Notes under the pieces: model-generated | What the model was told of the DNA's origin: nothing | Databases searched by the model: none | The model's input: only the letters and a program-made list of their open reading frames with translations | Made by a program: the position numbers and the translations under genes | Part shown: positions 1 through 64,000 of the stretch, one piece after another | How the letters are laid out: each line of letters starts with the position of its first letter | Position numbering within the stretch: position 1 is the first letter of the stretch | Assembly: GCF_947496855.1 (NCBI RefSeq) | Contig: NZ_CANMED010000008.1 | Coordinates: forward strand, 326,509 to 390,508 | Length of the DNA stretch: 64,000 nt | Direction: 5' to 3' | Source: an uncultured Aquimarina sp. | GTDB taxonomy: Bacteria; Bacteroidota; Bacteroidia; Flavobacteriales; Flavobacteriaceae

Positions 1-81
1 AATCTTATTATTTAAAATAAATTGAATCATATGTAAAGGGCAAGGTACTAAAAAGTTATACTAAATTTTAAAAATCAAAAA

Positions 82-735
82 TCAATTGTCAGCTTCATGA
101 GTGCGAACTGCTTGTATCTTTTTTCCGTTTTCATAGGTTTCCGTTAGCAATAACATCCCTTTATCATTGTAGATTTTCCATGCTCCGTCTTCTCTACCTT
201 CTATTTTTTCTCCAGTTTTATATATCTGACCGTTTTTATAAAAATCGGTCCATAAACCGTGTGGCTTGCCTTTTTGATAATTTTCCACAGAAGCTAATTC
301 ACCAGAATCATAATAACTTTTCCATTCTCCTGTACTGCCTTCTGCATTATAATGTTTAATATACTTAAGGGTTCCATCATCCAAATAATGTTTCCAAGTT
401 CCAATTTTGGCATTATTTAGATGTGCTCCATCCATATATAATTTTCCAGTTGGGTGAAAGACCTTCCAAGTACCTTCCAATTTTCCATCTTGGTAGTTTT
501 CTATTTTTGACAGCTCTCCGTTTTTGAAATAACGAGTCCATTCTCCTGTCTTTTTCTCATCTTCATACTGCCCAGACACAAGTAATTCTCCGCTTTCATA
601 ATAGTCCTTAAAGACTTTTATACTTTTTTCATAACTGACATTTATACTATTGCCACTTGACTGATCAGAGTTTTGCTTACAAGCGAAAAGCAAGCACACT
701 ATGAGAAGAAGTAATATGCGTGGACTTTTTTCCAT
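82..735 (-). CDS. YwqK/MORN-repeat lipoprotein
   Basis: This 217-residue protein has a short hydrophobic N-terminus ending in a lipobox (LLFAC, lipidated Cys19), so it should be a lipoprotein. The rest is a run of about seven repeats of the type YYxSGELxxxGxYxxGKxxGxWxxY, the MORN-like repeat of the toxin-antitoxin 'YwqK family antitoxin' domain that is very common in Bacteroidota. The repeats probably form an elongated beta-sheet. No enzymatic function is visible, and the 'antitoxin' label is a family name rather than evidence of a toxin here. It lies 44 bp downstream of the HAD phosphatase gene on the same strand and may share its transcript. Confidence 0.8.
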   Translation of the reverse strand: MEKSPRILLLLIVCLLFACKQNSDQSSGNSINVSYEKSIKVFKDYYESGELLVSGQYEDEKKTGEWTRYFKNGELSKIENYQDGKLEGTWKVFHPTGKLYMDGAHLNNAKIGTWKHYLDDGTLKYIKHYNAEGSTGEWKSYYDSGELASVENYQKGKPHGLWTDFYKNGQIYKTGEKIEGREDGAWKIYNDKGMLLLTETYENGKKIQAVRTHEADN

Positions 736-779
736 CTTTTGTAGTATTTTATTTAATGATAATGGTTTTCGTAGTGCCC

Positions 780-1430
780 TTATTTTACACTTTCGAATAT
801 TGTGTAATCGACATTCTCGAACGAAGGTATTGTAAAGTCAATATTTTCGGTTATTGTATTTTTACCTCCGTTTGTAAACGCTATCACTTTTATTCCTGCT
901 TTATTAGCAGCTATAATTCCTGAATTTGAATCTTCTATTACAATACAATTATCTGCCTTTTCATTTAGTTTTTGTAAAGTACTCAAGTAAATATATGGTT
1001 CTGGCTTTCCTTTTTTCTCAAATTCTGCAGATGATATTATTTCGAAATCCTTAATAATGTTCATTTTATTTAAGACTTTTGGAATTATTTTATAAGGTGA
1101 ATTTGTTGCTAGGCCTAACTTAAACCCTCTGGATTTAAGTTCTTTGATTGTATCTACTACCCCCGGAATTATACAATTTTCTAATTCGATCAATTCTATT
1201 ACTCGATCAATTACCATGGTTTCAACTTCTTCAATCTCTTTGTTTTTCCAAGGATTTCTTTCAAACCAAAACCTTGTAACCTCATTAGTAGTCATTTTCT
1301 GGGTTATCTGACATAATTCGTCTGTCATCTCTACCCCTAAAGATGTAAAAACTTCTGTCTCGGCTTTCTGCCAAAAAGGTTCAGAGTCTACAATTACTCC
1401 ATCCATATCAAAAATCACTGCATTTATCAA
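780..1430 (-). CDS. HAD-superfamily phosphatase (beta-phosphoglucomutase/hexitol phosphatase-like)
   Basis: A 216-residue HAD subfamily IA hydrolase. Motif I is FDMDGVIVDSEP with nucleophile D8 and acid/base D10. A helical cap domain follows (about residues 15-85). Motif II is the T/S in LATNSP, motif III the lysine in KKGKPEP, and motif IV is VIEDSNSG. The motif set and length match E. coli YniC/HxpB-like sugar-phosphate phosphatases and beta-phosphoglucomutase relatives. The exact substrate cannot be read from the sequence. It is cytoplasmic with no signal peptide. The YwqK lipoprotein gene follows it on the same strand. Confidence 0.85.
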   Translation of the reverse strand: MINAVIFDMDGVIVDSEPFWQKAETEVFTSLGVEMTDELCQITQKMTTNEVTRFWFERNPWKNKEIEEVETMVIDRVIELIELENCIIPGVVDTIKELKSRGFKLGLATNSPYKIIPKVLNKMNIIKDFEIISSAEFEKKGKPEPYIYLSTLQKLNEKADNCIVIEDSNSGIIAANKAGIKVIAFTNGGKNTITENIDFTIPSFENVDYTIFESVK

Positions 1431-1619
1431 TTTCTCTTTTAATTTTATTAATTATTTTTATTTTTTTATTGTACACAATATCAAATATATGAATCATAGC
1501 TAGGCAAACATAACCTAACCAATAGATTTATCTGCGCATTTTTATTTCTTATTGAATTATAAAAATTTAGAGTCACAGTAAAAGGAAATGATTTTTCTAC
1601 ATTATATTAAATTGATTTG

Positions 1620-1634
1620 ATTTCATATATGATG
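1620..1634. repeat. Short flank repeat, copy 1
   Basis: The sequence TTTCATATATGAT lies about 10-25 bp beyond the stop codon of the lipoprotein gene at 1645-2169, followed by nnnGTAA. The same string occurs at the same relative place beyond the stop of the gene at 2407-2811. It contains the palindrome TCATATATGA. Shared 3' flanks of unrelated single genes suggest a common cassette boundary or a common terminator-like element. This is inference. Confidence 0.4.
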
Positions 1635-1644
1635 CCGTAACTAA

Positions 1645-2169
1645 TCATTTTTTATTAATTGTAATTTCTTCTACATCTTCAATTTCATATTTACTATAAG
1701 ATCTTTCATCCCAACATTTGTTTTCTTTAAATTGGTCTGAAATACGTATTGATTTTGGAACATTCCTGAAGTTTTTTATACTAAAATCAAAATAAAAAAA
1801 GCAATCACAATCAGCCAATGGATAAGATTCTTCAATCTCATATTCAATGATATCGGTTTTTAGCGTATCTATTCTCAAAGTATCAATGTCGTGCGGCCTT
1901 TCTAACTCAATTAGTAAAGTATCATTTTTATTAATTATGCTCTTTAAATATCCACTTTCCCAAGAACAATTAACGATATAACCTAGTCTTACAAATAAAT
2001 CTCCATTACTAATTTTATTTGTTCTAATACCGATTGAATCAATTCCACAATCTTCTCTGCACTCAGAAACCTTAAAATTTTCAGTTCTTTCGTAAAGAGA
2101 TATTTGTTTGCGTTTAGAGCAACCTATAATTAGTAAAATAATAACTATACCATTACCTATAATTTTCAT
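1645..2169 (-). CDS. Hypothetical lipoprotein
   Basis: A 174-residue protein with a signal peptide and lipobox (LLIIGC, Cys17), so probably anchored in a membrane facing the periplasm. The mature part has several cysteines (two in a CREDC motif, then NCSW, and DCDCFF near residue 125) that could form disulfides. I do not recognise a family. It stands alone, with 476 bp of mostly noncoding DNA between it and the HAD and zinc-ribbon genes' nearest ends. Its 3' flank shares a short motif with the next gene (see the repeat at 1620-1634). Confidence 0.6.
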   Translation of the reverse strand: MKIIGNGIVIILLIIGCSKRKQISLYERTENFKVSECREDCGIDSIGIRTNKISNGDLFVRLGYIVNCSWESGYLKSIINKNDTLLIELERPHDIDTLRIDTLKTDIIEYEIEESYPLADCDCFFYFDFSIKNFRNVPKSIRISDQFKENKCWDERSYSKYEIEDVEEITINKK

Positions 2170-2381
2170 TTCTGATTTTCACTATTTAGATTATACCTAC
2201 ATTCTATCTAAAATTTATTTTACACATTTTCAATATCCCTCATTCAATCATTTTTGAAACCTCCAATCAGCAATTTTCTAATTCTCATCATTCTATCGGC
2301 TAATTCAGGGTTTATGAGCACCTAAATTGATCAAAACCCTTGGAACGTTTAACTCCAATATCGTTTAGTCCAACAACTAAT

Positions 2382-2395
2382 TTCATATATGATAT
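2382..2395. repeat. Short flank repeat, copy 2
   Basis: Second copy of TTTCATATATGAT, again followed by a few bases and GTAA, located just beyond the 3' end of the minus-strand gene at 2407-2811. It includes the perfect palindrome TCATATATGA. See copy 1 at 1620. Confidence 0.4.
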
Positions 2396-2406
2396 TGTAA
2401 AGCGTA

Positions 2407-2811
2407 TTACAACGTAATATTATGTACTCTACCTTTCAGTGTACGCCTATTAAAATCACTCACACGAGTTTGATCTTGTTTATTGATAACTGCATAGGCG
2501 AAAATTGGAATGAGTAAAAAACCGCCAATAATATAAATTACATAATGATTCCGACTTCCTGTGAAGATAGGGTTAATCCCAAAAAACATAAGTGGCGTTC
2601 CGACAAACAGTATCAAACCAGCAATTAATTGAGCAATTTTGGATTGTTTTGCGTACAGCTTATCAACGTGATATTCTGTATCTGTTCCACAATTCTTACA
2701 ATTCAGAGCCTTTGTTTCTCCATCTTGCATTGCAAATTCCACTCGGGTATTAGCATTCGTTGAGTATTTATTTTCAGTCTCACAACTTTTACATTTCCCG
2801 TAAACTTTCAT
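2407..2811 (-). CDS. Zinc-ribbon membrane protein, hypothetical
   Basis: A 134-residue protein. The N-terminal ~50 residues hold two CxxC knuckles (C7-C10 and C38-C41) that look like a zinc ribbon. Two hydrophobic segments follow (about residues 60-80 and 88-110) with a short linker, and the C-terminus is basic (about 112-134). The layout is that of a small inner-membrane protein with a cytoplasmic zinc ribbon. I do not recognise a named family and assign no function. It is a single-gene unit between long spacers, on the same strand as its neighbours. Confidence 0.6.
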   Translation of the reverse strand: MKVYGKCKSCETENKYSTNANTRVEFAMQDGETKALNCKNCGTDTEYHVDKLYAKQSKIAQLIAGLILFVGTPLMFFGINPIFTGSRNHYVIYIIGGFLLIPIFAYAVINKQDQTRVSDFNRRTLKGRVHNITL

Positions 2812-2993
2812 TTATTTCTCGGTTTTAATTTTGTATGTAATATAACGTTCAATATAAGGGCCTTTGTAGGGCAAAATGTTACCATGCTTTTCGGTGCATT
2901 GGTTGCTATCTTTTACTTTTAAAAGTATTGCGATATTGCAAATAAATATAGGCATTTCGATTAAACACTAATTACTCCAATTTTATATATAAT

Positions 2994-3386
2994 TTATTCC
3001 TCTATTTCAGGATTCATTGGTGAGAGGAAAACATCATTCATTTCAACTACTTTTCCTTTTTTCAAAGACCACACTTTAAATTTATTTTCATTCCCTTTTT
3101 CAATGTCTTCATCATCATGAACATATAAAATTCCGTAAGATCCTTTAGAAATTTCTGAAATCCATTTAAAAAATTCAATCACATGTTCAGTCCGATGGTT
3201 ATGATTTGCCATAATTGATAAATGATAAGTTCCGTTCAAATATTTTAATGAGTAGAATTCATTTCCAGAATCCATTTCGATTATTTTTAAATTGATCTGA
3301 TTGATAATTGAATTCAGAAGTTTTTCACTTTCACCTTCTTCATTAAAGGATTCTCTAATTATTGCCCATCCATTAAATTCTATCAT
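2994..3386 (-). CDS. Imm7-type immunity protein (orphan)
   Basis: A 130-residue soluble acidic protein. The start NGWAIIRES, the central YHLSIMANHNHR and the YGILYVHDDED segment fit the Imm7 family of immunity proteins from polymorphic toxin systems. Imm7 proteins normally sit next to the toxin they neutralise. No toxin-sized ORF or toxin C-terminal domain is visible on either side, so it is an orphan immunity gene, possibly protecting against neighbours' toxins. The family call rests on remembered sequence features and should be confirmed by a profile search. The next 1 kb upstream has no intact gene. Confidence 0.6.
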   Translation of the reverse strand: MIEFNGWAIIRESFNEEGESEKLLNSIINQINLKIIEMDSGNEFYSLKYLNGTYHLSIMANHNHRTEHVIEFFKWISEISKGSYGILYVHDDEDIEKGNENKFKVWSLKKGKVVEMNDVFLSPMNPEIEE

Positions 3387-4398
3387 TTTAAATTTCGTTT
3401 CTCAAATTACACTCAACAATTCAATATAGTTATCGTGGTAACTACATTTCGTGTTTCCTAAAGAAATAGAAAATTTGTTACATAAAAAAACTTTAAAAAC
3501 AGTGGTAACAATTCTAATACTTACTACGCTTCACAATAAGTCACAACACTCAATATCAATACATTAAATAAAAATGAGGATATTAATAATAACCATTAAA
3601 AATCCAAAAATTATATGGAGTAGCATCCAGATTGGATATCAAGGTTTTTGGATAAAGAATAATTTGATAAAGATTATTTAGCACGCACCTAGGTAGAAGA
3701 TCGTGCACAAATGCTAGAAAACTTTAGTCAGCATTTGATTGATACCAAAACCTTTCTCGATCAAGACAATTACCCAATGCGTTAAGTTTCTACCTTATGA
3801 TGGTGCTTTATCTGGCTGGCGAGAACGAGCTTGGTGCAAAAACAGAGTATAATGATATGAAAGTATTGTTTAACAAAAACACCACTCCTTCTAACAATGG
3901 TAGTGAAGAAAAAGAGTGATGACTACTAAGGATTCTATTAATGTCAACATTGATGGAATTCTTATTTTATACCATTTTACGAATCATCGTATCCCGATTA
4001 CCCCTATTCATAGTCCTTTTACCCATCTAATGTATCCTTATAAGGATCATTAAGGCATTTCTAACTATCTTTTTTAGGCTCAAGACCCCTAATTTTTGGG
4101 CAAACATCCCTTAAAAATGGGGTCGCAGCCCTAAAACTTAGTCTAATGAGCCATATAGTGACCCAAATAAACCTCATCATAAGCTTTATAAAGGTGTCGA
4201 TGAGCCTTATAAATACCTTTCTAAGGGCTCGAAGGGAGCAGTGTAACGGCTTATAACCTATTTGTAGTTTTTATTATACCTTCTAAAGCTTAAGGGTGAT
4301 TTGTATTTTTTTGATAGTATGGCTGTTTTTTATCTGTATGTATTATTGATCAATCCGGTAATGGCATACTATTGATAGCGAGGAGCTTATTTAATTAC
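3387..4398. other. 1-kb stretch without an intact gene
   Basis: No intact gene is visible. The middle (about 3663-3919, plus strand) holds a decayed coding remnant, annotated separately. The part from about 3930 to 4400 has only very short open frames and a palindrome ATCCTTATAAGGAT near 4036. No tRNA-like fold, CRISPR or IS end is seen. Confidence 0.6.
3663..3919 (+). pseudogene. Decayed coding remnant, plus strand
   Basis: The plus strand reads as protein-like sequence broken by a stop and a frameshift. Frame 1 gives FDKDYLART, a TAG, then VEDRAQMLENF and on to DQDNYP, ending in TAA at 3783-3785. The other frame, open from about 3776, gives NALSFYLMMVLYLAGENELG followed by about 30 further residues, stopping at 3917-3919. 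Read together they resemble one helical protein that lost its frame near 3775. The family is not certain; the second part is reminiscent of TPR-like repeats. It is the only plus-strand coding signal in a strip whose other genes are all on the minus strand. Confidence 0.35.
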
Positions 4399-4701
4399 TC
4401 ACTTAACCTCAAATTCCGTTTTTGCTATTTTGATGTTATTCTGATGGAATTGATTCATTATAATAGGAAACTTGTATTGACTAAATAATTTAGTTTCATC
4501 GAATTCTTTTTGCTCGACAATGGAATTCACTAATTCAAAAATATAAGTATTTGAATCTTTAATCCTTTTTAGCATTTCTTCCAAATCGGTAGTAAAATCT
4601 CCATGTCCTGAAACTAAAAATTTAATTGAATTTTGGCTTATGATATTCTCTAATTTCGAAAGAGTATCTATATAATCCGAAACACTATAATAAATATACA
4701 A
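4399..4701 (-). pseudogene. C-terminal fragment of an MBL-fold hydrolase
   Basis: The open frame encodes 100 residues that look like only the C-terminal third of a metallo-beta-lactamase-fold hydrolase: a helix DYIDTLSKLENI, then FLVSGHGDFTTD (residues 29-39, the late His strand of the fold), then a terminal helical region. The HxHxDH zinc motif that should come earlier is absent. Only 46 bp separate the start from the stop of the DUF2071 gene, so there is no room for the rest of the domain. I read it as a 5'-truncated remnant. Expression as a small protein cannot be excluded. Confidence 0.6.
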
Positions 4702-4747
4702 AGACCTTTCGATTTAGCACTAAACAGCTATGAACACATATATAGTG

Positions 4748-5464
4748 TTAGTAGTTTTTTATTTTTTCTAATCCAATCCATTCGTGTTCAATGTTTTTCA
4801 TTAAAAGTGCGTTGTCAAATTTCACAGAATCTTTTGGAAAAATATTTTCATTCTCGAAAAAACTAGATTGAACTTTTTTCACATCTAAGAGAGATACTTT
4901 CCAGTTATAAGCTTTGAGTTCTAATCCGTCAAAGTCATTTTTGTCAGGAGAATATCCGATTGATCCATTCTTAAAGAAATCCGAAACACAATTTAGGTTT
5001 TCAAATATACTTTCTTCATTCCAATTGTCGGTTTCACTAGCCTCAATTGATAAAGAGGTTTCATCATCGCTAACAAATGCCACGTTATAATTCCCGTCAG
5101 ATTCATTAACCGTAAATTCTGCAAGATGATGAATTCCTGGAAAAACAGTTCCTCCAGCTAAAGAGTTTAATTTCGAAGAAGTATCTCTTCTCGGAATATA
5201 GACACCTTCTTTTAGCTGTCCATTTTCGTGCCATTCTACAGCAATTCTGTGAGCTCCGTTCTCAGAGGAGATTCCAATTTGTTTTGGTAACCCTTTAGGT
5301 CTAATTTCTTTTAGTCTGATTAAACATATTCCAGCAATACCTTTTCCATTAACAAGCTTAGGTTTAAATGGTTTTGGTAAATAATTTTCCAGAACTTCCT
5401 TATCAACTTGATAGTTAATAAGAATTCGTCTGTCAATTATTCCTTTTATTTTCGGTATTTTCAT
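4748..5464 (-). CDS. DUF2071-type protein (YqjF-like)
   Basis: A 238-residue cytoplasmic protein. The beginning, IDRRILINYQVDKEVLENYL followed by a PKPFKP stretch, is typical of the DUF2071/YqjF family, whose fold is related to acetoacetate decarboxylase. The central section YIPRRDTSSKLN with AGGTVFPGIHH also fits. The biochemical role of the family is not established. It is a single-gene unit, with an MBL-fold remnant just downstream. A 25-bp repeat beginning TATGTTCGT lies 8-32 bp upstream of its start codon. Confidence 0.65.
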   Translation of the reverse strand: MKIPKIKGIIDRRILINYQVDKEVLENYLPKPFKPKLVNGKGIAGICLIRLKEIRPKGLPKQIGISSENGAHRIAVEWHENGQLKEGVYIPRRDTSSKLNSLAGGTVFPGIHHLAEFTVNESDGNYNVAFVSDDETSLSIEASETDNWNEESIFENLNCVSDFFKNGSIGYSPDKNDFDGLELKAYNWKVSLLDVKKVQSSFFENENIFPKDSVKFDNALLMKNIEHEWIGLEKIKNY

Positions 5465-5471
5465 TTTTGGG

Positions 5472-5496
5472 TATGTTCGTTAAGGGACATGGTTTA
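5472..5496 (+). repeat. 25-bp direct repeat, copy 1
   Basis: A sequence starting TATGTTCGT and ending AAGGGACATGGTTTA, differing by one base from the copy at 6908-6932 and in the same orientation. The two flank a block with the 154-residue membrane protein and CPBP genes. It looks like the end of an insertion sequence or small mobile unit, but no transposase is present. That reading is inference. Confidence 0.5.
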
Positions 5497-5580
5497 ATAT
5501 ATCTATCGTAGCAGGGCAAATTATCAATATTTTTCCGGATTAAGCAACTAATTATTTATGAGCTACATACGTTGATTTGC

Positions 5581-6045
5581 TTAGTGTTTTATTTCCAAAT
5601 CTAATTGTTTTCCATGGTCTTTTAATTTATTGTCCATCATTGTTCCAATTGCTATTCCAATACCAAATCCAATTGGTATTCCAATTCCGATAAAAGCCAT
5701 ATTACCTGTAATTGAACCAATAATAACTCCGATTGGTACTCCAATAGCACCAACTCCCAAAGCTAACCAAATGTTTCTATAATGGTTTTTAGTTGCTAAT
5801 TTATGTTGTTTTTCAATTACTTTTAAAATTTTTGATTGAGCGCTTTTCAGTCGTTTAGAAAATTGATTATCCAAATTTGAAATGGAATTGATAGAGTTAA
5901 TGTTATTATTTATGACAAGTACAACCTCATCATTTAACGCCTTATTACTCAATTCGAAAATTAGCTTTTGAAATTGAGCATACTTTTTCCCCAATCGACT
6001 ATTTTCGTCAAAGTCAGGTCTATCATTTAAATTTTGGATTTTCAT
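5581..6045 (-). CDS. Small membrane-hairpin protein, hypothetical
   Basis: A 154-residue protein. Residues 1-90 are polar and probably alpha-helical with coiled-coil character. Residues about 93-137 form a glycine-rich hydrophobic hairpin (GVGAIGVPIGVIIG and IGIGIPIGFGIGIAIG, small-xxx-small packing), then a charged tail. No family is recognised. It starts 20 bp downstream of the CPBP protease gene on the same strand, so the two are probably co-transcribed. Pairing of a CPBP protease with a small Gly-rich membrane peptide is seen in some bacteriocin-immunity contexts, but nothing here shows secretion or toxicity. Confidence 0.6.
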   Translation of the reverse strand: MKIQNLNDRPDFDENSRLGKKYAQFQKLIFELSNKALNDEVVLVINNNINSINSISNLDNQFSKRLKSAQSKILKVIEKQHKLATKNHYRNIWLALGVGAIGVPIGVIIGSITGNMAFIGIGIPIGFGIGIAIGTMMDNKLKDHGKQLDLEIKH

Positions 6046-6065
6046 TTCCTTACAATTTTAAATTA

Positions 6066-6779
6066 TTAAACTCTATCTACCATTGACATTGTGTTAAGTA
6101 CGCAATGAGCAATAATTAAAGGCCATAAATTTCTTCCAAATTTCACATAGGCGATCCCCATTATTAGACCAATAAGACCAACTCTAATAGACCTATCTGA
6201 CAAATCGTAAGAATGCCTAAACCCAAAAATTAAGGCTTGTAGTATTACTGCAAGAATTGTGGCTATTGTGGTTTGAGAAAATAATTTCTCAAACCAGTTT
6301 ATTAAGAAACCTCTGTCTAATAATTCTTCCAACATCGATTCAAGTAAAACCGCTGGCATAATTGTGAAAAATAGTAACCAATTTCCTTTAAGATTTCCAA
6401 ATTTAGATGCTGAATTTTCAGAATAATTTTTTTGCTCCAATGAAAAGGGTAGGTAGTCTTTAATCATCTCGAATGCCATTATCGAAAGAACAATCGCTAT
6501 TAAAATACCAATAGCGACGAATAAAGTTTTCTTGAAACTTTCAGGTTTGCACAGTCCTAAATCTTTCCAAGAAACATTGCGGACTTTCATTCGCCAAGTA
6601 GCAATGATTAAAGTTGTTAATGACCAAAAAAGTCCGTTGATTATAAAACCTACACTTGGAAAATAAATTTCCCTAATTAGAAACATTACAGAAATGTATA
6701 TAATCAGGTCAAATAAAAAACCTCTGTGATTAATTCGCTTGGTTAAATCATACGAAATTTGTTTCTGTTCAGCTTTCAT
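6066..6779 (-). CDS. CPBP family intramembrane metalloprotease
   Basis: A 237-residue multi-pass membrane protein with the three CPBP (Abi/CAAX-protease-like) motifs: EELLDR (E151, E152, R156), FGFRH (H189), and HCVLN (H225, N229). About seven hydrophobic segments are visible. Family members cleave or process membrane peptides, act in prenyl-protein processing in eukaryotes, and are often tied to bacteriocin self-immunity in bacteria. The substrate here is unknown. It is the first gene of a likely two-gene unit with the 154-residue membrane-hairpin gene. Confidence 0.85.
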   Translation of the reverse strand: MKAEQKQISYDLTKRINHRGFLFDLIIYISVMFLIREIYFPSVGFIINGLFWSLTTLIIATWRMKVRNVSWKDLGLCKPESFKKTLFVAIGILIAIVLSIMAFEMIKDYLPFSLEQKNYSENSASKFGNLKGNWLLFFTIMPAVLLESMLEELLDRGFLINWFEKLFSQTTIATILAVILQALIFGFRHSYDLSDRSIRVGLIGLIMGIAYVKFGRNLWPLIIAHCVLNTMSMVDRV

Positions 6780-6907
6780 TAAGTTAATCCATATTCGGTT
6801 GGTGCCTATACGACGATACTCACGAAAAAAGGTTACAAGATTTTATTAATAATTTCATTGCAAACATTCCTTAACTAAATGGAACTAGTAATTCTTGGTA
6901 GTTTGTA

Positions 6908-6932
6908 TATGTTCGTAAAGGGACATGGTTTA
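6908..6932 (+). repeat. 25-bp direct repeat, copy 2
   Basis: Second copy of the repeat at 5472-5496, identical except for one T/A difference, same orientation. It lies in the spacer upstream of the CPBP gene start. Confidence 0.5.
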
Positions 6933-7021
6933 CACAAGTTAAAGATTAGGGTTTACACTAAATTAGTTTCTATTCTGAACATTAGGGCTATCACATTTAA
7001 ACTTTATACTATTATTTTGAA

Positions 7022-7065
7022 TTCTGGTCCTTAGTTTAGTCTGAGCCAAGTCGAAGGGTCAGAAT
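7022..7065. repeat. CTGAGC/GTCGAAGG intergenic palindrome
   Basis: The core CTGAGCCAAGTCGAAGGGT is one base off the CTGAGCGAAGTCGAAGG element that recurs between genes in many bacterial genomes, including flavobacteria. The outer bases ATTCTGGTCC and GGGTCAGAAT form an imperfect inverted repeat around it. Its function is unknown. Confidence 0.5.
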
Positions 7066-7202
7066 ATCAAAATTTTACCTGTTTTTTTTTAGTTTTGCTG
7101 TCATTATAGCGTAGACTGGAATCTATTTTTAGTAACAATCTAACTACAATTTCAATCAAAACTAGCTTTTAGAAAGTTTTACCTTTTTTGAATGTAATTC
7201 TT

Positions 7203-8480
7203 CTATTCTAGACACCTTACTATCTTATTATGTAATAATTGTTGCTCTGGCTTGGATTGAGTAAGTTGCATTGCTTGTTGATAATATTCAACAGCTTTAC
7301 CGGTCTGTATCAAACGCTCATGGATTTCTCCCATAATCGCATAATACAGATAATAGGTATGTATTATTTTATGATCTTTAATCTCTTCTATAGCCAATAA
7401 TGCCTCTTCAGGTCCGTGTAGTTCTAACAAAATTAAACATCTATTTAAAGAAACAATAGGATCATTATCTATGTTTGACAACAGATCGTAATACTTAAGG
7501 ATTTCTTTCCAATTAGTGCCTTCATAATTTAAAGCTGTGCAATGCTGATAAGCAATCGCTGCTTCCAGATGGTATGTAGTTAGTGTTTCGCCAAATGCAG
7601 CTTGATTAAGATAATTACCTCCTAATGCTATGAGTTCTGTATCCCACAAACTTCTATCCTGATCGCTTAGCAATATCAAGGCTCCTTCTTCTGTGATTCG
7701 GCTATCAACTCTGGCTGTATGAAAACACATCAGTGCCATCAAGGCGTATACTTCTGGCAATTGTGTGCGCTTGCTATCCAATAAGGATTTGCACAACCAC
7801 ATGGCTTGTGAGATCAAATCTTTTCTGATCAGTTGATCATCATGGGTAGAATTGTACCCTTCGTTAAATATCAAATAAATGGCACTTAACACGGCGGTAG
7901 TTCTTGTGTCAATTTCTTCTGGATACGGTATGCTTGGTCGTATCTTATGTTTTCTGAAATATGCTTTAGTACGATATAATCGTTTAGAGATTGTATCTTC
8001 TGTGGTGAGAAAGGATCGTGCCACCTCTTTGGTACTAAATCCACAAAGGGATTTAAGAATAAAGGTAATCTGATTTTCTGGCGAAATATTAGGGTGACAG
8101 CAGGCATACATCATTCCCAGAAAGTCGTCTTGGATGTGCTCCTCTTTCCAAAAATTGTCCATTGTATTGGCTAATGTGTATTCTGAGGTCAATAGTTTAC
8201 GTTCGGGATCGGAAAAATCTATAGTTTTACTATGCTTTTTTCTGCGGATAATATCTATTGCTTTGTTACGTGCTGTACGATACAACCATGCTTTGGGGTT
8301 ATCCGGTATTCCTCTAAACTTCCAGGTTTCTAATGCACTCACCAATGCATCTTGCACTACATCTTCTGCCAATTCTATGTTTTCTGTACCGAAGATTTTG
8401 ATCAAAACGGCAACCATCTTTCCAGACTCTTGTCTAAAAAGATGGTTTATTGTACTATCTATATGATCTTTAGGCTCCAA
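7203..8480 (-). CDS. ECF sigma factor with DUF6596/TPR C-terminus (ECF42-type)
   Basis: A 425-residue sigma factor, twice the usual ECF length. Residues about 10-85 are sigma region 2 (AEDVVQDALVSALETW, then DNPKAWLYRTARNKAIDIIRR), and about 115-175 are region 4 (LKSLCGFSTKEVARSF, ISKRLYRTK). The remaining ~250 residues are the helical DUF6596 domain and a TPR-like C-terminus (residues ~340-415) that characterise group ECF42. These sigma factors lack an anti-sigma factor and are typically encoded beside YciI/DGPF proteins, exactly as here. The C-terminal extension is thought to control activity in place of an anti-sigma factor. The gene begins 9 bp after the second YciI gene stops, so translation is probably coupled. 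Confidence 0.88.
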   Translation of the reverse strand: MEPKDHIDSTINHLFRQESGKMVAVLIKIFGTENIELAEDVVQDALVSALETWKFRGIPDNPKAWLYRTARNKAIDIIRRKKHSKTIDFSDPERKLLTSEYTLANTMDNFWKEEHIQDDFLGMMYACCHPNISPENQITFILKSLCGFSTKEVARSFLTTEDTISKRLYRTKAYFRKHKIRPSIPYPEEIDTRTTAVLSAIYLIFNEGYNSTHDDQLIRKDLISQAMWLCKSLLDSKRTQLPEVYALMALMCFHTARVDSRITEEGALILLSDQDRSLWDTELIALGGNYLNQAAFGETLTTYHLEAAIAYQHCTALNYEGTNWKEILKYYDLLSNIDNDPIVSLNRCLILLELHGPEEALLAIEEIKDHKIIHTYYLYYAIMGEIHERLIQTGKAVEYYQQAMQLTQSKPEQQLLHNKIVRCLE

Positions 8481-8489
8481 TATGATCGT

Positions 8490-8834
8490 TTAATCCATCG
8501 GTGCTATTTCACGAAGCTCTACACTACAATCATACTCAAAACTAGGACAGTCTTTTGCGATCTTTGTAGCTTGCGTTAGAGAACCTGCCTTAATAAGCAG
8601 GTATCCTCCTACCAATTCTTTGCCTTCTGCAAAGGGGCGATCAATAACTTTCTTTCCTCCTTCTGTCAAGGTACTTCCTTCATTCATTAAAGGTTGTCCT
8701 CCTACTAATTTATCTTCTAGTGCCAAGTTACTCATCCATTGTTGCCAATGTTCCATATGCTTTTGCATACCTTCTGGAGATACCGAATTGTATTTTTCCT
8801 GTCCGCCGCGTATCAACATTAAAAATTCTTTCAT
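8490..8834 (-). CDS. YciI/DGPF family protein
   Basis: A 114-residue small dimeric alpha/beta-barrel protein of the YCII-related family. The conserved segments are MKEFLMLIRGG, the DRPFAEGKELVGGYLLI stretch (DGPF-like signature, here DRPF) and the C-terminal VELREI. Members are often tied to ECF42 sigma factors, where they appear to be regulatory targets or partners; no catalytic activity is established. It sits between a paralog (28 bp upstream) and the sigma gene (9 bp downstream). Confidence 0.85.
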   Translation of the reverse strand: MKEFLMLIRGGQEKYNSVSPEGMQKHMEHWQQWMSNLALEDKLVGGQPLMNEGSTLTEGGKKVIDRPFAEGKELVGGYLLIKAGSLTQATKIAKDCPSFEYDCSVELREIAPMD

Positions 8835-8862
8835 CGTCTATAATTTTTAATTACACTTGTGA

Positions 8863-9210
8863 TTAAACCTCGTCTGGCCAAACTTCCCTAACTTCTACAG
8901 AAGATTCCCATTGCAGTCCAGGACATCCTTTTGCCATGTCTGTTGCTTCTTCAAATGTTTCCGCTTTCACAGTAATATAACCTCCTACCAATTCTTTAGC
9001 TTCAGCAAAAGATCTATCAGTAACTTTTTTACCTCCAGGATGAATGGTTTTTACAGCGGGATAAAGACGTTCACCTCCTACATATTTTTCTTCTTCTGCC
9101 ATTTTCCCAATCCATTGCATCCACTTTTCCATGTGCGCACCTTGTTCTTCCTCGGATTTAGCATCCCAAACGTCGTCTCCACCTTTAAAAAGGAACATAA
9201 ATTGTTTCAT
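8863..9210 (-). CDS. YciI/DGPF family protein (paralog)
   Basis: A 115-residue YciI-like protein and paralog of the product of 8490-8834. The matching segments are MKQFMFLFKGG, the signature DRSFAEAKELVGGYITV (DRSF where the family name has DGPF) and VEVREVWPDE. It is the first gene of the three-gene run YciI-YciI-ECF42, so any promoter for the unit should lie in the 120 bp above 9210. I see no strong TAnnTTTG element there. Confidence 0.85.
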   Translation of the reverse strand: MKQFMFLFKGGDDVWDAKSEEEQGAHMEKWMQWIGKMAEEEKYVGGERLYPAVKTIHPGGKKVTDRSFAEAKELVGGYITVKAETFEEATDMAKGCPGLQWESSVEVREVWPDEV

Positions 9211-9332
9211 AATTCTATTTATTTATGGTTTATATGGTTCTATGACGAAGTGGTTTTTAGTATTTGGACACATTACTTGATTTTTTGTTCGACGCACGTC
9301 TTCACCAAATAATTCTCATATGGTTGGAAGCT

Positions 9333-10565
9333 TTATTTCTTTTTCATCATCATCAGTGTAAAACCTCCTAATAATGCTATAATAACACCCATTACTGCCC
9401 ACAGCCAGATTTTATTTTCAAAAAGTGGAGAAACCACCTTCTTTCCTTTCTTCTCAATACCTTCTTCTGCTCCCAATACTATTGTTTTCAATTTCTCTGG
9501 AACTATATTTGACATATATTGCAAATCATAAGAAGGTTTACCAATTCTAGCATTTCCATAGACAAGGTAATAGGCTGCAGGTGTTGTAAATCGCGTGATT
9601 AATTCATGTGTATATCCTTTTATCTGGATAGCACCGATGGTGAGCGGTTCATTATCCTGATTGTCGATAATTACTCTTAATTTATTTGTAATTGTACTAC
9701 TCGATCTAAATTCGTTTTCCTCTATAGAATTAAGGATTCCAGAGCTAAGGTTTTGATACGTATAACGCCATCCTTTTTCTGTTTGTATACTATCTCTAAG
9801 GTATTCTATACGTACCGATCGATAATAATCAAAATTATTAGCTCCTTCTATTTTTATATAGCTTACTGGAACTGCTGTTTGTAAATCGATATCAATTACC
9901 GTACTGCGGTTTTGTTTATCCTCTTGGGTACGCATCGATTTAATTGCATGCATCTTATAATCCCCTTTTGTTGTTTCCTGTAAGGTGATCTGAGCATTCT
10001 TTAAAGCTGGTGCCTTAGTTCCTTTTATAAAAAGTCGATAATATTGATACTTAGAATCAGGAAGCTTAAGATTTGTGAATGTATACGCCGTTAGTTCATT
10101 TTTAATCGAAAGGATACGATAGCTATCTACAATCGAGTACCATTCTTTGAGGTTTTGACTTCCTTCTAGGTTGACTAACCTATCAAAATTATTTTCTTTA
10201 AAGAATAGTTTGATCTGATTAATTGCCTGATCAGATGATATTTTGAATGTTATAAAAGATCCTTTACCGGTCGTTGCCCTATTTATAATTTCGAAATTAA
10301 CCTGTTTACTAGACCTTTTCTCTTGATTTTGTTTCAAAATATAAGGAGCTTCTACCGTATCGCGTTCTTTTGTAATCCCATAAATTCTAATATCCGAAAG
10401 ATCAGATGATACATTTTTAAATAGTTCATCAGGCAACATAACCCGATGCCAGCTATCGGTAATGCCTTTTAGTTCTCTTTTATATTCATATCTATCAATC
10501 TGTCCGTATGTAATAGAACAGATTAAAAAAAGTATACAACCTAGTATATTAATCTTTAACCTCAT
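9333..10565 (-). CDS. DUF3999 family envelope protein
   Basis: A 410-residue protein with an N-terminal signal peptide (residues 1-21, ending SITYGQ), a long beta-rich periplasmic region, and one C-terminal transmembrane helix (about 388-405) followed by a lysine-rich tail. The layout and its position directly behind a DUF2339 gene match DUF3999. In other bacteria the two are often adjacent and of unknown function, presumably forming an envelope complex. The start codon overlaps the upstream DUF2339 reading frame by 17 bp, which indicates translational coupling. Confidence 0.8.
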   Translation of the reverse strand: MRLKINILGCILFLICSITYGQIDRYEYKRELKGITDSWHRVMLPDELFKNVSSDLSDIRIYGITKERDTVEAPYILKQNQEKRSSKQVNFEIINRATTGKGSFITFKISSDQAINQIKLFFKENNFDRLVNLEGSQNLKEWYSIVDSYRILSIKNELTAYTFTNLKLPDSKYQYYRLFIKGTKAPALKNAQITLQETTKGDYKMHAIKSMRTQEDKQNRSTVIDIDLQTAVPVSYIKIEGANNFDYYRSVRIEYLRDSIQTEKGWRYTYQNLSSGILNSIEENEFRSSSTITNKLRVIIDNQDNEPLTIGAIQIKGYTHELITRFTTPAAYYLVYGNARIGKPSYDLQYMSNIVPEKLKTIVLGAEEGIEKKGKKVVSPLFENKIWLWAVMGVIIALLGGFTLMMMKKK

Positions 10566-12867
10566 CTGTAATGATATGTTTGTATTTATTATATAAGAAC
10601 GAAATAACCAATAATAACAGCCCTAAGGATACAAATACGATGGTTTTAGAAATCGTATTAAGGTGCGAAATATCATAGAGGAATAATTTTATCAACGTAA
10701 TTCCAAAAAGCGTAAAAGCAATAATTCGTATATGCTTTATATTTTTCCAAAATCCTAAAACAATCAATAACAATGAATATAAGCCCCAAAGAATACTCAA
10801 TCCAAGTTTATCTGAAGATGCATAGCCAGCCATATCTAACCAATGAATCAACTCACTACTAATCATATAAAGAATAGCTATCTGTAAGATAATATCAAAG
10901 GCTATCTTAAATGTTCTTCCTAGAAACTCTTGTCTCACATATTGATAACAGGCTACCAATAACCCAATACCAAAAAACAATGAAATATATCGAATCCCAA
11001 TGTGATAAAAACCTACTTCGCCAGATTCGAGAAGTGTTGGGTCTAGATAACTTTCTCGCAATTCACTGAGTATATACAATCCATTTGTCAAGAAAATGAT
11101 TAAGATGAATAGATTAAGAAATATATTAATATATCCAAAAACCATATTTTTGATTTTCTTGATATTTATAAAAGATAGGAGCGTTAAGAAAATTAGCGTG
11201 TAATTTATCAACCAGATACCTCTAAACTCTGATCTATTAGCCTCAAAAGCATTCCAATATTCTATAATTTCTAAGAAAAAAGTCATATACAAAATGAACA
11301 AAAACATTGCCGAAATCCATAAAGAGATTAACTGATACCATGTTTTGTAATTCGGCCAAGGAAATGGATGTTTATCACTACGATGTAAATAAAGAATATA
11401 TCCAAATGAGCCTGCGCATAGTAAAGATGTAAGCACAGAAATATTAAAAAATGGAATCATTCCTGTTTCTGGTTCTAATGAAGCATACGAGTATTCTATA
11501 TAATAAAACCACCAATCCTGAATCAAGCTGAAAAATGTTAATGCAACAACTGGATATGCTAGTTTTTCATAAATAGTAACTTTTTTAGTTCTACCAATCC
11601 AAAATAATAAGGCGACTTCTAAAGCCCATAATAAAGTCACCCAATTGCCATCTAATTGCACCGGGAATGCAATACTGATAAAAACCAATACCATTCCTGA
11701 CGTGAAATAAAACAGATTTCGATCTGCTAATTTTAATTTATAAATAATAACGCTTACCGTAAAATGTATGATCGCATTGACTAGTGTAAATACGCCTAAT
11801 AATTGTTCTCCAACAGGATGTTCTTGTAGTATAGAAAAACCAATTCCATAAAAAACGAATGCATTAATTAATTGTAGTATCACATCTCCTGTACCAAACT
11901 TCTCCTTTTTTCTGAGTTTATATACTAAAAATATAGAATAAAATGTAGCAAAAAACACTAATAAAAAGATAAATGCCAGTTCGAAATGAATATCAATTTC
12001 ATAATCTGAAGCATACCAACCAAAGTAAATCAACCAGGTAAGGAAAAAAGAAGAATAATATAATGGTTTCCAATATCGCTGCAACGCTATAAACAGAATT
12101 CCTAAATTAATGATTACCATATAGCTGAATAATACTGCAACTTGTCCTGATCCATCACTTAATAAAAATGGAACAGCATAAGCACCTACTAATCCTATAT
12201 GAGCAATTACCTGTTTATTATATTGTATCGCCGCAAATACTGTAAAAATAGTAAATAAGACCATTAACATAAATGCAAATAACTGTGGAAAGAGATCATA
12301 TAAGCTATACGCCAAAAAGGTGATAAAATATAATATAGCCACAGCACCACTAACTAAAACTGCACTAAAATTATGATACTTCTTTTTTAGCTTCATCCCA
12401 ACCGCTATCAGACCAACCCCAGTAAGATATCCAAGTATAATCCTTGTTAACGGGCTTATTAAATCATTATCAATAGAGTATTTCGCTCCTATGGCTACAC
12501 CAATTATTAAGATAATCACTCCTATTTTACTAATCAGATTTTCTCCTATGAATTTTTCTAGATTAGATTTCCCTTTTGGTTTAACAACTCTTTTAACCGT
12601 CGGTTTCGAAACGGGTATCACAGGTTGTTTCTGTATTGCCGGTTCAATGGGCTTAGCTATATCTTCGGTTGTTTTTAGAACCGGTTGAGCAATAGGTAAA
12701 ATTGTTTTTTCTTCTACAATTGGTGTCTCTTTTTGCTCTTCAGAGGTCTTAAATTGATGAATTTCGTGTTTTAAGTCTAGTATTTCTCTACGAAAAACTT
12801 CTTGTTTTTTCGAAAGAATCTCCAGCTTTTGAAGAAGCTCATTGATGTACTGTTGATTGTCGGCCAT
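10549..12867 (-). CDS. DUF2339 multi-pass membrane protein
   Basis: A 772-residue protein. Residues 1-45 are a predicted coiled coil (LLQKLEILSKKQEVFRREIL), 46-100 a charged proline-rich linker, and the rest about twenty hydrophobic segments, as in the large inner-membrane DUF2339 family. No catalytic motif is visible. It is the first gene of a pair whose second gene encodes DUF3999. The N-terminal segment LEKFIGENLISKIGVIILIIG is the usual family entry point. Function remains unknown. Confidence 0.85.
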   Translation of the reverse strand: MADNQQYINELLQKLEILSKKQEVFRREILDLKHEIHQFKTSEEQKETPIVEEKTILPIAQPVLKTTEDIAKPIEPAIQKQPVIPVSKPTVKRVVKPKGKSNLEKFIGENLISKIGVIILIIGVAIGAKYSIDNDLISPLTRIILGYLTGVGLIAVGMKLKKKYHNFSAVLVSGAVAILYFITFLAYSLYDLFPQLFAFMLMVLFTIFTVFAAIQYNKQVIAHIGLVGAYAVPFLLSDGSGQVAVLFSYMVIINLGILFIALQRYWKPLYYSSFFLTWLIYFGWYASDYEIDIHFELAFIFLLVFFATFYSIFLVYKLRKKEKFGTGDVILQLINAFVFYGIGFSILQEHPVGEQLLGVFTLVNAIIHFTVSVIIYKLKLADRNLFYFTSGMVLVFISIAFPVQLDGNWVTLLWALEVALLFWIGRTKKVTIYEKLAYPVVALTFFSLIQDWWFYYIEYSYASLEPETGMIPFFNISVLTSLLCAGSFGYILYLHRSDKHPFPWPNYKTWYQLISLWISAMFLFILYMTFFLEIIEYWNAFEANRSEFRGIWLINYTLIFLTLLSFINIKKIKNMVFGYINIFLNLFILIIFLTNGLYILSELRESYLDPTLLESGEVGFYHIGIRYISLFFGIGLLVACYQYVRQEFLGRTFKIAFDIILQIAILYMISSELIHWLDMAGYASSDKLGLSILWGLYSLLLIVLGFWKNIKHIRIIAFTLFGITLIKLFLYDISHLNTISKTIVFVSLGLLLLVISFLYNKYKHIITDEVKD

Positions 12868-13056
12868 TATTTTTTCAATATAAAAAATGAATATACGATC
12901 TTGATATTCATTATAGAAATATAGGTAAAAAAAAGAGTCTTCTTAAAATCTAAAAACATCTTTTACTTTTTTGATACTCAAAAATATCATTAAAAAAAAC
13001 CAATTACCCCCCTGAAAAAAGGGTATTAACCGAGTGGTTTGTAGTGTTTAGAGATA

Positions 13057-13818
13057 TTAAAAATCCGTAGTAAATAAATTTCTAGCTCCTCTAATACCAC
13101 ATTTTTGATATTTATGGTAAGATTGAGCAGCTCTTTCATCAATCTGATTTCCTGATTCATTCCTAACCCATCCATCGATTGCAGCTTTTAATGTATACGC
13201 TTCGGGAGCCATAAGATGTGTTGTCCATAATATCGGATTGGCTTTTGCTTTTTTAATCTCAGGAGAAAAATAACTTTTACTGTAGCAAGCTAGAATAATG
13301 ACATCTATCTGTTTGGCAACGGATTCTTTATAAGAAATACTCACCTCAAAATCCATTAAACCATCGTGCCCTACATATGCTAATAAATCTGATCCCCCAC
13401 CAAAACTCAATACACTCTCTTTTTCTTTTATCTCTATCGGAGCCTGACCATTAGATGATTTCAAAAAATCTTCTATACTTGTTTTGATTTTAGCCCCATC
13501 ATATGCATCTGCTAACATATAAACATCTTTAGTGACATGTTTAAACAACAATCTTTCCAACACATTAGAGTCTTTAGAAGGAATGTTCCTTACCAATTCC
13601 CAATCTCTGGTTTTAACTTTAAAAAAAGTCTTTACACCATATCCAGCTCCCCAATATAAATTATTTTTAGGATCCTGACCGTTTCCTATGCTCTTCGGAA
13701 CCGGAACAATACCCTGATTTATATTATCACATAAAGCAACAAAAACATGAATAGTTTTTGTCTGACCAAAAGATACTTTTGAAATTAAAATGAATATAAG
13801 TATTCCTATTATCCTCAT
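13057..13818 (-). CDS. Secreted caspase-fold candidate protein
   Basis: A 253-residue protein with a signal peptide (1-19, ending KVSFGQ). Residues 144-153 read DLLAYVGHDG (H151) and 172-180 read DVIILACYS (C178), each preceded by a hydrophobic beta-strand. This His-then-Cys pairing at strand ends is the layout of clan CD (caspase-like) peptidases, where YxGHG and xxxCxS carry the dyad. The usual second Gly of HG is offset (HDG). That the protein is a peptidase is inference and no family name is recognised. Its reading frame overlaps the upstream YARHG gene by 4 bp, so the two are translationally coupled. Confidence 0.55.
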   Translation of the reverse strand: MRIIGILIFILISKVSFGQTKTIHVFVALCDNINQGIVPVPKSIGNGQDPKNNLYWGAGYGVKTFFKVKTRDWELVRNIPSKDSNVLERLLFKHVTKDVYMLADAYDGAKIKTSIEDFLKSSNGQAPIEIKEKESVLSFGGGSDLLAYVGHDGLMDFEVSISYKESVAKQIDVIILACYSKSYFSPEIKKAKANPILWTTHLMAPEAYTLKAAIDGWVRNESGNQIDERAAQSYHKYQKCGIRGARNLFTTDF

Positions 13819-14579
13819 TTTTTTATACTTAAAATCAATTCTACATTCTTTTTTTCTATTTCTGTCAACTTGCTAATAGCATCGTCATCTGAGGGCATAT
13901 ACCAAGATTTTGATTCAAAAAAATCTTGCCACTTTTCTTTTGTAAACATATACCCATGTGAAGCGAAAATCTCATTTTTTATAACCGCCAATTCCTCTTC
14001 AGTCCTCTGATTAAGTTCTCCTGGAGTAAAGACCCTATGAGAATATATATAGTTATCTCGTTCAATTGCTTTCAGATCCGTGTACGGTTTTGAGAACGCA
14101 CCATTTTCTTTTATAGGTTGAAACTCTAACCATTCTTTTATCCCAATCTGCTTGCCGTCTCCTAAACAATCCAATTTTTCTCTTGTCTCTTTAAAAACCA
14201 ATAAATCGTTAGATATAAAAGCCGACTCTCTTTTATCGTCAAAAGAACAATCGGCCATTTTTCTCTCATAAGCTATAGTATCAATTCTTTCGCCCTTATA
14301 ACTAAATGAGGTTAACGAGGATTGCTCACAACTGCCTCCTGCACTACATTCTAAAACAGTAGATAAAACAATGTACTCATTTGCCCTAACAAGAATTTTT
14401 CCTGTAAACAGCGCATTGGCTCTTTCTGTGGGTGTAAAATCAAAATATTTTAATGCTAAATCTTCCGGAATTTGTTTTTTAGATTCAGTAAAAAAATCTA
14501 GTAACTTATTAAATTCAGTTTCCTGTGCATAGTTTTTAGAAGAAAGAAAAACAACTATGATTAACAAATATCTTATCAT
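13815..14579 (-). CDS. YARHG domain-containing secreted protein
   Basis: A 254-residue protein with an N-terminal signal peptide (about 1-18). Residues ~180-250 form a YARHG domain: the conserved core NEIFASHGYMF (202-212) followed by KWQDFFESKSWYMP. YARHG is a short extracellular or periplasmic domain of unknown role, sometimes linked to peptidoglycan or peptidases. Residues 78-84 (CSAGGSC) and C111/C138 may form disulfides. It is the first gene of a pair with the caspase-fold candidate, sharing 4 bp. Confidence 0.75.
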   Translation of the reverse strand: MIRYLLIIVVFLSSKNYAQETEFNKLLDFFTESKKQIPEDLALKYFDFTPTERANALFTGKILVRANEYIVLSTVLECSAGGSCEQSSLTSFSYKGERIDTIAYERKMADCSFDDKRESAFISNDLLVFKETREKLDCLGDGKQIGIKEWLEFQPIKENGAFSKPYTDLKAIERDNYIYSHRVFTPGELNQRTEEELAVIKNEIFASHGYMFTKEKWQDFFESKSWYMPSDDDAISKLTEIEKKNVELILSIKK

Positions 14580-14799
14580 AAACGATAGTACTTTTTTTTA
14601 AATTGATACAATACCATTTTAACTTTTAAACAACATATAAGTTAAATTGATATAAAGGTTAATCACTAGAAGAAGGGAGGGTTTAGTACAAATCTAAAAA
14701 AAGGTTATCAAAAATTAACGGGCTTTATGTTTTTTTTTGAATAATATTAAATTATCATTTCTATCTAATAGTAATAGACAACAGAATTCACTAGTATTT

Positions 14800-15705
14800 C
14801 TACCGATATTGATTGATAATAAAAGCATCAACCCAATAAATATCCTGATTACTAGTATAGAAAAAGTATTTCCCATCTTTGGTAACAAAGGGGCATAATT
14901 CATGTCCTTTAGTATTAATAGATGCTCCCATATTTTTAGCTGTAGTCCAGCTATCATCTTCATTTTTAAAACTGATATATAAATCTCCTCTCCCCAGTCC
15001 TTCCTTTCGTATTGCACAAAAGATCACATAAGATTCATCTGGAGCAACAAATACGTCTGCTTCATAACTTTTGGTATTTATCGCGTCACTTAATTTTTCT
15101 GGCTTCTGAAACTCCCCATTTATCTGCTTTGAGGCATAAATATCAAAATCATGATCATTATTTTTTTCTGAAAGAACATTAGAACTAAAATACATTGTGC
15201 CATTATTAGTAAATGACATATAATATTCATTACCTGCAGAATTAATATTTGCTCCCGCATTTATGGGTTTAGACCAACCATAAGGTCTTTTTTTAGAGTA
15301 CCAGATATCATGATCTTTCTTGTCTCCTTTTCCTTTGATTGACCTATCTGATATGTAATACAATCTATTTTCATCTGGTGACAAAAACGGATCATTAAAA
15401 CCAAAATTTGAATCAGATATAATGGTTTCAGGTGTTGTCCAAGAATCTTTTACTAATCTGGTGTATCTAATTTCTGATTTACCATTTATAACCACTCCGT
15501 AAAAAAACTCTTTTCCGTCTTTAGAAAAGACAGACCCAAACTCTGATTCAGATGGTTTAGAAATTATACTAGGTGCAAAAACTACTGGCTGTAATCCAGG
15601 AGGCTTTTGATCTAAATACAGAAGAGACTCTTCATTATTTTGGGTATATCCTGATATAGATAGTATTAGAAATAAGAAGAAGGCTTTTATCGTTATGAAT
15701 TTCAT
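14800..15705 (-). CDS. Secreted PD40/WD40-like beta-propeller protein
   Basis: A 301-residue protein from the chosen ATG at 15705. The frame is open to 15756, but the downstream Met starts a clean signal peptide (MKFITIKAFFLFLILSISGY), which decides the start. The body has repeated blades with the pattern DPFLSPDENRLYYISD, YYMSFTNNGTMYFSSN, ADVFVAPDESYVIFCA and CPFVTKDGKYFFYTSN: PD40/TolB-like propeller repeats. Such proteins occur widely in the Bacteroidota periplasm. No catalytic residues are apparent. Confidence 0.75.
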   Translation of the reverse strand: MKFITIKAFFLFLILSISGYTQNNEESLLYLDQKPPGLQPVVFAPSIISKPSESEFGSVFSKDGKEFFYGVVINGKSEIRYTRLVKDSWTTPETIISDSNFGFNDPFLSPDENRLYYISDRSIKGKGDKKDHDIWYSKKRPYGWSKPINAGANINSAGNEYYMSFTNNGTMYFSSNVLSEKNNDHDFDIYASKQINGEFQKPEKLSDAINTKSYEADVFVAPDESYVIFCAIRKEGLGRGDLYISFKNEDDSWTTAKNMGASINTKGHELCPFVTKDGKYFFYTSNQDIYWVDAFIINQYR

Positions 15706-15831
15706 TATATATTTAATTTTGATAGTTCTTAAAATGTTATTAATAATACTTCTCAATCCTGCCGAAACAAAGTGCTTCTTCTACAGTTTCATTATAGAGA
15801 ATATAAAACTTTCTAGAAGGTTTGGTATTCT

Positions 15832-16311
15832 TTACATTTCAATCAAAAAACGTTCTATTTGCCTTCTATGTCTTAATACATGTACAATCGCATGCTCTAT
15901 TAATTGTTCGACATCATAAAGCTGTCCCCATCGTGTTAGCATCTTTTTCTTATTATCGTATTCTTCTATTTTTAAATTTGGATATTCTTCAAATAGTTGT
16001 TCGTTATAGGCAAACATTACACTTAGTGTTTTTTTATATTCTTCTATTGAATTAAGCAGTTTTCCATCCATAAAATCAATTTCTTCTCCCAGAGATTTTC
16101 TTATCTGAATAGCATATCCATATCCGGCTCTTATCACATGTGATAAAATTGTTTGAATAGATCTACAGTCAGGATCACTAGTTTTATGATCTATAATTAC
16201 TACTAACTTCTTATCTGTTAAGCTACTGATTGTTTCTTGCAATTCTAAAACTGCTTTTTCGTATTCATCCAATAAAGCTGCAATGGCTCCATTGTTTCGA
16301 ATTTTTTTCAT
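15832..16311 (-). CDS. DinB-like four-helix metalloprotein
   Basis: A 159-residue protein with the DinB/YfiT-like three-histidine metal site: H58 in SHVIRAG, and H140/H144 in EHAIVHVLRHRRQIE near the C-terminus (the HxxxHRRQ hallmark). The fold is a four-helix bundle binding a divalent metal. Several DinB-family members are thiol transferases (for example bacillithiol-S-transferases), which is notable because this genome encodes bshC at 34.9 kb. The substrate is unknown and that link is inference. Confidence 0.8.
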   Translation of the reverse strand: MKKIRNNGAIAALLDEYEKAVLELQETISSLTDKKLVVIIDHKTSDPDCRSIQTILSHVIRAGYGYAIQIRKSLGEEIDFMDGKLLNSIEEYKKTLSVMFAYNEQLFEEYPNLKIEEYDNKKKMLTRWGQLYDVEQLIEHAIVHVLRHRRQIERFLIEM

Positions 16312-16451
16312 GTGTGTTTATAAATTAAAACCTGCGAGCATCTACTATATAATACCAACTAAAACTAAAAATGTTACACATCGCCTCGTTCTTTATCTAA
16401 AAAAAAGAATATTGACTCCCAATAATACATTATAAATTGAAATTGGATAGA

Positions 16452-16868
16452 TTATTTTTTATCGTGTAGTTTTTTGTAAAAAACTTTACTAACAATTTTC
16501 CATTCGTCATCGATTTTTAGCAAATTCATATAATCTATAAATGTAAAAGTAGCGTACTCTATCTCTAATCTGGCACTAGCAGCATGACCCGAAACATCAA
16601 TACTTGCAATATTAGTTTTTCTGTTTTGTTTAGGACCAGGTTTCATTACTTTTTTAAAAAAATTGATTGCATTGACTTCCTGATAACCATTGTTGATGTA
16701 TTTCATGCTAGCCGTTTTATGAAACGCTCTTTTGAGTGTTTCAAAATCATTATTTGTCCCTCCTTCTAGGTAATAATTTACGGTTTGCTCTATCAAATTT
16801 CGATCAGATTCTTGGGCTACGGTAGCAGTGATTGTTAGTAGCAAAAACAACATTAGAAAATTTTTCAT
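16452..16868 (-). CDS. Secreted NTF2-like (lumazine-binding-type) protein
   Basis: A 138-residue protein with a signal peptide (1-18, ending TATVAQ) and one NTF2-like/'putative lumazine-binding' domain: IEQTVNYYLEGGTNNDFETL, AFHKTASMKYI, then a C-terminal strand FTFIDYMNLLKIDDEWKIVSKVFY. These small cone-shaped domains bind diverse ligands and the ligand here is not predictable. Single-gene unit. Confidence 0.75.
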   Translation of the reverse strand: MKNFLMLFLLLTITATVAQESDRNLIEQTVNYYLEGGTNNDFETLKRAFHKTASMKYINNGYQEVNAINFFKKVMKPGPKQNRKTNIASIDVSGHAASARLEIEYATFTFIDYMNLLKIDDEWKIVSKVFYKKLHDKK

Positions 16869-17051
16869 GATTGATGATTTTAAAGTGATTGTGATGTATT
16901 CTTAATATCTCAATATCCATAAGTATTTATAATCCATACTATTAAAACACTAATCTATAAAATCATTTTTGTAATCTATCCTAATAAACTCTTAATCCAT
17001 TACAAAATTAAATCTACCAGATGCGGCATTTATAGTTTGTTTATTTTAAAA

Positions 17052-17099
17052 AACAAACTCCTCATAAGCGTGTGATTACACGCTTATGAGGAGTTTGTT
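17052..17099 (-). terminator. Perfect 22-bp stem terminator
   Basis: Two perfectly complementary 22-bp arms (17052-17073 and 17078-17099) around a 4-base GATT loop. Read on the minus strand, the stem is followed by a run of T's (17045-17052 region is TTTTAAAAAA on plus), giving a classical intrinsic terminator just beyond the Cys-rich microprotein gene at 17121-17249. The stem is much longer than the others in this window. Confidence 0.85.
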
Positions 17100-17120
17100 C
17101 TATAAATTTAATTTAACACG

Positions 17121-17249
17121 TTATAACTTAGGACATCTTTTACAATTACTTTTGCCTTTCTTTTTATATTTCTTACAACATTTTTTCTTTTTCCCACCGC
17201 AGCTAACTTCGCAATTCATTGCTGCACATGGGGAATATAAAGAGGTCAT
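17121..17249 (-). CDS. Cys/Lys-rich microprotein next to ferritin
   Basis: A 42-residue open frame below usual gene-calling length. It begins MTSLYSPCAAMNCEVSCGG and continues through KKKKCCKKYKKKGK to an end NCKRCPKL. It has seven cysteines (positions 8, 13, 17, 24, 25, 36, 39) and many lysines, so it could bind a metal or a cluster. It is followed at 22 bp by a perfect 22-bp stem terminator and lies downstream of the ferritin gene, on the same strand but separated from it by ferritin's own terminator. ATG at 17249 gives the longest form; ATG at 17219 would give 32 residues. I believe similar short CCKKYKKG peptides occur in other Bacteroidota, to be confirmed. Confidence 0.7.
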   Translation of the reverse strand: MTSLYSPCAAMNCEVSCGGKKKKCCKKYKKKGKSNCKRCPKL

Positions 17250-17311
17250 TCCAGAATTTTGCACTAGTATCTAATTTTTATTGAATCTAAATAAAGAACA
17301 AAAGTATAAAA

Positions 17312-17338
17312 AAAAGATTCTCAAAAAAAGAATCTTTT
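17312..17338 (-). terminator. Terminator downstream of ferritin
   Basis: Arms AAAAGATTCT (17312-17321) and AGAATCTTTT (17329-17338) around a 7-base loop. On the minus strand a T-run follows (A-run 17304-17314 on plus). It sits 35 bp beyond the ferritin stop codon. Confidence 0.75.
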
Positions 17339-17372
17339 AATTTTATTTAGTTACTTATTAACAACCAGTTAT

Positions 17373-17879
17373 CTACTCCTGTTGCGAATTGCTTATCTGA
17401 AAGGTATTTATATCTCGATCGAATAAATAGTGTCCTGATTTATCATCACCGATAATTTTTAATTTATCTAATAAAGTTCTCGCTACTGCTTCTTCTTCTA
17501 ATTGCTCTGCTACATACCACTGCATAAAATTATGTACATTATAATCTTTATGTTCTAGACATTGAAAAATAACATTATTAATCTGCGCAGTTACAAACTC
17601 TTCACTTTCTAAGAAAATTTCGAATAATTCTCTTAATGACTTAAAATCATCTCTTGGTTTATCAATAGCAGGTATTACAGCTTGTCCATTTCTTTCATTA
17701 ATGAATTTGACTAGTTTAGTCATATGAACACGCTCTTCTTCAGACTGCGTATAAAAAAAGTCTGCTATTCCATTGTAACCATTTACATCAGCCCAACATG
17801 CCATAGAAAGATATTGTGCAGATGCTGTCGCCTCATATCGTACTTGTTCATTTAACGATTTCTCTATTTCAGGTATCAT
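17373..17879 (-). CDS. ftnA: Non-haem ferritin
   Basis: A 168-residue bacterial ferritin (FtnA type). The ferroxidase-centre ligands fit the family: E16 in RYEATAS, E49 and H52 in SEEERVHM, plus the later EFVTAQINN and QWYVAEQLEEE helices. It forms a 24-mer iron-storage shell in the cytoplasm. A short tail after the fifth helix (KSGHYLFDRDINTFQIS) is normal for the group. Terminator at 17312-17338. The Cys-rich microprotein gene follows downstream. Confidence 0.95.
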   Translation of the reverse strand: MIPEIEKSLNEQVRYEATASAQYLSMACWADVNGYNGIADFFYTQSEEERVHMTKLVKFINERNGQAVIPAIDKPRDDFKSLRELFEIFLESEEFVTAQINNVIFQCLEHKDYNVHNFMQWYVAEQLEEEAVARTLLDKLKIIGDDKSGHYLFDRDINTFQISNSQQE

Positions 17880-18129
17880 ATTTACTTAATTTCTGGTATT
17901 TATACTATTGCTTAAATTAAAAAAAAGGAACTTCACAATAATCATCTTTGATGTGTATCAAAAGTTTTATTGTAACTCGTTTCATTTTAATCAATTAAAA
18001 ATACATAATTTATAGTCTTTTGAATAGTTTTAATTAGTGTTTCACTCTAATTTAAAATAAGACTATTTAACAATCAACATTCTAAAAATTGTTATTAGCT
18101 CATCTCCTGATACGAATAATTAACCAACC

Positions 18130-18636
18130 CTATTTACGCGTGTATTGTGTAATTATCTCAGAATGATTTGGATATTGATTTACCAGAACATCTCTACTAG
18201 CTAATTCAAAATCAGCAAAATCAAAACCAGGCGATACTGTACAGCCTACAAAAGAATACCCTTTCGCATCTTTTACGCTGGAAGCAAACCAACAACCAGC
18301 AGGAACTACCAATTGAGGAGATTGTCCTTGATCCAGACTCATCCCTATGGCATATCTCGTATATACTCCTTCTGGAGTAATCACATGAACATACAAGGAG
18401 TTTCCTCCATAAAAATGCCACATCTCATCTTGTTTAATACGATGAAACGCTGAAAAGTTTTCTGAAGTAAGTAGAAAATAAATTCCTGTACAATAATTAC
18501 GATCTCCAGAGAATTCTTCTTTTAAAACTGCTTTCGGTATAACTCCTTTACTTCTGTAAGTCTCTTTATAAAAACCACCTTCAGGATGTGGTATCATATT
18601 GAGGTTAGTAACTATTTCTTCTACTTTTTTATCCAT
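18130..18636 (-). CDS. DUF985/cupin_5 family protein
   Basis: A 168-residue single-domain cupin of the DUF985 (Cupin_5, YML079w-like) family. The opening NLNMIPHPEGGFYKETYRS, the central FHRIKQDEMWHFYGG with its metal/ligand-site histidines, and the closing VGCTVSPGFDFADFELA are all conserved features. Related to sugar-epimerase-like cupins, but the reaction is unknown. It lies downstream of sucC, which has its own terminator between the two. Confidence 0.88.
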   Translation of the reverse strand: MDKKVEEIVTNLNMIPHPEGGFYKETYRSKGVIPKAVLKEEFSGDRNYCTGIYFLLTSENFSAFHRIKQDEMWHFYGGNSLYVHVITPEGVYTRYAIGMSLDQGQSPQLVVPAGCWFASSVKDAKGYSFVGCTVSPGFDFADFELASRDVLVNQYPNHSEIITQYTRK

Positions 18637-18659
18637 ATAAATAATCTTTGATAAAAAAA

Positions 18660-18687
18660 GAAGCGACCCAATGTTATGGGTCGCTTC
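18660..18687 (-). terminator. sucC terminator
   Basis: Perfect 11-bp arms GAAGCGACCCA (18660-18670) and TGGGTCGCTTC (18677-18687) with a 6-base loop. On the minus strand a T-run (A7 at 18653-18659 on plus) follows. It lies 26 bp beyond the sucC stop. Confidence 0.9.
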
Positions 18688-18712
18688 AAATATTATAAAT
18701 CTATGTTAGATA

Positions 18713-19906
18713 TTATGCTAGTACTGCTTGCACTTTATCTGCAGCTTCCTGAAACTGTACAGCACTCTGTACATCCAATCCACTGTTATCGATTAATTCT
18801 TTAGCGATATCCGCATTAGTTCCTTGTAAACGTACAATAATAGGAACATTAATAGCGTCTCCCATATTTTTATACGCATCCACTACACCTTGAGCAACTC
18901 GATCACAACGAACAATTCCTCCAAAAATATTGATTAGAATTGCTTTTACGTTCTTATCTTTAAGGATAATTCTAAATGCTTCTTCCACACGCTTAGCATC
19001 TGCAGTACCTCCTACATCAAGGAAGTTAGCAGGTTCTCCTCCAGCTTGTTTGATTAAATCCATTGTTGCCATCGCAAGACCAGCACCATTTACCATACAC
19101 CCTACATTACCATCTAGATCCACATAGTTAAGCCCTACTTCATTCGCTTCGACCTCTATTGGATTTTCTTCGCGGATATCTCTCATATCCACATAATTCT
19201 TATGACGGTATAATGCATTATCATCAATTGTCACCTTAGCATCAACTGCCATGATCTTATCATCACTTGTTTTTAAAACAGGATTGATCTCAAACATTGA
19301 AGAATCAGATTTTACATATGCAGTATATAATGCCATTACGAATTTAGTCATCTCTTTAAATGCACCACCGCTTAATCCTAAGTTAAAAGCAACACGTCTT
19401 GCCTGAAAAGGTAATAATCCTACAGAAGGATCAATTTCTTCTGTAAATATTAAATGCGGAGTTTCTTCTGCTACCGTTTCTATATCCATTCCACCTTCTG
19501 TAGAATACATAACCATATTCCGTCCAGTAGTACGATTTAACAATACAGAAACATAAAATTCGTCTGGTTCACTATCTCCAGGATAATATACATCTTCTGC
19601 AACTAATACTTGGTGTACTTTTTTTCCTTCTGCTGATGTCTGAGGAGTTATCAGGTTCATCCCAATGATCTGTCCTGCTATATCTTCTACTTCCTGAAGA
19701 TTTTTAGCAAGCTTCACTCCACCGCCTTTTCCTCGACCACCTGCGTGTACTTGTGCTTTTATCACATGCCATCCAGTACCTGTTTCTGCAGTTAATTGTT
19801 TTGCAGCAGCAACTGCCTCTTTTGCATTCTGTGCAACAATACCGCGCTGGATACGCACACCAAAGCTGCTTAATATCTCTTTACCCTGATATTCGTGTAA
19901 GTTCAT
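18713..19906 (-). CDS. sucC: Succinate-CoA ligase [ADP-forming], beta subunit
   Basis: A 397-residue full-length SucC. The N-terminus [11 protein letters not shown] starts an ATP-grasp domain (glycine-rich [14 protein letters not shown], and EINPVLK with [14 protein letters not shown]), then the CoA-ligase-like C-terminal domain ([19 protein letters not shown]). It forms the heterodimer with SucD and converts succinyl-CoA to succinate with substrate-level phosphorylation in the TCA cycle. sucD is not in the window; the separated layout is common in flavobacteria. A promoter is visible at 19939-19970 and a terminator at 18660-18687, so it is transcribed alone. Confidence 0.97.
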
Positions 19907-19938
19907 AGTCTTATTTTTTGCCTTTTGAATAGGAGTCC

Positions 19939-19970
19939 CAAAAATAGGAAAAGTGAAGTTACTGTGCCAA
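19939..19970 (-). promoter_or_regulatory. sucC promoter (TTG-N21-TATTTTTG)
   Basis: On the minus strand TTG (19968-19970) is followed after 21 bp by TATTTTTG (19939-19946), matching the Bacteroidota housekeeping consensus TTG-N(17-23)-TAnnTTTG. It lies 32 bp upstream of the sucC start. Confidence 0.7.
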
Positions 19971-20061
19971 TCTTTTGTGGTAAAAAAAGTTATATTGAAA
20001 TAGGAGTCTTGTAATCTAAAAAGTAGCCTTGTAATTTATCTAAAATTGAAGGATAACTTAA

Positions 20062-20697
20062 TTATAATTCAAAATCCTCAAAATCCAGTGGATCAAAATT
20101 CTTGAAGTGGCCATTCATCTTAATTACTTCCTTAGCACGATTCATTTCTCTAACTACAGGAATCGTAATTTTAAGATGACCGATCAAGTAGTTCAGTCGT
20201 TCTAGTTCACTTCGTAACTTTAGTAAATGATATTCCTGATGTAATGCTAACCCAACCTTATGTGCTACTTGATAACTCACAAATGGAATATTAAAAACAG
20301 GAGGTTTTTCAATGGTTAATTCTATATATAAAATAGCAATATTTTTCAGTAATTCTTCTTGGAGTTCTTCTACTCCATTCTCCCTATCTTCTAAATATTC
20401 AACCTCACCCCCCGCATATAATTTACCTGGTAATTGTTTATGAAAACTCTTAATCTTAAAAATTCTCGTACCTATACAAATTACGTCACTAGCTCCATTA
20501 GGATGTCTTTTTTCTACTTTTTGCAAGGTAACTTCAGTGCCATATTCTAATTTTTTATCGATATAGGCTGGTACTCCAAATGAGATACCTTCCGTTTCGC
20601 AATCAGAAATTAACTGCTGATATCTCTTTTCGAAAATATGCAGCGGTAGTCGCTCGCCTGGATACACTACTAATTGTAAAGGAAAGAGTGCTAACAT
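20062..20697 (-). CDS. LON substrate-binding-domain protein
   Basis: A 211-residue protein made only of the N-terminal LON substrate-binding (PUA-like) domain: MLALFPLQLVVYPGERLPLH followed by IFEKRYQQLI, then SFGVPAYIDKK, and IGTRIFKIKS. The ATPase and protease domains of Lon are absent, as is normal for this stand-alone family (YcaM/LON_substr_bdg type). It probably binds unfolded protein segments. Single gene, divergent from lysA. Confidence 0.85.
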   Translation of the reverse strand: MLALFPLQLVVYPGERLPLHIFEKRYQQLISDCETEGISFGVPAYIDKKLEYGTEVTLQKVEKRHPNGASDVICIGTRIFKIKSFHKQLPGKLYAGGEVEYLEDRENGVEELQEELLKNIAILYIELTIEKPPVFNIPFVSYQVAHKVGLALHQEYHLLKLRSELERLNYLIGHLKITIPVVREMNRAKEVIKMNGHFKNFDPLDFEDFEL

Positions 20698-20875
20698 TTT
20701 TTATTTTAAAAATACTAAATAAACGCCTACCCTATGTATAATATCTGTTCAAAAATTAAAAATTCGTTATTTAAAGCCACTTTTTTTCAAGTTTAGATAA
20801 TTTTATACTAATTACGCGGCGCTTAGAGGTAATCTATAGTAAAAATAGTAATTTCGTAAGCTTAATTTTATCAAA

Positions 20876-22108
20876 ATGGAAAACGCAAATTTATTAGCAA
20901 TCGCAAAAGAGTTTGGGAGTCCTATATATGTCTATGACTCCGAAAAAATTGTTTCACAGTACGAACGCCTAACCGGTGCTTTTAAACAGGTGAAACATGT
21001 AAAACTTAACTATGCTGTCAAGGCATTGTCTAATCTTGCGATATTAAAACTAATGAATTCATTAGGTGCCGGATTAGACACCGTATCCATCCAGGAAGTT
21101 AAACTAGGATTATTGGCGGGTGTCGAACCAACTAATATCATTTTTACTCCAAACGGAGTTTCCTTAGCAGAAATTGAAAAGGTTTCTGAAATGGGTGTAC
21201 AAATAAATATAGACAACTTATCAATTCTTGAACAGTTTGGGACAAAACATCCTGATGTACCTGTTTGTATTAGAATTAATCCACATGTTATGGCTGGAGG
21301 AAATAGCAAAATTTCTGTAGGTCATATTGATAGTAAGTTTGGTATTTCTATTCATCAGATTCCACATATTCTTAGGATTGTGAAAAACACTGGAATGAAT
21401 ATTAATGGTATACATATGCATACAGGTAGTGATATTTTAGATATTGATGTGTTTCTATATGCAAGTGAAATATTATTTGAAACTGCTAAAAACTTTAAAA
21501 ATCTCGATTTTATAGATTTCGGAAGTGGCTTTAAAGTTCCTTACAAAGAAGGAGATATTGAAACCAATATTGAAGAGTTTGGTCAAAAACTCACAAAACG
21601 TTTTAATGATTTTTGTAAAGAGTACGGAAAAGAATTAACCCTTGGTTTCGAACCGGGTAAATTTTTAGTTAGCGAAGCAGGATATTTTCTAGCAGAAGTA
21701 AATGTTGTGAAACAAACAACTTCTACCGTTTTTGCAGGAATTGATAGTGGTTTCAATCATTTGATAAGACCTATGTTTTATGATTCTTATCATGAAATCG
21801 TAAACATATCAAACCCTAAGGGTAGAGAACGGTTTTATTCTATCGTAGGATACATATGTGAGACTGATACTTTTGCTACCAATAGAAGAATTTTAGAAAT
21901 TACTGAAGGTGATATTTTAGCTTTTAAAAATGCCGGTGCTTATTGTTTTTCTATGGCTAGCAATTATAATTCGCGTTTCCGTCCAGCAGAAGTGCTTTGG
22001 CATAATGACCAAGCTCATTTAATCCGTAAACGTGAAACTTTTGAAGACTTAACCAAGAATCAGGTAAACACAGAAATCTTTTCTAAAGTTACAGAACCAG
22101 CTTCATAA
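20876..22108 (+). CDS. lysA: Diaminopimelate decarboxylase
   Basis: A 410-residue PLP fold-III decarboxylase that converts meso-diaminopimelate to lysine, the last step of lysine synthesis. The PLP lysine is K49 in NYAVKALSN; HMHTGSD, the glycine-rich GSGFKVPY, GFEPGKFLV, the CETDTFATN active-site loop (cysteine from the partner subunit) and the C-terminal AYCFSMASNYNSRFRPAEVL are all present. The ATG at 20876 starts cleanly without extension. It is divergent from the LON-domain gene. A terminator hairpin lies at 22129-22163. Confidence 0.96.
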   Translation: MENANLLAIAKEFGSPIYVYDSEKIVSQYERLTGAFKQVKHVKLNYAVKALSNLAILKLMNSLGAGLDTVSIQEVKLGLLAGVEPTNIIFTPNGVSLAEIEKVSEMGVQINIDNLSILEQFGTKHPDVPVCIRINPHVMAGGNSKISVGHIDSKFGISIHQIPHILRIVKNTGMNINGIHMHTGSDILDIDVFLYASEILFETAKNFKNLDFIDFGSGFKVPYKEGDIETNIEEFGQKLTKRFNDFCKEYGKELTLGFEPGKFLVSEAGYFLAEVNVVKQTTSTVFAGIDSGFNHLIRPMFYDSYHEIVNISNPKGRERFYSIVGYICETDTFATNRRILEITEGDILAFKNAGAYCFSMASNYNSRFRPAEVLWHNDQAHLIRKRETFEDLTKNQVNTEIFSKVTEPAS

Positions 22109-22128
22109 ACAATATATTTTTTTATATA

Positions 22129-22163
22129 AAAAATGCATGCAGATTATTTCTGGATGCATTTTT
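22129..22163. terminator. Bidirectional terminator after lysA
   Basis: Arms AAAAATGCAT (22129-22138) and ATGCATTTTT (22154-22163), extended inward by CAG/CTG with one mismatch. T-runs are available on both strands, so it can end lysA (plus) and the amidohydrolase gene (minus). Confidence 0.75.
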
Positions 22164-22190
22164 ATATTCATTCAATCGTTTTCAATAATG

Positions 22191-23762
22191 CTACTCCTTA
22201 ATACCTGGTTGAACTATTGAAAATTTTTCATTTTTTTTAGCCTCATCTACCATTCTTTTCGCATCCGCAAGTAATTCTTTTGCATTATACACGATGCCAT
22301 CTTTAATTGTGTATTGAACACCTCCTGCTCTAATCACTTTATTGTCCTTTGTTAATCGAATTGCTCCGGTTCCATAAAGTACCTTTAGGTTTTTAAGAGG
22401 ATTTTCATTTACCAATACGAAATCGGCAAATTTACCGACCTCAACAGATCCAATTTTATCGGAAACTCCTAAAGCCTCAGCTCCATTTAATGTTGCAGCT
22501 CTAATTACTTCCATAGGATGAAAACCTGCTTCTCTTAAAAGTTCCAATTCTCTGATATAAGCAAAGCCATACAACTGAAATATAAACCCGGAATCAGAAC
22601 CCGTAGTAACTCTTCCTCCTCGATTCTTATATTCATTTATAAAAGTCATCCATAAACGATAATTCTCTTTCCAAGCTACTTCTTGTTCGGTTCCCCAATC
22701 GTGCCAATAAGAGCCATGTGAGATCTTACTAGGCTGATAGAATTTCCACAAAGAAGGTAGTGTATAGGTCTCATGCCACTCTGCTCTTCTAGCTCTTTGT
22801 AGATCTCTACTAGCTTCATAAATATTAAAAGTAGGATCCAATGTGAAATCTAGCTCTAAAAGTTCATTCATCACTTTATTCCAATGATCTGAATATGGTT
22901 TTGCTGCTTGTTTCCATAGTTTTCCGGCTTCTTCAAACCTATCTTGCTCGTTCTGATAATTATAATCTAAAGGATAATGTTGAATAGTTTTATCTTCAAA
23001 TAGCGCTTCGGGTAATCCATACCAATGTTCCATTGTTGTTAATCCTGCTCTGGCTGAATTAAGGACATTCCACCGAGCTACATCAGTTTGGGCGTGATGA
23101 CAAGCAGAACCTAATCCTAATTTTTTGTTCTCATCTAGTGCAGCTTTCATAATTTCTGGAGCAGCTCCAAAAAGCTTTATTCCATCCGCTCCTTTTTTAG
23201 CATTTTCTCGAACCCAATTCCTAGCCATTTCCGAGGTACTTATAGGCTCTTTACTTCCTTGTCCAAAACCTGTATATGCATAAATACGTGGTGCTATAAT
23301 TTCATTTCTTTCACTTGATTTTTTGAGTTTCAATGTCCAATCAATTCCTCTTCCGCTTGGCTCTCTAACTGTTGTGATTCCATGAGCCATCCATAATTTA
23401 AAAACATAGTCTGAATCAGCTCCTTGGGCAACTCCTCCGATATGACCGTGCATATCTATAAAGCCCGGTAAAAGATACATTCCCTGAACATCTAACTCTT
23501 TACCTCCTGGCTTCAATTTTGGTCGTTTGGTATCATCTATATCAACTCCAGGATAACCAACCACTACAATATCTTTAATAATATTTTTTTCTACAACAAT
23601 ATCAACCGGACCTCTAGGAGGTGATCCATTACCATTAATCAAGGTGACTCCCCGAATAATAAGTTGAGAGAATGGCCCTTCTTTAAATTTTTGTGAGTGG
23701 ATTTCTGTATTACAAACAATAGAAAGAATGAAAAACCCGATGATCAATTTATATATATTCAT
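22191..23762 (-). CDS. Secreted amidohydrolase
   Basis: A 523-residue protein with a signal peptide (1-23, ending TEIHSQ) and a metal-dependent amidohydrolase domain. The HxH motif is H105-G-H107 in PGFIDMHGH. The mid-domain GADGIKLFGAAPE supplies a candidate bridging lysine, SACHHAQTD and EHWYG supply later histidines, and VTTGSDSGF the final aspartate. The composite domain (residues ~90-110 and ~430-490, FADFVLVNENPLKNL) is typical of imidazolonepropionase/dipeptidase relatives. A signal peptide suggests action on an extracytoplasmic amide or cyclic substrate, which the sequence does not identify. Confidence 0.88.
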   Translation of the reverse strand: MNIYKLIIGFFILSIVCNTEIHSQKFKEGPFSQLIIRGVTLINGNGSPPRGPVDIVVEKNIIKDIVVVGYPGVDIDDTKRPKLKPGGKELDVQGMYLLPGFIDMHGHIGGVAQGADSDYVFKLWMAHGITTVREPSGRGIDWTLKLKKSSERNEIIAPRIYAYTGFGQGSKEPISTSEMARNWVRENAKKGADGIKLFGAAPEIMKAALDENKKLGLGSACHHAQTDVARWNVLNSARAGLTTMEHWYGLPEALFEDKTIQHYPLDYNYQNEQDRFEEAGKLWKQAAKPYSDHWNKVMNELLELDFTLDPTFNIYEASRDLQRARRAEWHETYTLPSLWKFYQPSKISHGSYWHDWGTEQEVAWKENYRLWMTFINEYKNRGGRVTTGSDSGFIFQLYGFAYIRELELLREAGFHPMEVIRAATLNGAEALGVSDKIGSVEVGKFADFVLVNENPLKNLKVLYGTGAIRLTKDNKVIRAGGVQYTIKDGIVYNAKELLADAKRMVDEAKKNEKFSIVQPGIKE

Positions 23763-23942
23763 TTAGATGATTTATATGATATTAGGTAAACGACAATCAA
23801 TATTTTGAAATAAAGTTACCTAATTCTTGACAAAATCACAGAACTTATGACCAAAGTTTATCTACGACTAAATAACCAAAGAATATTTAAACAAGAAAGT
23901 GTCCGACAATAAAGAAGTATAAATAGAAAGAATAGATCTTAA

Positions 23943-24167
23943 TCAAAGTTTTCTAATATTTCTTATCAAATACTCAAGGCCATTCAACTTTAGTTCATAA
24001 ACGGTCTGCATTTGTTGACCAAGGGTTCCTTTTGGAAATCCTTTGTTATGATACCAAACAATATAATGTTCTGGTAAGTCAATAAGATATCTGTCCTTAT
24101 ATTTACCAAAAGGCATTTTGGCATTGGCAAGTTTGACTAAAAAATCCTTTTGGGATTGTTGATCCAT
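23943..24167 (-). CDS. DUF3820 family protein
   Basis: A 74-residue protein that matches the DUF3820 core: MPFGKYKDRYLIDLPEHYI then VWYHNKGFPKGTLGQQM. In some bacteria a member is described as a quorum-sensing-regulated virulence factor; in general it is a small domain of unknown role, often beside exonucleases. It follows the DUF922 gene by 24 bp on the same strand and is likely co-transcribed. Confidence 0.85.
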   Translation of the reverse strand: MDQQSQKDFLVKLANAKMPFGKYKDRYLIDLPEHYIVWYHNKGFPKGTLGQQMQTVYELKLNGLEYLIRNIRKL

Positions 24168-24191
24168 AAATTCGTAGAGGATGAAGTGAGT

Positions 24192-24725
24192 CTATTTGGT
24201 ATATGCTTTATAGTATCGCATTAAACTTTTAACCTTCTTTTCCCATTTTCCTTGACTAGTTTTATTTTTAGAATGATCAGTTTCTAAATCATACTGTTCC
24301 TGCATATTAATTCTCATTCGCTCCACCCTTTTATACATCTTATTAAGGTCCTTACGAACATTTTTACCAGGTTTATACTCTTTTAATTTCTTACGCATGA
24401 TTCTTGCGTGCAATTCGGAAATATCAAAATGGAGTTGTTCATGTAGGAGCAAGTATTTAGTAGACTGACCTTTTTTAACCCATGATAATGACGGGTAACA
24501 AAAGCTGTCCACTTCGTACTTCAATTCAGTTTTCCCATAATCCTTACTTATAGACCATTGATAAGTTATACCCGTGTTGACGCTAGCATCAAAATGACTG
24601 TCTGTTTTAGGTTCTCCTCTAAAATCTGACCAATCTAACTTACTCTTTTCTGCATAAGAAAAACGCTCTACATATCCGTGATTAGCAAAAACTAAAACTA
24701 AGAGAATAGTAAAAATTTTACCCAT
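24192..24725 (-). CDS. DUF922 putative secreted zinc protease
   Basis: A 177-residue protein with a short hydrophobic leader (1-17). Residues 93-101 (LLHEQLHFD) hold the HExxH zinc motif (H95, E96, H99), placed after DWSDFRGEP and ITYQW, as in DUF922, a family of predicted secreted metallopeptidases common in Bacteroidota. The C-terminal half is helical and basic. Activity is predicted from the motif only. It is followed by the DUF3820 gene. Confidence 0.8.
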   Translation of the reverse strand: MGKIFTILLVLVFANHGYVERFSYAEKSKLDWSDFRGEPKTDSHFDASVNTGITYQWSISKDYGKTELKYEVDSFCYPSLSWVKKGQSTKYLLLHEQLHFDISELHARIMRKKLKEYKPGKNVRKDLNKMYKRVERMRINMQEQYDLETDHSKNKTSQGKWEKKVKSLMRYYKAYTK

Positions 24726-25086
24726 AATTGCAATAATTATGCCCGGCTAAAAGTTGTTGTTTTCTATTTTAGCATCCAAATATATAATACGGGGCAAGTA
24801 TTAATAATCTTTACTAAAATAGATTTTATTTATATTCAGATATAAAAATTTATATCTGTCCCAATCTATACAATTTTTCCAAAATTCAGTAATTACTTTA
24901 GTTTATCCAAATCGTTTTTAAATTCTATATCAATTTCCATGCCATGAGTTTAAAATCAACTGAAAATATAAACCAAAATATACCATTGTTTTATTTTTAC
25001 ATTAAAAAACAAAACAATTCAGCATCTAAAAATAAAAAAAATGATTTTAAAATCCGCTGTAAAATCAATTATTGATGAAATAAATT
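24726..25086. other. AT-rich spacer, nothing recognised
   Basis: A spacer of about 360 bp between the DUF922 gene and the LysM protein gene. It is very AT-rich with no open frame worth reporting, no clear hairpin with a T-run and no repeat found. Confidence 0.5.
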
Positions 25087-27255
25087 TTATTCTATCACAG
25101 TGAGCTTCAATTCATCATCAAATTTAATAATATAGGAAGCCTTGTTATAGTAGCCTCCCAAGAGCTTTTTAGCGTAATTAAATTTATTTTCCACATATTC
25201 TGTTGTTCCCTCAAAAGTTGCTGCGTGATACAAATCATCTGCTGAACCTAATCTCATCAAGATATCATATGTAATATCAAAACCTCTTACTGCATACTTG
25301 CTCGGGATAGTTCCATATTCCTTTTTATATCTTGCTACAAAAGGGGTCATATTATTTTCATCATAATTATCAAATTCCTTATCTATTGAAGGATAATGTA
25401 AATGTAGATTAGATAAATATTCATTTTTTATATTGTCGTCATCAAATGCTTCGTCCTTATCTGTCGTAAATAATGTAATATTATGACTCTCTGCTTTAGC
25501 ATTTAGCAAAGGTGTTACATTACTAATCATTGCTACATCATCAGACTCTAAAAAAACCCAATTTGGCTTCTTTTTGTCTAAAACTTTATTCAGATGTAGT
25601 TCATATAGATAATTACCCTCTTCTATTCTTGCTATTTTAGCATCTGGAAATTTGGCAATCAACTTATTTTTTATATCCTCATGTTTCTTTTTTCCTTGTT
25701 GCACGACAATAATAATATTCTTATCAGTAGAATCCTTTTCTACATAATTAATCAATTTATCCTGAAGCATTATGTCTGTGGGTATAGTCTGAAAGAAATT
25801 ACTATAGAGTTTAGATTCTTTATTAGACAAAGGAGAAAGGACCGGCGTTTCATATTTTTTTAATTCTGCAGTTACAGCTTCTACATTTGTTTGATATAAA
25901 GGTCCTATAACAACATCCATCTCATCAAAATTATTTTGATCAATTAGTTGTTTTATATACCGTGCATTATTATTTCTTTGGGTGTCAAAAACGGTAAGAT
26001 CAACACTAAGTCCTTTTGTCTTTGCTGAATCAACAGCCATCTGAACTCCTTTATAAAAATCAAGAGCAACTCTAACTCCTCTGGCTTTTCTGCTTTTTAA
26101 AAATTCTTCTGTTTCTTGCCTGGCATTAAGATCTAATGTATCCAAACCAAATGGTAACATTATTGCTAATTTCTTTATCTTAAAATTATACAACATATTG
26201 TCAAGTGGTACCACTTTTCTTTCTGGAAAATCAATAGCTAATGAATCAACTTCATTTCTTTTAGGGATTGTTATAACCATACCTGCTTTAAGACCATCTC
26301 TTAAATATGGATTCATATTAAACAACGAATCTGATGAAATTTCAGTTCGTTTAAGAATACTGTATATAGTTTCTTTCGGTTGAACTTCATACAATTCGAA
26401 TTCAGGCTCTATAATTTCTTGTAATGGAACGAAAATGGTAGTTGGTACGATAAGTTCCATACCAATAGGGAAACTTGGGTCCAATTCAGGATTCAATTGA
26501 TTTAATTCGCCAACAGTAATACCGTGCCTTCTAGAGATACTGTATCTTGTGTCTTTTGGTTTTACAATATATTTGGTGGTGGTAGAAACTCTACTATTTA
26601 AACTATCTTTAGGAGTTTCTGTTTCCACAACAGCTTCTTCTGCATATATTGGAACTCGAAGCTTATCACGTTTTCGAATTTGTTCAGAGTATAATCTTTT
26701 ATTATGCTTTTTGATGTCATCAACAGTAACATTATACTTTTTCGCTATACTATACAAGGTTTCTTTTCTTTTTACCTTATGTGTTTTAAATCGAATAATT
26801 TGTCGTATTTCTTCTAATGGCTTGATACTATCCAAGATTGGATCACTCACATTTTCTGTAGCAATATTTTTATCAGTATCATCGCTTTTTACCAATTTAG
26901 CTACTCGTAAGATTTGTCCAAGATTAATACCGTTAACTGCATCTGGATTTAAGGCATAGATTGCTTCTGGAGTTGTATTATATTTTTTTGACAAATTATA
27001 AACAGTGTCTCCATCCCCAATTACATGAATTTCATATTCCTGATCATCGATTACTGGAATTGCTAAAATTTGTCCTTCTTTAATTCCTTCTTTTGCTGTT
27101 GGATTTATTTTATAAATTGCCTCCGGAGTTGTATTATATCGTTTTGCGATTCTATATACATTTTCTCCTTGAGCTACTTTATGACTTTTATACTGCTGAG
27201 CAAAACCAATATTGGTCAGAAGAAGTACAAAAAAGAACAACAATACTTTTTTCAT
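25087..27255 (-). CDS. LysM repeats fused to periplasmic-binding domain
   Basis: A 722-residue secreted protein. After the signal peptide (1-19, ending TNIGFAQ) come about five LysM repeats (near residues 22-66, 75-118, 155-197, 228-270, 292-335; typical strings are YKSHKVAQGENVYRIAKRY and YEIHVIGDGDTVYNLSKKY). From about 360 to the end there is a type 1 periplasmic-binding (amino-acid ABC receptor/LpoA-like) domain: FKIKKLAIMLPFGLD, DVVIGPLYQTN, PVLSPLSNKES, AVRGFDITYDI. Such fusions probably tie a peptidoglycan-anchored sensor/regulator to cell-wall synthesis. The ligand is unknown. Upstream of guaA is a different unit. Confidence 0.85.
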   Translation of the reverse strand: MKKVLLFFFVLLLTNIGFAQQYKSHKVAQGENVYRIAKRYNTTPEAIYKINPTAKEGIKEGQILAIPVIDDQEYEIHVIGDGDTVYNLSKKYNTTPEAIYALNPDAVNGINLGQILRVAKLVKSDDTDKNIATENVSDPILDSIKPLEEIRQIIRFKTHKVKRKETLYSIAKKYNVTVDDIKKHNKRLYSEQIRKRDKLRVPIYAEEAVVETETPKDSLNSRVSTTTKYIVKPKDTRYSISRRHGITVGELNQLNPELDPSFPIGMELIVPTTIFVPLQEIIEPEFELYEVQPKETIYSILKRTEISSDSLFNMNPYLRDGLKAGMVITIPKRNEVDSLAIDFPERKVVPLDNMLYNFKIKKLAIMLPFGLDTLDLNARQETEEFLKSRKARGVRVALDFYKGVQMAVDSAKTKGLSVDLTVFDTQRNNNARYIKQLIDQNNFDEMDVVIGPLYQTNVEAVTAELKKYETPVLSPLSNKESKLYSNFFQTIPTDIMLQDKLINYVEKDSTDKNIIIVVQQGKKKHEDIKNKLIAKFPDAKIARIEEGNYLYELHLNKVLDKKKPNWVFLESDDVAMISNVTPLLNAKAESHNITLFTTDKDEAFDDDNIKNEYLSNLHLHYPSIDKEFDNYDENNMTPFVARYKKEYGTIPSKYAVRGFDITYDILMRLGSADDLYHAATFEGTTEYVENKFNYAKKLLGGYYNKASYIIKFDDELKLTVIE

Positions 27256-27314
27256 TCGATTTAATTTTAATGGATTTGATTCTTAAAGAACCAAAGCGTT
27301 AATACCTTTTTTAA

Positions 27315-28853
27315 TTACTCCCATTCTATTGTCGCAGGAGGCTTAGAACTGATATCGTACACTACTCTATTAACGCCTTTTACCTTATTTATTATTTCAT
27401 TAGAAGTTTTTTGTAAAAACTCATATGGAAGATTTACCCAATCAGCAGTCATTCCGTCTGTACTTTCTACAGCTCTTAATGCCACACATTTTTCATAGGT
27501 TCTTTCGTCTCCCATTACCCCAACACTTTGCACAGGTAACAATATAGCTCCTGCCTGCCAAACTTTATCATAGAGACCATTATCTTTTAGTCCATTAATA
27601 AATATGGCATCAACTTCTTGCAAAATACTAACTTTTTCTGGAGTAATATCTCCTAATATACGAATTGCTAGTCCAGGTCCAGGAAATGGGTGTCTTCCTA
27701 ACAAATCAGGATCAAGTCCCATAGACTTTCCTACTCGTCTTACTTCGTCTTTAAATAACATTTTTAAAGGTTCCACTACTTTTAATTTCATGAAATCAGG
27801 TAATCCTCCTACATTATGATGCGATTTAATGGTAGCTGATGGACCTCCACTTACAGAAACAGATTCTATAACATCTGGATAAATAGTACCTTGTGCCAAC
27901 CATTTAGCATCTTCAATTTGATGAGCTTCATCATCAAAAACTTCAATAAATACCCGTCCTATTATTTTTCGTTTTCCTTCAGGGTCACTTTCTCCAGCTA
28001 AGGCATCCAAAAAACGTGCCGAAGCATCTACACCTTTTACGTTAAGTCCCATTCCTTCATACTGATCTAATACAGAAGAGAACTCATTTTTACGAAGTAA
28101 TCCGTTATTCACAAAAATACAATGAAGATTACTACCAATTGCCTTATGAAGTAATACTGCAGCCACAGTAGAATCAACTCCTCCACTCAATCCTAAAACT
28201 ACCTTATCATTTCCTAACTGTTCTTTTAAGGTTTTTACTGTTTCTTCAACAAAAGAATCTGGAGTCCAATCCTGAGCAATACCCGCAATGTTCACTAAAA
28301 AATTCTCTAAAAGTTGTGTCCCGTCTTTAGAATGATATACTTCAGGATGAAATTGAATCGCATAAGTTTCTTCTCCTTCAATTTTAAAAGCTGCATTTTC
28401 TACATCTTGAGTACTTGCCAGAAGTGTTGCCTTAGTTGGTAATTCTTTAATTGTATCACTATGACTCATCCAAACCTGAGACCCATCGGAAATATTTTGG
28501 AACAACTCATTTTTGCTTATATATGACAAGTTTGCTCGACCATATTCTCTTGTATTCGATTCTTCTACACGCCCACCACCAAAATGTGCTAAATATTGGG
28601 CTCCGTAACAAATACCTAATAACGGTTTTTTACCCTGTATCTCTGAAAGATCGGGATGCGCAACATTATTACCTCTCACCGAAAGTGGACTACCCGATAA
28701 AATTACAGCATTATAATCGCTGATATTTTTTGGAGGTTTATTATACGGATGTATTTCTGAATAAATATTGAGTTCTCTTACTCGGCGTCCTATAAGTTGT
28801 GTTACTTGTGACCCGAAGTCTAAAATAAGTACCTTGTTATTTTGCATAGGCAA
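27315..28853 (-). CDS. guaA: GMP synthase (glutamine-hydrolysing)
   Basis: A 512-residue GuaA that makes GMP from XMP, ATP and glutamine. Residues 7-190 are the class I glutaminase domain (C82 in GICYGAQ, H169 and E171 in FHPEV). The PP-loop ATP-pyrophosphatase domain begins at [10 protein letters not shown] (P-loop 223-228). The C-terminal dimerisation domain ends in the conserved PPATIEWE. Two Mets are near the start (M1 and M3); either gives a complete enzyme. Transcribed divergently from the alpha/beta hydrolase gene. Confidence 0.97.
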
Positions 28854-28981
28854 AAATAAAATTAAATTGCAACCCCTGAAATCCTAACTGACATAATTTT
28901 TCACTTAGGTGATTATTTTATAAACACCTTGTTAAATGTCCCAAAAAACAACGACATACTTAGTATATTTATACAAAAACT

Positions 28982-29758
28982 ATGAAATATTTATTTTTAC
29001 CCCTCCTCTGTTTTGGTTTTCTCATTACCATTGCTTCCTGTAAAAGCGGATTGGACAATAGAGGTTCCAAAGATTATATAAGTAGTATAAATGCAGAATC
29101 TTTTAAAGAAATTCCACTAACTCCTGGCAACATAATTAGCACTATCAAAGTCAATGATAAAGAATCTGAATGGAAATATGATCTTACTATTCCCGAAATT
29201 AAAGAAGGTGAGAAGGTGCCGCTGTTTATTTTACTACACGGAGGTATAGGTAGCAAGAATTACATTAAGTTCAGTAATTGCCTTGTCTCTCCTGCATTAC
29301 AGGACGCCGGAGGTTTTATTTTTAGTCCTTCTGGAGCCTGGAGAACTTGGACATTAGACTATCTAGAAAAAAGAATTTTAGATTTTATTGATCTAGCTAA
29401 AAAACACTGGCCCATTGATCCTAATAAAATTATATTAGTAGGATATAGTAACGGTGCTATGGCAGGATGGCAATATGCCAAAGATTACTCAACTATTTTT
29501 TCTGCTATGATACTTATGGGGTCTGATTGTAAAGTGAAAGAAAAGGTAAACATCCCCATTTATGTTATCCAAGGAACAAAGGATCAATTTTTTTCTATAA
29601 AAAAGGCAAGAAAACGTATTGCAGAAGCCAAAGCCTTAGGATGTAATATCACTTTTGTAGAGGCTGAAGGAAAAACACATATAAAAGCTTGTGAATACCA
29701 AGAAGTATTAAAAACTACCATTCCTTGGATGGAAAAAGAGGTATGGAAAGCTAGGTAA
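28982..29758 (+). CDS. Alpha/beta hydrolase lipoprotein (esterase/depolymerase-like)
   Basis: A 258-residue protein with a lipobox (TIASC, Cys20). The oxyanion-hole strand is LFILLHGGIGS. The nucleophile elbow is VGYSNGAMAG (S156), followed by an Asp in QGTKDQFFS and a His in EGKTHIKAC. This order fits dienelactone hydrolase/poly(3-hydroxybutyrate)-depolymerase-like esterases, probably surface or periplasm-facing. The substrate cannot be read from the sequence. Divergent from guaA. Confidence 0.82.
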   Translation: MKYLFLPLLCFGFLITIASCKSGLDNRGSKDYISSINAESFKEIPLTPGNIISTIKVNDKESEWKYDLTIPEIKEGEKVPLFILLHGGIGSKNYIKFSNCLVSPALQDAGGFIFSPSGAWRTWTLDYLEKRILDFIDLAKKHWPIDPNKIILVGYSNGAMAGWQYAKDYSTIFSAMILMGSDCKVKEKVNIPIYVIQGTKDQFFSIKKARKRIAEAKALGCNITFVEAEGKTHIKACEYQEVLKTTIPWMEKEVWKAR

Positions 29759-29845
29759 ACATTGCCTAATATTAGTATCTGCTTTTTTTGAGGTTGGCCT
29801 ATAAATTAATTAACTTTATAATATTCTTAATAAACCCAGCAACCC

Positions 29846-30391
29846 ATGACCGATATTATATTTTCCTCTATTACCGTAGATCTAAAAACAGCTATCGAAA
29901 CTAAGACACATCCATTTCGGTATTTCACACTAGCCACTTCCGATTTCAATAGTATCCCAAGATTAAGAACTGTGGTTCTAAGAGACGTGGATGATAATTT
30001 AAATATGACAATATACACTGATGAAAGATCTAAAAAAATTGCAAATATCCAAGCAAACAATCGAGTAAGTCTTTTGTTTTATGATCAAGAACGGTTATTA
30101 CAAGTCACTATAAAAGCAAAAGCAGAAATTATCACAGACGATAAAACTACACAACAAATATGGCAAAAAATTCCGGAACAATATAGAAAAGACTATTCTA
30201 CTGAATTATCTCCAGGTATAGAAATCAAAAACCCGGATAACATTGATTACCTAGCGGGAAAACATTTTTTTTCTGCGATTAGGATTATTCCTATGAGAAT
30301 AGAATATTTACGTTTAAATAGGCCAAATCATATTCGGGTTGTATTTAAAAAAGAAAACAATAATTGGAAAGGAGCTTATATAGTCCCTTAA
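29846..30391 (+). CDS. Pyridoxamine-5'-phosphate-oxidase-like flavoprotein
   Basis: A 181-residue split-barrel FMN-binding protein of the PNPOx-like superfamily (Alr4036-type). The segments RYFTLATSDFNSIPRLRTVV, IYTDERSKKIANIQANNRVS and the C-terminal IRIIPMRIEYLRL are typical. The catalytic C-terminal PNPOx dimerisation motif is short or missing, so it may be an FMN-dependent oxidoreductase of unknown substrate rather than PdxH. Its TAA stop interlocks with the stop of the convergent ThuA gene (4-bp overlap). Confidence 0.75.
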   Translation: MTDIIFSSITVDLKTAIETKTHPFRYFTLATSDFNSIPRLRTVVLRDVDDNLNMTIYTDERSKKIANIQANNRVSLLFYDQERLLQVTIKAKAEIITDDKTTQQIWQKIPEQYRKDYSTELSPGIEIKNPDNIDYLAGKHFFSAIRIIPMRIEYLRLNRPNHIRVVFKKENNNWKGAYIVP

Positions 30392-31398
30392 TTCTTTTTT
30401 ACCAATTTGAAATTACTTTGTTGTTTCCCTGATGTTATACTCCCTATGTATAACCCATTCGATAAGTTTTCAATATTAATATCAGTAGAAACCACTGAGG
30501 AAGGAATTTCATTCTTATATACTAATTGCCCATTAATATCATAAATCCTTAATGATTTTGTTTTTACAACATCAGAAGTAGTAAATCTAAAGACATCACT
30601 TACGGGGTTTGGAGCAATATGAAAAGGTATTTCTTGATCCGGTCTGCCCATACTTAATGTATTACCGATCACATATTTTATTCCTTCTTCTACATGCTTT
30701 ATAAAATCAATATCATTTGTATAATCACTAGAATTGTGACCTAAAGCTGTATAAAAAGAGCGTCCACCTCCATATTCTTTATACCACGATATCGGTCTTT
30801 CCTCATCATAATCATTAGAACCTGTAGATTCTACTACAAGAAGATCTATATTACCATTAAATAACTGTCCACCATTATTTTTCCAATAATAATACTCCTC
30901 GGATTTATTCCAAGTAGTTCCTAAAAAATCTACGGCTGGATGCGAATTAACAACAGTCATATCCGCATTAAAATTATTACTTGTATGATTGGGGCCTGAT
31001 TGTACAATACCACCCACGAGTTCATTATAAAATGACCAACTTCGATCTCTATAGGTATCTGTAGCTGCATGGATACCTAAAAAACCGCCGCCATCAGCAA
31101 TAAAATCTTCAAAAGCTTGTCGTTGCGAAGCATTCAATAAATTATTACCACTGGTATTACACCATATTACAGCACTATACTGCGCTAAATTATTTGCATT
31201 AAAATCATTTGCATTATTTGTCTCATCCGTTGTCCAAAGTCCGTTTGCATTACCAAGATTGGTAATCATGGTAACTCCAGCTCCTATTGAAGGGTGTGTA
31301 AATCCATTTGTTTTAGTAAACACCAATACTTTATTCTGAGCAGAAAGAAAAAAAAACGAAAAAAGAAATAAGGTTGTTAAGAGGGTTTTTGAATACAT
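30388..31398 (-). CDS. ThuA-domain protein with T9SS sorting signal
   Basis: A 336-residue secreted protein. Signal peptide 1-20 (FFLSAQN), then a ThuA-like (class I glutamine-amidotransferase-like fold) domain, residues ~21-240: VLVFTKTNGFTHPSIGAG, NGLWTTDETN, FLGIHAATDT, GGGRSFYTALGHN. The C-terminal ~80 residues (PFHIAPNPVSDVF to the end KLVKKN) are a type A T9SS sorting domain, so it should be delivered to the cell surface. ThuA domains are linked to trehalose/sugar use; the substrate here is unknown. A hairpin-like inverted repeat lies immediately upstream (31400-31425). Confidence 0.87.
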   Translation of the reverse strand: MYSKTLLTTLFLFSFFFLSAQNKVLVFTKTNGFTHPSIGAGVTMITNLGNANGLWTTDETNNANDFNANNLAQYSAVIWCNTSGNNLLNASQRQAFEDFIADGGGFLGIHAATDTYRDRSWSFYNELVGGIVQSGPNHTSNNFNADMTVVNSHPAVDFLGTTWNKSEEYYYWKNNGGQLFNGNIDLLVVESTGSNDYDEERPISWYKEYGGGRSFYTALGHNSSDYTNDIDFIKHVEEGIKYVIGNTLSMGRPDQEIPFHIAPNPVSDVFRFTTSDVVKTKSLRIYDINGQLVYKNEIPSSVVSTDINIENLSNGLYIGSITSGKQQSNFKLVKKN

Positions 31399-31399
31399 G

Positions 31400-31425
31400 A
31401 CGTTATGAGTTTAATTTCATAACGT
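31400..31425. promoter_or_regulatory. Inverted repeat before the ThuA gene
   Basis: Arms ACGTTATGA (31400-31408) and TCATAACGT (31417-31425) with an 8-base spacer, in the 5' leader of the ThuA gene. Could be an operator or an mRNA hairpin; no regulator is obvious. Confidence 0.45.
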
Positions 31426-31529
31426 TTATGTCTATTTTAAATTATATTTGTTATAAAAATATACCTGTATTAATTAACAAACACTTCTCTTTTAAAGATA
31501 TTGTTTATCAGACCGTTATACTTTTCAAA

Positions 31530-31973
31530 ATGAAAACAATCACTGATTTTACTATTGAACCTTGCAATAAGAAAAGTGTAAAAACAATAGTTGATGGAAT
31601 TAACACATACAATTTAAGCAGAGTTCCTGCTATTTCTGATGTCTGGACACCTCTAGAATTTGTAGTCAAAAATAAAAGCGAAGATGAAATCGGAGGTGTT
31701 TTAGGAGGTATTGGTTATTGGAATGGATTAGAAATCAAAATTTTATGGGTAAAAGAAACACTTAGAAAAAAAGGTATTGGAACCCTTTTACTCAGACACA
31801 TTGAGAAGATTGCTAAAGATAAAGGAGTGGAAGTCGCAATGCTAGACACTTTTGATTTCCAAGCAGAAGCTTTTTATTTAAAAAATGGTTACACACCGAT
31901 TGGAGAAATAAATAATTTTCCTAAAGGACACAAGAGAATTTATTTTTCAAAAGAATTAACTAACGGAATATAA
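31530..31973 (+). CDS. GNAT family N-acetyltransferase
   Basis: A 147-residue GNAT from the chosen start at 31530. The frame is open from 31428, but the 34-residue extension (NYICYKNIPV...) has no family match and the MKTITDFTIEP start is typical. Acetyl-CoA motif A is LRKKGIGTLLLRHIEKIAKD, then DTFDFQAEAFYLKNGY, the C-terminal substrate-side signature. Transfers an acetyl group from acetyl-CoA to an unknown amine. Its stop lies 2 bp from the convergent HxlR gene's stop. Confidence 0.85.
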   Translation: MKTITDFTIEPCNKKSVKTIVDGINTYNLSRVPAISDVWTPLEFVVKNKSEDEIGGVLGGIGYWNGLEIKILWVKETLRKKGIGTLLLRHIEKIAKDKGVEVAMLDTFDFQAEAFYLKNGYTPIGEINNFPKGHKRIYFSKELTNGI

Positions 31974-31975
31974 CC

Positions 31976-32332
31976 CTAATCAGAGTAATTTTCCATCACC
32001 AAATCTCCCCAATTAGCAATAGATTGAATTAACGGTGTTAAAGTTTTACCAAAATCTGTTAAGGAGTATTCTACCTTTAATGGAGGCTTAGAAGTATACA
32101 CTTTTCTATCAATCAATCCGTCTTCTTCTAACGCTTTTAACTGCAAACTTAGTGTCCTCTCTGTAACCGTTGGCATTTCTTTTCTTAGCTCGCTATACCT
32201 CAGTGTCCCACTCATTAAATGAAATAAAATAACTGTTTTCCACTTACCTCCTATGAGTCCCATAGTTAAACTTGCGCAACAGGGATATTCCTTTCCTTTA
32301 AATTTTAACATTCTGTGCTCAGATACATTCAT
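31976..32332 (-). CDS. HxlR-family transcriptional regulator
   Basis: A 118-residue winged-helix regulator. Its N-terminal CCASLTMGLIGGKWKTVILF, ELRKEMPTVTERTLSLQLKAL recognition region and VEYSLTDFGKTL wing are the HxlR family pattern. Members commonly sense electrophiles, quinones or aldehydes through a cysteine, and control divergent nitroreductase/dehydrogenase genes. The two adjacent cysteines (C18-C19) are candidate sensor residues. It is divergent from the nitroreductase gene with 92 bp between them, containing an inverted repeat (32392-32410). Confidence 0.9.
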   Translation of the reverse strand: MNVSEHRMLKFKGKEYPCCASLTMGLIGGKWKTVILFHLMSGTLRYSELRKEMPTVTERTLSLQLKALEEDGLIDRKVYTSKPPLKVEYSLTDFGKTLTPLIQSIANWGDLVMENYSD

Positions 32333-32391
32333 TTTTTATACTATCCTTTTTGACCGTTATTGCAAAGATATAGAACTATAGTTAATTTTGC

Positions 32392-32410
32392 TACTATAAT
32401 TTTTATAGTA
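32392..32410. promoter_or_regulatory. Candidate HxlR operator
   Basis: Perfect inverted repeat TACTATAA (32392-32399), 3 bp, TTATAGTA (32403-32410), upstream of the nitroreductase start at 32425. A second palindrome ACTATAGT is near 32375. Position between divergent regulator and target genes makes these candidate operators; that is inference. Confidence 0.55.
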
Positions 32411-32424
32411 ATAAATAAGAACTT

Positions 32425-33024
32425 ATGAGCTTTCTAAATTCAATGCAAAACCGGTATACAACAAAAAAATATAATCCTTCAAAAAAAATTGAAGAACAAA
32501 AATTACAAGAGTTAAAAGAGATTTTACACTTAAGCCCATCATCCATAAATAGTCAACCTTGGAAATTTACCCTTGTATCTAATCAAGAAACTAAAGAAAA
32601 ACTTTCGAAAGTATCTTGGTTGAATACCAATAAAGTGATAGAATGCGACACTGTTGTGGTTTTTAGCAGAATCGATAACATTTCACTTTTCGAAAAACAA
32701 ATAGAAGAAGAATTACCTGCTGGAGCAGTCGGTTATTTTAAAGAATTTATCAAGCCACAATCAGAGGAGCAAATAAAATCTTGGTTTGGACATCAATTAT
32801 ATCTTTCCCTAGGTGTATTCTTAAGTGCGTGTGCAGAAATGGGAATCGATGCAACCCCAATGGAAGGAATTAAACCTTACAATTACAATAAAATATTAGA
32901 ATTAGAAAACCACCATACGCTAGTGGCAGTTGCTATTGGTTATAGAGATCCTGAAGATAATAACCAACCAAGCAAAAGACCAAAGTCCAGAAGAAAAATT
33001 AACAAAGTAATAAATACTATTTAA
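32425..33024 (+). CDS. NAD(P)H-dependent nitroreductase-family oxidoreductase
   Basis: A 199-residue FMN nitroreductase (NfsB-like). N-terminal RYTTKKYNPSKKI, SSINSQPWKF, QLYLSLGVFLSACAEMGIDATPMEG and VAIGYRDPEDN are the family motifs. It reduces nitro-, quinone- or flavin-type acceptors in the cytoplasm. It is the first gene after the divergent HxlR regulator and is followed at 10 bp by an antibiotic-biosynthesis-type monooxygenase, so the three form a redox-stress unit. It is a paralog of 47094-47723. Confidence 0.88.
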   Translation: MSFLNSMQNRYTTKKYNPSKKIEEQKLQELKEILHLSPSSINSQPWKFTLVSNQETKEKLSKVSWLNTNKVIECDTVVVFSRIDNISLFEKQIEEELPAGAVGYFKEFIKPQSEEQIKSWFGHQLYLSLGVFLSACAEMGIDATPMEGIKPYNYNKILELENHHTLVAVAIGYRDPEDNNQPSKRPKSRRKINKVINTI

Positions 33025-33034
33025 AGCCTAAAAA

Positions 33035-33331
33035 ATGACAAAGCAAAAACTCACCATTGTTGCAAAAATTCTTGCAAAAGAAGAAAAAAGAGATTTAGTG
33101 AAATCTGAATTACTAAAACTGATTGATCTTACTAGAGCCGAAAAAGGATGTATTAATTATGATTTGCATCAGGATAATGAAAATGCAAACCTATTTTTGT
33201 TTTATGAAAATTGGGAAAGTAAGGAGTTATGGCAAGAACACATGAATAATTCTCATTTGGCAGCATATATGAAAGCAACTGATGGTGCTGTAGAAGAATT
33301 CGTATTAAACGAAATGTACCAAATTGCATAA
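33035..33331 (+). CDS. ABM-domain quinol monooxygenase-like protein
   Basis: A 98-residue antibiotic-biosynthesis-monooxygenase (YgiN-like) ferredoxin-like fold. TRAEKGCINYDLHQDNEN and FYENWESKELWQEHMNNSHL are the core pattern. Such proteins oxidise quinols or bind polyketides without a cofactor. It begins 10 bp after the nitroreductase stop, so the pair is probably translated from one mRNA in the HxlR-controlled cluster. Confidence 0.85.
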   Translation: MTKQKLTIVAKILAKEEKRDLVKSELLKLIDLTRAEKGCINYDLHQDNENANLFLFYENWESKELWQEHMNNSHLAAYMKATDGAVEEFVLNEMYQIA

Positions 33332-33371
33332 CATAACTTAAAAGTTTTTAATTGTTACAAACAATCAAATA

Positions 33372-34235
33372 ATGAAAAAGATTACCAAAATTTTCACTTT
33401 CTTAGCTATAGCAGTACTAATATCTTGTAGCAATTCTGAAAACAAAACAGCGAAAAAAGTTTCTGAAAACATTAAAAACCCAACCAATAAAGTTGTGCTA
33501 AGCTCTGAAATTGAATGGGAAAAACTAAATCCAGCTCGAGGTGATCAAAGCCCCCAAGCGGGTACAATATGGGGAGATCGAAAAGGAACTGTAGCGACAG
33601 GATTTCTTGCGAAATTTGTAGATGGTTTTTCTTCTCCACCTCATATACATAATGTAACTTATCGTGCAATTGTTATTAACGGTCTGATACACAACGATGA
33701 CTCCAGTGTAGAAAATATGTGGATGCCTTCTGGTTCTTTTTGGACACAACCAGCTGGAGCACCTCATATAACTGCTGCCAAAGGACAGAAAAATATTGCA
33801 TATGTAGAAATTGACAAAGGGCCTTATTTGGTGAAACCAACAGATCAAGCATTTGATAATGAAGAAAAACCTATTAATGTTGATGCTTCTAATATTATCT
33901 GGTTAGATAGTAATAAAACAAACTGGATCGACTCTCAGAGTAAAGCAGAAATTAGTTTCTTATGGGAGCACAAGGCTAATAAAATGCTTAAAGGTTTATT
34001 TATTAAACTGCCAAAAGAATTCAGTGGAGTAATAGAAAGTGAAGGAACAATTCTAAAGTCAGTAGTTATAAAAGGAGAAATAAATTACAAAATTCCTCAA
34101 ACGGAGGAAATAAAAATTCTAAACCCAGGAAGTTTCTTTAGTTCTTCTGATAAAGCAATACACTCTATTAGTAATCAAAATGATTTAGAGGCTATTTTAT
34201 ACTTACGAACTAACGGAAATATCTCAATCAAATAA
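33372..34235 (+). CDS. DUF4437 cupin lipoprotein
   Basis: A 287-residue lipoprotein (lipobox VLISC, Cys19). The two-cupin body with [20 protein letters not shown], the histidine pair [11 protein letters not shown] and [14 protein letters not shown] is DUF4437, related to ChrR-type anti-sigma cupin domains. It is probably a metal-binding sensor or scavenger facing the periplasm; function is not known. It follows the ABM gene by 40 bp on the same strand and likely belongs to the HxlR cluster. Confidence 0.8.
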
Positions 34236-34321
34236 TTCAAACATTATAACTAAAAAAAGTATTTATAGCTTATATTCTGTATTAGAGGTGACGTCATCAA
34301 ATGATAACTAGGTAATTGACT

Positions 34322-34531
34322 ATGCTTCTGCATAAGGTGAAATTGAAAAATCAGGGAAGAAAATATTTAAGCAGAATAGCCACAAATGAGAAACATATAA
34401 TTCCTAATGTTCCTGAACAAAGTATCCTAATAACTGAAACTGATTCAACCAAAACACTGTGAGAATTAGATAGTGCTGTTGATTTTGATTTAGTATATTG
34501 TTATCAGAAGGGTCATTTAATTTCCAAATGA
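34322..34531 (+). pseudogene. Possible decayed ORF with in-frame TGA
   Basis: One frame is open for 46 codons from ATG 34322 (MLLHKVKLKNQGRKYLSRI...), meets a TGA at 34460-34462, and continues in the same frame for 22 codons (ELDSAVDFDLVYCYQKGHLI...) to a TGA at 34529-34531. The pattern suggests an eroding gene with one nonsense codon. No family is recognised. Confidence 0.25.
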
Positions 34532-34632
34532 TTTTTTATCCACAATTAATAAAAAATATAAAACATTGCAAAACCTGTCTTTAAACAAAAGAGAGAAACA
34601 AGAATCTGTAAATTAAACTCTGTCTTTTGTTT

Positions 34633-34664
34633 CAATTCCTCTGGGGCTAACCCCATAGGAATTG
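34633..34664. repeat. 14-bp inverted repeat
   Basis: Arms CAATTCCTCTGGGG and CCCCATAGGAATTG (one mismatch) with a CTAA loop. The minus strand continues GAAAC, which resembles a CRISPR-repeat end, but only one copy exists and there is no array or cas gene, and no T-run for a terminator. Confidence 0.5.
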
Positions 34665-34930
34665 GTGTCTAATGTTTAGGGAGATCCTCTCTCCAAATTT
34701 AATATAAAGTTCTTGGAATGAACTTGTTATTACAACCATTCGATATTTGGCTATTTCCAAAATGACATAAAAAAATATAACATTATTACCCTTATGGATA
34801 TATTTACCATTCTGTGACATCGATTCGTAAAATAGTAATAATTAACCAAACAAGCCTCGAGGTATTAAACCTTAAATAGAATAAACAACTATCCCAGATA
34901 TTACATCAGAGATATACATACTACTGTGCA

Positions 34931-36526
34931 CTATTGTTTTAAAATTACAAATTCCCCTTGTAAAGGATTTAGATTCTTTATCAATTCGGAAATCAAGTTT
35001 TCACCGTATTCCAAATACATTTCGGAGAAATTGGTATTCCGTTCCTGTAAACTTTGATTAGGAAATAGTTCGTTTTGGATTGCTGTTAAACGTTGTACCT
35101 GATCGCTAAGCTTTATTCTTTGGGCTTTTAGCAATCTTTTTTCTAACACATCTAATCCTTTGAGTTGCTTTACTTCTTGGGCCTTTACTGCATTTACAAA
35201 AGTAACATCAGTTTGCTCAGCTAATGCATACATTTCTTCAAATTGCTCTTTTAGAAGCTTACGCTGAGGATCAAAATTAATATCAATATTGGATATTTGT
35301 CGCACCTTTCGATTAATCAGCTCATATTGCTTTAAAAACAATTCTGTATCAGTAATAGTTAACTTCTTAATTTTATCCGCTTGTTTTTTGGTTTGAATTA
35401 AAACAGAATTACGTAATAATAACATTGGAAATGGAATCTGAACAGCTTCAAAATAATCTTTTAACTCCAACCAATACGCTAATTCTCCTCCTCCACCTAT
35501 ATAGCATAGATTTGGTAAAATTACTTCTTGATACAAAGGCCTCATCATCACATTAGGGCTAAATCGCTCGGAAAACTCAAAGATTTCTTTTAATAGCTCA
35601 CTCTTGCTCCAAGAAATCTCTGTATCGTTAACAAAATAACTTCCTTCCTTTTCTATAATACGTTCTCTTAACCCATCTGACAGATAAAATAAATTAATTT
35701 CTCTGGGATTAACTTGTACTTTATATCCTTTTGCTTCTAATTTTTGAGCTTTTGACAATACACTATTATAAGAAACTTGTTCTTCTAATTCTTTCTTTAC
35801 ATATGGAATAAACAAACGTTTTAACTCTTTATCATCTGCATCTACCACTACCAAACCATATTCTCTAAATAACTCATTCGCCAAGTATCTAGTAGCGTCA
35901 GCCAATTTATTATGCTTTAAATAGGCTTCTTTAAAAAGAGACTTTAATCGTTCTGCATTGCGTCCAGAACCAATTTCTGAAGCAAATATTTCAAAAACTT
36001 TATCCAATCCTTCCGTATCAAAAACACCTACTGCACCACCATCTTTTCGGTTCCATTGAATTTTTTTCCCTTTAAAATTAAAATAGTTGATTTCATCAAA
36101 ATCGTGATCTTCTGTTGCCATCCAATATATCGGAACAAAATCATATTCTGGATGCTTCTCTTTTAATATGTTAGTGAGATTAATCGTAGAAACTATTTTA
36201 TACAAAAAGTATAATGGACCTGTAAATAGATTTAACTGATGTCCGGTAGTAATGGTAAATGTAGTGTCCTTATCAAGAAGATCAAGATTCTTTTGCGTAG
36301 CTTCAGAAATATTGACATTTTTATATTGAGAAAACAAAGATGTTTTCAATACCACACGGTTTTCTGAAGGAAAAGATTGTTGCTTTTCCTGAAGTTGATC
36401 CTTAAAATTATCAAGCTTTGGAAATCGATGATAAAACTCTTTTAGTTCTGGTTTTTCGTCTAAATAGTCACAAATAAAAGATGAAAAGTAATTTGTTTCT
36501 TTAAACGGAATACAGTCACTAGGCAT
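34931..36526 (-). CDS. bshC: Bacillithiol synthase (cysteine-adding enzyme)
   Basis: A 531-residue BshC that joins L-cysteine to glucosaminyl-malate, the last step of bacillithiol synthesis. The N-terminal SDCIPFKETNYFSSFICDYL, the HQLNLFTGPLYFLYK Rossmann-type strand region with TTGHQ (nucleotide/substrate-binding), PIYWMATEDHDFDEINYF, and the C-terminal coiled coil (VQRLTAIQNELFPNQSLQER) are the family pattern. Bacillithiol is the low-molecular-weight thiol of many Firmicutes and Bacteroidota. bshA/bshB are not in this window. Its presence gives biochemical context to the DinB-type proteins at 15.8 and 41.5 kb. Confidence 0.95.
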   Translation of the reverse strand: MPSDCIPFKETNYFSSFICDYLDEKPELKEFYHRFPKLDNFKDQLQEKQQSFPSENRVVLKTSLFSQYKNVNISEATQKNLDLLDKDTTFTITTGHQLNLFTGPLYFLYKIVSTINLTNILKEKHPEYDFVPIYWMATEDHDFDEINYFNFKGKKIQWNRKDGGAVGVFDTEGLDKVFEIFASEIGSGRNAERLKSLFKEAYLKHNKLADATRYLANELFREYGLVVVDADDKELKRLFIPYVKKELEEQVSYNSVLSKAQKLEAKGYKVQVNPREINLFYLSDGLRERIIEKEGSYFVNDTEISWSKSELLKEIFEFSERFSPNVMMRPLYQEVILPNLCYIGGGGELAYWLELKDYFEAVQIPFPMLLLRNSVLIQTKKQADKIKKLTITDTELFLKQYELINRKVRQISNIDINFDPQRKLLKEQFEEMYALAEQTDVTFVNAVKAQEVKQLKGLDVLEKRLLKAQRIKLSDQVQRLTAIQNELFPNQSLQERNTNFSEMYLEYGENLISELIKNLNPLQGEFVILKQ

Positions 36527-36737
36527 AGGGTCGTCTTTTTAGGTCGATAAATATACGGTAGATTGTTGTTGCATCTGTTTTTTTATATTTTTTTTAATAG
36601 TAACTCAGTTAACTTCATTTGATAACAACCTAAAACCGAAATTTATGAATATAAGTTATCTCAAATCCTAAAATTTAGTTAATACAATTTAGATCCTAAA
36701 TTTAAGGCGGTATTTTACAAAAATTAAAAGTTCATCA

Positions 36738-39218
36738 ATGAAAAAAATTCTCTTAACGCTCCTTGTTGTATCCACAACATGGGTATTCGCACAAAATAAT
36801 GTTCAATCTCCAGCTTCATTTTTAGGGTATGAAATTGGCAGTCAGTTTACGCGTCACGCAGATGTAGTAAACTATTTTAATCACGTTGCTGCTAACTCTG
36901 ATTTAGTTACTTATCAAACCTATGGAAAAACAAATGAGCGAAGACCATTAACCTATGCCATCATCACCAGTGCTGAGAATCAAAAAAATATTGAAAACAT
37001 TCGTCTTGACCACCTTAAAAATACTGGTATCGTGGCAGGAAGTAGTAATCCACAAATTGCAGTAGTATGGCTTAGTTATAATGTTCACGGTAATGAAGCT
37101 TCTAGTACCGAAGCATCTATGAAAACTATTTACGAGCTTATTACTACAAAAAAAGAATGGCTAAACAATACGGTAGTTATTATGGATCCTTGCGTAAATC
37201 CTGATGGAAGAGATCGCTATGCCAATTGGTACAACCAAACCAAGGCCACACCTTATAATGTAGATCAAAATGCCACTGAGCATAACGAACCATGGCCGGG
37301 CGGAAGACCTAATCATTATCTTTTTGATCTTAATAGAGATTGGGCTTGGGCTACACAAGTAGAATCCTATAGCCGTCTAACAGCTTATAACAAATGGATG
37401 CCACACGTTCACGTAGATTTTCATGAGCAAGGTATTAATGAACCTTATTACTTTGCCCCAGCAGCAGAGCCATTCCACGAAATTATTACACCTTGGCAAA
37501 GAGATTTTCAAACTGAAATTGGCAAAAACCACGCAAGATATTTTGATGCAGAAGGTTGGTTATTTTTTACCAAAGAACGTTTTGACCTATTGTATCCTAG
37601 CTATGGAGATACCTACCCTACTTTTATGGGAGCAATAGGCATGACTTATGAACAAGCAGGTCATGGACGTGCAGGGTTAGGTATTCAAACTGATGAAGGA
37701 TATGTTCTGACATTAAAAGACCGAGCTTTACATCATACAACAACAGGATTATCTACAGTAGAAATTTCGTCGAAAAATGCAGTAAAACTAAATACAGAAT
37801 TCAAAAAATTCTTTAATAATTCATCGTTAAAATACAAAAGTTATGTACTGAATGGTCAAGTAGATAAAATCAAAGCACTAACGAAACTATTAGACAAGCA
37901 CGAGATAAAATATGGATACACAAATAGTGCTAAGATATCAGGCTTCAATTTTAGAGAAAATAAACAAGGTAGCATTAATGCAAATGGAGCATTAGTTGTA
38001 AGTACAGACCAACCCAAAGGTAAAATGGTGAAAGTACTATTCGAACCCGATGCAAAATTAAGTGAACCTCTCACCTATGATATTACAGCATGGAGCATTC
38101 CACACGCATATGGATTAGAAGCAATCGCATCTACTTCTTTGATATCTGCAAATGGAAATAAAAAAAGTAATCAAATTGATAATACTGCCAATGCATCTGG
38201 AGCGGGATATATTGCAAAATGGAATAGTCTAGATGATGCAGCTTTTCTGGCTGATCTTTTAAATAATAAGATTAGAGTACGGTTTAGTGAAAAAAACTTC
38301 GAAAACAGTGGTAAAAAATTTAAAAAAGGAAGTCTGATTATTACCAAAAGTGATAATCGTAAAACAAAAGATTATGATAAAATTGTAATTGATATTGCTA
38401 ACAAGCATGATCGTAAACTATACACCACAACGTCTAGTTTTGCTTCAAATGGAATTGACTTTGGATCACCCGATGTGAAACTAATTAATAATCAGCGCAT
38501 AGCAGTATTAAAAGGAAACTACACTTCGTCTCTAAGTTATGGTGAAATCTGGCATTTCTTTGAGCAACAATTACAATACCCAATTACTTCTATTGATACA
38601 GACTATTTCAAAAGAGTTGATCTAGACAAATACGATGTATTGATACTTCCTAATGGGTATTATGGTGGGTATCTGGATAAGAACTCACTCGATAAACTAA
38701 AGGAATGGGTTGGAAACGGAGGAAAAGTAATTGCAATTGCTAATGCGGTAAATGTTTTTGCTAACAAAGATGGTTTTGACCTAAAAAGCAACAAACCTGA
38801 CGAAGAGAAAAAAGATTCTATTGGCAACCTTATACCATATGACCAACGTGAACGTGAACGAGTTAAGGACTTTATTACCGGAAGTATTTACAAAACTAAA
38901 GTAGATACTTCACATCCTTTGGCTTTTGGATATGAGGATACTTATTTTAGTTTAAAATTAGGAAGCAGTTCCTATAAATTTTTACAGGATGGATATAATG
39001 TAGCTTATATGAAAGAACCTACAAGTGTTTCTGGTTTTTCTGGCAAAGACGCTTTTAAAGGCCTTAAGAATTCGCTAGTTTTTGGAGAAGCAAGAATAGG
39101 TAATGGAAGCGTTATTTATATGATAGATAATCCATTATTTAGATCTTTCTGGGAAAACGGAAAACTGTTTTTTGTAAATGCAATTTTCTTTACCAATAAC
39201 AATAAGTTTAGACTATAG
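36738..39218 (+). CDS. M14 zinc carboxypeptidase with GATase-like tail
   Basis: An 826-residue secreted peptidase. Signal peptide 1-19 (TTWVFAQ). Zinc ligands H117 and E120 are in SYNVHGNEAS, NPDGRDR (154-160) and DLNRDW (197-202) are the substrate-binding motifs, H229 in DFHEQG is the third ligand, and the catalytic glutamate is in GMTYEQAGHG. The C-terminal ~300 residues include GEIWHFFEQQL, DYFKRVDLDKYDVLILPNGY and KEWVGNGGKVIAIANA, which look like a class-I-glutamine-amidotransferase/ThuA-like fold without its catalytic Cys. The fusion is known in secreted M14 proteins of this phylum. Followed 97 bp later by the M3 peptidase gene. Confidence 0.9.
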   Translation: MKKILLTLLVVSTTWVFAQNNVQSPASFLGYEIGSQFTRHADVVNYFNHVAANSDLVTYQTYGKTNERRPLTYAIITSAENQKNIENIRLDHLKNTGIVAGSSNPQIAVVWLSYNVHGNEASSTEASMKTIYELITTKKEWLNNTVVIMDPCVNPDGRDRYANWYNQTKATPYNVDQNATEHNEPWPGGRPNHYLFDLNRDWAWATQVESYSRLTAYNKWMPHVHVDFHEQGINEPYYFAPAAEPFHEIITPWQRDFQTEIGKNHARYFDAEGWLFFTKERFDLLYPSYGDTYPTFMGAIGMTYEQAGHGRAGLGIQTDEGYVLTLKDRALHHTTTGLSTVEISSKNAVKLNTEFKKFFNNSSLKYKSYVLNGQVDKIKALTKLLDKHEIKYGYTNSAKISGFNFRENKQGSINANGALVVSTDQPKGKMVKVLFEPDAKLSEPLTYDITAWSIPHAYGLEAIASTSLISANGNKKSNQIDNTANASGAGYIAKWNSLDDAAFLADLLNNKIRVRFSEKNFENSGKKFKKGSLIITKSDNRKTKDYDKIVIDIANKHDRKLYTTTSSFASNGIDFGSPDVKLINNQRIAVLKGNYTSSLSYGEIWHFFEQQLQYPITSIDTDYFKRVDLDKYDVLILPNGYYGGYLDKNSLDKLKEWVGNGGKVIAIANAVNVFANKDGFDLKSNKPDEEKKDSIGNLIPYDQRERERVKDFITGSIYKTKVDTSHPLAFGYEDTYFSLKLGSSSYKFLQDGYNVAYMKEPTSVSGFSGKDAFKGLKNSLVFGEARIGNGSVIYMIDNPLFRSFWENGKLFFVNAIFFTNNNKFRL

Positions 39219-39315
39219 TTCGTGAGTATGTTGACTAAGCTTGGCTTTTGAAAGATAAATCATTTAGAAAAACACTCATAAACTCAATACAAACAAAATA
39301 AAATACTCAATCAAT

Positions 39316-41484
39316 ATGAATACTCAGCATATCTCAAAAACACTTCAGGCGATAGCGATCTGTTCACTAATTGCCGTGACTAGTTGTAACAAAAAGAAAG
39401 ACACTGTGGAAAAATCAAATCCAGAAGAAAAAACCTCAAATATATTATTATCAGAATGGACGGGACCTTATAGCGGTACTCCTGCTTTTGACAAAATGAA
39501 TATTGTCGATATCAAGCCAGCTTTGGAAAGAGGTATGGAATTGAATATAGCAGATATCGATGCTATCACCAGTAATACAGAAGCTCCAACTTTTGAAAAC
39601 ACTATTGTTCCACTAGAAAAGTCAGGACAAGAACTGAACAGAGTTTTTACATATTATGGAATTCTAAGTAGTAATATGTCATCTCCTGAATTTAGGGAAA
39701 TTCAAAAGGAAATGGCTCCAAAATTATCTGATTTTCGTTCTAAAATATCTCAAAACGAAATTTTATTCCAAAGAATTAAAACGGTATATGATAATGCTCA
39801 GAAACAACCTTTGGAAGCAGATCAACAACGTGTAGTGCAATTGACCTATAAACAATTTGCTATGAATGGCGCTGAATTAGATGTAGAAAAAAAGAAGCGC
39901 TACGCGGAAATAAATAAAGAATTATCGGAATTATACACCAATTTTTCGAATAACATTTTAGCAGATGAAGAAGGATATGTAACTTATCTTACTAAAGATC
40001 AACTAGAAGGATTATCAGAACCATTAATCAAAGCATATGGCAAAGCAGCTATAGATAAAGGACAAGAAGGTAAATATGCAGTAACCAATACAAGATCTTC
40101 TATGGATCCGTTCCTCAAGTATTCTAAAGAGAGAACGCTACGAGAAAAAGTTTGGAGAAGTTATTACTCTAGAGGTGATAACGGAGATGATCAAGATAAT
40201 AATGAGAACATTGCTAAAATTCTAAAGTTAAGAAAAGAGCGTGTAGCATTGTTGGGGTATGATAATTATGCGGATTGGAGATTACAGAACAGAATGGCTA
40301 AGAATCCTGAGAATGCCATGAAATTAATGAATGCTGTTTGGCCAGCTGCTATTGGCCGAGTAAAAGAAGAAGTCGCTGATATGCAAGCTGTAGCAGATGC
40401 TAATAAAGATAATATCACTATTGAGCCTTGGGATTACAGATATTATGCAGAAAAAGTTAGAAAGAAAAAGTATGACCTTGATTCTGATGAAGTAAAGCAA
40501 TATTTACAGCTAGGTAAGCTTAGAGAGGCCATGTTTTTTGTTGCTGGAGAATTGTTTAATTATAAATTCACTCCAGTAACAAAAGGAAATGTTCCTGTAT
40601 TCCATGAAGATGTAAATGTCTGGGAGGTAACCGATAAAACTTCTGGCGAACATATAGGTTTATGGTACTTAGATCCTTTTGCAAGAACAGGGAAACGTTC
40701 TGGTGCTTGGGCTACAACCTATAGAAGCCACACTACTTTTGATGGTAAAAAAACAGTGTTAGCATCTAATAATTCGAATTTTGTAAAACCAGCTCCAGGA
40801 GAACCAATTTTAGTTTCTTGGGATGATGCAACAACATTTTTTCATGAATTTGGTCACGCACTACATTTCTTTTCATCAGAAGTAAGATACCCAACATTAA
40901 ATGGTGGTGTTAGGGATTATACAGAGTTTCAATCTCAATTATTAGAACGTTGGTTATCTACAGATGAAGTGATTGATACTTACTTAGTTCATTATAAAAC
41001 TGGAGAACCTATGCCAAAAGAGCTAATAGCTAAGATAAAAAAAGCAGCTACTTTTAATCAAGGGTTTGCTACTACAGAGTATTTAGCTTCTGCTTTAATG
41101 GATATGAAATTTCATTTAGCAGATCCATCAAATATTGATGTAGATACATTTGAAAAAGAAACTTTAGCATCACTTAATATGCCTAATGAATTAGTTATGC
41201 GTCATCGCACTCCTCATTTTGGACATGTGTTTTCTGGAGAAGGATATGCAACTGCTTATTATGGATATATGTGGGCTGATGTACTAACATCTGACGCAGC
41301 AGAAGCTTTTGCCGAAGCTCCTGATGGATTCTATGACAAAGAAGTAGCAGCAAAATTAGTTAAATACCTATTCGCTCCTAGAAATGCGATGGATCCGGCA
41401 GAAGCTTATAGATTATTTCGTGGTCGTGATGCTAAAATAGAAGCACTAATGAAAGATCGTGGATTTCCGGTTACCGTTAAATAA
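39316..41484 (+). CDS. M3 family metallopeptidase (Dcp-like lipoprotein)
   Basis: A 722-residue peptidyl-dipeptidase/oligopeptidase A family protein with an unusual lipobox leader (AVTSC, Cys24). Zinc motif HEFGH (H510, E511, H514) with the third ligand E in GVRDYTEFQSQLLERW. GAWATTYRSH, ALHFFSSEVRYPTLNG and the C-terminal YYGYMWADVLTSDAAEAF are typical of Dcp. Lipidation suggests digestion of peptides in the periplasm, in line with the upstream M14 peptidase. It is full length for the family. Confidence 0.93.
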   Translation: MNTQHISKTLQAIAICSLIAVTSCNKKKDTVEKSNPEEKTSNILLSEWTGPYSGTPAFDKMNIVDIKPALERGMELNIADIDAITSNTEAPTFENTIVPLEKSGQELNRVFTYYGILSSNMSSPEFREIQKEMAPKLSDFRSKISQNEILFQRIKTVYDNAQKQPLEADQQRVVQLTYKQFAMNGAELDVEKKKRYAEINKELSELYTNFSNNILADEEGYVTYLTKDQLEGLSEPLIKAYGKAAIDKGQEGKYAVTNTRSSMDPFLKYSKERTLREKVWRSYYSRGDNGDDQDNNENIAKILKLRKERVALLGYDNYADWRLQNRMAKNPENAMKLMNAVWPAAIGRVKEEVADMQAVADANKDNITIEPWDYRYYAEKVRKKKYDLDSDEVKQYLQLGKLREAMFFVAGELFNYKFTPVTKGNVPVFHEDVNVWEVTDKTSGEHIGLWYLDPFARTGKRSGAWATTYRSHTTFDGKKTVLASNNSNFVKPAPGEPILVSWDDATTFFHEFGHALHFFSSEVRYPTLNGGVRDYTEFQSQLLERWLSTDEVIDTYLVHYKTGEPMPKELIAKIKKAATFNQGFATTEYLASALMDMKFHLADPSNIDVDTFEKETLASLNMPNELVMRHRTPHFGHVFSGEGYATAYYGYMWADVLTSDAAEAFAEAPDGFYDKEVAAKLVKYLFAPRNAMDPAEAYRLFRGRDAKIEALMKDRGFPVTVK

Positions 41485-41526
41485 AACAAGGTCAAGTGCA
41501 TAGCTATAATATTCCAAAATATTTTA

Positions 41527-42180
41527 ATGATGAAAAAATCACCTAACAAGACCAGCAGAAGAAAGTTCATCAAAGGTTCAGCAATACTCACTGCGGGACT
41601 TGCAGCTACTCCTTTGATGAGTTTTAGAAATGAAGTTGCTAATCTAGATATTTCTGATAACATCTATTTAGTGGGTCCTCAAAAAGGATATTCTCCACAA
41701 ATTGGCACATTGCTATCTACAATGACCATGATGAGAGCTTGGGTAATAAGAACTGTTAAAGATCTTACCATAGAACAATTAGATTTTCAGATAGACGAGC
41801 AATCCAATTCAATTGGTGCCATGTTATTGCACTTGGCAGCAACAGAAAGATATTATCAGCTTAATACTTTTGATGAAATCTCCTGGAATAAATGGGACGA
41901 AGACATAAAAAAAGAATGGGATATTGCCAGTGGTTTAGGCAAAAAGGGAAGAGAAATAATAAAAGGAAACTCTATTGATTATTATCTTCAAACACTTGAA
42001 GAGGTTAGAGAAGTAACCAAAAAAGAATTTGCCAAAAGAGATGATGAATGGATCATGAAGTCAGAACCGTTTTTTAGTAATCAACCTACCAATAATTATG
42101 CTAAGTGGTTTCACGTATGCGAGCACGAATCGAATCATCGTGGGCAGATGAAATTTATTATTAAAAGGCTTCCTACATAA
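41527..42180 (+). CDS. Tat-exported DinB-like metalloprotein
   Basis: A 217-residue protein with a twin-arginine signal (TSRRKFIKGSAIL, residues 9-21, then a hydrophobic stretch). The mature part is a DinB-type four-helix metal-binding bundle: H102 in LLHLAATERYY, H200 and H204 in CEHESNHRGQMKF. Export through Tat implies folding with metal in the cytoplasm before transport. The substrate is unknown. It follows the M3 peptidase gene at 42 bp and precedes a small membrane protein gene at 8 bp. Confidence 0.82.
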   Translation: MMKKSPNKTSRRKFIKGSAILTAGLAATPLMSFRNEVANLDISDNIYLVGPQKGYSPQIGTLLSTMTMMRAWVIRTVKDLTIEQLDFQIDEQSNSIGAMLLHLAATERYYQLNTFDEISWNKWDEDIKKEWDIASGLGKKGREIIKGNSIDYYLQTLEEVREVTKKEFAKRDDEWIMKSEPFFSNQPTNNYAKWFHVCEHESNHRGQMKFIIKRLPT

Positions 42181-42188
42181 TTAAGGAT

Positions 42189-42899
42189 ATGAGTAACCCT
42201 TTAAAACTGGATCCCGAAAAAATAATCGATACCATCTCATTATTAGAGAAGCGAATCTCTGATCGATTTCCTGATTCAGGGCTTAAAAAAGTATGTCATA
42301 ATTTTTTACAAACTGCCCAAGACAGTAAACAAAATATAGATTGGATTTCTAAACCAAACCTCTCTTTGAGAATTTTTGCCTACTTGGTCATATTAATTGG
42401 ATTAGGTGGATTAATATATAGTATTACCTATGTAGATTTGCAAATCAAAAATACAACGCTTGGAAATATCGTTTCTATATCAGAAGCAATATTCAATGAC
42501 ATCATCCTATTAGGTGCAGCGATTTTCTTTTTGGTTACATTAGAATCAAGATTAAAAACAAAACGTGCGCTTAAATCTCTTAATGAGCTTAGAGTTATCG
42601 CTCATGTGATTGATATGCATCAGTTAACCAAAGATCCTAACCTTACTGATTTACCAGAATCAGCAACAAAAAATTCACCAAAACGAACTTTTACTAGATT
42701 CGAATTGCAAAGGTATCTAGACTATTGTTCAGAAGCTACAGCATTGGTTGGCAAAGTAGCAGCGTTATATTCGCAAAGCTTACCAGATGAAGCTGTGGTA
42801 AGAGCAGTAAATGAGATTGAAGTACTTACAACAGGCTTAAGCAGAAAAATATGGCAAAAGCTTATTATTTTGAACGAATCAAATTCGAATAAAAATTAA
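42189..42899 (+). CDS. Two-helix membrane protein, hypothetical
   Basis: A 236-residue protein with two hydrophobic helices (about residues 61-85 and 99-118: IFAYLVILIGLGGLIYSITY and AIFNDIILLGAAIFFLVTL). Both ends are polar and alpha-helical, with coiled-coil-like periodicity, and probably cytoplasmic. No family is recognised. It begins 8 bp after the DinB gene, and trmL follows at 23 bp, so all three may share a transcript. Confidence 0.6.
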   Translation: MSNPLKLDPEKIIDTISLLEKRISDRFPDSGLKKVCHNFLQTAQDSKQNIDWISKPNLSLRIFAYLVILIGLGGLIYSITYVDLQIKNTTLGNIVSISEAIFNDIILLGAAIFFLVTLESRLKTKRALKSLNELRVIAHVIDMHQLTKDPNLTDLPESATKNSPKRTFTRFELQRYLDYCSEATALVGKVAALYSQSLPDEAVVRAVNEIEVLTTGLSRKIWQKLIILNESNSNKN

Positions 42900-42922
42900 A
42901 GAGGATAAAAGTAATATAAAGA

Positions 42923-43378
42923 ATGGCATATAATATTGTTCTTGTAGAACCAGAAATACACACAAACACAGGGAATATTGGCCGATTAAGTCTCGCATCC
43001 GGATCAAATTTACATTTAGTAAAACCGTTTGGCTTTGAATTAAGTGATAAAAGGCTAAAACGAGCTGGACTGGATTATTGGAAACATATTTCATTAAAAA
43101 CTTATGAAAGTCTAGATGAATTCTTATCTATACATAAAGGAAAGAAAATGGCTTTTTTCTCTAGTCACGGAAAAACAGATCATTGGTCTATTGATTATGA
43201 AGATGATATGTTTCTTATTTTCGGAAAAGAATCAGTGGGCTTACCAAGCAAGATCACAGAAGCCCATTCGGATGATACTTACAAAATACCAATACTAAAT
43301 GAAAATATCAGAAGTTTAAATCTAGCCAATGCAGTTAGCATTGTAGTATATGAAGGACTGAGAAATCTTACTAAATAA
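42923..43378 (+). CDS. trmL: tRNA (cytidine/uridine-34-2'-O)-methyltransferase
   Basis: A 151-residue SPOUT methyltransferase of the TrmL/YibK group, which methylates the wobble ribose of tRNA-Leu. The N-terminal IVLVEPEIHTNTGNIGRL, the central LIFGKESVGLP and the C-terminal IRSLNLANAVSIVVYEGLRN (trefoil-knot cofactor loop) are characteristic. Full length for the family. It is followed at 11 bp by the RibA-like gene. Confidence 0.93.
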   Translation: MAYNIVLVEPEIHTNTGNIGRLSLASGSNLHLVKPFGFELSDKRLKRAGLDYWKHISLKTYESLDEFLSIHKGKKMAFFSSHGKTDHWSIDYEDDMFLIFGKESVGLPSKITEAHSDDTYKIPILNENIRSLNLANAVSIVVYEGLRNLTK

Positions 43379-43389
43379 AATATATAAAA

Positions 43390-43902
43390 GTGATAGTTAA
43401 ACTTGCTGAGACTAATTTAAAAACCAAATTTGGGGAGTATTGTGAAATTTTGTTTTACGATGGTCAGAAAGAATCCTTTGCTTTAGTAATGGGAAATGTA
43501 AAGGATAAAGAAAATGTATTATGTAGAGTACATTCTTCTTGTATTTTCGCCCATCATTTTAATAGTATAGAATGTGACTGCAGGGAACAAATGGAAATCT
43601 CACAACAACTTATACAAAAAGAAGGTACAGGAATCATTATTTGGTTAGACCAGGAAGGTAAGTCTAATGGACATCTAGCCTTACTTAAAAGCATTGAATA
43701 TAAAAACAGAGGACTCTCGCAAGCAGAAGCTTATGAAGCTGCTGGTTTTAAAAAAGATGCTAGAGACTTTTCTCCAGCAGCAAAAATCTTGAATGAATTA
43801 GGGGCAACATCTATTCGAATGCTAACCAATAACCCTAAAAAAGTAAACACTTTAAGTGAACTTGGTATTAAAGTTACTGGTATACAACCAACAGTTTTGT
43901 AA
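43390..43902 (+). CDS. Divergent GTP-cyclohydrolase-II-like protein
   Basis: A 170-residue single GTP cyclohydrolase II domain with a GTG start at 43390. Zinc-binding cysteines C51, C62 and C64 are present (RVHSSC and ECDC), as is the C-terminal LTNNPKKV motif (145-152). The loop where RibA reads RQEGRxIGLL is here LDQEGKSNGHLALL (88-94), so the conserved Arg becomes Lys and the usual IG is lost; the ERDF motif reads ARDF (124-127). Fusion with RibB (RibBA), usual in this phylum, is absent. It could be an authentic riboflavin enzyme or a repurposed paralog acting on another guanine nucleotide. Terminal in a run with trmL. Confidence 0.75.
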   Translation: MIVKLAETNLKTKFGEYCEILFYDGQKESFALVMGNVKDKENVLCRVHSSCIFAHHFNSIECDCREQMEISQQLIQKEGTGIIIWLDQEGKSNGHLALLKSIEYKNRGLSQAEAYEAAGFKKDARDFSPAAKILNELGATSIRMLTNNPKKVNTLSELGIKVTGIQPTVL

Positions 43903-44480
43903 TCTAAAATATTCTGATTATTATCTCCATATCAAAACTGTTATAGATACAAAAAAGGAGCAGTAAGAAAATATGACTAGAACTTATCACACCAAGTGCT
44001 ATAAATATCTAGTCATAAAAGGTTCCTTATTCTTAAATCGCAACTTTTAGTCAATATCAAAATTAAGAACTACATAAACAGTAGTTTATTTCACTAAACA
44101 TAACAGTGTGTTGTGTGAGTTATTTTTGAAATATTCTTACAAAAAAGATGTTTTAACAAAGAAATCATCAAAACAAACATTAATAAAGGCTCCAATGTTA
44201 TCAAATCGTTAATTTGGGTAGTATTTTACTTTTATTCGATTTCTAACATTTACCTCAAAAGATTGCGCATAATTTATCGATTTACTTCAATATGATACGA
44301 TATATGCAAAATTCCCTCCTATTTATTAAAGACTAAGCACTGCTAACATTACCAAAACCCTTGTAAGTAAAGGGTTGTTAAGATTTTTTTAAGAGTTTAA
44401 ACTCTTTTTTTAAATACATTTGCACCCGTTTTGAAAAAATAAGGAAACTTAAAAATAACACCTAACTAATTTTTATTAAA
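43903..44480. other. Gene-free spacer with hairpins
   Basis: Holds an inverted repeat at 43972-44017 (TATGACTAGA ... TCTAGTCATA, 26-base loop) that may mark the end of the trmL/RibA-like transcript, a short CCCTT/AAGGG hairpin near 44358-44375, the palindrome AAGAGTTTAAACTCTT (44391-44406), and a promoter -7 element at 44415-44422. No gene. Confidence 0.55.
44415..44422 (+). promoter_or_regulatory. TAnnTTTG promoter element before lipoprotein pair
   Basis: TACATTTG followed by CACCCG, the form seen at strong flavobacterial promoters. It lies 66 bp upstream of the first small lipoprotein ATG. A 16-bp palindrome (44391-44406) sits where the upstream element would be, which could be an operator. 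Confidence 0.6.
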
Positions 44481-44633
44481 ATGATCAAAAAAATCCCATT
44501 TCTATTTATGCTTGTTATTGCTTTTGCATCTTGCGAAAGTACATCTGTGGAAGACGAAACATTTAATGCAGAAAATGACAAGCCAGAAATCATCGATATT
44601 TACGAAGATGAGAGTCACGGCTTAGGAAACTAA
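44481..44633 (+). CDS. Small lipoprotein 1 (50 aa)
   Basis: A 50-residue frame below usual size cutoffs. MIKKIPFLFMLVIAFASC is a short signal peptide with lipobox (FASC, Cys18), then a 32-residue acidic tail (many D/E). The gene is preceded by a TAnnTTTG promoter and followed 47 bp later by a similar small lipoprotein gene, with one terminator for both at 44917-44945. The shared lipobox and acidic tails suggest duplicates. Function unknown. Confidence 0.7.
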   Translation: MIKKIPFLFMLVIAFASCESTSVEDETFNAENDKPEIIDIYEDESHGLGN

Positions 44634-44680
44634 AACATAAAATATCCCAAAATAGAATTAAAATAATAAAACAAATAAAA

Positions 44681-44857
44681 ATGAAAAAATTCACATTCCT
44701 ATTAGTATTAGCTTTAGCTACAGTATTCGTTTCTTGTGAAAACGAAACTATTGAAAGTCAAGTTTTCAACGAAGAAAACAACAATAACGATAATAATGAT
44801 AATACCGAAGACGATAACACCGAAGGTGATGAAATCGTAATAGGTGGTAATGATTAA
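44681..44857 (+). CDS. Small lipoprotein 2 (58 aa)
   Basis: A 58-residue frame: MKKFTFLLVLALATVFVSC (lipobox VFVSC, Cys19), then a 39-residue very acidic Asn/Asp/Glu-rich tail with NNNNDNNDNTEDDN. It resembles the upstream gene in layout. The tail would be disordered and highly charged. The 12-bp stem terminator at 44917-44945 closes the unit. Confidence 0.75.
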   Translation: MKKFTFLLVLALATVFVSCENETIESQVFNEENNNNDNNDNTEDDNTEGDEIVIGGND

Positions 44858-44916
44858 TTACAACAAATCTCTTTTATAGATTAGAATTAGCAAATAATAA
44901 GAGTAAATCTTATTTT

Positions 44917-44945
44917 AAAGGGAAAGTCCAAACGACTTTCCCTTT
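44917..44945 (+). terminator. Terminator of small lipoprotein pair
   Basis: Perfect 12-bp arms AAAGGGAAAGTC (44917-44928) and GACTTTCCCTTT (44934-44945), 5-base loop, then T-run to 44948. Confidence 0.9.
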
Positions 44946-45009
44946 TTTATTTGTATTATTATTAACTAATTAAAGAAAATAACTAGATAAATGAACTAAA
45001 AAAAGAATT

Positions 45010-45309
45010 ATGAAACCGGTTTCTTTTTATAGTAGCATTCTTTATCAAACAAATAAATATTCATTGATCAAAACTCACTTGGTCAAAATTATAAATTGCT
45101 GGTTAGAAAACTCGAAGAATAACTAGGGTTTTATTTTTCGAAAAATGAATGATTACCATACAGATTACTTAGGAACAGTTATAAAAGAGTTAAAAAAAAA
45201 TCCAAATTTACCAGAGAAGGTTTTCAAACAACTACTGCCAATGAATCTAGGTTTAAGAATTCGCTAATCACTGAACAATTAGAACATCATTATGAATATA
45301 ATATTTGAT
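45010..45309 (+). pseudogene. Possible decayed coding remnants
   Basis: Three broken frames lie here. ATG 45010 opens 38 codons to 45126. ATG 45145 opens 40 codons to 45267. A third frame from about 45063 to 45309, with two internal stops, reads YKLLVRKLEE, LGFYFSKNE and FTREGFQTTTANESRFKN, of which the first part recalls a LysR-type helix-turn-helix end (LEExLGxxLF). This is weak, and no gene is proven. The region is upstream of the AraC gene in the same direction. Confidence 0.25.
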
Positions 45310-45406
45310 GAAGCTATAAACTTTCTTATCAAGAAGGAATAGGTATTGCAGAAGAGATGATCATCATATTATAATAACAAAAACATATCTATACTTAAAT
45401 CAACAA

Positions 45407-46273
45407 ATGACTTCCATCAAAACATATAAGCTGACGGATAAAACAGAAAAGCAGATCATTTTTGATATAACAAAAATGGAAGATATTTATGATAAAACTA
45501 GAGGTGAAATTGACACACCACATCGACACGATTTTTATATCATCCTTTTAGTCTCAAAAGCTAAAGGCACTCATATTATCGATTTTAATAAATTCTTACT
45601 TGAAGATTGTCAAGCATTTTTTCTCAGTCCTGGACAAGTACATCAAATTAAGGAAGAACAGAAATCATATGGTTGGGTAATCACATTTTCTAGACAATTT
45701 CTTGCTAAGAACAATATTGATCATCGTTTTATCGAAGACATCAACTTATTTCAGGATTATGGTTACACTCCACCTCTTTCTTTAAATGAAATACAATTAA
45801 AAAAATTGAATACATATAGTTCACAAATTTTTGAAGCATATCATACTTATTCGAAATTTAAAATAGAAGCTGTTGGTGCTTTATTAAAGCTTCTTTTAAT
45901 CTATAGCAATACTATTTGTAACGTTGATAAAAAAAATCCGCAACAACTACATTCAGGTTCTATTATACTTAAAGAATATAAAAATCTTGTAGAAGAACAT
46001 TTTTCGAATTGGCATAAAGTACAGCAATATGCAGAAGTATTGTATGTAACGCCTGATCATCTAAATAGGACTGTAAAATCTCTGATAGGAAAAACTGCTA
46101 AAGAATATTTACAATCCAGAATTATTGTCGCTGCAAAAAGACTTCTAAGTTTTTCGGACAAAACTACTAAGGAAATTGGATATGATTTAGGATTTTCCGA
46201 GCCCGCTAATTTCAGTAACTTCTTTAAAAAATGTACTGGCTTCCCTCCTTCTCAATTCAGACAACCACATTAA
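45407..46273 (+). CDS. AraC-family regulator with cupin-like N-domain
   Basis: A 288-residue regulator. The N-terminal ~140 residues are a cupin-type sensor fold (DTPHRHDFYIILLVSKAKG, FFLSPGQVHQI). The C-terminal ~100 residues hold two helix-turn-helix motifs (WHKVQQYAEVLYVTPDHLNR, then TKEIGYDLGFSEPANFSNFF, KKCTGFPPSQFR), the AraC/XylS signature. It probably activates a nearby gene; the pirin and nitroreductase genes follow on the same strand. The effector is unknown. Confidence 0.9.
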   Translation: MTSIKTYKLTDKTEKQIIFDITKMEDIYDKTRGEIDTPHRHDFYIILLVSKAKGTHIIDFNKFLLEDCQAFFLSPGQVHQIKEEQKSYGWVITFSRQFLAKNNIDHRFIEDINLFQDYGYTPPLSLNEIQLKKLNTYSSQIFEAYHTYSKFKIEAVGALLKLLLIYSNTICNVDKKNPQQLHSGSIILKEYKNLVEEHFSNWHKVQQYAEVLYVTPDHLNRTVKSLIGKTAKEYLQSRIIVAAKRLLSFSDKTTKEIGYDLGFSEPANFSNFFKKCTGFPPSQFRQPH

Positions 46274-46368
46274 ACATCGGATTTTTATAACATTCTTCCG
46301 TATTATTATATTTTAGATCATTGTCTAAAAATCGAACTTTGTATTCAAATATAAAGAAAGGATATATT

Positions 46369-47082
46369 ATGAAAACGGTAATGCATAAATCAGATACCCG
46401 AGGAGAAGCTAATTTTGGATGGTTGAACTCTTATCATTCTTTTAGCTTCGGAAATTATTACAATCCAGAAAGAATGAATTTTGGTGCATTAAGAGTGCTT
46501 AACGATGATACAGTATCATCAGGGATGGGATTTGGTAAACATCCTCATGACAATATGGAGATTATATCAATTCCTTTAGAAGGTGATCTAGAGCACAAGG
46601 ATAGTATGGGTAATACAACCATCATCAAACAAGGAGATATACAAGTAATGAGCGCTGGAAAAGGTGTCTTTCATAGCGAGTATAATAAAAATTCGGATAA
46701 GGAAGTAAAGTTTTTACAAATATGGGTAACTCCTAATAAGAAAAATGTAGCTCCCAGATATGATCAGATTACAATAGAGAATAAAAATATCAAAAATGAA
46801 TTGTATCAAATCCTGTCTCCCAATCCAGATGACAATGGAGTTTGGATTCATCAGGATGCTTGGTTTCATCTAGGTGAGCTAGAAGATGGCAATAAGCAAA
46901 CCTATACATTAAAAAATAAAAAAAACGGAGTCTATGTTTTTGTTTTACAAGGAAGTGTTACTATCGAAGATAATTTCTTAGAAAAAAGAGATGGATTAGG
47001 CATCTGGGATGTAGAAAGAATTAAAATTAAATCTAACGGAGCTTCTAAAATATTACTTATGGAAATTCCAATTACACTATAA
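46369..47082 (+). CDS. Pirin family protein (quercetinase-like)
   Basis: A 237-residue protein with the N-terminal pirin cupin. The start is ATG 46369, chosen because AGAAAGGA ends a few bases upstream and the frame's TTG extension (46321) has no family support. Metal ligands H58, H60 (KHPHDNMEI), H102 and E104 (FHSEY) all match pirin's quercetinase site. The C-terminal cupin half (GVYVFVLQGSVTIED) is also present. Bacterial pirins cleave flavonols or regulate metabolism as redox switches. It lies between the AraC and a nitroreductase gene. Confidence 0.92.
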   Translation: MKTVMHKSDTRGEANFGWLNSYHSFSFGNYYNPERMNFGALRVLNDDTVSSGMGFGKHPHDNMEIISIPLEGDLEHKDSMGNTTIIKQGDIQVMSAGKGVFHSEYNKNSDKEVKFLQIWVTPNKKNVAPRYDQITIENKNIKNELYQILSPNPDDNGVWIHQDAWFHLGELEDGNKQTYTLKNKKNGVYVFVLQGSVTIEDNFLEKRDGLGIWDVERIKIKSNGASKILLMEIPITL

Positions 47083-47093
47083 ATCATATTCAT

Positions 47094-47723
47094 ATGGAAC
47101 TATTAAAAAATTTAGAATGGCGTTATGCCACTAAGAAGTTTAACCCTAACAAAAGGATTTCTGAATCTGACCTTGAAAAAATTAAGCAAGCTATTTCATT
47201 ATCCGCCTCTTCCTATGGACTACAGGCGTACAAAGTTTTGATTATAGAAGATCCTGAGATTCGTAAGCAATTACTGCCAAAATCTTGGGGGCAGTCTCAA
47301 ATTGTAGATGCATCGCAATTGATTGTATTTTGTAATTACTTAAACGTGAATGATAAAGTAATTGATGACTATTTAAAATTAAAAGGAGCTATACAGGATT
47401 TAAGTTCAGATGACCTAAAAGGATATGGTGATTTTATGAAGTCCAAAATTACTAAATTCAGCGATGAAGCAGTAAAATCTTGGACCACTAAGCAAACTTA
47501 TATAGGTTTAGGCAACCTACTTGTTGCCTGTGCGGAACTTAAAATTGACGCATGCCCGATGGAAGGTTTTGAATCAGAAGCCTATAATGACATATTAGAT
47601 TTATCCGAAAAAGGTTTATCCGCTGCAGTAATTGCAACAATTGGGTACCGATCTGAAGAAGATTTAGCTCAACATAATAAAAAAGTGCGAAAACCTATCA
47701 ATGAGCTATTCGAAACTATATAA
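47094..47723 (+). CDS. NAD(P)H-dependent nitroreductase-family oxidoreductase (paralog)
   Basis: A 209-residue nitroreductase with the same layout as the 32425-33024 product: WRYATKKFNPNKRI, ASSYGLQAYKVLI, TYIGLGNLLVACAELKIDACPMEG, TIGYRSEEDL. FMN-dependent reduction of nitro, quinone or similar acceptors. It starts 11 bp after the pirin stop, so AraC-pirin-nitroreductase probably form one regulated unit. A strong terminator (47749-47778) follows. Confidence 0.9.
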   Translation: MELLKNLEWRYATKKFNPNKRISESDLEKIKQAISLSASSYGLQAYKVLIIEDPEIRKQLLPKSWGQSQIVDASQLIVFCNYLNVNDKVIDDYLKLKGAIQDLSSDDLKGYGDFMKSKITKFSDEAVKSWTTKQTYIGLGNLLVACAELKIDACPMEGFESEAYNDILDLSEKGLSAAVIATIGYRSEEDLAQHNKKVRKPINELFETI

Positions 47724-47748
47724 ATACGAACTCTAATATCAACATAAG

Positions 47749-47778
47749 GAGACTTGAAAACTATTAAAATCAAGTCTC
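47749..47778 (+). terminator. Terminator after nitroreductase gene
   Basis: Arms GAGACTTGA (47749-47757) and TCAAGTCTC (47770-47778), perfect 9-bp, then a T-run to 47783. Confidence 0.85.
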
Positions 47779-48121
47779 TTTTTCTATATCCTATAATAGA
47801 TAAAAAAATGTTTCAAACTCATTTATTAGATTACAATCAATTTACCATCTCTTTTTTATAGAAAATTATCAAAATAGAGTTTTCAACCTCTAATATTACC
47901 AAATTGTTAAGTTTATAATGTATTAGATAAAAATAGCAATAAATATATTTCAATGAAAACGTAAAAATAATACATTCAAACAACTCATTATTTCATAACG
48001 TTATTAATATCTCATCCCTTGCCTTTCCTGAGTTACGAAAATCTCAAGTTATCATTTCTTTTAATTATAGAACAAAAACAACCATCACCTTAAATTAAGA
48101 ATTTCGTATCTCTTTTTTAAA

Positions 48122-48289
48122 TATTTTTGCGCCCGAATAAAATTAAATTAAAAATAAAGCGTTTAACATAAAACTTTGTCCCTTAATAAAATAAAGAAAT
48201 AAAGTTCTCTCTTATATTAGAATTAGCCAAAAAATCTAAAGAGTATTACGCAATAGAATCGAGGATCGTTATGGTCCTCGATTTTTTTT
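48122..48289 (+). ncRNA. Candidate small transcript without ORF
   Basis: TATTTTTG (48122-48129) followed by CGCCCG looks like the -7 region at 44415 (TACATTTGCACCCG), with a CTCTTTTTTTAAA-type leader before both. An 11-bp stem (48257-48283; AATCGAGGATC/GGTCCTCGATT with one G-U) plus a T8 run closes the unit about 130 nt later. The 3' part TTAGAATTAGC also occurs at 44881-44891 just after the small lipoprotein ORF. No ATG-initiated ORF of note lies between. It may be a small RNA or the remnant of a lipoprotein unit. Confidence 0.5.
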
Positions 48290-48603
48290 ATCCTTAAAGT
48301 AAATTAGAAATACAGATAGCATAAAAACCCAATTCTATCATAAGGTAATCTTAATAGCAGCCTTCAAATTAAAATACATACTAAAAAATAGTTTTTTGTA
48401 GTCATTATAAACGCAGAAATTTCTAGTAAAACACCTAAATAAATAAGCTGAGTACGTGTTCGCTTCTCCACTTAAAATTTTTAAGTATTACAGTTATATA
48501 AGTTTTCTAAGTAATACCAAAAATTTAGATTATGAACACATAACAAAACTCTTTTAAAAGCTTAAATCTTTAACAAATTTTAAAAAAACATTCATTGAAC
48601 ACT

Positions 48604-48628
48604 AGCTACTTTTTACAGAAAAGTAGCT
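48604..48628 (+). terminator. Orphan terminator hairpin
   Basis: Arms AGCTACTTTT (48604-48613) and AAAAGTAGCT (48619-48628), perfect 10-bp, 5-base loop, followed by G and a T-run. No gene precedes it on the plus strand for 880 bp, so an unannotated short transcript may end here. Confidence 0.6.
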
Positions 48629-48847
48629 GTTTTTTACATAAAACCTCTTTTAAACTATATAAGCCTGCTACTATAAATTTATCTTTATATAGTTTCACAT
48701 ACCATAATTGAATTTTAATCTTTATAAAACCAACCAATGTTTAAAGTTATCTTCTTACCTAAAAACTTATTCTAATGATTGCTTAACAAAACTAGTCCAG
48801 GCACCTTATTATAATGAACAAACCTTTAAATCTAACACAAAATCATC

Positions 48848-48967
48848 ATGCTTAAAAAATCTAAAACTATTACGCAAGATCTAAATCAAAGAGTTGACGA
48901 AAACAGATATTTCCAAACTACAAAAGACATCTCTAACCAGCATAAATATTATTTTCAAAAATATTAA
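48848..48967 (+). CDS. Small ORF, 39 aa, uncertain
   Basis: ATG at 48848 opens 39 codons: MLKKSKTITQDLNQRVDENR then FQTTKDISNQHKYYFQ and two more. The MLKK start recalls bacteriocin or RiPP leaders of Bacteroidota (MLKK.../MLKN...), but there is no GG or other cleavage motif, and no processing genes adjoin. Its 5' end carries the repeated string TCTAAA-n-TATTACGCAA. May be noncoding. Confidence 0.25.
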   Translation: MLKKSKTITQDLNQRVDENRYFQTTKDISNQHKYYFQKY

Positions 48968-49306
48968 TGGTTCTATCAACCATCACAACGAATTTAATAA
49001 AAGAACCTAGCAAGTAGTGCTACTCACTATATAAAAAGACTAAAGTTCAAGTAATTATCTTAAGAAACTTAAAACTATACATTCCTAATTTTATATTATT
49101 TCTAAAATTTATTAACCAATAGAAATGGTATCAAGCTTTATTTATTTGGAAATAGTGCACTAGCCATATGTTACACTAGTTTCTTTACTCTTCTTTGGAT
49201 CTAGCTATTACTTTCTCAAACATAGCTATAAAAAGTTATGCTGTGTTGAATCATAAAATTATTTAAACAACCAATTTAAAATTTTAATTTATAAACACTA
49301 ATCATT

Positions 49307-51337
49307 ATGTTACACAAACTTTCTATTCTTAAGCTTTTCATAAGCTTTAACTTACTTTTTTTGTTGATGATATCAACAAAAACTATGGCTCAACAGCCTT
49401 CAAAAAAAAATATAGGTAAATATTTAACAGGTACTTACTACAGGAATTATGATACTAAGAGTCCCGACAGAAGTCATAATAACCGTGATGAATTTAGATC
49501 TATAGATGGCTCTAACAACAACATTAAACCACAAAGAAGAAGTTGGGGTGCTGCAAATAGTATTTTTTATCGAGAATTATCATCAAACTATGGCTCTGAA
49601 AACCAAAATGGTGCTTTAAATGATGATAATCGTCCTTCTGCAAGAGAAATTTCTAATCTGGTTTGTGACGAACCCGTTACTCAGTTCAACACACTAGGTA
49701 TTAACACCATGCATTACTTTTGGGGACAATTTATCGATCATGATATGACTGTAACACCTACAGGTGAAACGGAATACGTGCCTATAGAACTTCCTCAGGA
49801 TGAGGAGTTATTTACTGTGGATATTCCTTTTTTTAGAAGTGAATATATTACGGTAAATTCTCAAAGAGAACAGTTTAATGGTAATACTGCATATCTAGAC
49901 GCATCTATGGTATATGGATCAGATAAAGAACGTGCAGATTGGCTTCGAACTTTTGAGGGCGGAAAGCTAAAGATGTCTGAAGATGATTATTTACCATTTA
50001 ACACCTTAACTAGTGAACGTAATGGCGAAATCGATCCTGAAGCTCCTTTTATGGATGACGATGAAGGAGGAACAGTTAAAGTTTTCGTAGCAGGGGATCA
50101 ACGAGCTTCAGAAAATACAATTTTGACCTCTTTACAGGTAGTCTTTTTAAGAGAGCATAATAGAATCTGTGATGAATTACTTTCTAAAGGTTATACAGAT
50201 GATGAAAAAATATATCAAATAGCAAGAAAAGAAGTAGGAGCTATCATACAGGCTATAACTTATAGAGAGTACCTACCTGCTTTAGGAATAGAGTTACCAA
50301 AATATAGAAGATATAAGAGTTCTGTACGGCCTGATATTATGAACACATTTGCAGCAGCTTCTTTTAGAATCGGACATACGCAAGTATCCGATGATGTAGT
50401 AGTGGTAGATAATGATTGTGAAGAAGTAGGGCCAGGAGAGTTTGAATTAGTAGAAGCTTTCTTTAATACAGACCTTTTTTTGGAATATGGTCCGGAAACT
50501 TTTTTGAAAGGAGCTACTGTACACAGGCTTTATAAAACAGATACCAAAATTAATGATGTGTTACGAGACTTCTTATTTGGTAATGTAACTGATGAAATTC
50601 GTTTTGGATTGGATCTTGGTAGTATCAATATCCAAAGAGGAAGAGATCATGGGTTACCTGATTATAACACTGCAAGAAAACACTATACCGGTAGAAGAGC
50701 TAGAAGGTTTTCTGATATTTCCTCTAATGACACCGTTGCAAGAAATCTAGAGTCCTTATATAATGACATCGACCATATTGATCTTTGGGTAGGTCTTCTA
50801 TCAGAAGACGAAATAGAAGGGAAATTAATAGGCCGCACCATGTCAGCTATGCTATCTAAACAATTCACTAACCTAAGAGATGGTGATTATTATTATTATG
50901 AAAACGATCCTTTCTTTTCTAGATCAGACAGAAGAAGAATCCAAAGAACATCATTAACAGATATTATCCATAGAAACACTTCTCTAACTAGCTTATTCGA
51001 TGATGCTTTTGAACTTGATTTATGTTTTGGTGATGGAGTTCCTGAAGACAGAAAAGCGATCAACAGTGTAAAAGTATTAGCAAGCGAAGAGAATATAAAG
51101 CAAGTAATCTATCCTAGTCTTGTGAAAGATATAATCAATATATCCTTTAATGAAACTTTTGAAAATGGAATCATTGAAATTTATTCCCTTACAGGTTCAC
51201 TTATTAAAACAAAACATATTGGCGGAACTTTAAAAACTCACCAACTAGATTTAAGTAATTTTAAATCTGGAATATACATTGTAAAAACAAAAACAGATAA
51301 ACACACAGCGCTGGTTACCAAAATAGTCAAATTGTAA
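49307..51337 (+). CDS. Secreted animal-type haem peroxidase with T9SS signal
   Basis: A 676-residue protein. Signal peptide 1-29 (ending KTMAQQ). The distal-haem motif QFIDHDMT has D144/H145; REHNRICDELL supplies helix residues of the peroxidase-cyclooxygenase superfamily; the proximal histidine is H357 in SFRIGHTQVSDD. NIQRGRDHGLPDYN is the hallmark post-proximal helix. The last ~80 residues (VIYPSLVKDIINISFNETFE...) end in a T9SS type A sorting domain. The enzyme would be exported to the cell surface and use H2O2 to oxidise an unknown donor or halide. Full length for the group. Confidence 0.9.
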   Translation: MLHKLSILKLFISFNLLFLLMISTKTMAQQPSKKNIGKYLTGTYYRNYDTKSPDRSHNNRDEFRSIDGSNNNIKPQRRSWGAANSIFYRELSSNYGSENQNGALNDDNRPSAREISNLVCDEPVTQFNTLGINTMHYFWGQFIDHDMTVTPTGETEYVPIELPQDEELFTVDIPFFRSEYITVNSQREQFNGNTAYLDASMVYGSDKERADWLRTFEGGKLKMSEDDYLPFNTLTSERNGEIDPEAPFMDDDEGGTVKVFVAGDQRASENTILTSLQVVFLREHNRICDELLSKGYTDDEKIYQIARKEVGAIIQAITYREYLPALGIELPKYRRYKSSVRPDIMNTFAAASFRIGHTQVSDDVVVVDNDCEEVGPGEFELVEAFFNTDLFLEYGPETFLKGATVHRLYKTDTKINDVLRDFLFGNVTDEIRFGLDLGSINIQRGRDHGLPDYNTARKHYTGRRARRFSDISSNDTVARNLESLYNDIDHIDLWVGLLSEDEIEGKLIGRTMSAMLSKQFTNLRDGDYYYYENDPFFSRSDRRRIQRTSLTDIIHRNTSLTSLFDDAFELDLCFGDGVPEDRKAINSVKVLASEENIKQVIYPSLVKDIINISFNETFENGIIEIYSLTGSLIKTKHIGGTLKTHQLDLSNFKSGIYIVKTKTDKHTALVTKIVKL

Positions 51338-51375
51338 AATTTAACTGACAGATTGGAATACGGTTATTTCTATAT

Positions 51376-51415
51376 ACAAAGAGATCGAACTTAGAAAAAT
51401 ATTCGATCTCTTTGT
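51376..51415. terminator. Bidirectional terminator between peroxidase and rimO
   Basis: Perfect 14-bp arms (51376-51389 ACAAAGAGATCGAA and 51402-51415 TTCGATCTCTTTGT) with a 12-base loop; T-run follows on plus, partial on minus. Shared by the convergent genes. Confidence 0.9.
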
Positions 51416-51424
51416 TTTTTTATA

Positions 51425-52726
51425 TTAAATCACTTCACCATATAGATCAAAATCCTCGGCTTCATATATTTTGACAGTAGTATATTCTCCAGTTTTTAAA
51501 TAAAACTTAGAAGCATCAACTAACACCTCGTTATCTACATCAGGAGAGTCAAACTCTGTTCTACCTATAAAATAAGGCCCTTCTTTTCTATCAATAACCA
51601 CCTTAAATTCTTGTCCTATTTTCTGTTGATTCAGTTCCCAAGAGATTTGCGATTGTATTTCCATGATCTCGTTAGCACGATCCATTTTCACTTCTTCTGG
51701 AACATCATCCTCTAAGTTATAAGCGTGTGTATTTTCTTCATGAGAATAGGTAAAACATCCAAGACGTTCAAAACGCATTTCTTTTACCCAGTCTCTTAGT
51801 GTTTCGAAATCTTCTTGTGTTTCCCCTGGATACCCAACAATTAATGTAGTTCGAATTGTCATTTCCGGTACTGCTGCTCTAAACTCATTAAGAAGCTTAG
51901 TAGTTTTTGCTTTCGTAGTACCTCGACGCATTGACTTAAGAATTGGATCCGCTATATGCTGTAATGGAATATCGATATAATTACATATTTTAGGCTCTTG
52001 CTTCATTACTTCTAATACTTCCATCGGAAATCCTGTAGGAAATGCATAATGTAAACGTATCCATTCTATTCCATCTACTTTTACTAACTCTCGAAGTAAA
52101 TCTGCCAACTTTCTTTCCTTATAAATATCAAGTCCGTAATAGGTTAAATCTTGAGCAATCAGTACTAGTTCTTTTACACCGTTAGCTGCTAATTTTTCTG
52201 CTTCTGTTACCAATTCTTCAATCGGTGTAGATTTATGTTTCCCTCTCATTATTGGAATTGCACAAAAAGAACAAGGTCGATCACAACCTTCTGCTATTTT
52301 TAAATACGCATAATTTTTAGGAGTTGTAGTTAATCTTTCTCCTATTAATTCGTGTTTATAATCAGCTCCCAATGCTTTTAATAAGCCAGGTAGTTCTGTG
52401 GTGCCAAAATATTGATCCACGTTAGGAATTTCTTTCTGCAAATCTGGCTTATATCTTTCCGACAAACAACCAGTAACAAAAACTTTATCTACTATACCCT
52501 GATCTTTTTTCTGTACATATTCCAAAATAGTATTTACAGACTCTTCTTTGGCATTCGCAATAAAACCACAAGTATTAATAACTACAACATTTCCTTCTTC
52601 TTCATGAACCACTTCTTTATTGTTCGCTTTCAGTTGTCCCATAAGAACCTCACTGTCATACACATTCTTACTACAACCTAGTGTAACTACATTGATCTTA
52701 TTTTTCTTTAAAGTCTTTGTTCTCAT
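51425..52726 (-). CDS. rimO: Ribosomal protein S12 methylthiotransferase
   Basis: A 433-residue radical-SAM methylthiotransferase that modifies Asp-89 of ribosomal protein S12. The N-terminal UPF0004 cluster cysteines are C18 (TLGCSKN), C53 (NTCGF) and C87 (TGCLSER). The radical-SAM motif CxxxCxxC is C148-C152-C155 in EGCDRPCSFCAIP, with GHKSTP-like RGKHKSTPIEE nearby. The C-terminal TRAM domain includes KVVIDRKEGPYFIGRTEFDSP. Full length. Confidence 0.96.
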   Translation of the reverse strand: MRTKTLKKNKINVVTLGCSKNVYDSEVLMGQLKANNKEVVHEEEGNVVVINTCGFIANAKEESVNTILEYVQKKDQGIVDKVFVTGCLSERYKPDLQKEIPNVDQYFGTTELPGLLKALGADYKHELIGERLTTTPKNYAYLKIAEGCDRPCSFCAIPIMRGKHKSTPIEELVTEAEKLAANGVKELVLIAQDLTYYGLDIYKERKLADLLRELVKVDGIEWIRLHYAFPTGFPMEVLEVMKQEPKICNYIDIPLQHIADPILKSMRRGTTKAKTTKLLNEFRAAVPEMTIRTTLIVGYPGETQEDFETLRDWVKEMRFERLGCFTYSHEENTHAYNLEDDVPEEVKMDRANEIMEIQSQISWELNQQKIGQEFKVVIDRKEGPYFIGRTEFDSPDVDNEVLVDASKFYLKTGEYTTVKIYEAEDFDLYGEVI

Positions 52727-52869
52727 ATCTTCCGGATAAAGGTTTGCAAAGATACAATGAATAACTAAAGTTTAGCACATAATTACCAATAACTCTAGCT
52801 GTTAAAAAAAAAGAAAATATTTAAACCTTTTGTATATTGTATTGTCTAAATCTACATAAGCCCCAATGC

Positions 52870-53982
52870 ATGAGAAATTTTATAACTCCATTTCTATTTT
52901 TTCTTCTTAGTTTCATCTTTTCTTGTTCTGAGGATGTAAATGAAGCTATCGAAGATGCGGTCATTATATATCCTAACCCTGATCAAAACGAGTTATATTT
53001 CCCTCCTGTTACTTCTGAAGAATGGGAAACCATAACTATTACTAACTTGGGATGGAATACCGCAGCAGAACAAACTCTTTATAATTTCCTGGAAGAAAAA
53101 GACACCAAAGCTTTTATCATTCTTAAAAATGGAAAAATTGTAGTAGAAAAATACTTTAATGGAGGTTCTGTATCCGATAACAATCCTTGGTATTCTGCAG
53201 GAAAAACATTGACTGCTTTTACTGTCGGATTGGCACAACAAGAGGGGTTACTGGACATTAATGAATCTTCTGCAACATACCTAGGAACTCAATGGGCAAA
53301 CATCGCAACAGATCAGGAACAAGCAATTACAGTCAGAAACCATTTAACGATGACTACAGGCTTAGATTACACTAATATTCTTTTGCAAAATTGTATTAAT
53401 TTTGATTGTCTTACGTATCTTAATGAACCAGGGAGTTTTTGGTATTATCATAACGCAGCCTACACACTACTGACAGATATCGTTGCTGAAGCTGTAAACA
53501 CAGATTACAATTCCTATTTTGACACTAAGCTAAAAAGCAAAATTGGAATGAATGGAACATGGGTAAATATTGGATACACTAACATTTATTATAGCACAGC
53601 TAGAAGCATGGCTCGTTTTGGGCTATTAAATCTTAACAAAGGAACTTGGAATAATACTCAAATTCTTACGGATCAAAACTACTTTACCCAAATGATTACT
53701 ACTTCACAAAACCTAAATCAATCTTATGGATATTTATGGTGGTTAAATGGCAAATCGAATTTTAGAGCACCTGCATTCGAAAATGAATTTTCAGGTGAGT
53801 TGATACCAGCTGCTCCTGATGACCTCATAGCAGGTTTAGGCAAAAATGATCAAAAACTATATATAGTACCCAGTAAGAATTTAGTTATTATCAGAATGGG
53901 TGATGATACTGGACAGGCGTTACTGGGCCCATCAAGTTTTGACAATGATCTTTGGATAAAAATTAATGCGCTTATTAATTAA
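52870..53982 (+). CDS. Beta-lactamase-fold serine hydrolase, lipoprotein
   Basis: A 370-residue protein from ATG 52870 (the ORF extends to 52837, but the lipobox leader MRNFITPFLFFLLSFIFSC starts here). Lipid-anchored at Cys19. The beta-lactamase/PBP-like catalytic set is S109-x-x-K112 in WYSAGKTL, and Y193-H-N195 in WYYHNAAYTL; the third motif (KTG-like) is not clear. Likely an esterase, penicillin-binding-like or amide hydrolase on the periplasmic face. It is convergent with the amidase gene and the two stops overlap by 4 bp. Confidence 0.88.
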   Translation: MRNFITPFLFFLLSFIFSCSEDVNEAIEDAVIIYPNPDQNELYFPPVTSEEWETITITNLGWNTAAEQTLYNFLEEKDTKAFIILKNGKIVVEKYFNGGSVSDNNPWYSAGKTLTAFTVGLAQQEGLLDINESSATYLGTQWANIATDQEQAITVRNHLTMTTGLDYTNILLQNCINFDCLTYLNEPGSFWYYHNAAYTLLTDIVAEAVNTDYNSYFDTKLKSKIGMNGTWVNIGYTNIYYSTARSMARFGLLNLNKGTWNNTQILTDQNYFTQMITTSQNLNQSYGYLWWLNGKSNFRAPAFENEFSGELIPAAPDDLIAGLGKNDQKLYIVPSKNLVIIRMGDDTGQALLGPSSFDNDLWIKINALIN

Positions 53983-55646
53983 TTATAGTTAACAGGTATT
54001 TTACGTTCTTTAGATATCGATTCATACCACAACCCTAATTGTAACAACTTAGCTTCTGAAAATGGCTTTCCGATAAAAGTAAGTCCTTTAGGCTCACCTT
54101 TATTTGTATACCCCATTGGTACTGTTAAAGCAGGATATTTAGCCACTGCAGCATAACCTGCGTGGTAATTATTTATTGACAACACAACATCTAGGTTATG
54201 TTTATCAATTTGAGAATCGAAATACTTACGAGCTGTAACTTTAAGATCTTCTTTTATTTTTTCCAGATCTTCAGGAGTAGTGCTATCTTTTACAATTCCT
54301 TCAAATATCCCTTGTCCATATGGAATCCTAACAAGTGTATCTTGTAAATTGAATGCAATTACATCTTCTATTGTTTTTATATTGACATTATCACTGGCAT
54401 ATAAATTAATATAGTTAGGAAGATCATTTTTCATATCTATATTCAAAATACTAAGAAATCCTGGTAGCGAAGTTTGTTCTGGCTCCACCTCTACAATTTC
54501 TCCACCTGCATTTTTTATCTTATCAATTGCTCTAGCATATACAGAATCTTGCAACAAACTCTTAATAACACCAAAACGCTTTCCTTCTATAATAGAATCT
54601 TTTATAGATATTATAAAATCTGTTTCGGTATAAACAGAAGTAGCATCTTCTGGATCTTTGCCGATCATTGCATTTAACAAAATAGCATTATCAATTACAC
54701 TTTTTGTCATAGGTCCTGGTGTATCTAGCGTACTAGAAATCGGAACAATACCAGATCTACTTAACAAACCAATCGTTGGCTTCAACCCTACAACAGAATT
54801 CTGACTAGAAGGAGATAAAATGGATCCACTTGTTTCTGTTCCAACTGCCGCTATACAAAAATTTGCTGCTACTGCTACCCCACTTCCAGAACTAGAACCA
54901 CCTGATTCAAAAACCATTCTCCCATAAGGATTAAGCGTTTGACCACCAATTGCGCTATATCCAACTGGGCAGCCAATACATAAAAAATACGCCCATTCGC
55001 TTAGGTTTGCCTTGCCTAAAATTAATGCATCCTGCTCTAATAGTCTTTTAGCAATAAAAGCATCACCAGTTTTATTATCCTGAAGCGCTACCGCACCAGC
55101 CGTGGTCTTCATGTATTCGGTTCCAATATTGTCTTTCAACAAAATCGGCATGCCAAAAACCGAATTAACATCAATAGTATTTTTATCAACTTTATCTAAT
55201 GCTCTTGCCTGTTCTACTACTTTTGGATTTAAGGATATAACTGTATTTAGAGATAAAGAGTTATCACTCTCATACATACGGATTCTATAAATATAAAACT
55301 TAACCAATTCTTCATATGAAAGCTCACCTTTTTTGACACTTTGCTGGATAGCAGGTATATCTTTCTCAAGTACAAATTTCTTTAGCTTATTGTAATCTTC
55401 TGCAGAAAAATAATCCAGTTCTGACTCTAAAGGTCTCCATATATCATTCTTATCCAAAACTTTAGAATTTACAAGTTTCAAATGCATCCTTTCTTGGTCC
55501 AATTTTTTCGTCGACTCTAAATCCTCTATTTCATCATAAGACTCCCAAACTACCTTAGATTGTATCCCTTCTTGTTGTTCTTCTTTCTCTTTTTTACAGG
55601 AACTAAAAATCAGAAGTGATATAAATATATATATTAGTTTTCTCAT
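53979..55646 (-). CDS. Amidase, lipoprotein
   Basis: A 555-residue amidase-signature enzyme with lipobox (IFSSC, Cys17). Catalytic lysine K171 in FGMPILLKDNIGT; Ser-cis in GGSSSGSGVAV (249-259); the nucleophile serine in VGTETSGSILSPS is about residue 275. It hydrolyses amide bonds, probably of an envelope-exposed substrate given lipidation. It is not GatA since the length, leader and C-terminus differ. Overlaps the convergent hydrolase stop by 4 bp; the next gene upstream is ftsY. Confidence 0.88.
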   Translation of the reverse strand: MRKLIYIFISLLIFSSCKKEKEEQQEGIQSKVVWESYDEIEDLESTKKLDQERMHLKLVNSKVLDKNDIWRPLESELDYFSAEDYNKLKKFVLEKDIPAIQQSVKKGELSYEELVKFYIYRIRMYESDNSLSLNTVISLNPKVVEQARALDKVDKNTIDVNSVFGMPILLKDNIGTEYMKTTAGAVALQDNKTGDAFIAKRLLEQDALILGKANLSEWAYFLCIGCPVGYSAIGGQTLNPYGRMVFESGGSSSGSGVAVAANFCIAAVGTETSGSILSPSSQNSVVGLKPTIGLLSRSGIVPISSTLDTPGPMTKSVIDNAILLNAMIGKDPEDATSVYTETDFIISIKDSIIEGKRFGVIKSLLQDSVYARAIDKIKNAGGEIVEVEPEQTSLPGFLSILNIDMKNDLPNYINLYASDNVNIKTIEDVIAFNLQDTLVRIPYGQGIFEGIVKDSTTPEDLEKIKEDLKVTARKYFDSQIDKHNLDVVLSINNYHAGYAAVAKYPALTVPMGYTNKGEPKGLTFIGKPFSEAKLLQLGLWYESISKERKIPVNYN

Positions 55647-55687
55647 AGATTGATGGTTTGTAAATATTTTGAGAGTTTAAAATATAA

Positions 55688-55722
55688 AAAAAGGTGTTAT
55701 GAATATAACATAACACCTTTTT
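55688..55722. terminator. Bidirectional terminator between ftsY and amidase
   Basis: Perfect 14-bp arms AAAAAGGTGTTATG (55688-55701) and CATAACACCTTTTT (55709-55722), 7-base loop. On the minus strand the A-run before the left arm supplies the T-run, so it ends ftsY. Confidence 0.9.
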
Positions 55723-55745
55723 AACTCTTCTATAACAGTCTTAAA

Positions 55746-56699
55746 TTACTTAAAAAACGAATCCACAAATTCATATTTGTTAAACACTTGAAGGTCTTCA
55801 ATCCCTTCTCCTACTCCAATATATTTAACCGGAATCTGGAACTGATCACTAATTCCTATAACAACACCACCTTTAGCAGTTCCATCTAATTTTGTAACTG
55901 CCAATGAGGTTACCTCCGTTGCAGCTGTAAACTGTTTTGCCTGTTCAAAAGCATTTTGACCTGTAGAACCATCTAAAACCAATAAGACATCGTGTGGAGC
56001 ATCACCGATCACCTTTTGCATAACACGCTTTACCTTGGTCAACTCATTCATTAAATTCACCTTATTATGCAATCTTCCGGCTGTATCTATGATAATAACA
56101 TCTGCATCCTGATTCACTCCAGATTTTAACGTATCAAAAGCTACAGACGCAGGATCACTACCCATATCTTGCTTTACGATAGGAACATCCACACGATCAG
56201 CCCAAACCTGCAACTGATCTATAGCAGCAGCTCTAAACGTATCAGCAGCTCCTAAAACCACTTTCAAACCTTTTTTATTAAATTGATAAGCTAATTTACC
56301 AATGGTAGTTGTTTTTCCAACACCGTTTACTCCTACCACCATTAAAACGTATGGTTTTTTATCTACTGGAATCTCGAAATCTGTAGCTTCGCCAGAATTC
56401 GTTTCAGAAAGTAAACCTGCTATCTCTTCTCTTAAAATTTGATTTAATTCGTCGGTCCCTAGATATTTATCCCTAGAAACTCGACCTTCTATTCTTTCTA
56501 TAACTTTTATTGTAGTTTTCACACCTACATCACTAGTTACTAAAACTTCTTCCAGATTATCCAGTACATCATCATCTACTTTGGATTTACCAGCAACAGC
56601 TTTACCTAATTTAGAAAAGAAGCTAGTTTTAGACTTCTCTAACCCTTTATCTAAGGTTTCTTTTTTCTCCGAAGAGAATATTTTTTTAAACAAACTCAT
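55746..56699 (-). CDS. ftsY: Signal recognition particle receptor FtsY
   Basis: A 317-residue SRP GTPase. The A domain is short (~residues 1-35), followed by the N domain and the G domain with P-loop GVNGVGKTT (123-131), DTAGRLHNK (G3), and TKLDGTAKGG (G4). Residues DTFRAAAIDQLQ are the I-box-adjacent helix. It docks SRP-ribosome complexes at the inner membrane. Part of the Bacteroidota block rpmB-rpmG-DUF4295-ftsY; rimO, often next, is separated here by two hydrolase genes. Confidence 0.97.
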   Translation of the reverse strand: MSLFKKIFSSEKKETLDKGLEKSKTSFFSKLGKAVAGKSKVDDDVLDNLEEVLVTSDVGVKTTIKVIERIEGRVSRDKYLGTDELNQILREEIAGLLSETNSGEATDFEIPVDKKPYVLMVVGVNGVGKTTTIGKLAYQFNKKGLKVVLGAADTFRAAAIDQLQVWADRVDVPIVKQDMGSDPASVAFDTLKSGVNQDADVIIIDTAGRLHNKVNLMNELTKVKRVMQKVIGDAPHDVLLVLDGSTGQNAFEQAKQFTAATEVTSLAVTKLDGTAKGGVVIGISDQFQIPVKYIGVGEGIEDLQVFNKYEFVDSFFK

Positions 56700-56766
56700 G
56701 TATTATATTCAGAATGCTAATAAGTTAAAATTAAAACACTAACATAAAATCGCATAAATATATAAA

Positions 56767-56806
56767 AAGAAAGAGCCATTCCAATTAAATTGAAACGGCT
56801 TCTTTA
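56767..56806 (-). terminator. Terminator after DUF4295
   Basis: Imperfect stem AAAGAGCCATTCCAATT with AATTGAAACGGCTTCTTT, small loop; on the minus strand the left side ends in a T-run. Lies 20 bp beyond the DUF4295 stop, so the ribosomal block and ftsY may be separately terminated. Confidence 0.7.
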
Positions 56807-56826
56807 TAAAATATTTTTCTTGCTAA

Positions 56827-56979
56827 TTACTTTTTACTAAAAAAGTCATTTACTGCATCTGGTTGCATAATTGACTCTACAAAAGTATACGCTCCTGTTT
56901 TCGGAGATTTTACCATTTTAATAGCTTTGGTCAACCTCTTTGATCCTGTCTGTAACGATGCTACTGATTTCTTTGCCAT
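56827..56979 (-). CDS. DUF4295 family small protein
   Basis: A 50-residue frame: MAKKSVASLQTGSKRLTKAI then KMVKSPKTGAYTF and the end VNDFFSKK. This is DUF4295, a small basic protein found directly after rpmG in Bacteroidota and presumed ribosome-associated. It begins 4 bp after the L33 stop. Confidence 0.9.
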   Translation of the reverse strand: MAKKSVASLQTGSKRLTKAIKMVKSPKTGAYTFVESIMQPDAVNDFFSKK

Positions 56980-56983
56980 TGTC

Positions 56984-57166
56984 TTATTTTATTTCTTTAT
57001 GAACAGTCATTTTCTTAAGAATAGGATTAAATTTCTTTATTTCCATTCTATCCGGAGTGTTCTTCTTATTTTTTGTTGTAATATATCTAGAAGTACCTGG
57101 TTTACCAGTTGCTTTATGCTCTGTACATTCTAAGATTACCTGAACTCTATTACCTCTCTTTGCCAT
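56984..57166 (-). CDS. rpmG: 50S ribosomal protein L33
   Basis: A 60-residue L33: [41 protein letters not shown] and [12 protein letters not shown] are the L33 pattern. The zinc Cys set is reduced (single Cys14 before the strand, no CxxC pairs), typical of C-minus L33. Second gene of the block after rpmB (24-bp gap). Confidence 0.95.
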
Positions 57167-57190
57167 TATAGTATCTTTTTAAAAGCTGAT

Positions 57191-57430
57191 TTATTTTGTT
57201 AAGAAACCTTTAGCTCTTGCTTCTTTTAAAACAGCAGCAATACCGTTTTTATTTATATTTTTTAAAGCCGCAGTAGACACCTTAAGTGTTACCCAACGAT
57301 CTTCTTCTGGAATATAAAAACGCTTTTTTATTAAATTCGCGTTGAATTTACGTTTTGTTTTATTCATAGCGTGAGAAACGTTATTTCCCACCATCGCTTT
57401 TTTACCTGTAAGCTCGCAAACTCTTGACAT
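57191..57430 (-). CDS. rpmB: 50S ribosomal protein L28
   Basis: A 79-residue L28: [40 protein letters not shown] and the C-terminal [17 protein letters not shown]. First gene of the block, with a visible promoter at 57467-57497. Confidence 0.96.
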
Positions 57431-57466
57431 CTCTTCTTAATTTTGGTATTATTTCAAAACAGGGTG

Positions 57467-57497
57467 CAAATTAACGAATTATTTATCGAACCACCAA
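57467..57497 (-). promoter_or_regulatory. rpmB operon promoter
   Basis: On the minus strand TTG (57495-57497), 20 bp, then TTAATTTG (57467-57474, one base from TAnnTTTG), then CACCCTG, the initiation-region pattern seen at other strong promoters here. 37 bp upstream of the rpmB start. Confidence 0.65.
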
Positions 57498-57633
57498 TAA
57501 TAGTTTTGTAATTTTTTTCTCTTTTTTAAAATTTTATTTCAAGACGTCGTTATAGAGTAAAATAAAAGGTTTTTGACTTTTAAAGCATACTTATTAATCG
57601 GTTTGATATTCGCGATAAAGATAATGCATTAGT

Positions 57634-57801
57634 TTTCAGAAAACTACCTCATATTTCTGAAAAAACAGGTATTTATACCTATAGAGTAGGTCGCACATAG
57701 CAATTACCTTTACACCAGTTAGTTTTCATAACTGTAACTAACTACTTGATATGGGGTAATTGAGTAGTAAACAAGCGGATCTTAGGATCCGCTTTTTTTA
57801 T
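57634..57801 (+). ncRNA. Structured RNA candidate ending in terminator
   Basis: On the plus strand I see in order: a TTTCAGAAA/TTTCTGAAA stem (57634-57642/57654-57662), palindrome GGTATTTATACC (57668-57679), a stem AATTACC/GGTAATT (57702-57708/57755-57761) enclosing GTTAGTT/AACTAAC (57718-57724/57736-57742), and a terminator AAGCGGATC/GATCCGCTT (57773-57781/57786-57794) with a T7 run. All lie upstream of the four-paralog array. Could be a riboregulator, a leader or an sRNA; no known class is recognised. Confidence 0.45.
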
Positions 57802-57941
57802 GCATTCGAGTTAAGGTAATATCTAAAACCAAAAATTCTTATTATCAAAATTTTATACAACTAAAAAAACTTAAGAGAACTTCTGCCAAATGATTGATTT
57901 TTAGAACCCTAAATTGTATATTAGATAAAAAAACGATTGTT

Positions 57942-58343
57942 ATGTACCAAAATAACACGAATGACTTCATCAGAAAGCATGAACTTGATATAGGATCTTT
58001 CTTTTTCTACAAAAACTTTATGATTTCAGAGATGAATGAAGGAGCCTCATTAAATTATGATAAGGCCACAAAATTGTTTTTATTAACCAAAGAATATTAT
58101 GGAACTAACATACCATTTGTTTATATAACAAATAGAAAAAACTCCTACTCTTTTGAACCCACAACTCATTTTAAATCAGCAAAATTATTCCCTAACTTAA
58201 AAGGGTATGGAGTAGTTACATACAACTCTATAAACAATAAAATAGCTTCATTAGAACAGTCCTTTCTTAATGTTCCTACAAAAATTTTTGAAAATCTAGA
58301 TGATGCAAAACTCTGGGTAAAGGAACTTATCATGCATGATTAA
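57942..58343 (+). CDS. Uncharacterised ~133-aa paralog family, member 1
   Basis: 133 residues from ATG 57942 (the upstream extension to 57894 lacks homology to the other copies). [50 protein letters not shown] and LDDAKLWVKEL are shared with three tandem copies. The alternating strands and final amphipathic helix fit a STAS/SpoIIAA-like alpha-beta fold. That is my inference, and no function is known. No signal peptide, so cytoplasmic. Confidence 0.75.
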   Translation: MYQNNTNDFIRKHELDIGSFFFYKNFMISEMNEGASLNYDKATKLFLLTKEYYGTNIPFVYITNRKNSYSFEPTTHFKSAKLFPNLKGYGVVTYNSINNKIASLEQSFLNVPTKIFENLDDAKLWVKELIMHD

Positions 58344-58469
58344 ACAATATGAATTTAATAATAAATTAACTATAAAAATAAATTATTAATATTTTAAACG
58401 ATACAAATATGTGTTTTTAATAAAAAAATAAGTATATTACCATAGTAATAGGAAACACATCGTTTAAAA

Positions 58470-58854
58470 ATGGTTCATAATTTTAATAATAGGTTTACCT
58501 ATAAGCAGGACCTTAGTATTGGATTATTTTATTTCTATAACAATCATATAATTTCGAAAACAAAAGAAGGCGTCATCCTTACTTTTGAAAATTGCTCTGG
58601 CTTACTGGAATTAATTCATTCCTATTACGGAACTATTATTCCATTTATGTATACATCTAATAGAAAAAAATCCTACTCTTTTGTACCTACTGAGCATTTT
58701 AAATCTTCAAAGTTATTTCCGAATTTTACAGGATACAGTGTAGTAACTTATGATGCCGTCAATAACAAAGTGGCTACCTTAGAACAATATTTTATTGAAA
58801 CTTAAACTAAAAATTTTCAATTGTTTAGATGATGCTTTGCTATGGGTAGAATAA
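58470..58854 (+). pseudogene. Uncharacterised paralog family, member 2 (frameshifted)
   Basis: The frame from ATG 58470 gives 111 residues with SIGLFYFYNNHIISKTKEG, PFMYTSNRKKSYSFVPTEHF and FPNFTGYSVVTYD, then stops at 58803-58805 before the final helix. The +1 frame from 58798 continues KLKLKIFNCLDDALLWVE to a stop at 58852-58854, matching the other copies' ending (IFxxLDDAxxWV). So one short frame slip near 58797-58800 removed the last helix. It is either a young pseudogene or a functional truncated copy. Confidence 0.75.
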
Positions 58855-58974
58855 TTATTAAACAACTAAATGATAACTAATTAAAATCATCTTACGGTAA
58901 TAACAAGCTACAAAACACTCCATGAAAACTTATTTATAATTTATTAAACTTAATAAAATTGTACTCAATTAAAA

Positions 58975-59376
58975 ATGGCTTTCACATATAACAAAAAACT
59001 TGCTCATAAACATGAACTTGACATTGGAATATTTTATTTCCATAAAAATTTCGTGATATCAGAAATAAACGAAGGAGTTATTCTTACTTATCAAAATGCT
59101 TCAGAACTCATAAAACTAGGAAAAACACACTACGGTGACAAAACACCATTTGTTTATATCGCCAACAGGATCAACTCCTATTCTTTCGAACCTACAAATC
59201 ATTTTAAAACAAATGAACAATTTCCTAATGTAAAAGGATATGCTGTAGTAACTTATAATCCTATCGGATCGAAAATTGCTAAGCTAGAAAAATCATTCTT
59301 AAAAATTCCAACACGTACTTTCAATAAACTTGATGATGCAATTAAATGGGTAGATAAATTAGTTATCCCAGATTAA
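58975..59376 (+). CDS. Uncharacterised ~133-aa paralog family, member 3
   Basis: 133 residues: HELDIGIFYFHKNFVISEIN, PFVYIANRINSYSFEPTNHF, FPNVKGYAVVTYNPIGSKIA, and LDDAIKWVDKLV. Same layout as member 1 and clearly the result of tandem duplication. 169 bp of spacer separate it from member 2. Cytoplasmic. Function unknown. Confidence 0.75.
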   Translation: MAFTYNKKLAHKHELDIGIFYFHKNFVISEINEGVILTYQNASELIKLGKTHYGDKTPFVYIANRINSYSFEPTNHFKTNEQFPNVKGYAVVTYNPIGSKIAKLEKSFLKIPTRTFNKLDDAIKWVDKLVIPD

Positions 59377-59577
59377 TTAAAAGCTTATTTCAGATTTTCT
59401 TCTAAATAGAAGAGTAGCAATCCATTGTACTAATATTTTCATAATTTTCTAAAAAATAAAACCAACTGTAACGTTTGAGATTAACAAAAATTCACAAAAC
59501 ACTAAATAGCAGACTTTTATAAGAAATTATACCACCTTTTTCACGACTAATCAGTAACTAACAAAATTATTTAGATT

Positions 59578-59988
59578 ATGAAAGCCAAACTAAGTGACAA
59601 CTTTATTCAAAAATACGATCTCAACCTAGGTACTTATTATTTTTATAATCAATACATTATTGCAGAAATAAATGAAGGAGAGATAATTACATTAAACAAA
59701 CTTAACGATCTCATCCCTCTGGTGTTAAAACACTATAGCAATGGACAACCATTTACCTATATCTCTGACAGAATTAATTCTCATTCGATTATACCGACAG
59801 ATTATCTGGATTGTCCTCTAATATATATGGATAATTTTAGAGGATATGGTGTAGTTACTTACAATAAAGTAAGTGAAATGTCAATAGAGGTTGAGAAACA
59901 TTTTGCCAAAAAGCCTTTTTATCATTTTCGAGACTTAAAAGATGCTATTGAATGGACAAAAAAAGAGGCTACTAAACAACCTAATTAG
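59578..59988 (+). CDS. Uncharacterised ~133-aa paralog family, member 4 (most divergent)
   Basis: 136 residues, the most divergent copy: [62 protein letters not shown], and [15 protein letters not shown]. PTxHFK becomes PTDYLD and the KIA segment is lost, so it may have a different partner. Its stop overlaps the stop of the convergent cinA gene by 4 bp. Confidence 0.75.
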
Positions 59989-61226
59989 GTAACCTCGCTA
60001 AAAAGCATTTCAAAGGATTTATTTACCGCCTTCCCTATTGTGCGTTCACGTAAATTACTAAACACAAACTTCTCTGAAAAAACACGATCTGGAGTAGCAA
60101 TCGCTATAAAAACCGTACCCACCTCGACATCACCATCTCCTTTAGAAGGTCCAGCATTGCCGGTGGTCGCAATAGCATAATCTGATTTAAATTTATTTTT
60201 TACGCCTAGCGCCATGGCTTCAGCAACTTCGTTACTAGTAACTGTGTGCTGTTTAATTAAGTCACTATCAACGCCCAAAAGATCTGTCTTAGACTGGGTA
60301 GCATACGTAACTACACCTCCTTTAAAGAAAGATGAAGATCCTGCATTAGCAGTTATAGATTGAGAAATTTTTCCACCCGTACAACTCTCTGCAACTGCTA
60401 GAAACAGGCCTCGTGAAACAAGTATCTTACCAATCATCATCTCTATTGACTCATCCTCTTCATAACCCACAATTATATCACCAATATATTCATGTAAATC
60501 GGTAATCTTATTCTTAATAGTATCTATTAATAATTTCTCATCAATTCCACGTGCAGAAAGACGTAATCTAACCCTGCCTAGACTAGGTAAATATGCTAAC
60601 TTTATAAAAGAAGGTAAATTATCCTCCCATTGTTCTATTTTCTTTGCTATTGCACTTTCGCCTAAACCATAGGTTAATACCGTTTTATGAATAATAAATG
60701 GTCTATCAAATTTTTCCTGAAGTCGAGGCAATACCTCATCATTCATTAGATTTTTCATCTCAAAAGGTACTCCTGGCATAGACACAAAAACAGTATTATC
60801 TTTTTCTAACCACATTCCGGGAGCCGTACCAAAGTTATTCATAAGAACAGTTGATGTACTTGGAACGAGTGCTTGCATTCTATTAATATCCGTAACAGGA
60901 GTATGTATATATTTTTCAAAAAGTGCTTCAATATGACGCAACACTTTATCATTTTGAACCAATGTATCGTCAAAAAATTCGCAAATAGTGTGCTTCGTTA
61001 TGTCATCTTTTGTAGGTCCTAATCCACCAGTTACAAGAACAATATCTACTCTATTCTTTGCTTCTTCCAAAGCGTTTAGAATATGTTGTTTATGATCCTG
61101 AATAGAAGTGATCTGATATACATCCACACCTATCTTATTAAGCTCTTTTCCTATAAAAGCGGAATTAGAATCGACAATTTGACCAATGAGAATTTCATCT
61201 CCTATGGTAATTATTTCTGCAAGCAT
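59985..61226 (-). CDS. cinA: CinA (competence/damage-inducible protein A, NMN deamidase)
   Basis: A 413-residue full-length CinA. Residues 1-170 are the MoaB/MogA-like COG1058 domain ([50 protein letters not shown]), and residues ~255-413 the PncC-type NMN-amidohydrolase domain ([35 protein letters not shown]). Roles include NAD salvage/pyridine-nucleotide repair and competence-associated functions. It is downstream of the HPt gene at 3 bp. Confidence 0.95.
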
Positions 61227-61229
61227 AAT

Positions 61230-61568
61230 TTATTGAAAGTCGGCTTTCAGATCTTCGATAGCACCATTAACAGTAGTAACAATGTGGCTTAGTATAATTT
61301 CAATTTCTGATTTTTCTTTACCAGATTTAGACCAGGCCTCCACTTGCTTTATCTCCTTCAAGAGATCAATACCGAATAACTGAAGATTCGGTTTCATTTT
61401 ATGCGCAAATTGGTATGCAGTTTTTGGATCATTATTTTTTACCGCCTGCCCCATACTATCCAAATCCGGAGGTATCTCTTCTAAAAATGTTTGCACCAAT
61501 ACTGTTATAAATTCATCGTCCCCACCGGACAATTCATTTACACTTTCTAAGCTATACCCTTTGCTCAT
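61230..61568 (-). CDS. HPt-domain phosphotransfer protein
   Basis: A 112-residue histidine-phosphotransfer protein. The phospho-accepting His lies in AYQFAHKMKPNLQLFGI, with helices GGDDEFITVLVQTFLEEIPP before and AWSKSGKEKSEIEIILSHIV after, the Hpt four-helix pattern. No response regulator or hybrid kinase lies beside it, so its partner is elsewhere. It precedes cinA, and an FAH remnant overlaps the region just upstream. Confidence 0.9.
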   Translation of the reverse strand: MSKGYSLESVNELSGGDDEFITVLVQTFLEEIPPDLDSMGQAVKNNDPKTAYQFAHKMKPNLQLFGIDLLKEIKQVEAWSKSGKEKSEIEIILSHIVTTVNGAIEDLKADFQ

Positions 61569-61682
61569 CTATTTAATTCTTATTGAAAAAATTTGTTGCT
61601 TTTCTACAAAACCAGTTAGTGCATCTTCGGCTTTTACAGCATCTACCCCAGCTGGTGTTCCTGTAAAGATAACATCTCCGAT
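61569..61682 (-). pseudogene. C-terminal stub of fumarylacetoacetate hydrolase
   Basis: Minus-strand reading from 61682: IGDVIFTGTPAGVDAVKAED, then ALTGFVEKQQIFSIRIK and TAG at 61569-61571. This is the conserved C-terminus of FAH-family hydrolases (GDxIxTGTPAGV...), preceded immediately by an in-frame TAG (61683-61685). So only the last 37 residues remain, with the rest deleted. No start codon is available. The stub's stop abuts the HPt start, suggesting an original FAH-HPt-cinA order. Confidence 0.75.
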
Positions 61683-61839
61683 CTATAAACTAAAATATTT
61701 CGTTAATTATTCTACAATCAAATTATAAATCAATGAGAATGAAAGATGTATTCGAAAGAACAAACAGAATCCATCTTAGTAGTAAAACCACATGAATTTA
61801 AACCTAACTAAAAAATATCTTATAATCTGTTGATTTTAT

Positions 61840-61869
61840 TTGTTAGTCTTGGCTAACTTTATATATTTG
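61840..61869 (+). promoter_or_regulatory. TonB receptor promoter (TTG-N19-TATATTTG)
   Basis: TTG (61840-61842), exactly 19 bp, TATATTTG (61862-61869), then GCCGAAG. The inverted repeat GTTAG-TCTTGG-CTAAC (61842-61857) lies between the two elements and may be an operator. 28 bp before the receptor ATG. Confidence 0.75.
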
Positions 61870-61897
61870 CCGAAGCTAATACATTTTAATATTAAAC

Positions 61898-64000
61898 ATG
61901 AAACCAGTTTTATTCTTTTTATTTTCATTGAACACCATCTTGGCAATAGGTCAGACAGGAAAGCTGAAAGGATACATTAACACTAATGAAGCTGCCTTAC
62001 CTTATGCTAATGTAGCCATATCAAACCCTTTCTTTAATACATATATATCTGCCGATAGAAATGGTTTTTTTGAAATCGAAAATATTCCTTTTGGAGATTA
62101 CCGCTTAAAGATTAGTTCTTTAGGACACCAAACTTTGACAGAAAACATTTCAATAACACTAAGTACCCAAACCAAAAAATTTACTCTTAAAGAAGATCGT
62201 TTAAATCTGGACCAGGTCGTAGTAAGTGCAACTAGAAATCGTGTGAATCGAAAAAATGCTCCAGTGGTTGTGAATGTATTAAGTCCCAAACTATTGGAAG
62301 CCACGCAATCTATATCAATTTCTGAAGGACTAAACTACTCTCCTGGAGTTAGAGTAGAAAATAATTGTCAGAATTGTGGATTCACCCAAGTAAGGCTTAA
62401 TGGTTTGGATGGTAGCTACACCCAGGTATTAATAAATAGCCGAGCCGTTTTTAGCGCACTAAATAGCGTATACGGATTAGAGCAGATACCTACTAATATT
62501 GTTGAACGTATTGAAGTAGTAAGAAGCGGAGGATCTGCTCTTTATGGATCAAATGCCATTGCAGGAACAATTAACATTATCACTAAAGACCCAGTTCTAA
62601 ACACCTGGGAAATTGGAACGTATCTTGGTCTTATTAATGGAGACACCCCAGATCGTTCTTTGAATTTTAATACATCTCTTGTAAGTGATGATTTAAAGTC
62701 AGGAATTACCGTATTTGGACTTAATAGAGATCGAGAAGAGTTTGATGCTAATAATGACGGCTTTACTGAATTAACAACACTACAGAACACTACTTTTGGA
62801 TTAAAAACATTCTTAAAACCAAATGACAGAAGTAAAATATCATTAGATTTAACTACAATTAAAGAATACCGTCGCGGAGGAGATCGTCTTAATCTTGCCC
62901 CTCATTTTACTGATATAACAGAAGAATTAGATCATAACACTTTTTTGGGAGGCATTACTTACGAAGTAGAAAATAAAAAAGGAACAAATAATCTATCTAT
63001 TTATACTTCTGGTCAATACACCGATAGAGATAGCTACTACGGGGGATTAGGCGGCGAAAGGACAAGACAAGATAGTATTCTTGCATTAAACTCTTATGGA
63101 GTTACCAAAGATCTATCATTACTTACCGGAATTCAATTTACTAAAACTTTAAAAAATAATCATATTATCACAATAGGTACAGAATACAATATCAGTGATA
63201 CTGAAGATATTATTGCTGGGTACAATAGATTAATTGATCAACAAGTCCATACTATTGGATCCTATGCACAGTATGAATGGAAACCGAGTGATGATTTCAT
63301 AGCGCTTATAGGAACTAGATTAGACCATGTAAACATTGAAGGCAAATACAATATAGGTGATATTTCTCGCGATATATCAATAAAACAAACAGTGTTAAGT
63401 CCGAGAATAACATTGTCCTACAACCTTCTTAACTCTTTAAAACTGAGAGGAGGTTACGCAAGAGGATTTAGAGCTCCCCAAGCTTTCAATGAAGATTTAC
63501 ATATCTCATCAGTTGGAGGAGAACCTCAGTTCGTGATTTTATCAGAAAACTTAGATACTGAGTTTTCAAATGCTTTTACAGCTTCTTTAAATTATACAAA
63601 AAACATAAATAAGATTCAAGCTGATTTTTTATTAGAAGGATTTTACACAAGTCTTGAAGATCCTTTCGCATTAGTTAATACTGGTGCGGTTCTTGAAAAC
63701 GGTTCTATTCTTGAAGAAGTTAGAAATGGATCAGGAGCAAAAGTATTTGGAACAAATTTTGAAATTGGCATATCTCCATCTAAAAAGTGGCAATTCCAAT
63801 TAGGAGGAACTATTCAGAAAGCTATGTACGATGAAAGTCAAATACTTTTTGAAAGCGATGGCGCAACACCTGGAGAAGGTAATGTGGTCGTTGATGAATT
63901 TGTAAGAAATCCTAACACTTATGGCTATCTTAGTACATCGTGGATTCCAGGAGAACAATTTAATATAAATCTTACTGGAACATATACTGGTGATATGACA
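61898..64000 (+). CDS. TonB-dependent receptor (partial, 5' part)
   Basis: Starts at ATG 61898 and runs off the window; 701 codons are seen. Signal peptide 1-19 (NTILAIGQ), a carboxypeptidase-regulatory-like beta domain (residues ~22-105: KLKGYINTNEAALPYANVAI, FGDYRLKISSLGHQ), then the plug (LDQVVVSATRNRVNRKN, IPTNIVERIEVVRSGGSALYGSNAIAGTINI). The barrel follows. NCQNCGFTQVRLNGLDGSYT is a CxxC-containing plug motif of a defined flavobacterial receptor group. It imports a metal chelate, vitamin or glycan with TonB; the substrate is not evident. Good promoter upstream at 61840-61869. Confidence 0.9.
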   Translation, partial: MKPVLFFLFSLNTILAIGQTGKLKGYINTNEAALPYANVAISNPFFNTYISADRNGFFEIENIPFGDYRLKISSLGHQTLTENISITLSTQTKKFTLKEDRLNLDQVVVSATRNRVNRKNAPVVVNVLSPKLLEATQSISISEGLNYSPGVRVENNCQNCGFTQVRLNGLDGSYTQVLINSRAVFSALNSVYGLEQIPTNIVERIEVVRSGGSALYGSNAIAGTINIITKDPVLNTWEIGTYLGLINGDTPDRSLNFNTSLVSDDLKSGITVFGLNRDREEFDANNDGFTELTTLQNTTFGLKTFLKPNDRSKISLDLTTIKEYRRGGDRLNLAPHFTDITEELDHNTFLGGITYEVENKKGTNNLSIYTSGQYTDRDSYYGGLGGERTRQDSILALNSYGVTKDLSLLTGIQFTKTLKNNHIITIGTEYNISDTEDIIAGYNRLIDQQVHTIGSYAQYEWKPSDDFIALIGTRLDHVNIEGKYNIGDISRDISIKQTVLSPRITLSYNLLNSLKLRGGYARGFRAPQAFNEDLHISSVGGEPQFVILSENLDTEFSNAFTASLNYTKNINKIQADFLLEGFYTSLEDPFALVNTGAVLENGSILEEVRNGSGAKVFGTNFEIGISPSKKWQFQLGGTIQKAMYDESQILFESDGATPGEGNVVVDEFVRNPNTYGYLSTSWIPGEQFNINLTGTYTGDMT

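Follow-up and report, generated by a model that had tools for sequence, protein, structure and literature searches.

Between rpmB and cinA in an Aquimarina genome of 5.83 Mb (50 contigs), four related genes follow one another behind a chain of hairpins that ends in a terminator. Do the hairpins and the genes form one regulated unit that arose by local amplification, or do separate elements share the interval? We analyzed the site within a stretch of 64,000 nucleotides, hereafter the window, and compared it across the genus. Our results lean toward the second answer: two independent things probably share the interval, an old set of paralogs and a separate Aquimarina small RNA. The paralogs would be single-domain proteins with a SpoIIAA-like (STAS/CRAL-TRIO) fold, changing by birth and death. 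The borders and coding features are:

57191..57430, minus strand: rpmB (ribosomal protein L28), the left border, reading away from the RNA; Pfam PF00830
57942..58343, plus strand: copy 1, a predicted SpoIIAA-like-fold protein of 133 aa; from ORF, homology, and tree
58470..58805, plus strand: copy 2, shortened by a frame slip to 111 aa; from ORF, dN/dS, and an intact ortholog
58810..58854, plus strand: remnant of the copy 2 C-terminus, out of frame; from translation of the next frame
58975..59376, plus strand: copy 3, 133 aa, with a modelled structure; from ORF, profiles, AlphaFold2, and Foldseek
59578..59988, plus strand: copy 4, 136 aa, the most divergent; from ORF, homology, and tree
59985..61226, minus strand: cinA, the right border; Pfam CinA, MoCF_biosynth, and CinA_KH

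The preliminary description of this DNA had reported four homologous open reading frames of about 133 residues in series, and this was borne out. Copies 2, 3, and 4 are 53, 57, and 34% identical to copy 1, and copies 1 and 4 matched at a BLASTP E-value of 4e-29 (single comparison). Spacers of 126, 169, and 201 bp, calculated from the coordinates, separate the copies. The ATG of copy 1 at 57942 sits inside a longer frame that opens with TTG at 57894 in the ORF list, while the 3' ends of copy 4 and cinA overlap tail to tail by 4 bases. On the left border, rpmB was present in 31/31 genomes searched at 73-100% identity. Past cinA lies a 112-aa ORF that appeared Hpt-like by eye and had no Pfam match at 1e-5.

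Copy 2 is exceptional among the four. Its stop codon occupies 58803-58805, and the next frame encodes the family C-terminus, KIFNCLDDALLWVE followed by a stop, from 58810 to 58854. This combination implies that copy 2 of this genome is truncated and probably a gene in decay. The frame slip noticed initially was therefore real, but the loss is not limited to the last helix: the predicted fold of copy 3 has its last strand at residues 113-116 and its last helix at 119-129, and both belong to the part absent from copy 2. Likewise, the F, A, and W of the C-terminus are absent from the in-frame part of copy 2 and present in its remnant. An intact ortholog in one relative is 77% identical across the 111 residues, with more in the same clade. 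Another short copy was found elsewhere in the genus, the second copy of genome G014, which has an internal TGA.

To place the array in an evolutionary context, we read the site in 41 genomes of the genus. There were 71 copies in total, and 30/41 genomes carried 1-5 of them, a fraction that overstates the frequency of the array because the genomes left out (10 of the second batch and G020 of the first) had no strong array match. From the second batch of 30 genomes, 20 were read, 18 with strong array matches and 2 with the RNA and no array. By copy number, 11 sites had none (including G013, where the site is rearranged and was counted as 0), 10 had one, 6 had two, 8 had three, 5 had four, and 1 had five. 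Copies within one genome's site were 32-62% identical to each other (n = 70 pairs), as compared to 77-95% for orthologs between four compared genomes (G000, G017, G341, and G006).

A tree of 104 proteins grouped the copies largely by position, although 28 of its 101 inner branches were open and many of the deeper forks were unresolved due to the small number of alignment columns. The copy-4 clade (17 rows, support 100/100) contains 16 proteins that are the last copy before cinA and one exception, a middle copy of G012. Similarly, the copy-2 clade (support 100/100) has 11 rows, one of which is the third of five copies in its genome. The clades of copies 3 and 1 have 4 and 9 rows, with support of 100/99 and 86/86, respectively. 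The remaining copies, many of them from genomes with one or two copies, sit in further clades. Across four sets of orthologs from the four compared genomes, dN/dS ranged from 0.024 to 0.121 in the 21 pairs without this genome's copy 2 and from 0.154 to 0.237 in the 3 pairs that include it. Judged by these ratios, intact orthologs are under purifying selection and copy 2 of this genome shows relaxed constraint.

The initial proposal had been that one gene underwent recent local amplification, selected for dosage or diversity. Four copies in series, a copy number that varies from 0 to 5 across the genus, and a second four-copy array in the same genome, between genes for a Clp ATPase and RNase Y, all speak for this idea. 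Nevertheless, the window copies are just 34-57% identical to copy 1, no within-genome pair exceeded 62%, orthologs are far more alike than neighbors, and the tree largely follows position and not genome. Strong purifying selection, with dN/dS far under 1, and sites ranging from empty to five copies are at odds with selection for dosage or diversification. Hence, recent amplification is largely refuted and we consider it hardly credible. On the sequence evidence, the array is instead a set of old paralogs in birth-and-death evolution, showing neither dosage growth nor diversifying selection. Since its members appear to have been kept separately over long times, single knock-outs should differ in effect.

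The remaining part of the original proposal tied the array to a structured transcript. If the hairpins were a 5' leader or attenuator of the array as one regulated operon, the two should occur together. Among the 41 genomes, 19 had both the RNA and the array, 6 had the RNA alone, 11 had the array without a detected RNA, and 5 had neither. The existence of each without the other implies that the RNA is not the array's leader, and the supposed tie did not hold. In this genome the RNA does lie directly upstream of the array on the same strand, ending 142 bases from copy 1, as a leader would. Yet a strong terminator stands between the RNA and copy 1, and copy 1 has its own conserved upstream motif, CTAAATTGTATMTTAGA. 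We regard the leader interpretation as very unlikely. On a four-protein tree, 15/40 of whose inner branches were unresolved, the array had 5 state changes and the RNA had 6, and within the bulk of the genus both elements appear to be old.

Further motifs were sought among positional orthologs of the individual copies. The copy 1 motif was kept in 9 aligned orthologs, invariant except for a single base in one sequence, and TATMTT followed by GTAAT was found upstream of copy 2 in 11 sequences. No comparably clear motif was seen upstream of copy 3 among positional orthologs. These position-specific motifs suggest that the copies are transcribed separately, in which case each copy would be read from its own promoter. 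Sigma-70 consensus promoters were not in excess near the array (18 vs. 16.6 expected from shuffles). An ad hoc Bacteroidetes-type promoter pattern matched 0/71 copies in its strict form and 15/71 in its loose form. Across 200 single-base shuffles there were 1.8 matches on average and 6 at most, but the excess of the loose pattern is weak because the rows are related.

What might the proteins do? We predicted the structure of copy 3 with AlphaFold2, using an alignment of 32 sequences from the window and loci of named genomes. The best of five models had a pLDDT of 76 and pTM of 0.75, with pLDDT spanning 64.6-76.0 across the five. Foldseek placed 2q3l_A first among PDB structures (E 4.4e-4, TM-scores 0.59/0.62), the sole match at E ≤ 0.001 for this model. 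The 2q3l protein comes from Shewanella and is SpoIIAA-like. Chains of 2q3l, SpoIIAA, and SiaC made up the top six PDB matches, with TM-scores of 0.50-0.63, including the Bacillus SpoIIAA complex chain 1th8_B at an E-value of 3.5e-3. SiaC of Pseudomonas aeruginosa (6kko, 7e6g) shares the fold class (6kko_C, E 8.7e-3, TM-score 0.50) but shows only 6% sequence identity. Sequence profiles from two family alignments, one of them wider with 29 rows, gave only chance-level best matches to solved structures. On the strength of the predicted structure, the copies are predicted to have a SpoIIAA-like (STAS/CRAL-TRIO) fold, which supports the fold assignment made at the outset.

Membership in Pfam families is borderline by sequence, as copy 3 alone exceeded the cut-offs and did so by less than half a bit. 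For PF11964 (SpoIIAA-like), with a cut-off of 25, copy 3 scored 25.4, copy 1 scored 17, copy 4 scored 14.6, and copy 2 had no match. This profile matched 10/32 family members and 4/10 wider members at E 0.01, every one of the latter being under the cut-off. Six of the seven matches read covered only about its C-terminal half, the exception being L071:7965-8348 (profile positions 25-104). The copies thus resemble PF11964 proteins such as 2q3l and 2ook in predicted fold, and differ from them in that copies 1 and 4 fall under the cut-off and the profile is mostly covered in its C-terminal half. Copy 3 also matched PF25056 (DUF7793) over nearly its full length (residues 21-128, 26.3 bits vs. a cut-off of 26), whereas copies 1, 2, and 4 had no match at E 1 and just 3/32 members matched at 0.01. 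NCBIfam and PHROGs scans returned nothing at the limits used.

A further likeness lies at the C-terminus. Residues R65, E105, F116, A122, and W125 were invariant in the wider alignment (29 rows, leaving out the truncated copy 2). The 2q3l/2ook paper describes conserved C-terminal Phe114, Ala120, and Trp123 that hold the last helix against the sheet (PMC2954212), and F116, A122, and W125 have the same spacing in 29/29 rows. The same paper describes a conserved Tyr34/Asp73 pair inside a hydrophobic cavity, assigns these proteins the STAS and CRAL-TRIO fold, and proposes that they either carry nonpolar compounds or are interfacially activated enzymes (PMC2954212).

The fold and the missing operon partners would fit a ligand-binding or protein-modulating role. 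The copies, presumably cytoplasmic, may be soluble binders, acting either as carriers or sensors of small nonpolar ligands at the membrane or as protein-binding modulators, a suggestion that is possible but doubtful. The carrier or sensor role is modelled on the proposal for the 2q3l/2ook proteins, and each paralog would have its own ligand or its own condition of expression. No described function beyond the names DUF7793 and SpoIIAA-like was found for the family in open-licence literature, nor was any paper that mentions DUF7793.

Given that SpoIIAA chains rank near the top of the structural matches, we considered whether the copies are SpoIIAA/RsbV-type anti-anti-sigma factors working as a phosphorylation switch. 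In the model, the loop that leads into the second helix contains or adjoins residues S68, S70, and T74, in the region that would correspond to the phosphoserine site of SpoIIAA. S68 was near-invariant in the 29-row alignment, and S70 and T74 were mostly kept as judged by eye. However, S68 is not fully invariant in the wider family, and the SpoIIE phosphatase domain PF07228 had 0 matches at E 0.001 in this genome (the control was positive in 5/14 known genomes). The kinase-type domain PF13581 had 5 matches in the genome, 2 of them over the cut-off. All 5 fall in open frames 280-718 residues long, which by frame length only resemble sensor kinases and not a short anti-sigma kinase. By eye, no kinase or sigma gene lies directly beside the copies. 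Altogether, the copies seem not to serve a SpoIIE-type partner switch as anti-anti-sigma factors, and we judge this role improbable.

Orphan immunity genes typically stand in arrays and encode small, diverged cytoplasmic proteins, and the array here has this general form. Copy 3 also weakly matched Imm19, at an E-value of 0.0077 and under the cut-off. Genes of this kind, which counter polymorphic toxins, are hard to reconcile with a position conserved between species and with strong purifying selection. By eye, there was no toxin gene beside the copies, no phage or plasmid record matched copy 3 at 1e-5, and PADLOC gave no match at 0.1. An immunity function is therefore highly unlikely, and the soluble binder stays the likeliest mechanism.

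The family extends well beyond this site. A profile of the four copies gave 12 matches at E 1 in this genome: 4 in the window, 4 in the second array (flanked by ORFs for a Clp ATPase, 851 aa, and for RNase Y, 521 aa), 2 at 4 kb spacing, 1 single, and 1 fragment that contains stops (E 0.018). At E 1e-8, at least one match was found in 202/299 genomes sampled from the bacterial family, where the protein and RNA searches scored a limited number of candidates per genome. The highest number of matches seen in one genome was 12. In 15 genomes sampled from other families of the order there was no match at 0.001. In other genera, copies were near nadD-gmk-yicC-type genes in 7 loci and between menD-/menB-type genes in 2. 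The neighbors were named by eye, and Pfam backed the names in examples from L101 and L108. These nine loci are a biased set because they were picked as the best matches of the family-wide search, and no pathway common to the gene neighbors emerged from them. The family is predicted to belong to a known fold class and is widespread in its bacterial family, yet no described role was found for it, and the same array is not present in all relatives.

The second element of the interval is the structured stretch upstream of copy 1. Its predicted parts are:

57660..57682, plus strand: conserved promoter-upstream block AAAAAACAGGTATTTATACCTAT, a possible activator site; from fixed distance and column identity
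57705..57712, plus strand: -7 promoter box TAnnTTTR, here TACCTTTA; T-A-n-n-T-T-T-A/G in 25/25 RNA loci
57717..57799, plus strand: predicted small RNA of about 83 nt; from covariance model, pair counts, and folding z of -4.4

The predicted RNA consists of a hairpin at 57718-57742, a second hairpin at 57743-57766, and a terminator stem at 57773-57794 followed by a U-run. The loop of the second hairpin is UAUGGGGUAAUU, with a GGGG that is conserved apart from GAGG in one genome. The 85 bases of 57717-57801 fold 4.4 standard deviations below shuffled sequences, and across species conservation is much higher in the hairpin region than around it, whether or not the array is downstream. Accordingly, of the chain of hairpins and terminator first placed at 57634-57801, the hairpins and terminator stood up, while the stretch upstream of about 57717 looks like promoter DNA.

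Using a covariance model built from nine sequences, we found strong matches (E ≤ 1.2e-5) in 25/52 genomes of the genus, one per genome, and rpmB adjoined 25/25 of them. Six weak matches with E-values from 8.6e-4 to 0.092 (G345, G016 twice, G015, G338, and G008) were not counted; rpmB was absent nearby in the five of these that were examined, and two further genomes had weak matches alone, located away from rpmB. The absence of a strong match from 27/52 genomes implies that the RNA is dispensable over evolution. An exact scan of named genomes for the RNA core returned 17 stretches, of which 15 were from Aquimarina, 1 from 'Flavobacteriaceae bacterium RhTr2', and 1 from a Bacteroidia MAG. Among the 299 genomes of the bacterial family, which include one other genome known to belong to this genus, the model matched this genome alone at 0.01 under strict filters that may miss weak relatives.

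The structure was evaluated with pair counts from 25 sense sequences, 20 of them distinct. Paired cells amounted to 97.5% as compared to 94.5% in shuffles, and 0/500 shuffles were as high, although fitting the alignment to the structure, as was done here, favors such a result. Both sides changed in 7/9 pairs of the terminator stem, and hairpins 1 and 2 had one-sided changes alone, such as U-A to U-G. Because two-sided covariation is confined to the terminator stem, the structure is well supported there and compatible elsewhere. Apparent two-sided changes in hairpins 1 and 2 were gone once an antisense match (L114, minus strand, in a palindromic stretch) was removed. Rfam had 0 matches across the window. 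At a loose threshold of E 5, the region 57430-60000 gave 7 matches, all far under gathering scores and rejected: enterobacterial sRNAs on the terminator palindrome, snoRNAs, an L20 leader (E 5), and PK-repZ. On the loci of six relatives at E 0.05, Rfam returned one sub-threshold L10 leader, elsewhere in one locus.

Upstream of the RNA, the distance between block and box was identical in 25/25 loci (24 by regular expression and 1 by eye). Mean column identity in an ungapped alignment of the 25 loci was 0.85 for the block, 0.59 for the intervening stretch, and 0.89 for the box, with the intervening stretch being of equal length in every row. The pattern CRGGKRTTTWTACSTAT, allowing up to one mismatch, had a single occurrence in this genome. 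From this fixed spacing and conservation, the block looks like a dedicated activator site. The box resembles the sigma-A box of Flavobacterium, TAnnTTTG at -12 to -5 (PMC9723704), and that register would put the RNA's +1 at A57717, one base before hairpin 1.

The conserved stretch could instead be the terminator and regulatory DNA of the divergent rpmB operon, with no RNA involved. It is always beside rpmB (25/25), two of the three hairpins are without two-sided covariation, and the full TAnnTTTG box was present in 2/25 RNA loci only, three points in favor of this view. On the other hand, the -7-type box and fixed upstream block point away from rpmB, the structured stretch finishes in a U-run on the plus strand, and paired cells exceed those in shuffles, with the same caveat about alignment. 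We find this alternative unlikely, and prefer a small RNA of about 83 nt that would be made from its own promoter (the TAnnTTTR box and the block at fixed distance) and end at its own terminator.

If transcribed, as we propose, the RNA may act in trans by base pairing, with the conserved GGGG loop as its likeliest seed. A free-standing sRNA would ordinarily be expected to act in trans through its loop. The comparisons above establish the RNA's conservation, its position, and a structure with which the sequences agree in all three hairpins. Our fullest proposal is tentative and somewhat short of an even chance: 57717-57799 may be an undescribed trans-acting sRNA of Aquimarina, with a dedicated activator at the block and a GGGG loop that pairs with C-rich targets, beside old paralogs of ligand binders with a STAS/SEC14 fold and separate roles.

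The RNA is the more novel part of the site relative to the array, and no report of either was found in open-licence literature. It is also a clean candidate, since roughly half of the genus has a single strong match in each genome. Its start, end, and regulator site are predicted, which together with the single strong match makes the proposal directly testable. As described in PMC9723704, Rfp18 and other sRNAs of Flavobacterium, in the same family, are likewise short, independent, structured, and conserved within a genus.

Homologues of the small proteins encoded in the array seem to occupy a separate site in each lineage. Within the genome of the window itself, a second array was found, and groups of two to four genes related to it are present in four other Aquimarina genomes (L086-L089).

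L071, 7455-9299: second array of four paralogs, with a Clp ATPase gene on one side and an RNase Y gene on the other.

Outside Aquimarina, and judged by best matches only, family members have a menD-type gene on one side and a menB-type gene on the other in two genera (L108, 7331-7816; L109, 7449-9284), while genes of the nadD-gmk-yicC type lie near them in seven further loci of other genera. At a further locus, two family members are spaced apart.

L072, 6040-10619: two family members 4 kb apart, with three genes in between (388, 368 and 246 aa).

At the right border of the array, the convergent genes copy 4 and cinA share four bases at their 3' ends (59985-59988). A convergent neighbour likewise lies close to, or overlaps, the border-nearest family gene at the second array (L071), at L073, and at L101 and L108 from other genera. 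Beyond cinA, a short ORF was noted, for which no Pfam match was found at 1e-5.

61230-61568: 112-aa ORF adjoining cinA, resembling a histidine phosphotransfer protein by eye.

A short open stretch overlaps the promoter block of the predicted small RNA, and inspection by eye revealed no protein conservation in the relatives compared.

57605-57700: short open stretch ending in TGIYTYRVGRT*.

In three of the genomes that carry the RNA without the array (L090, L091, L092), the RNA and cinA are separated by ~1 kb. An ORF was observed within this gap in L090, with a similar region in L091 and L092.

L090, 6489-7352, minus strand: 287-aa ORF.
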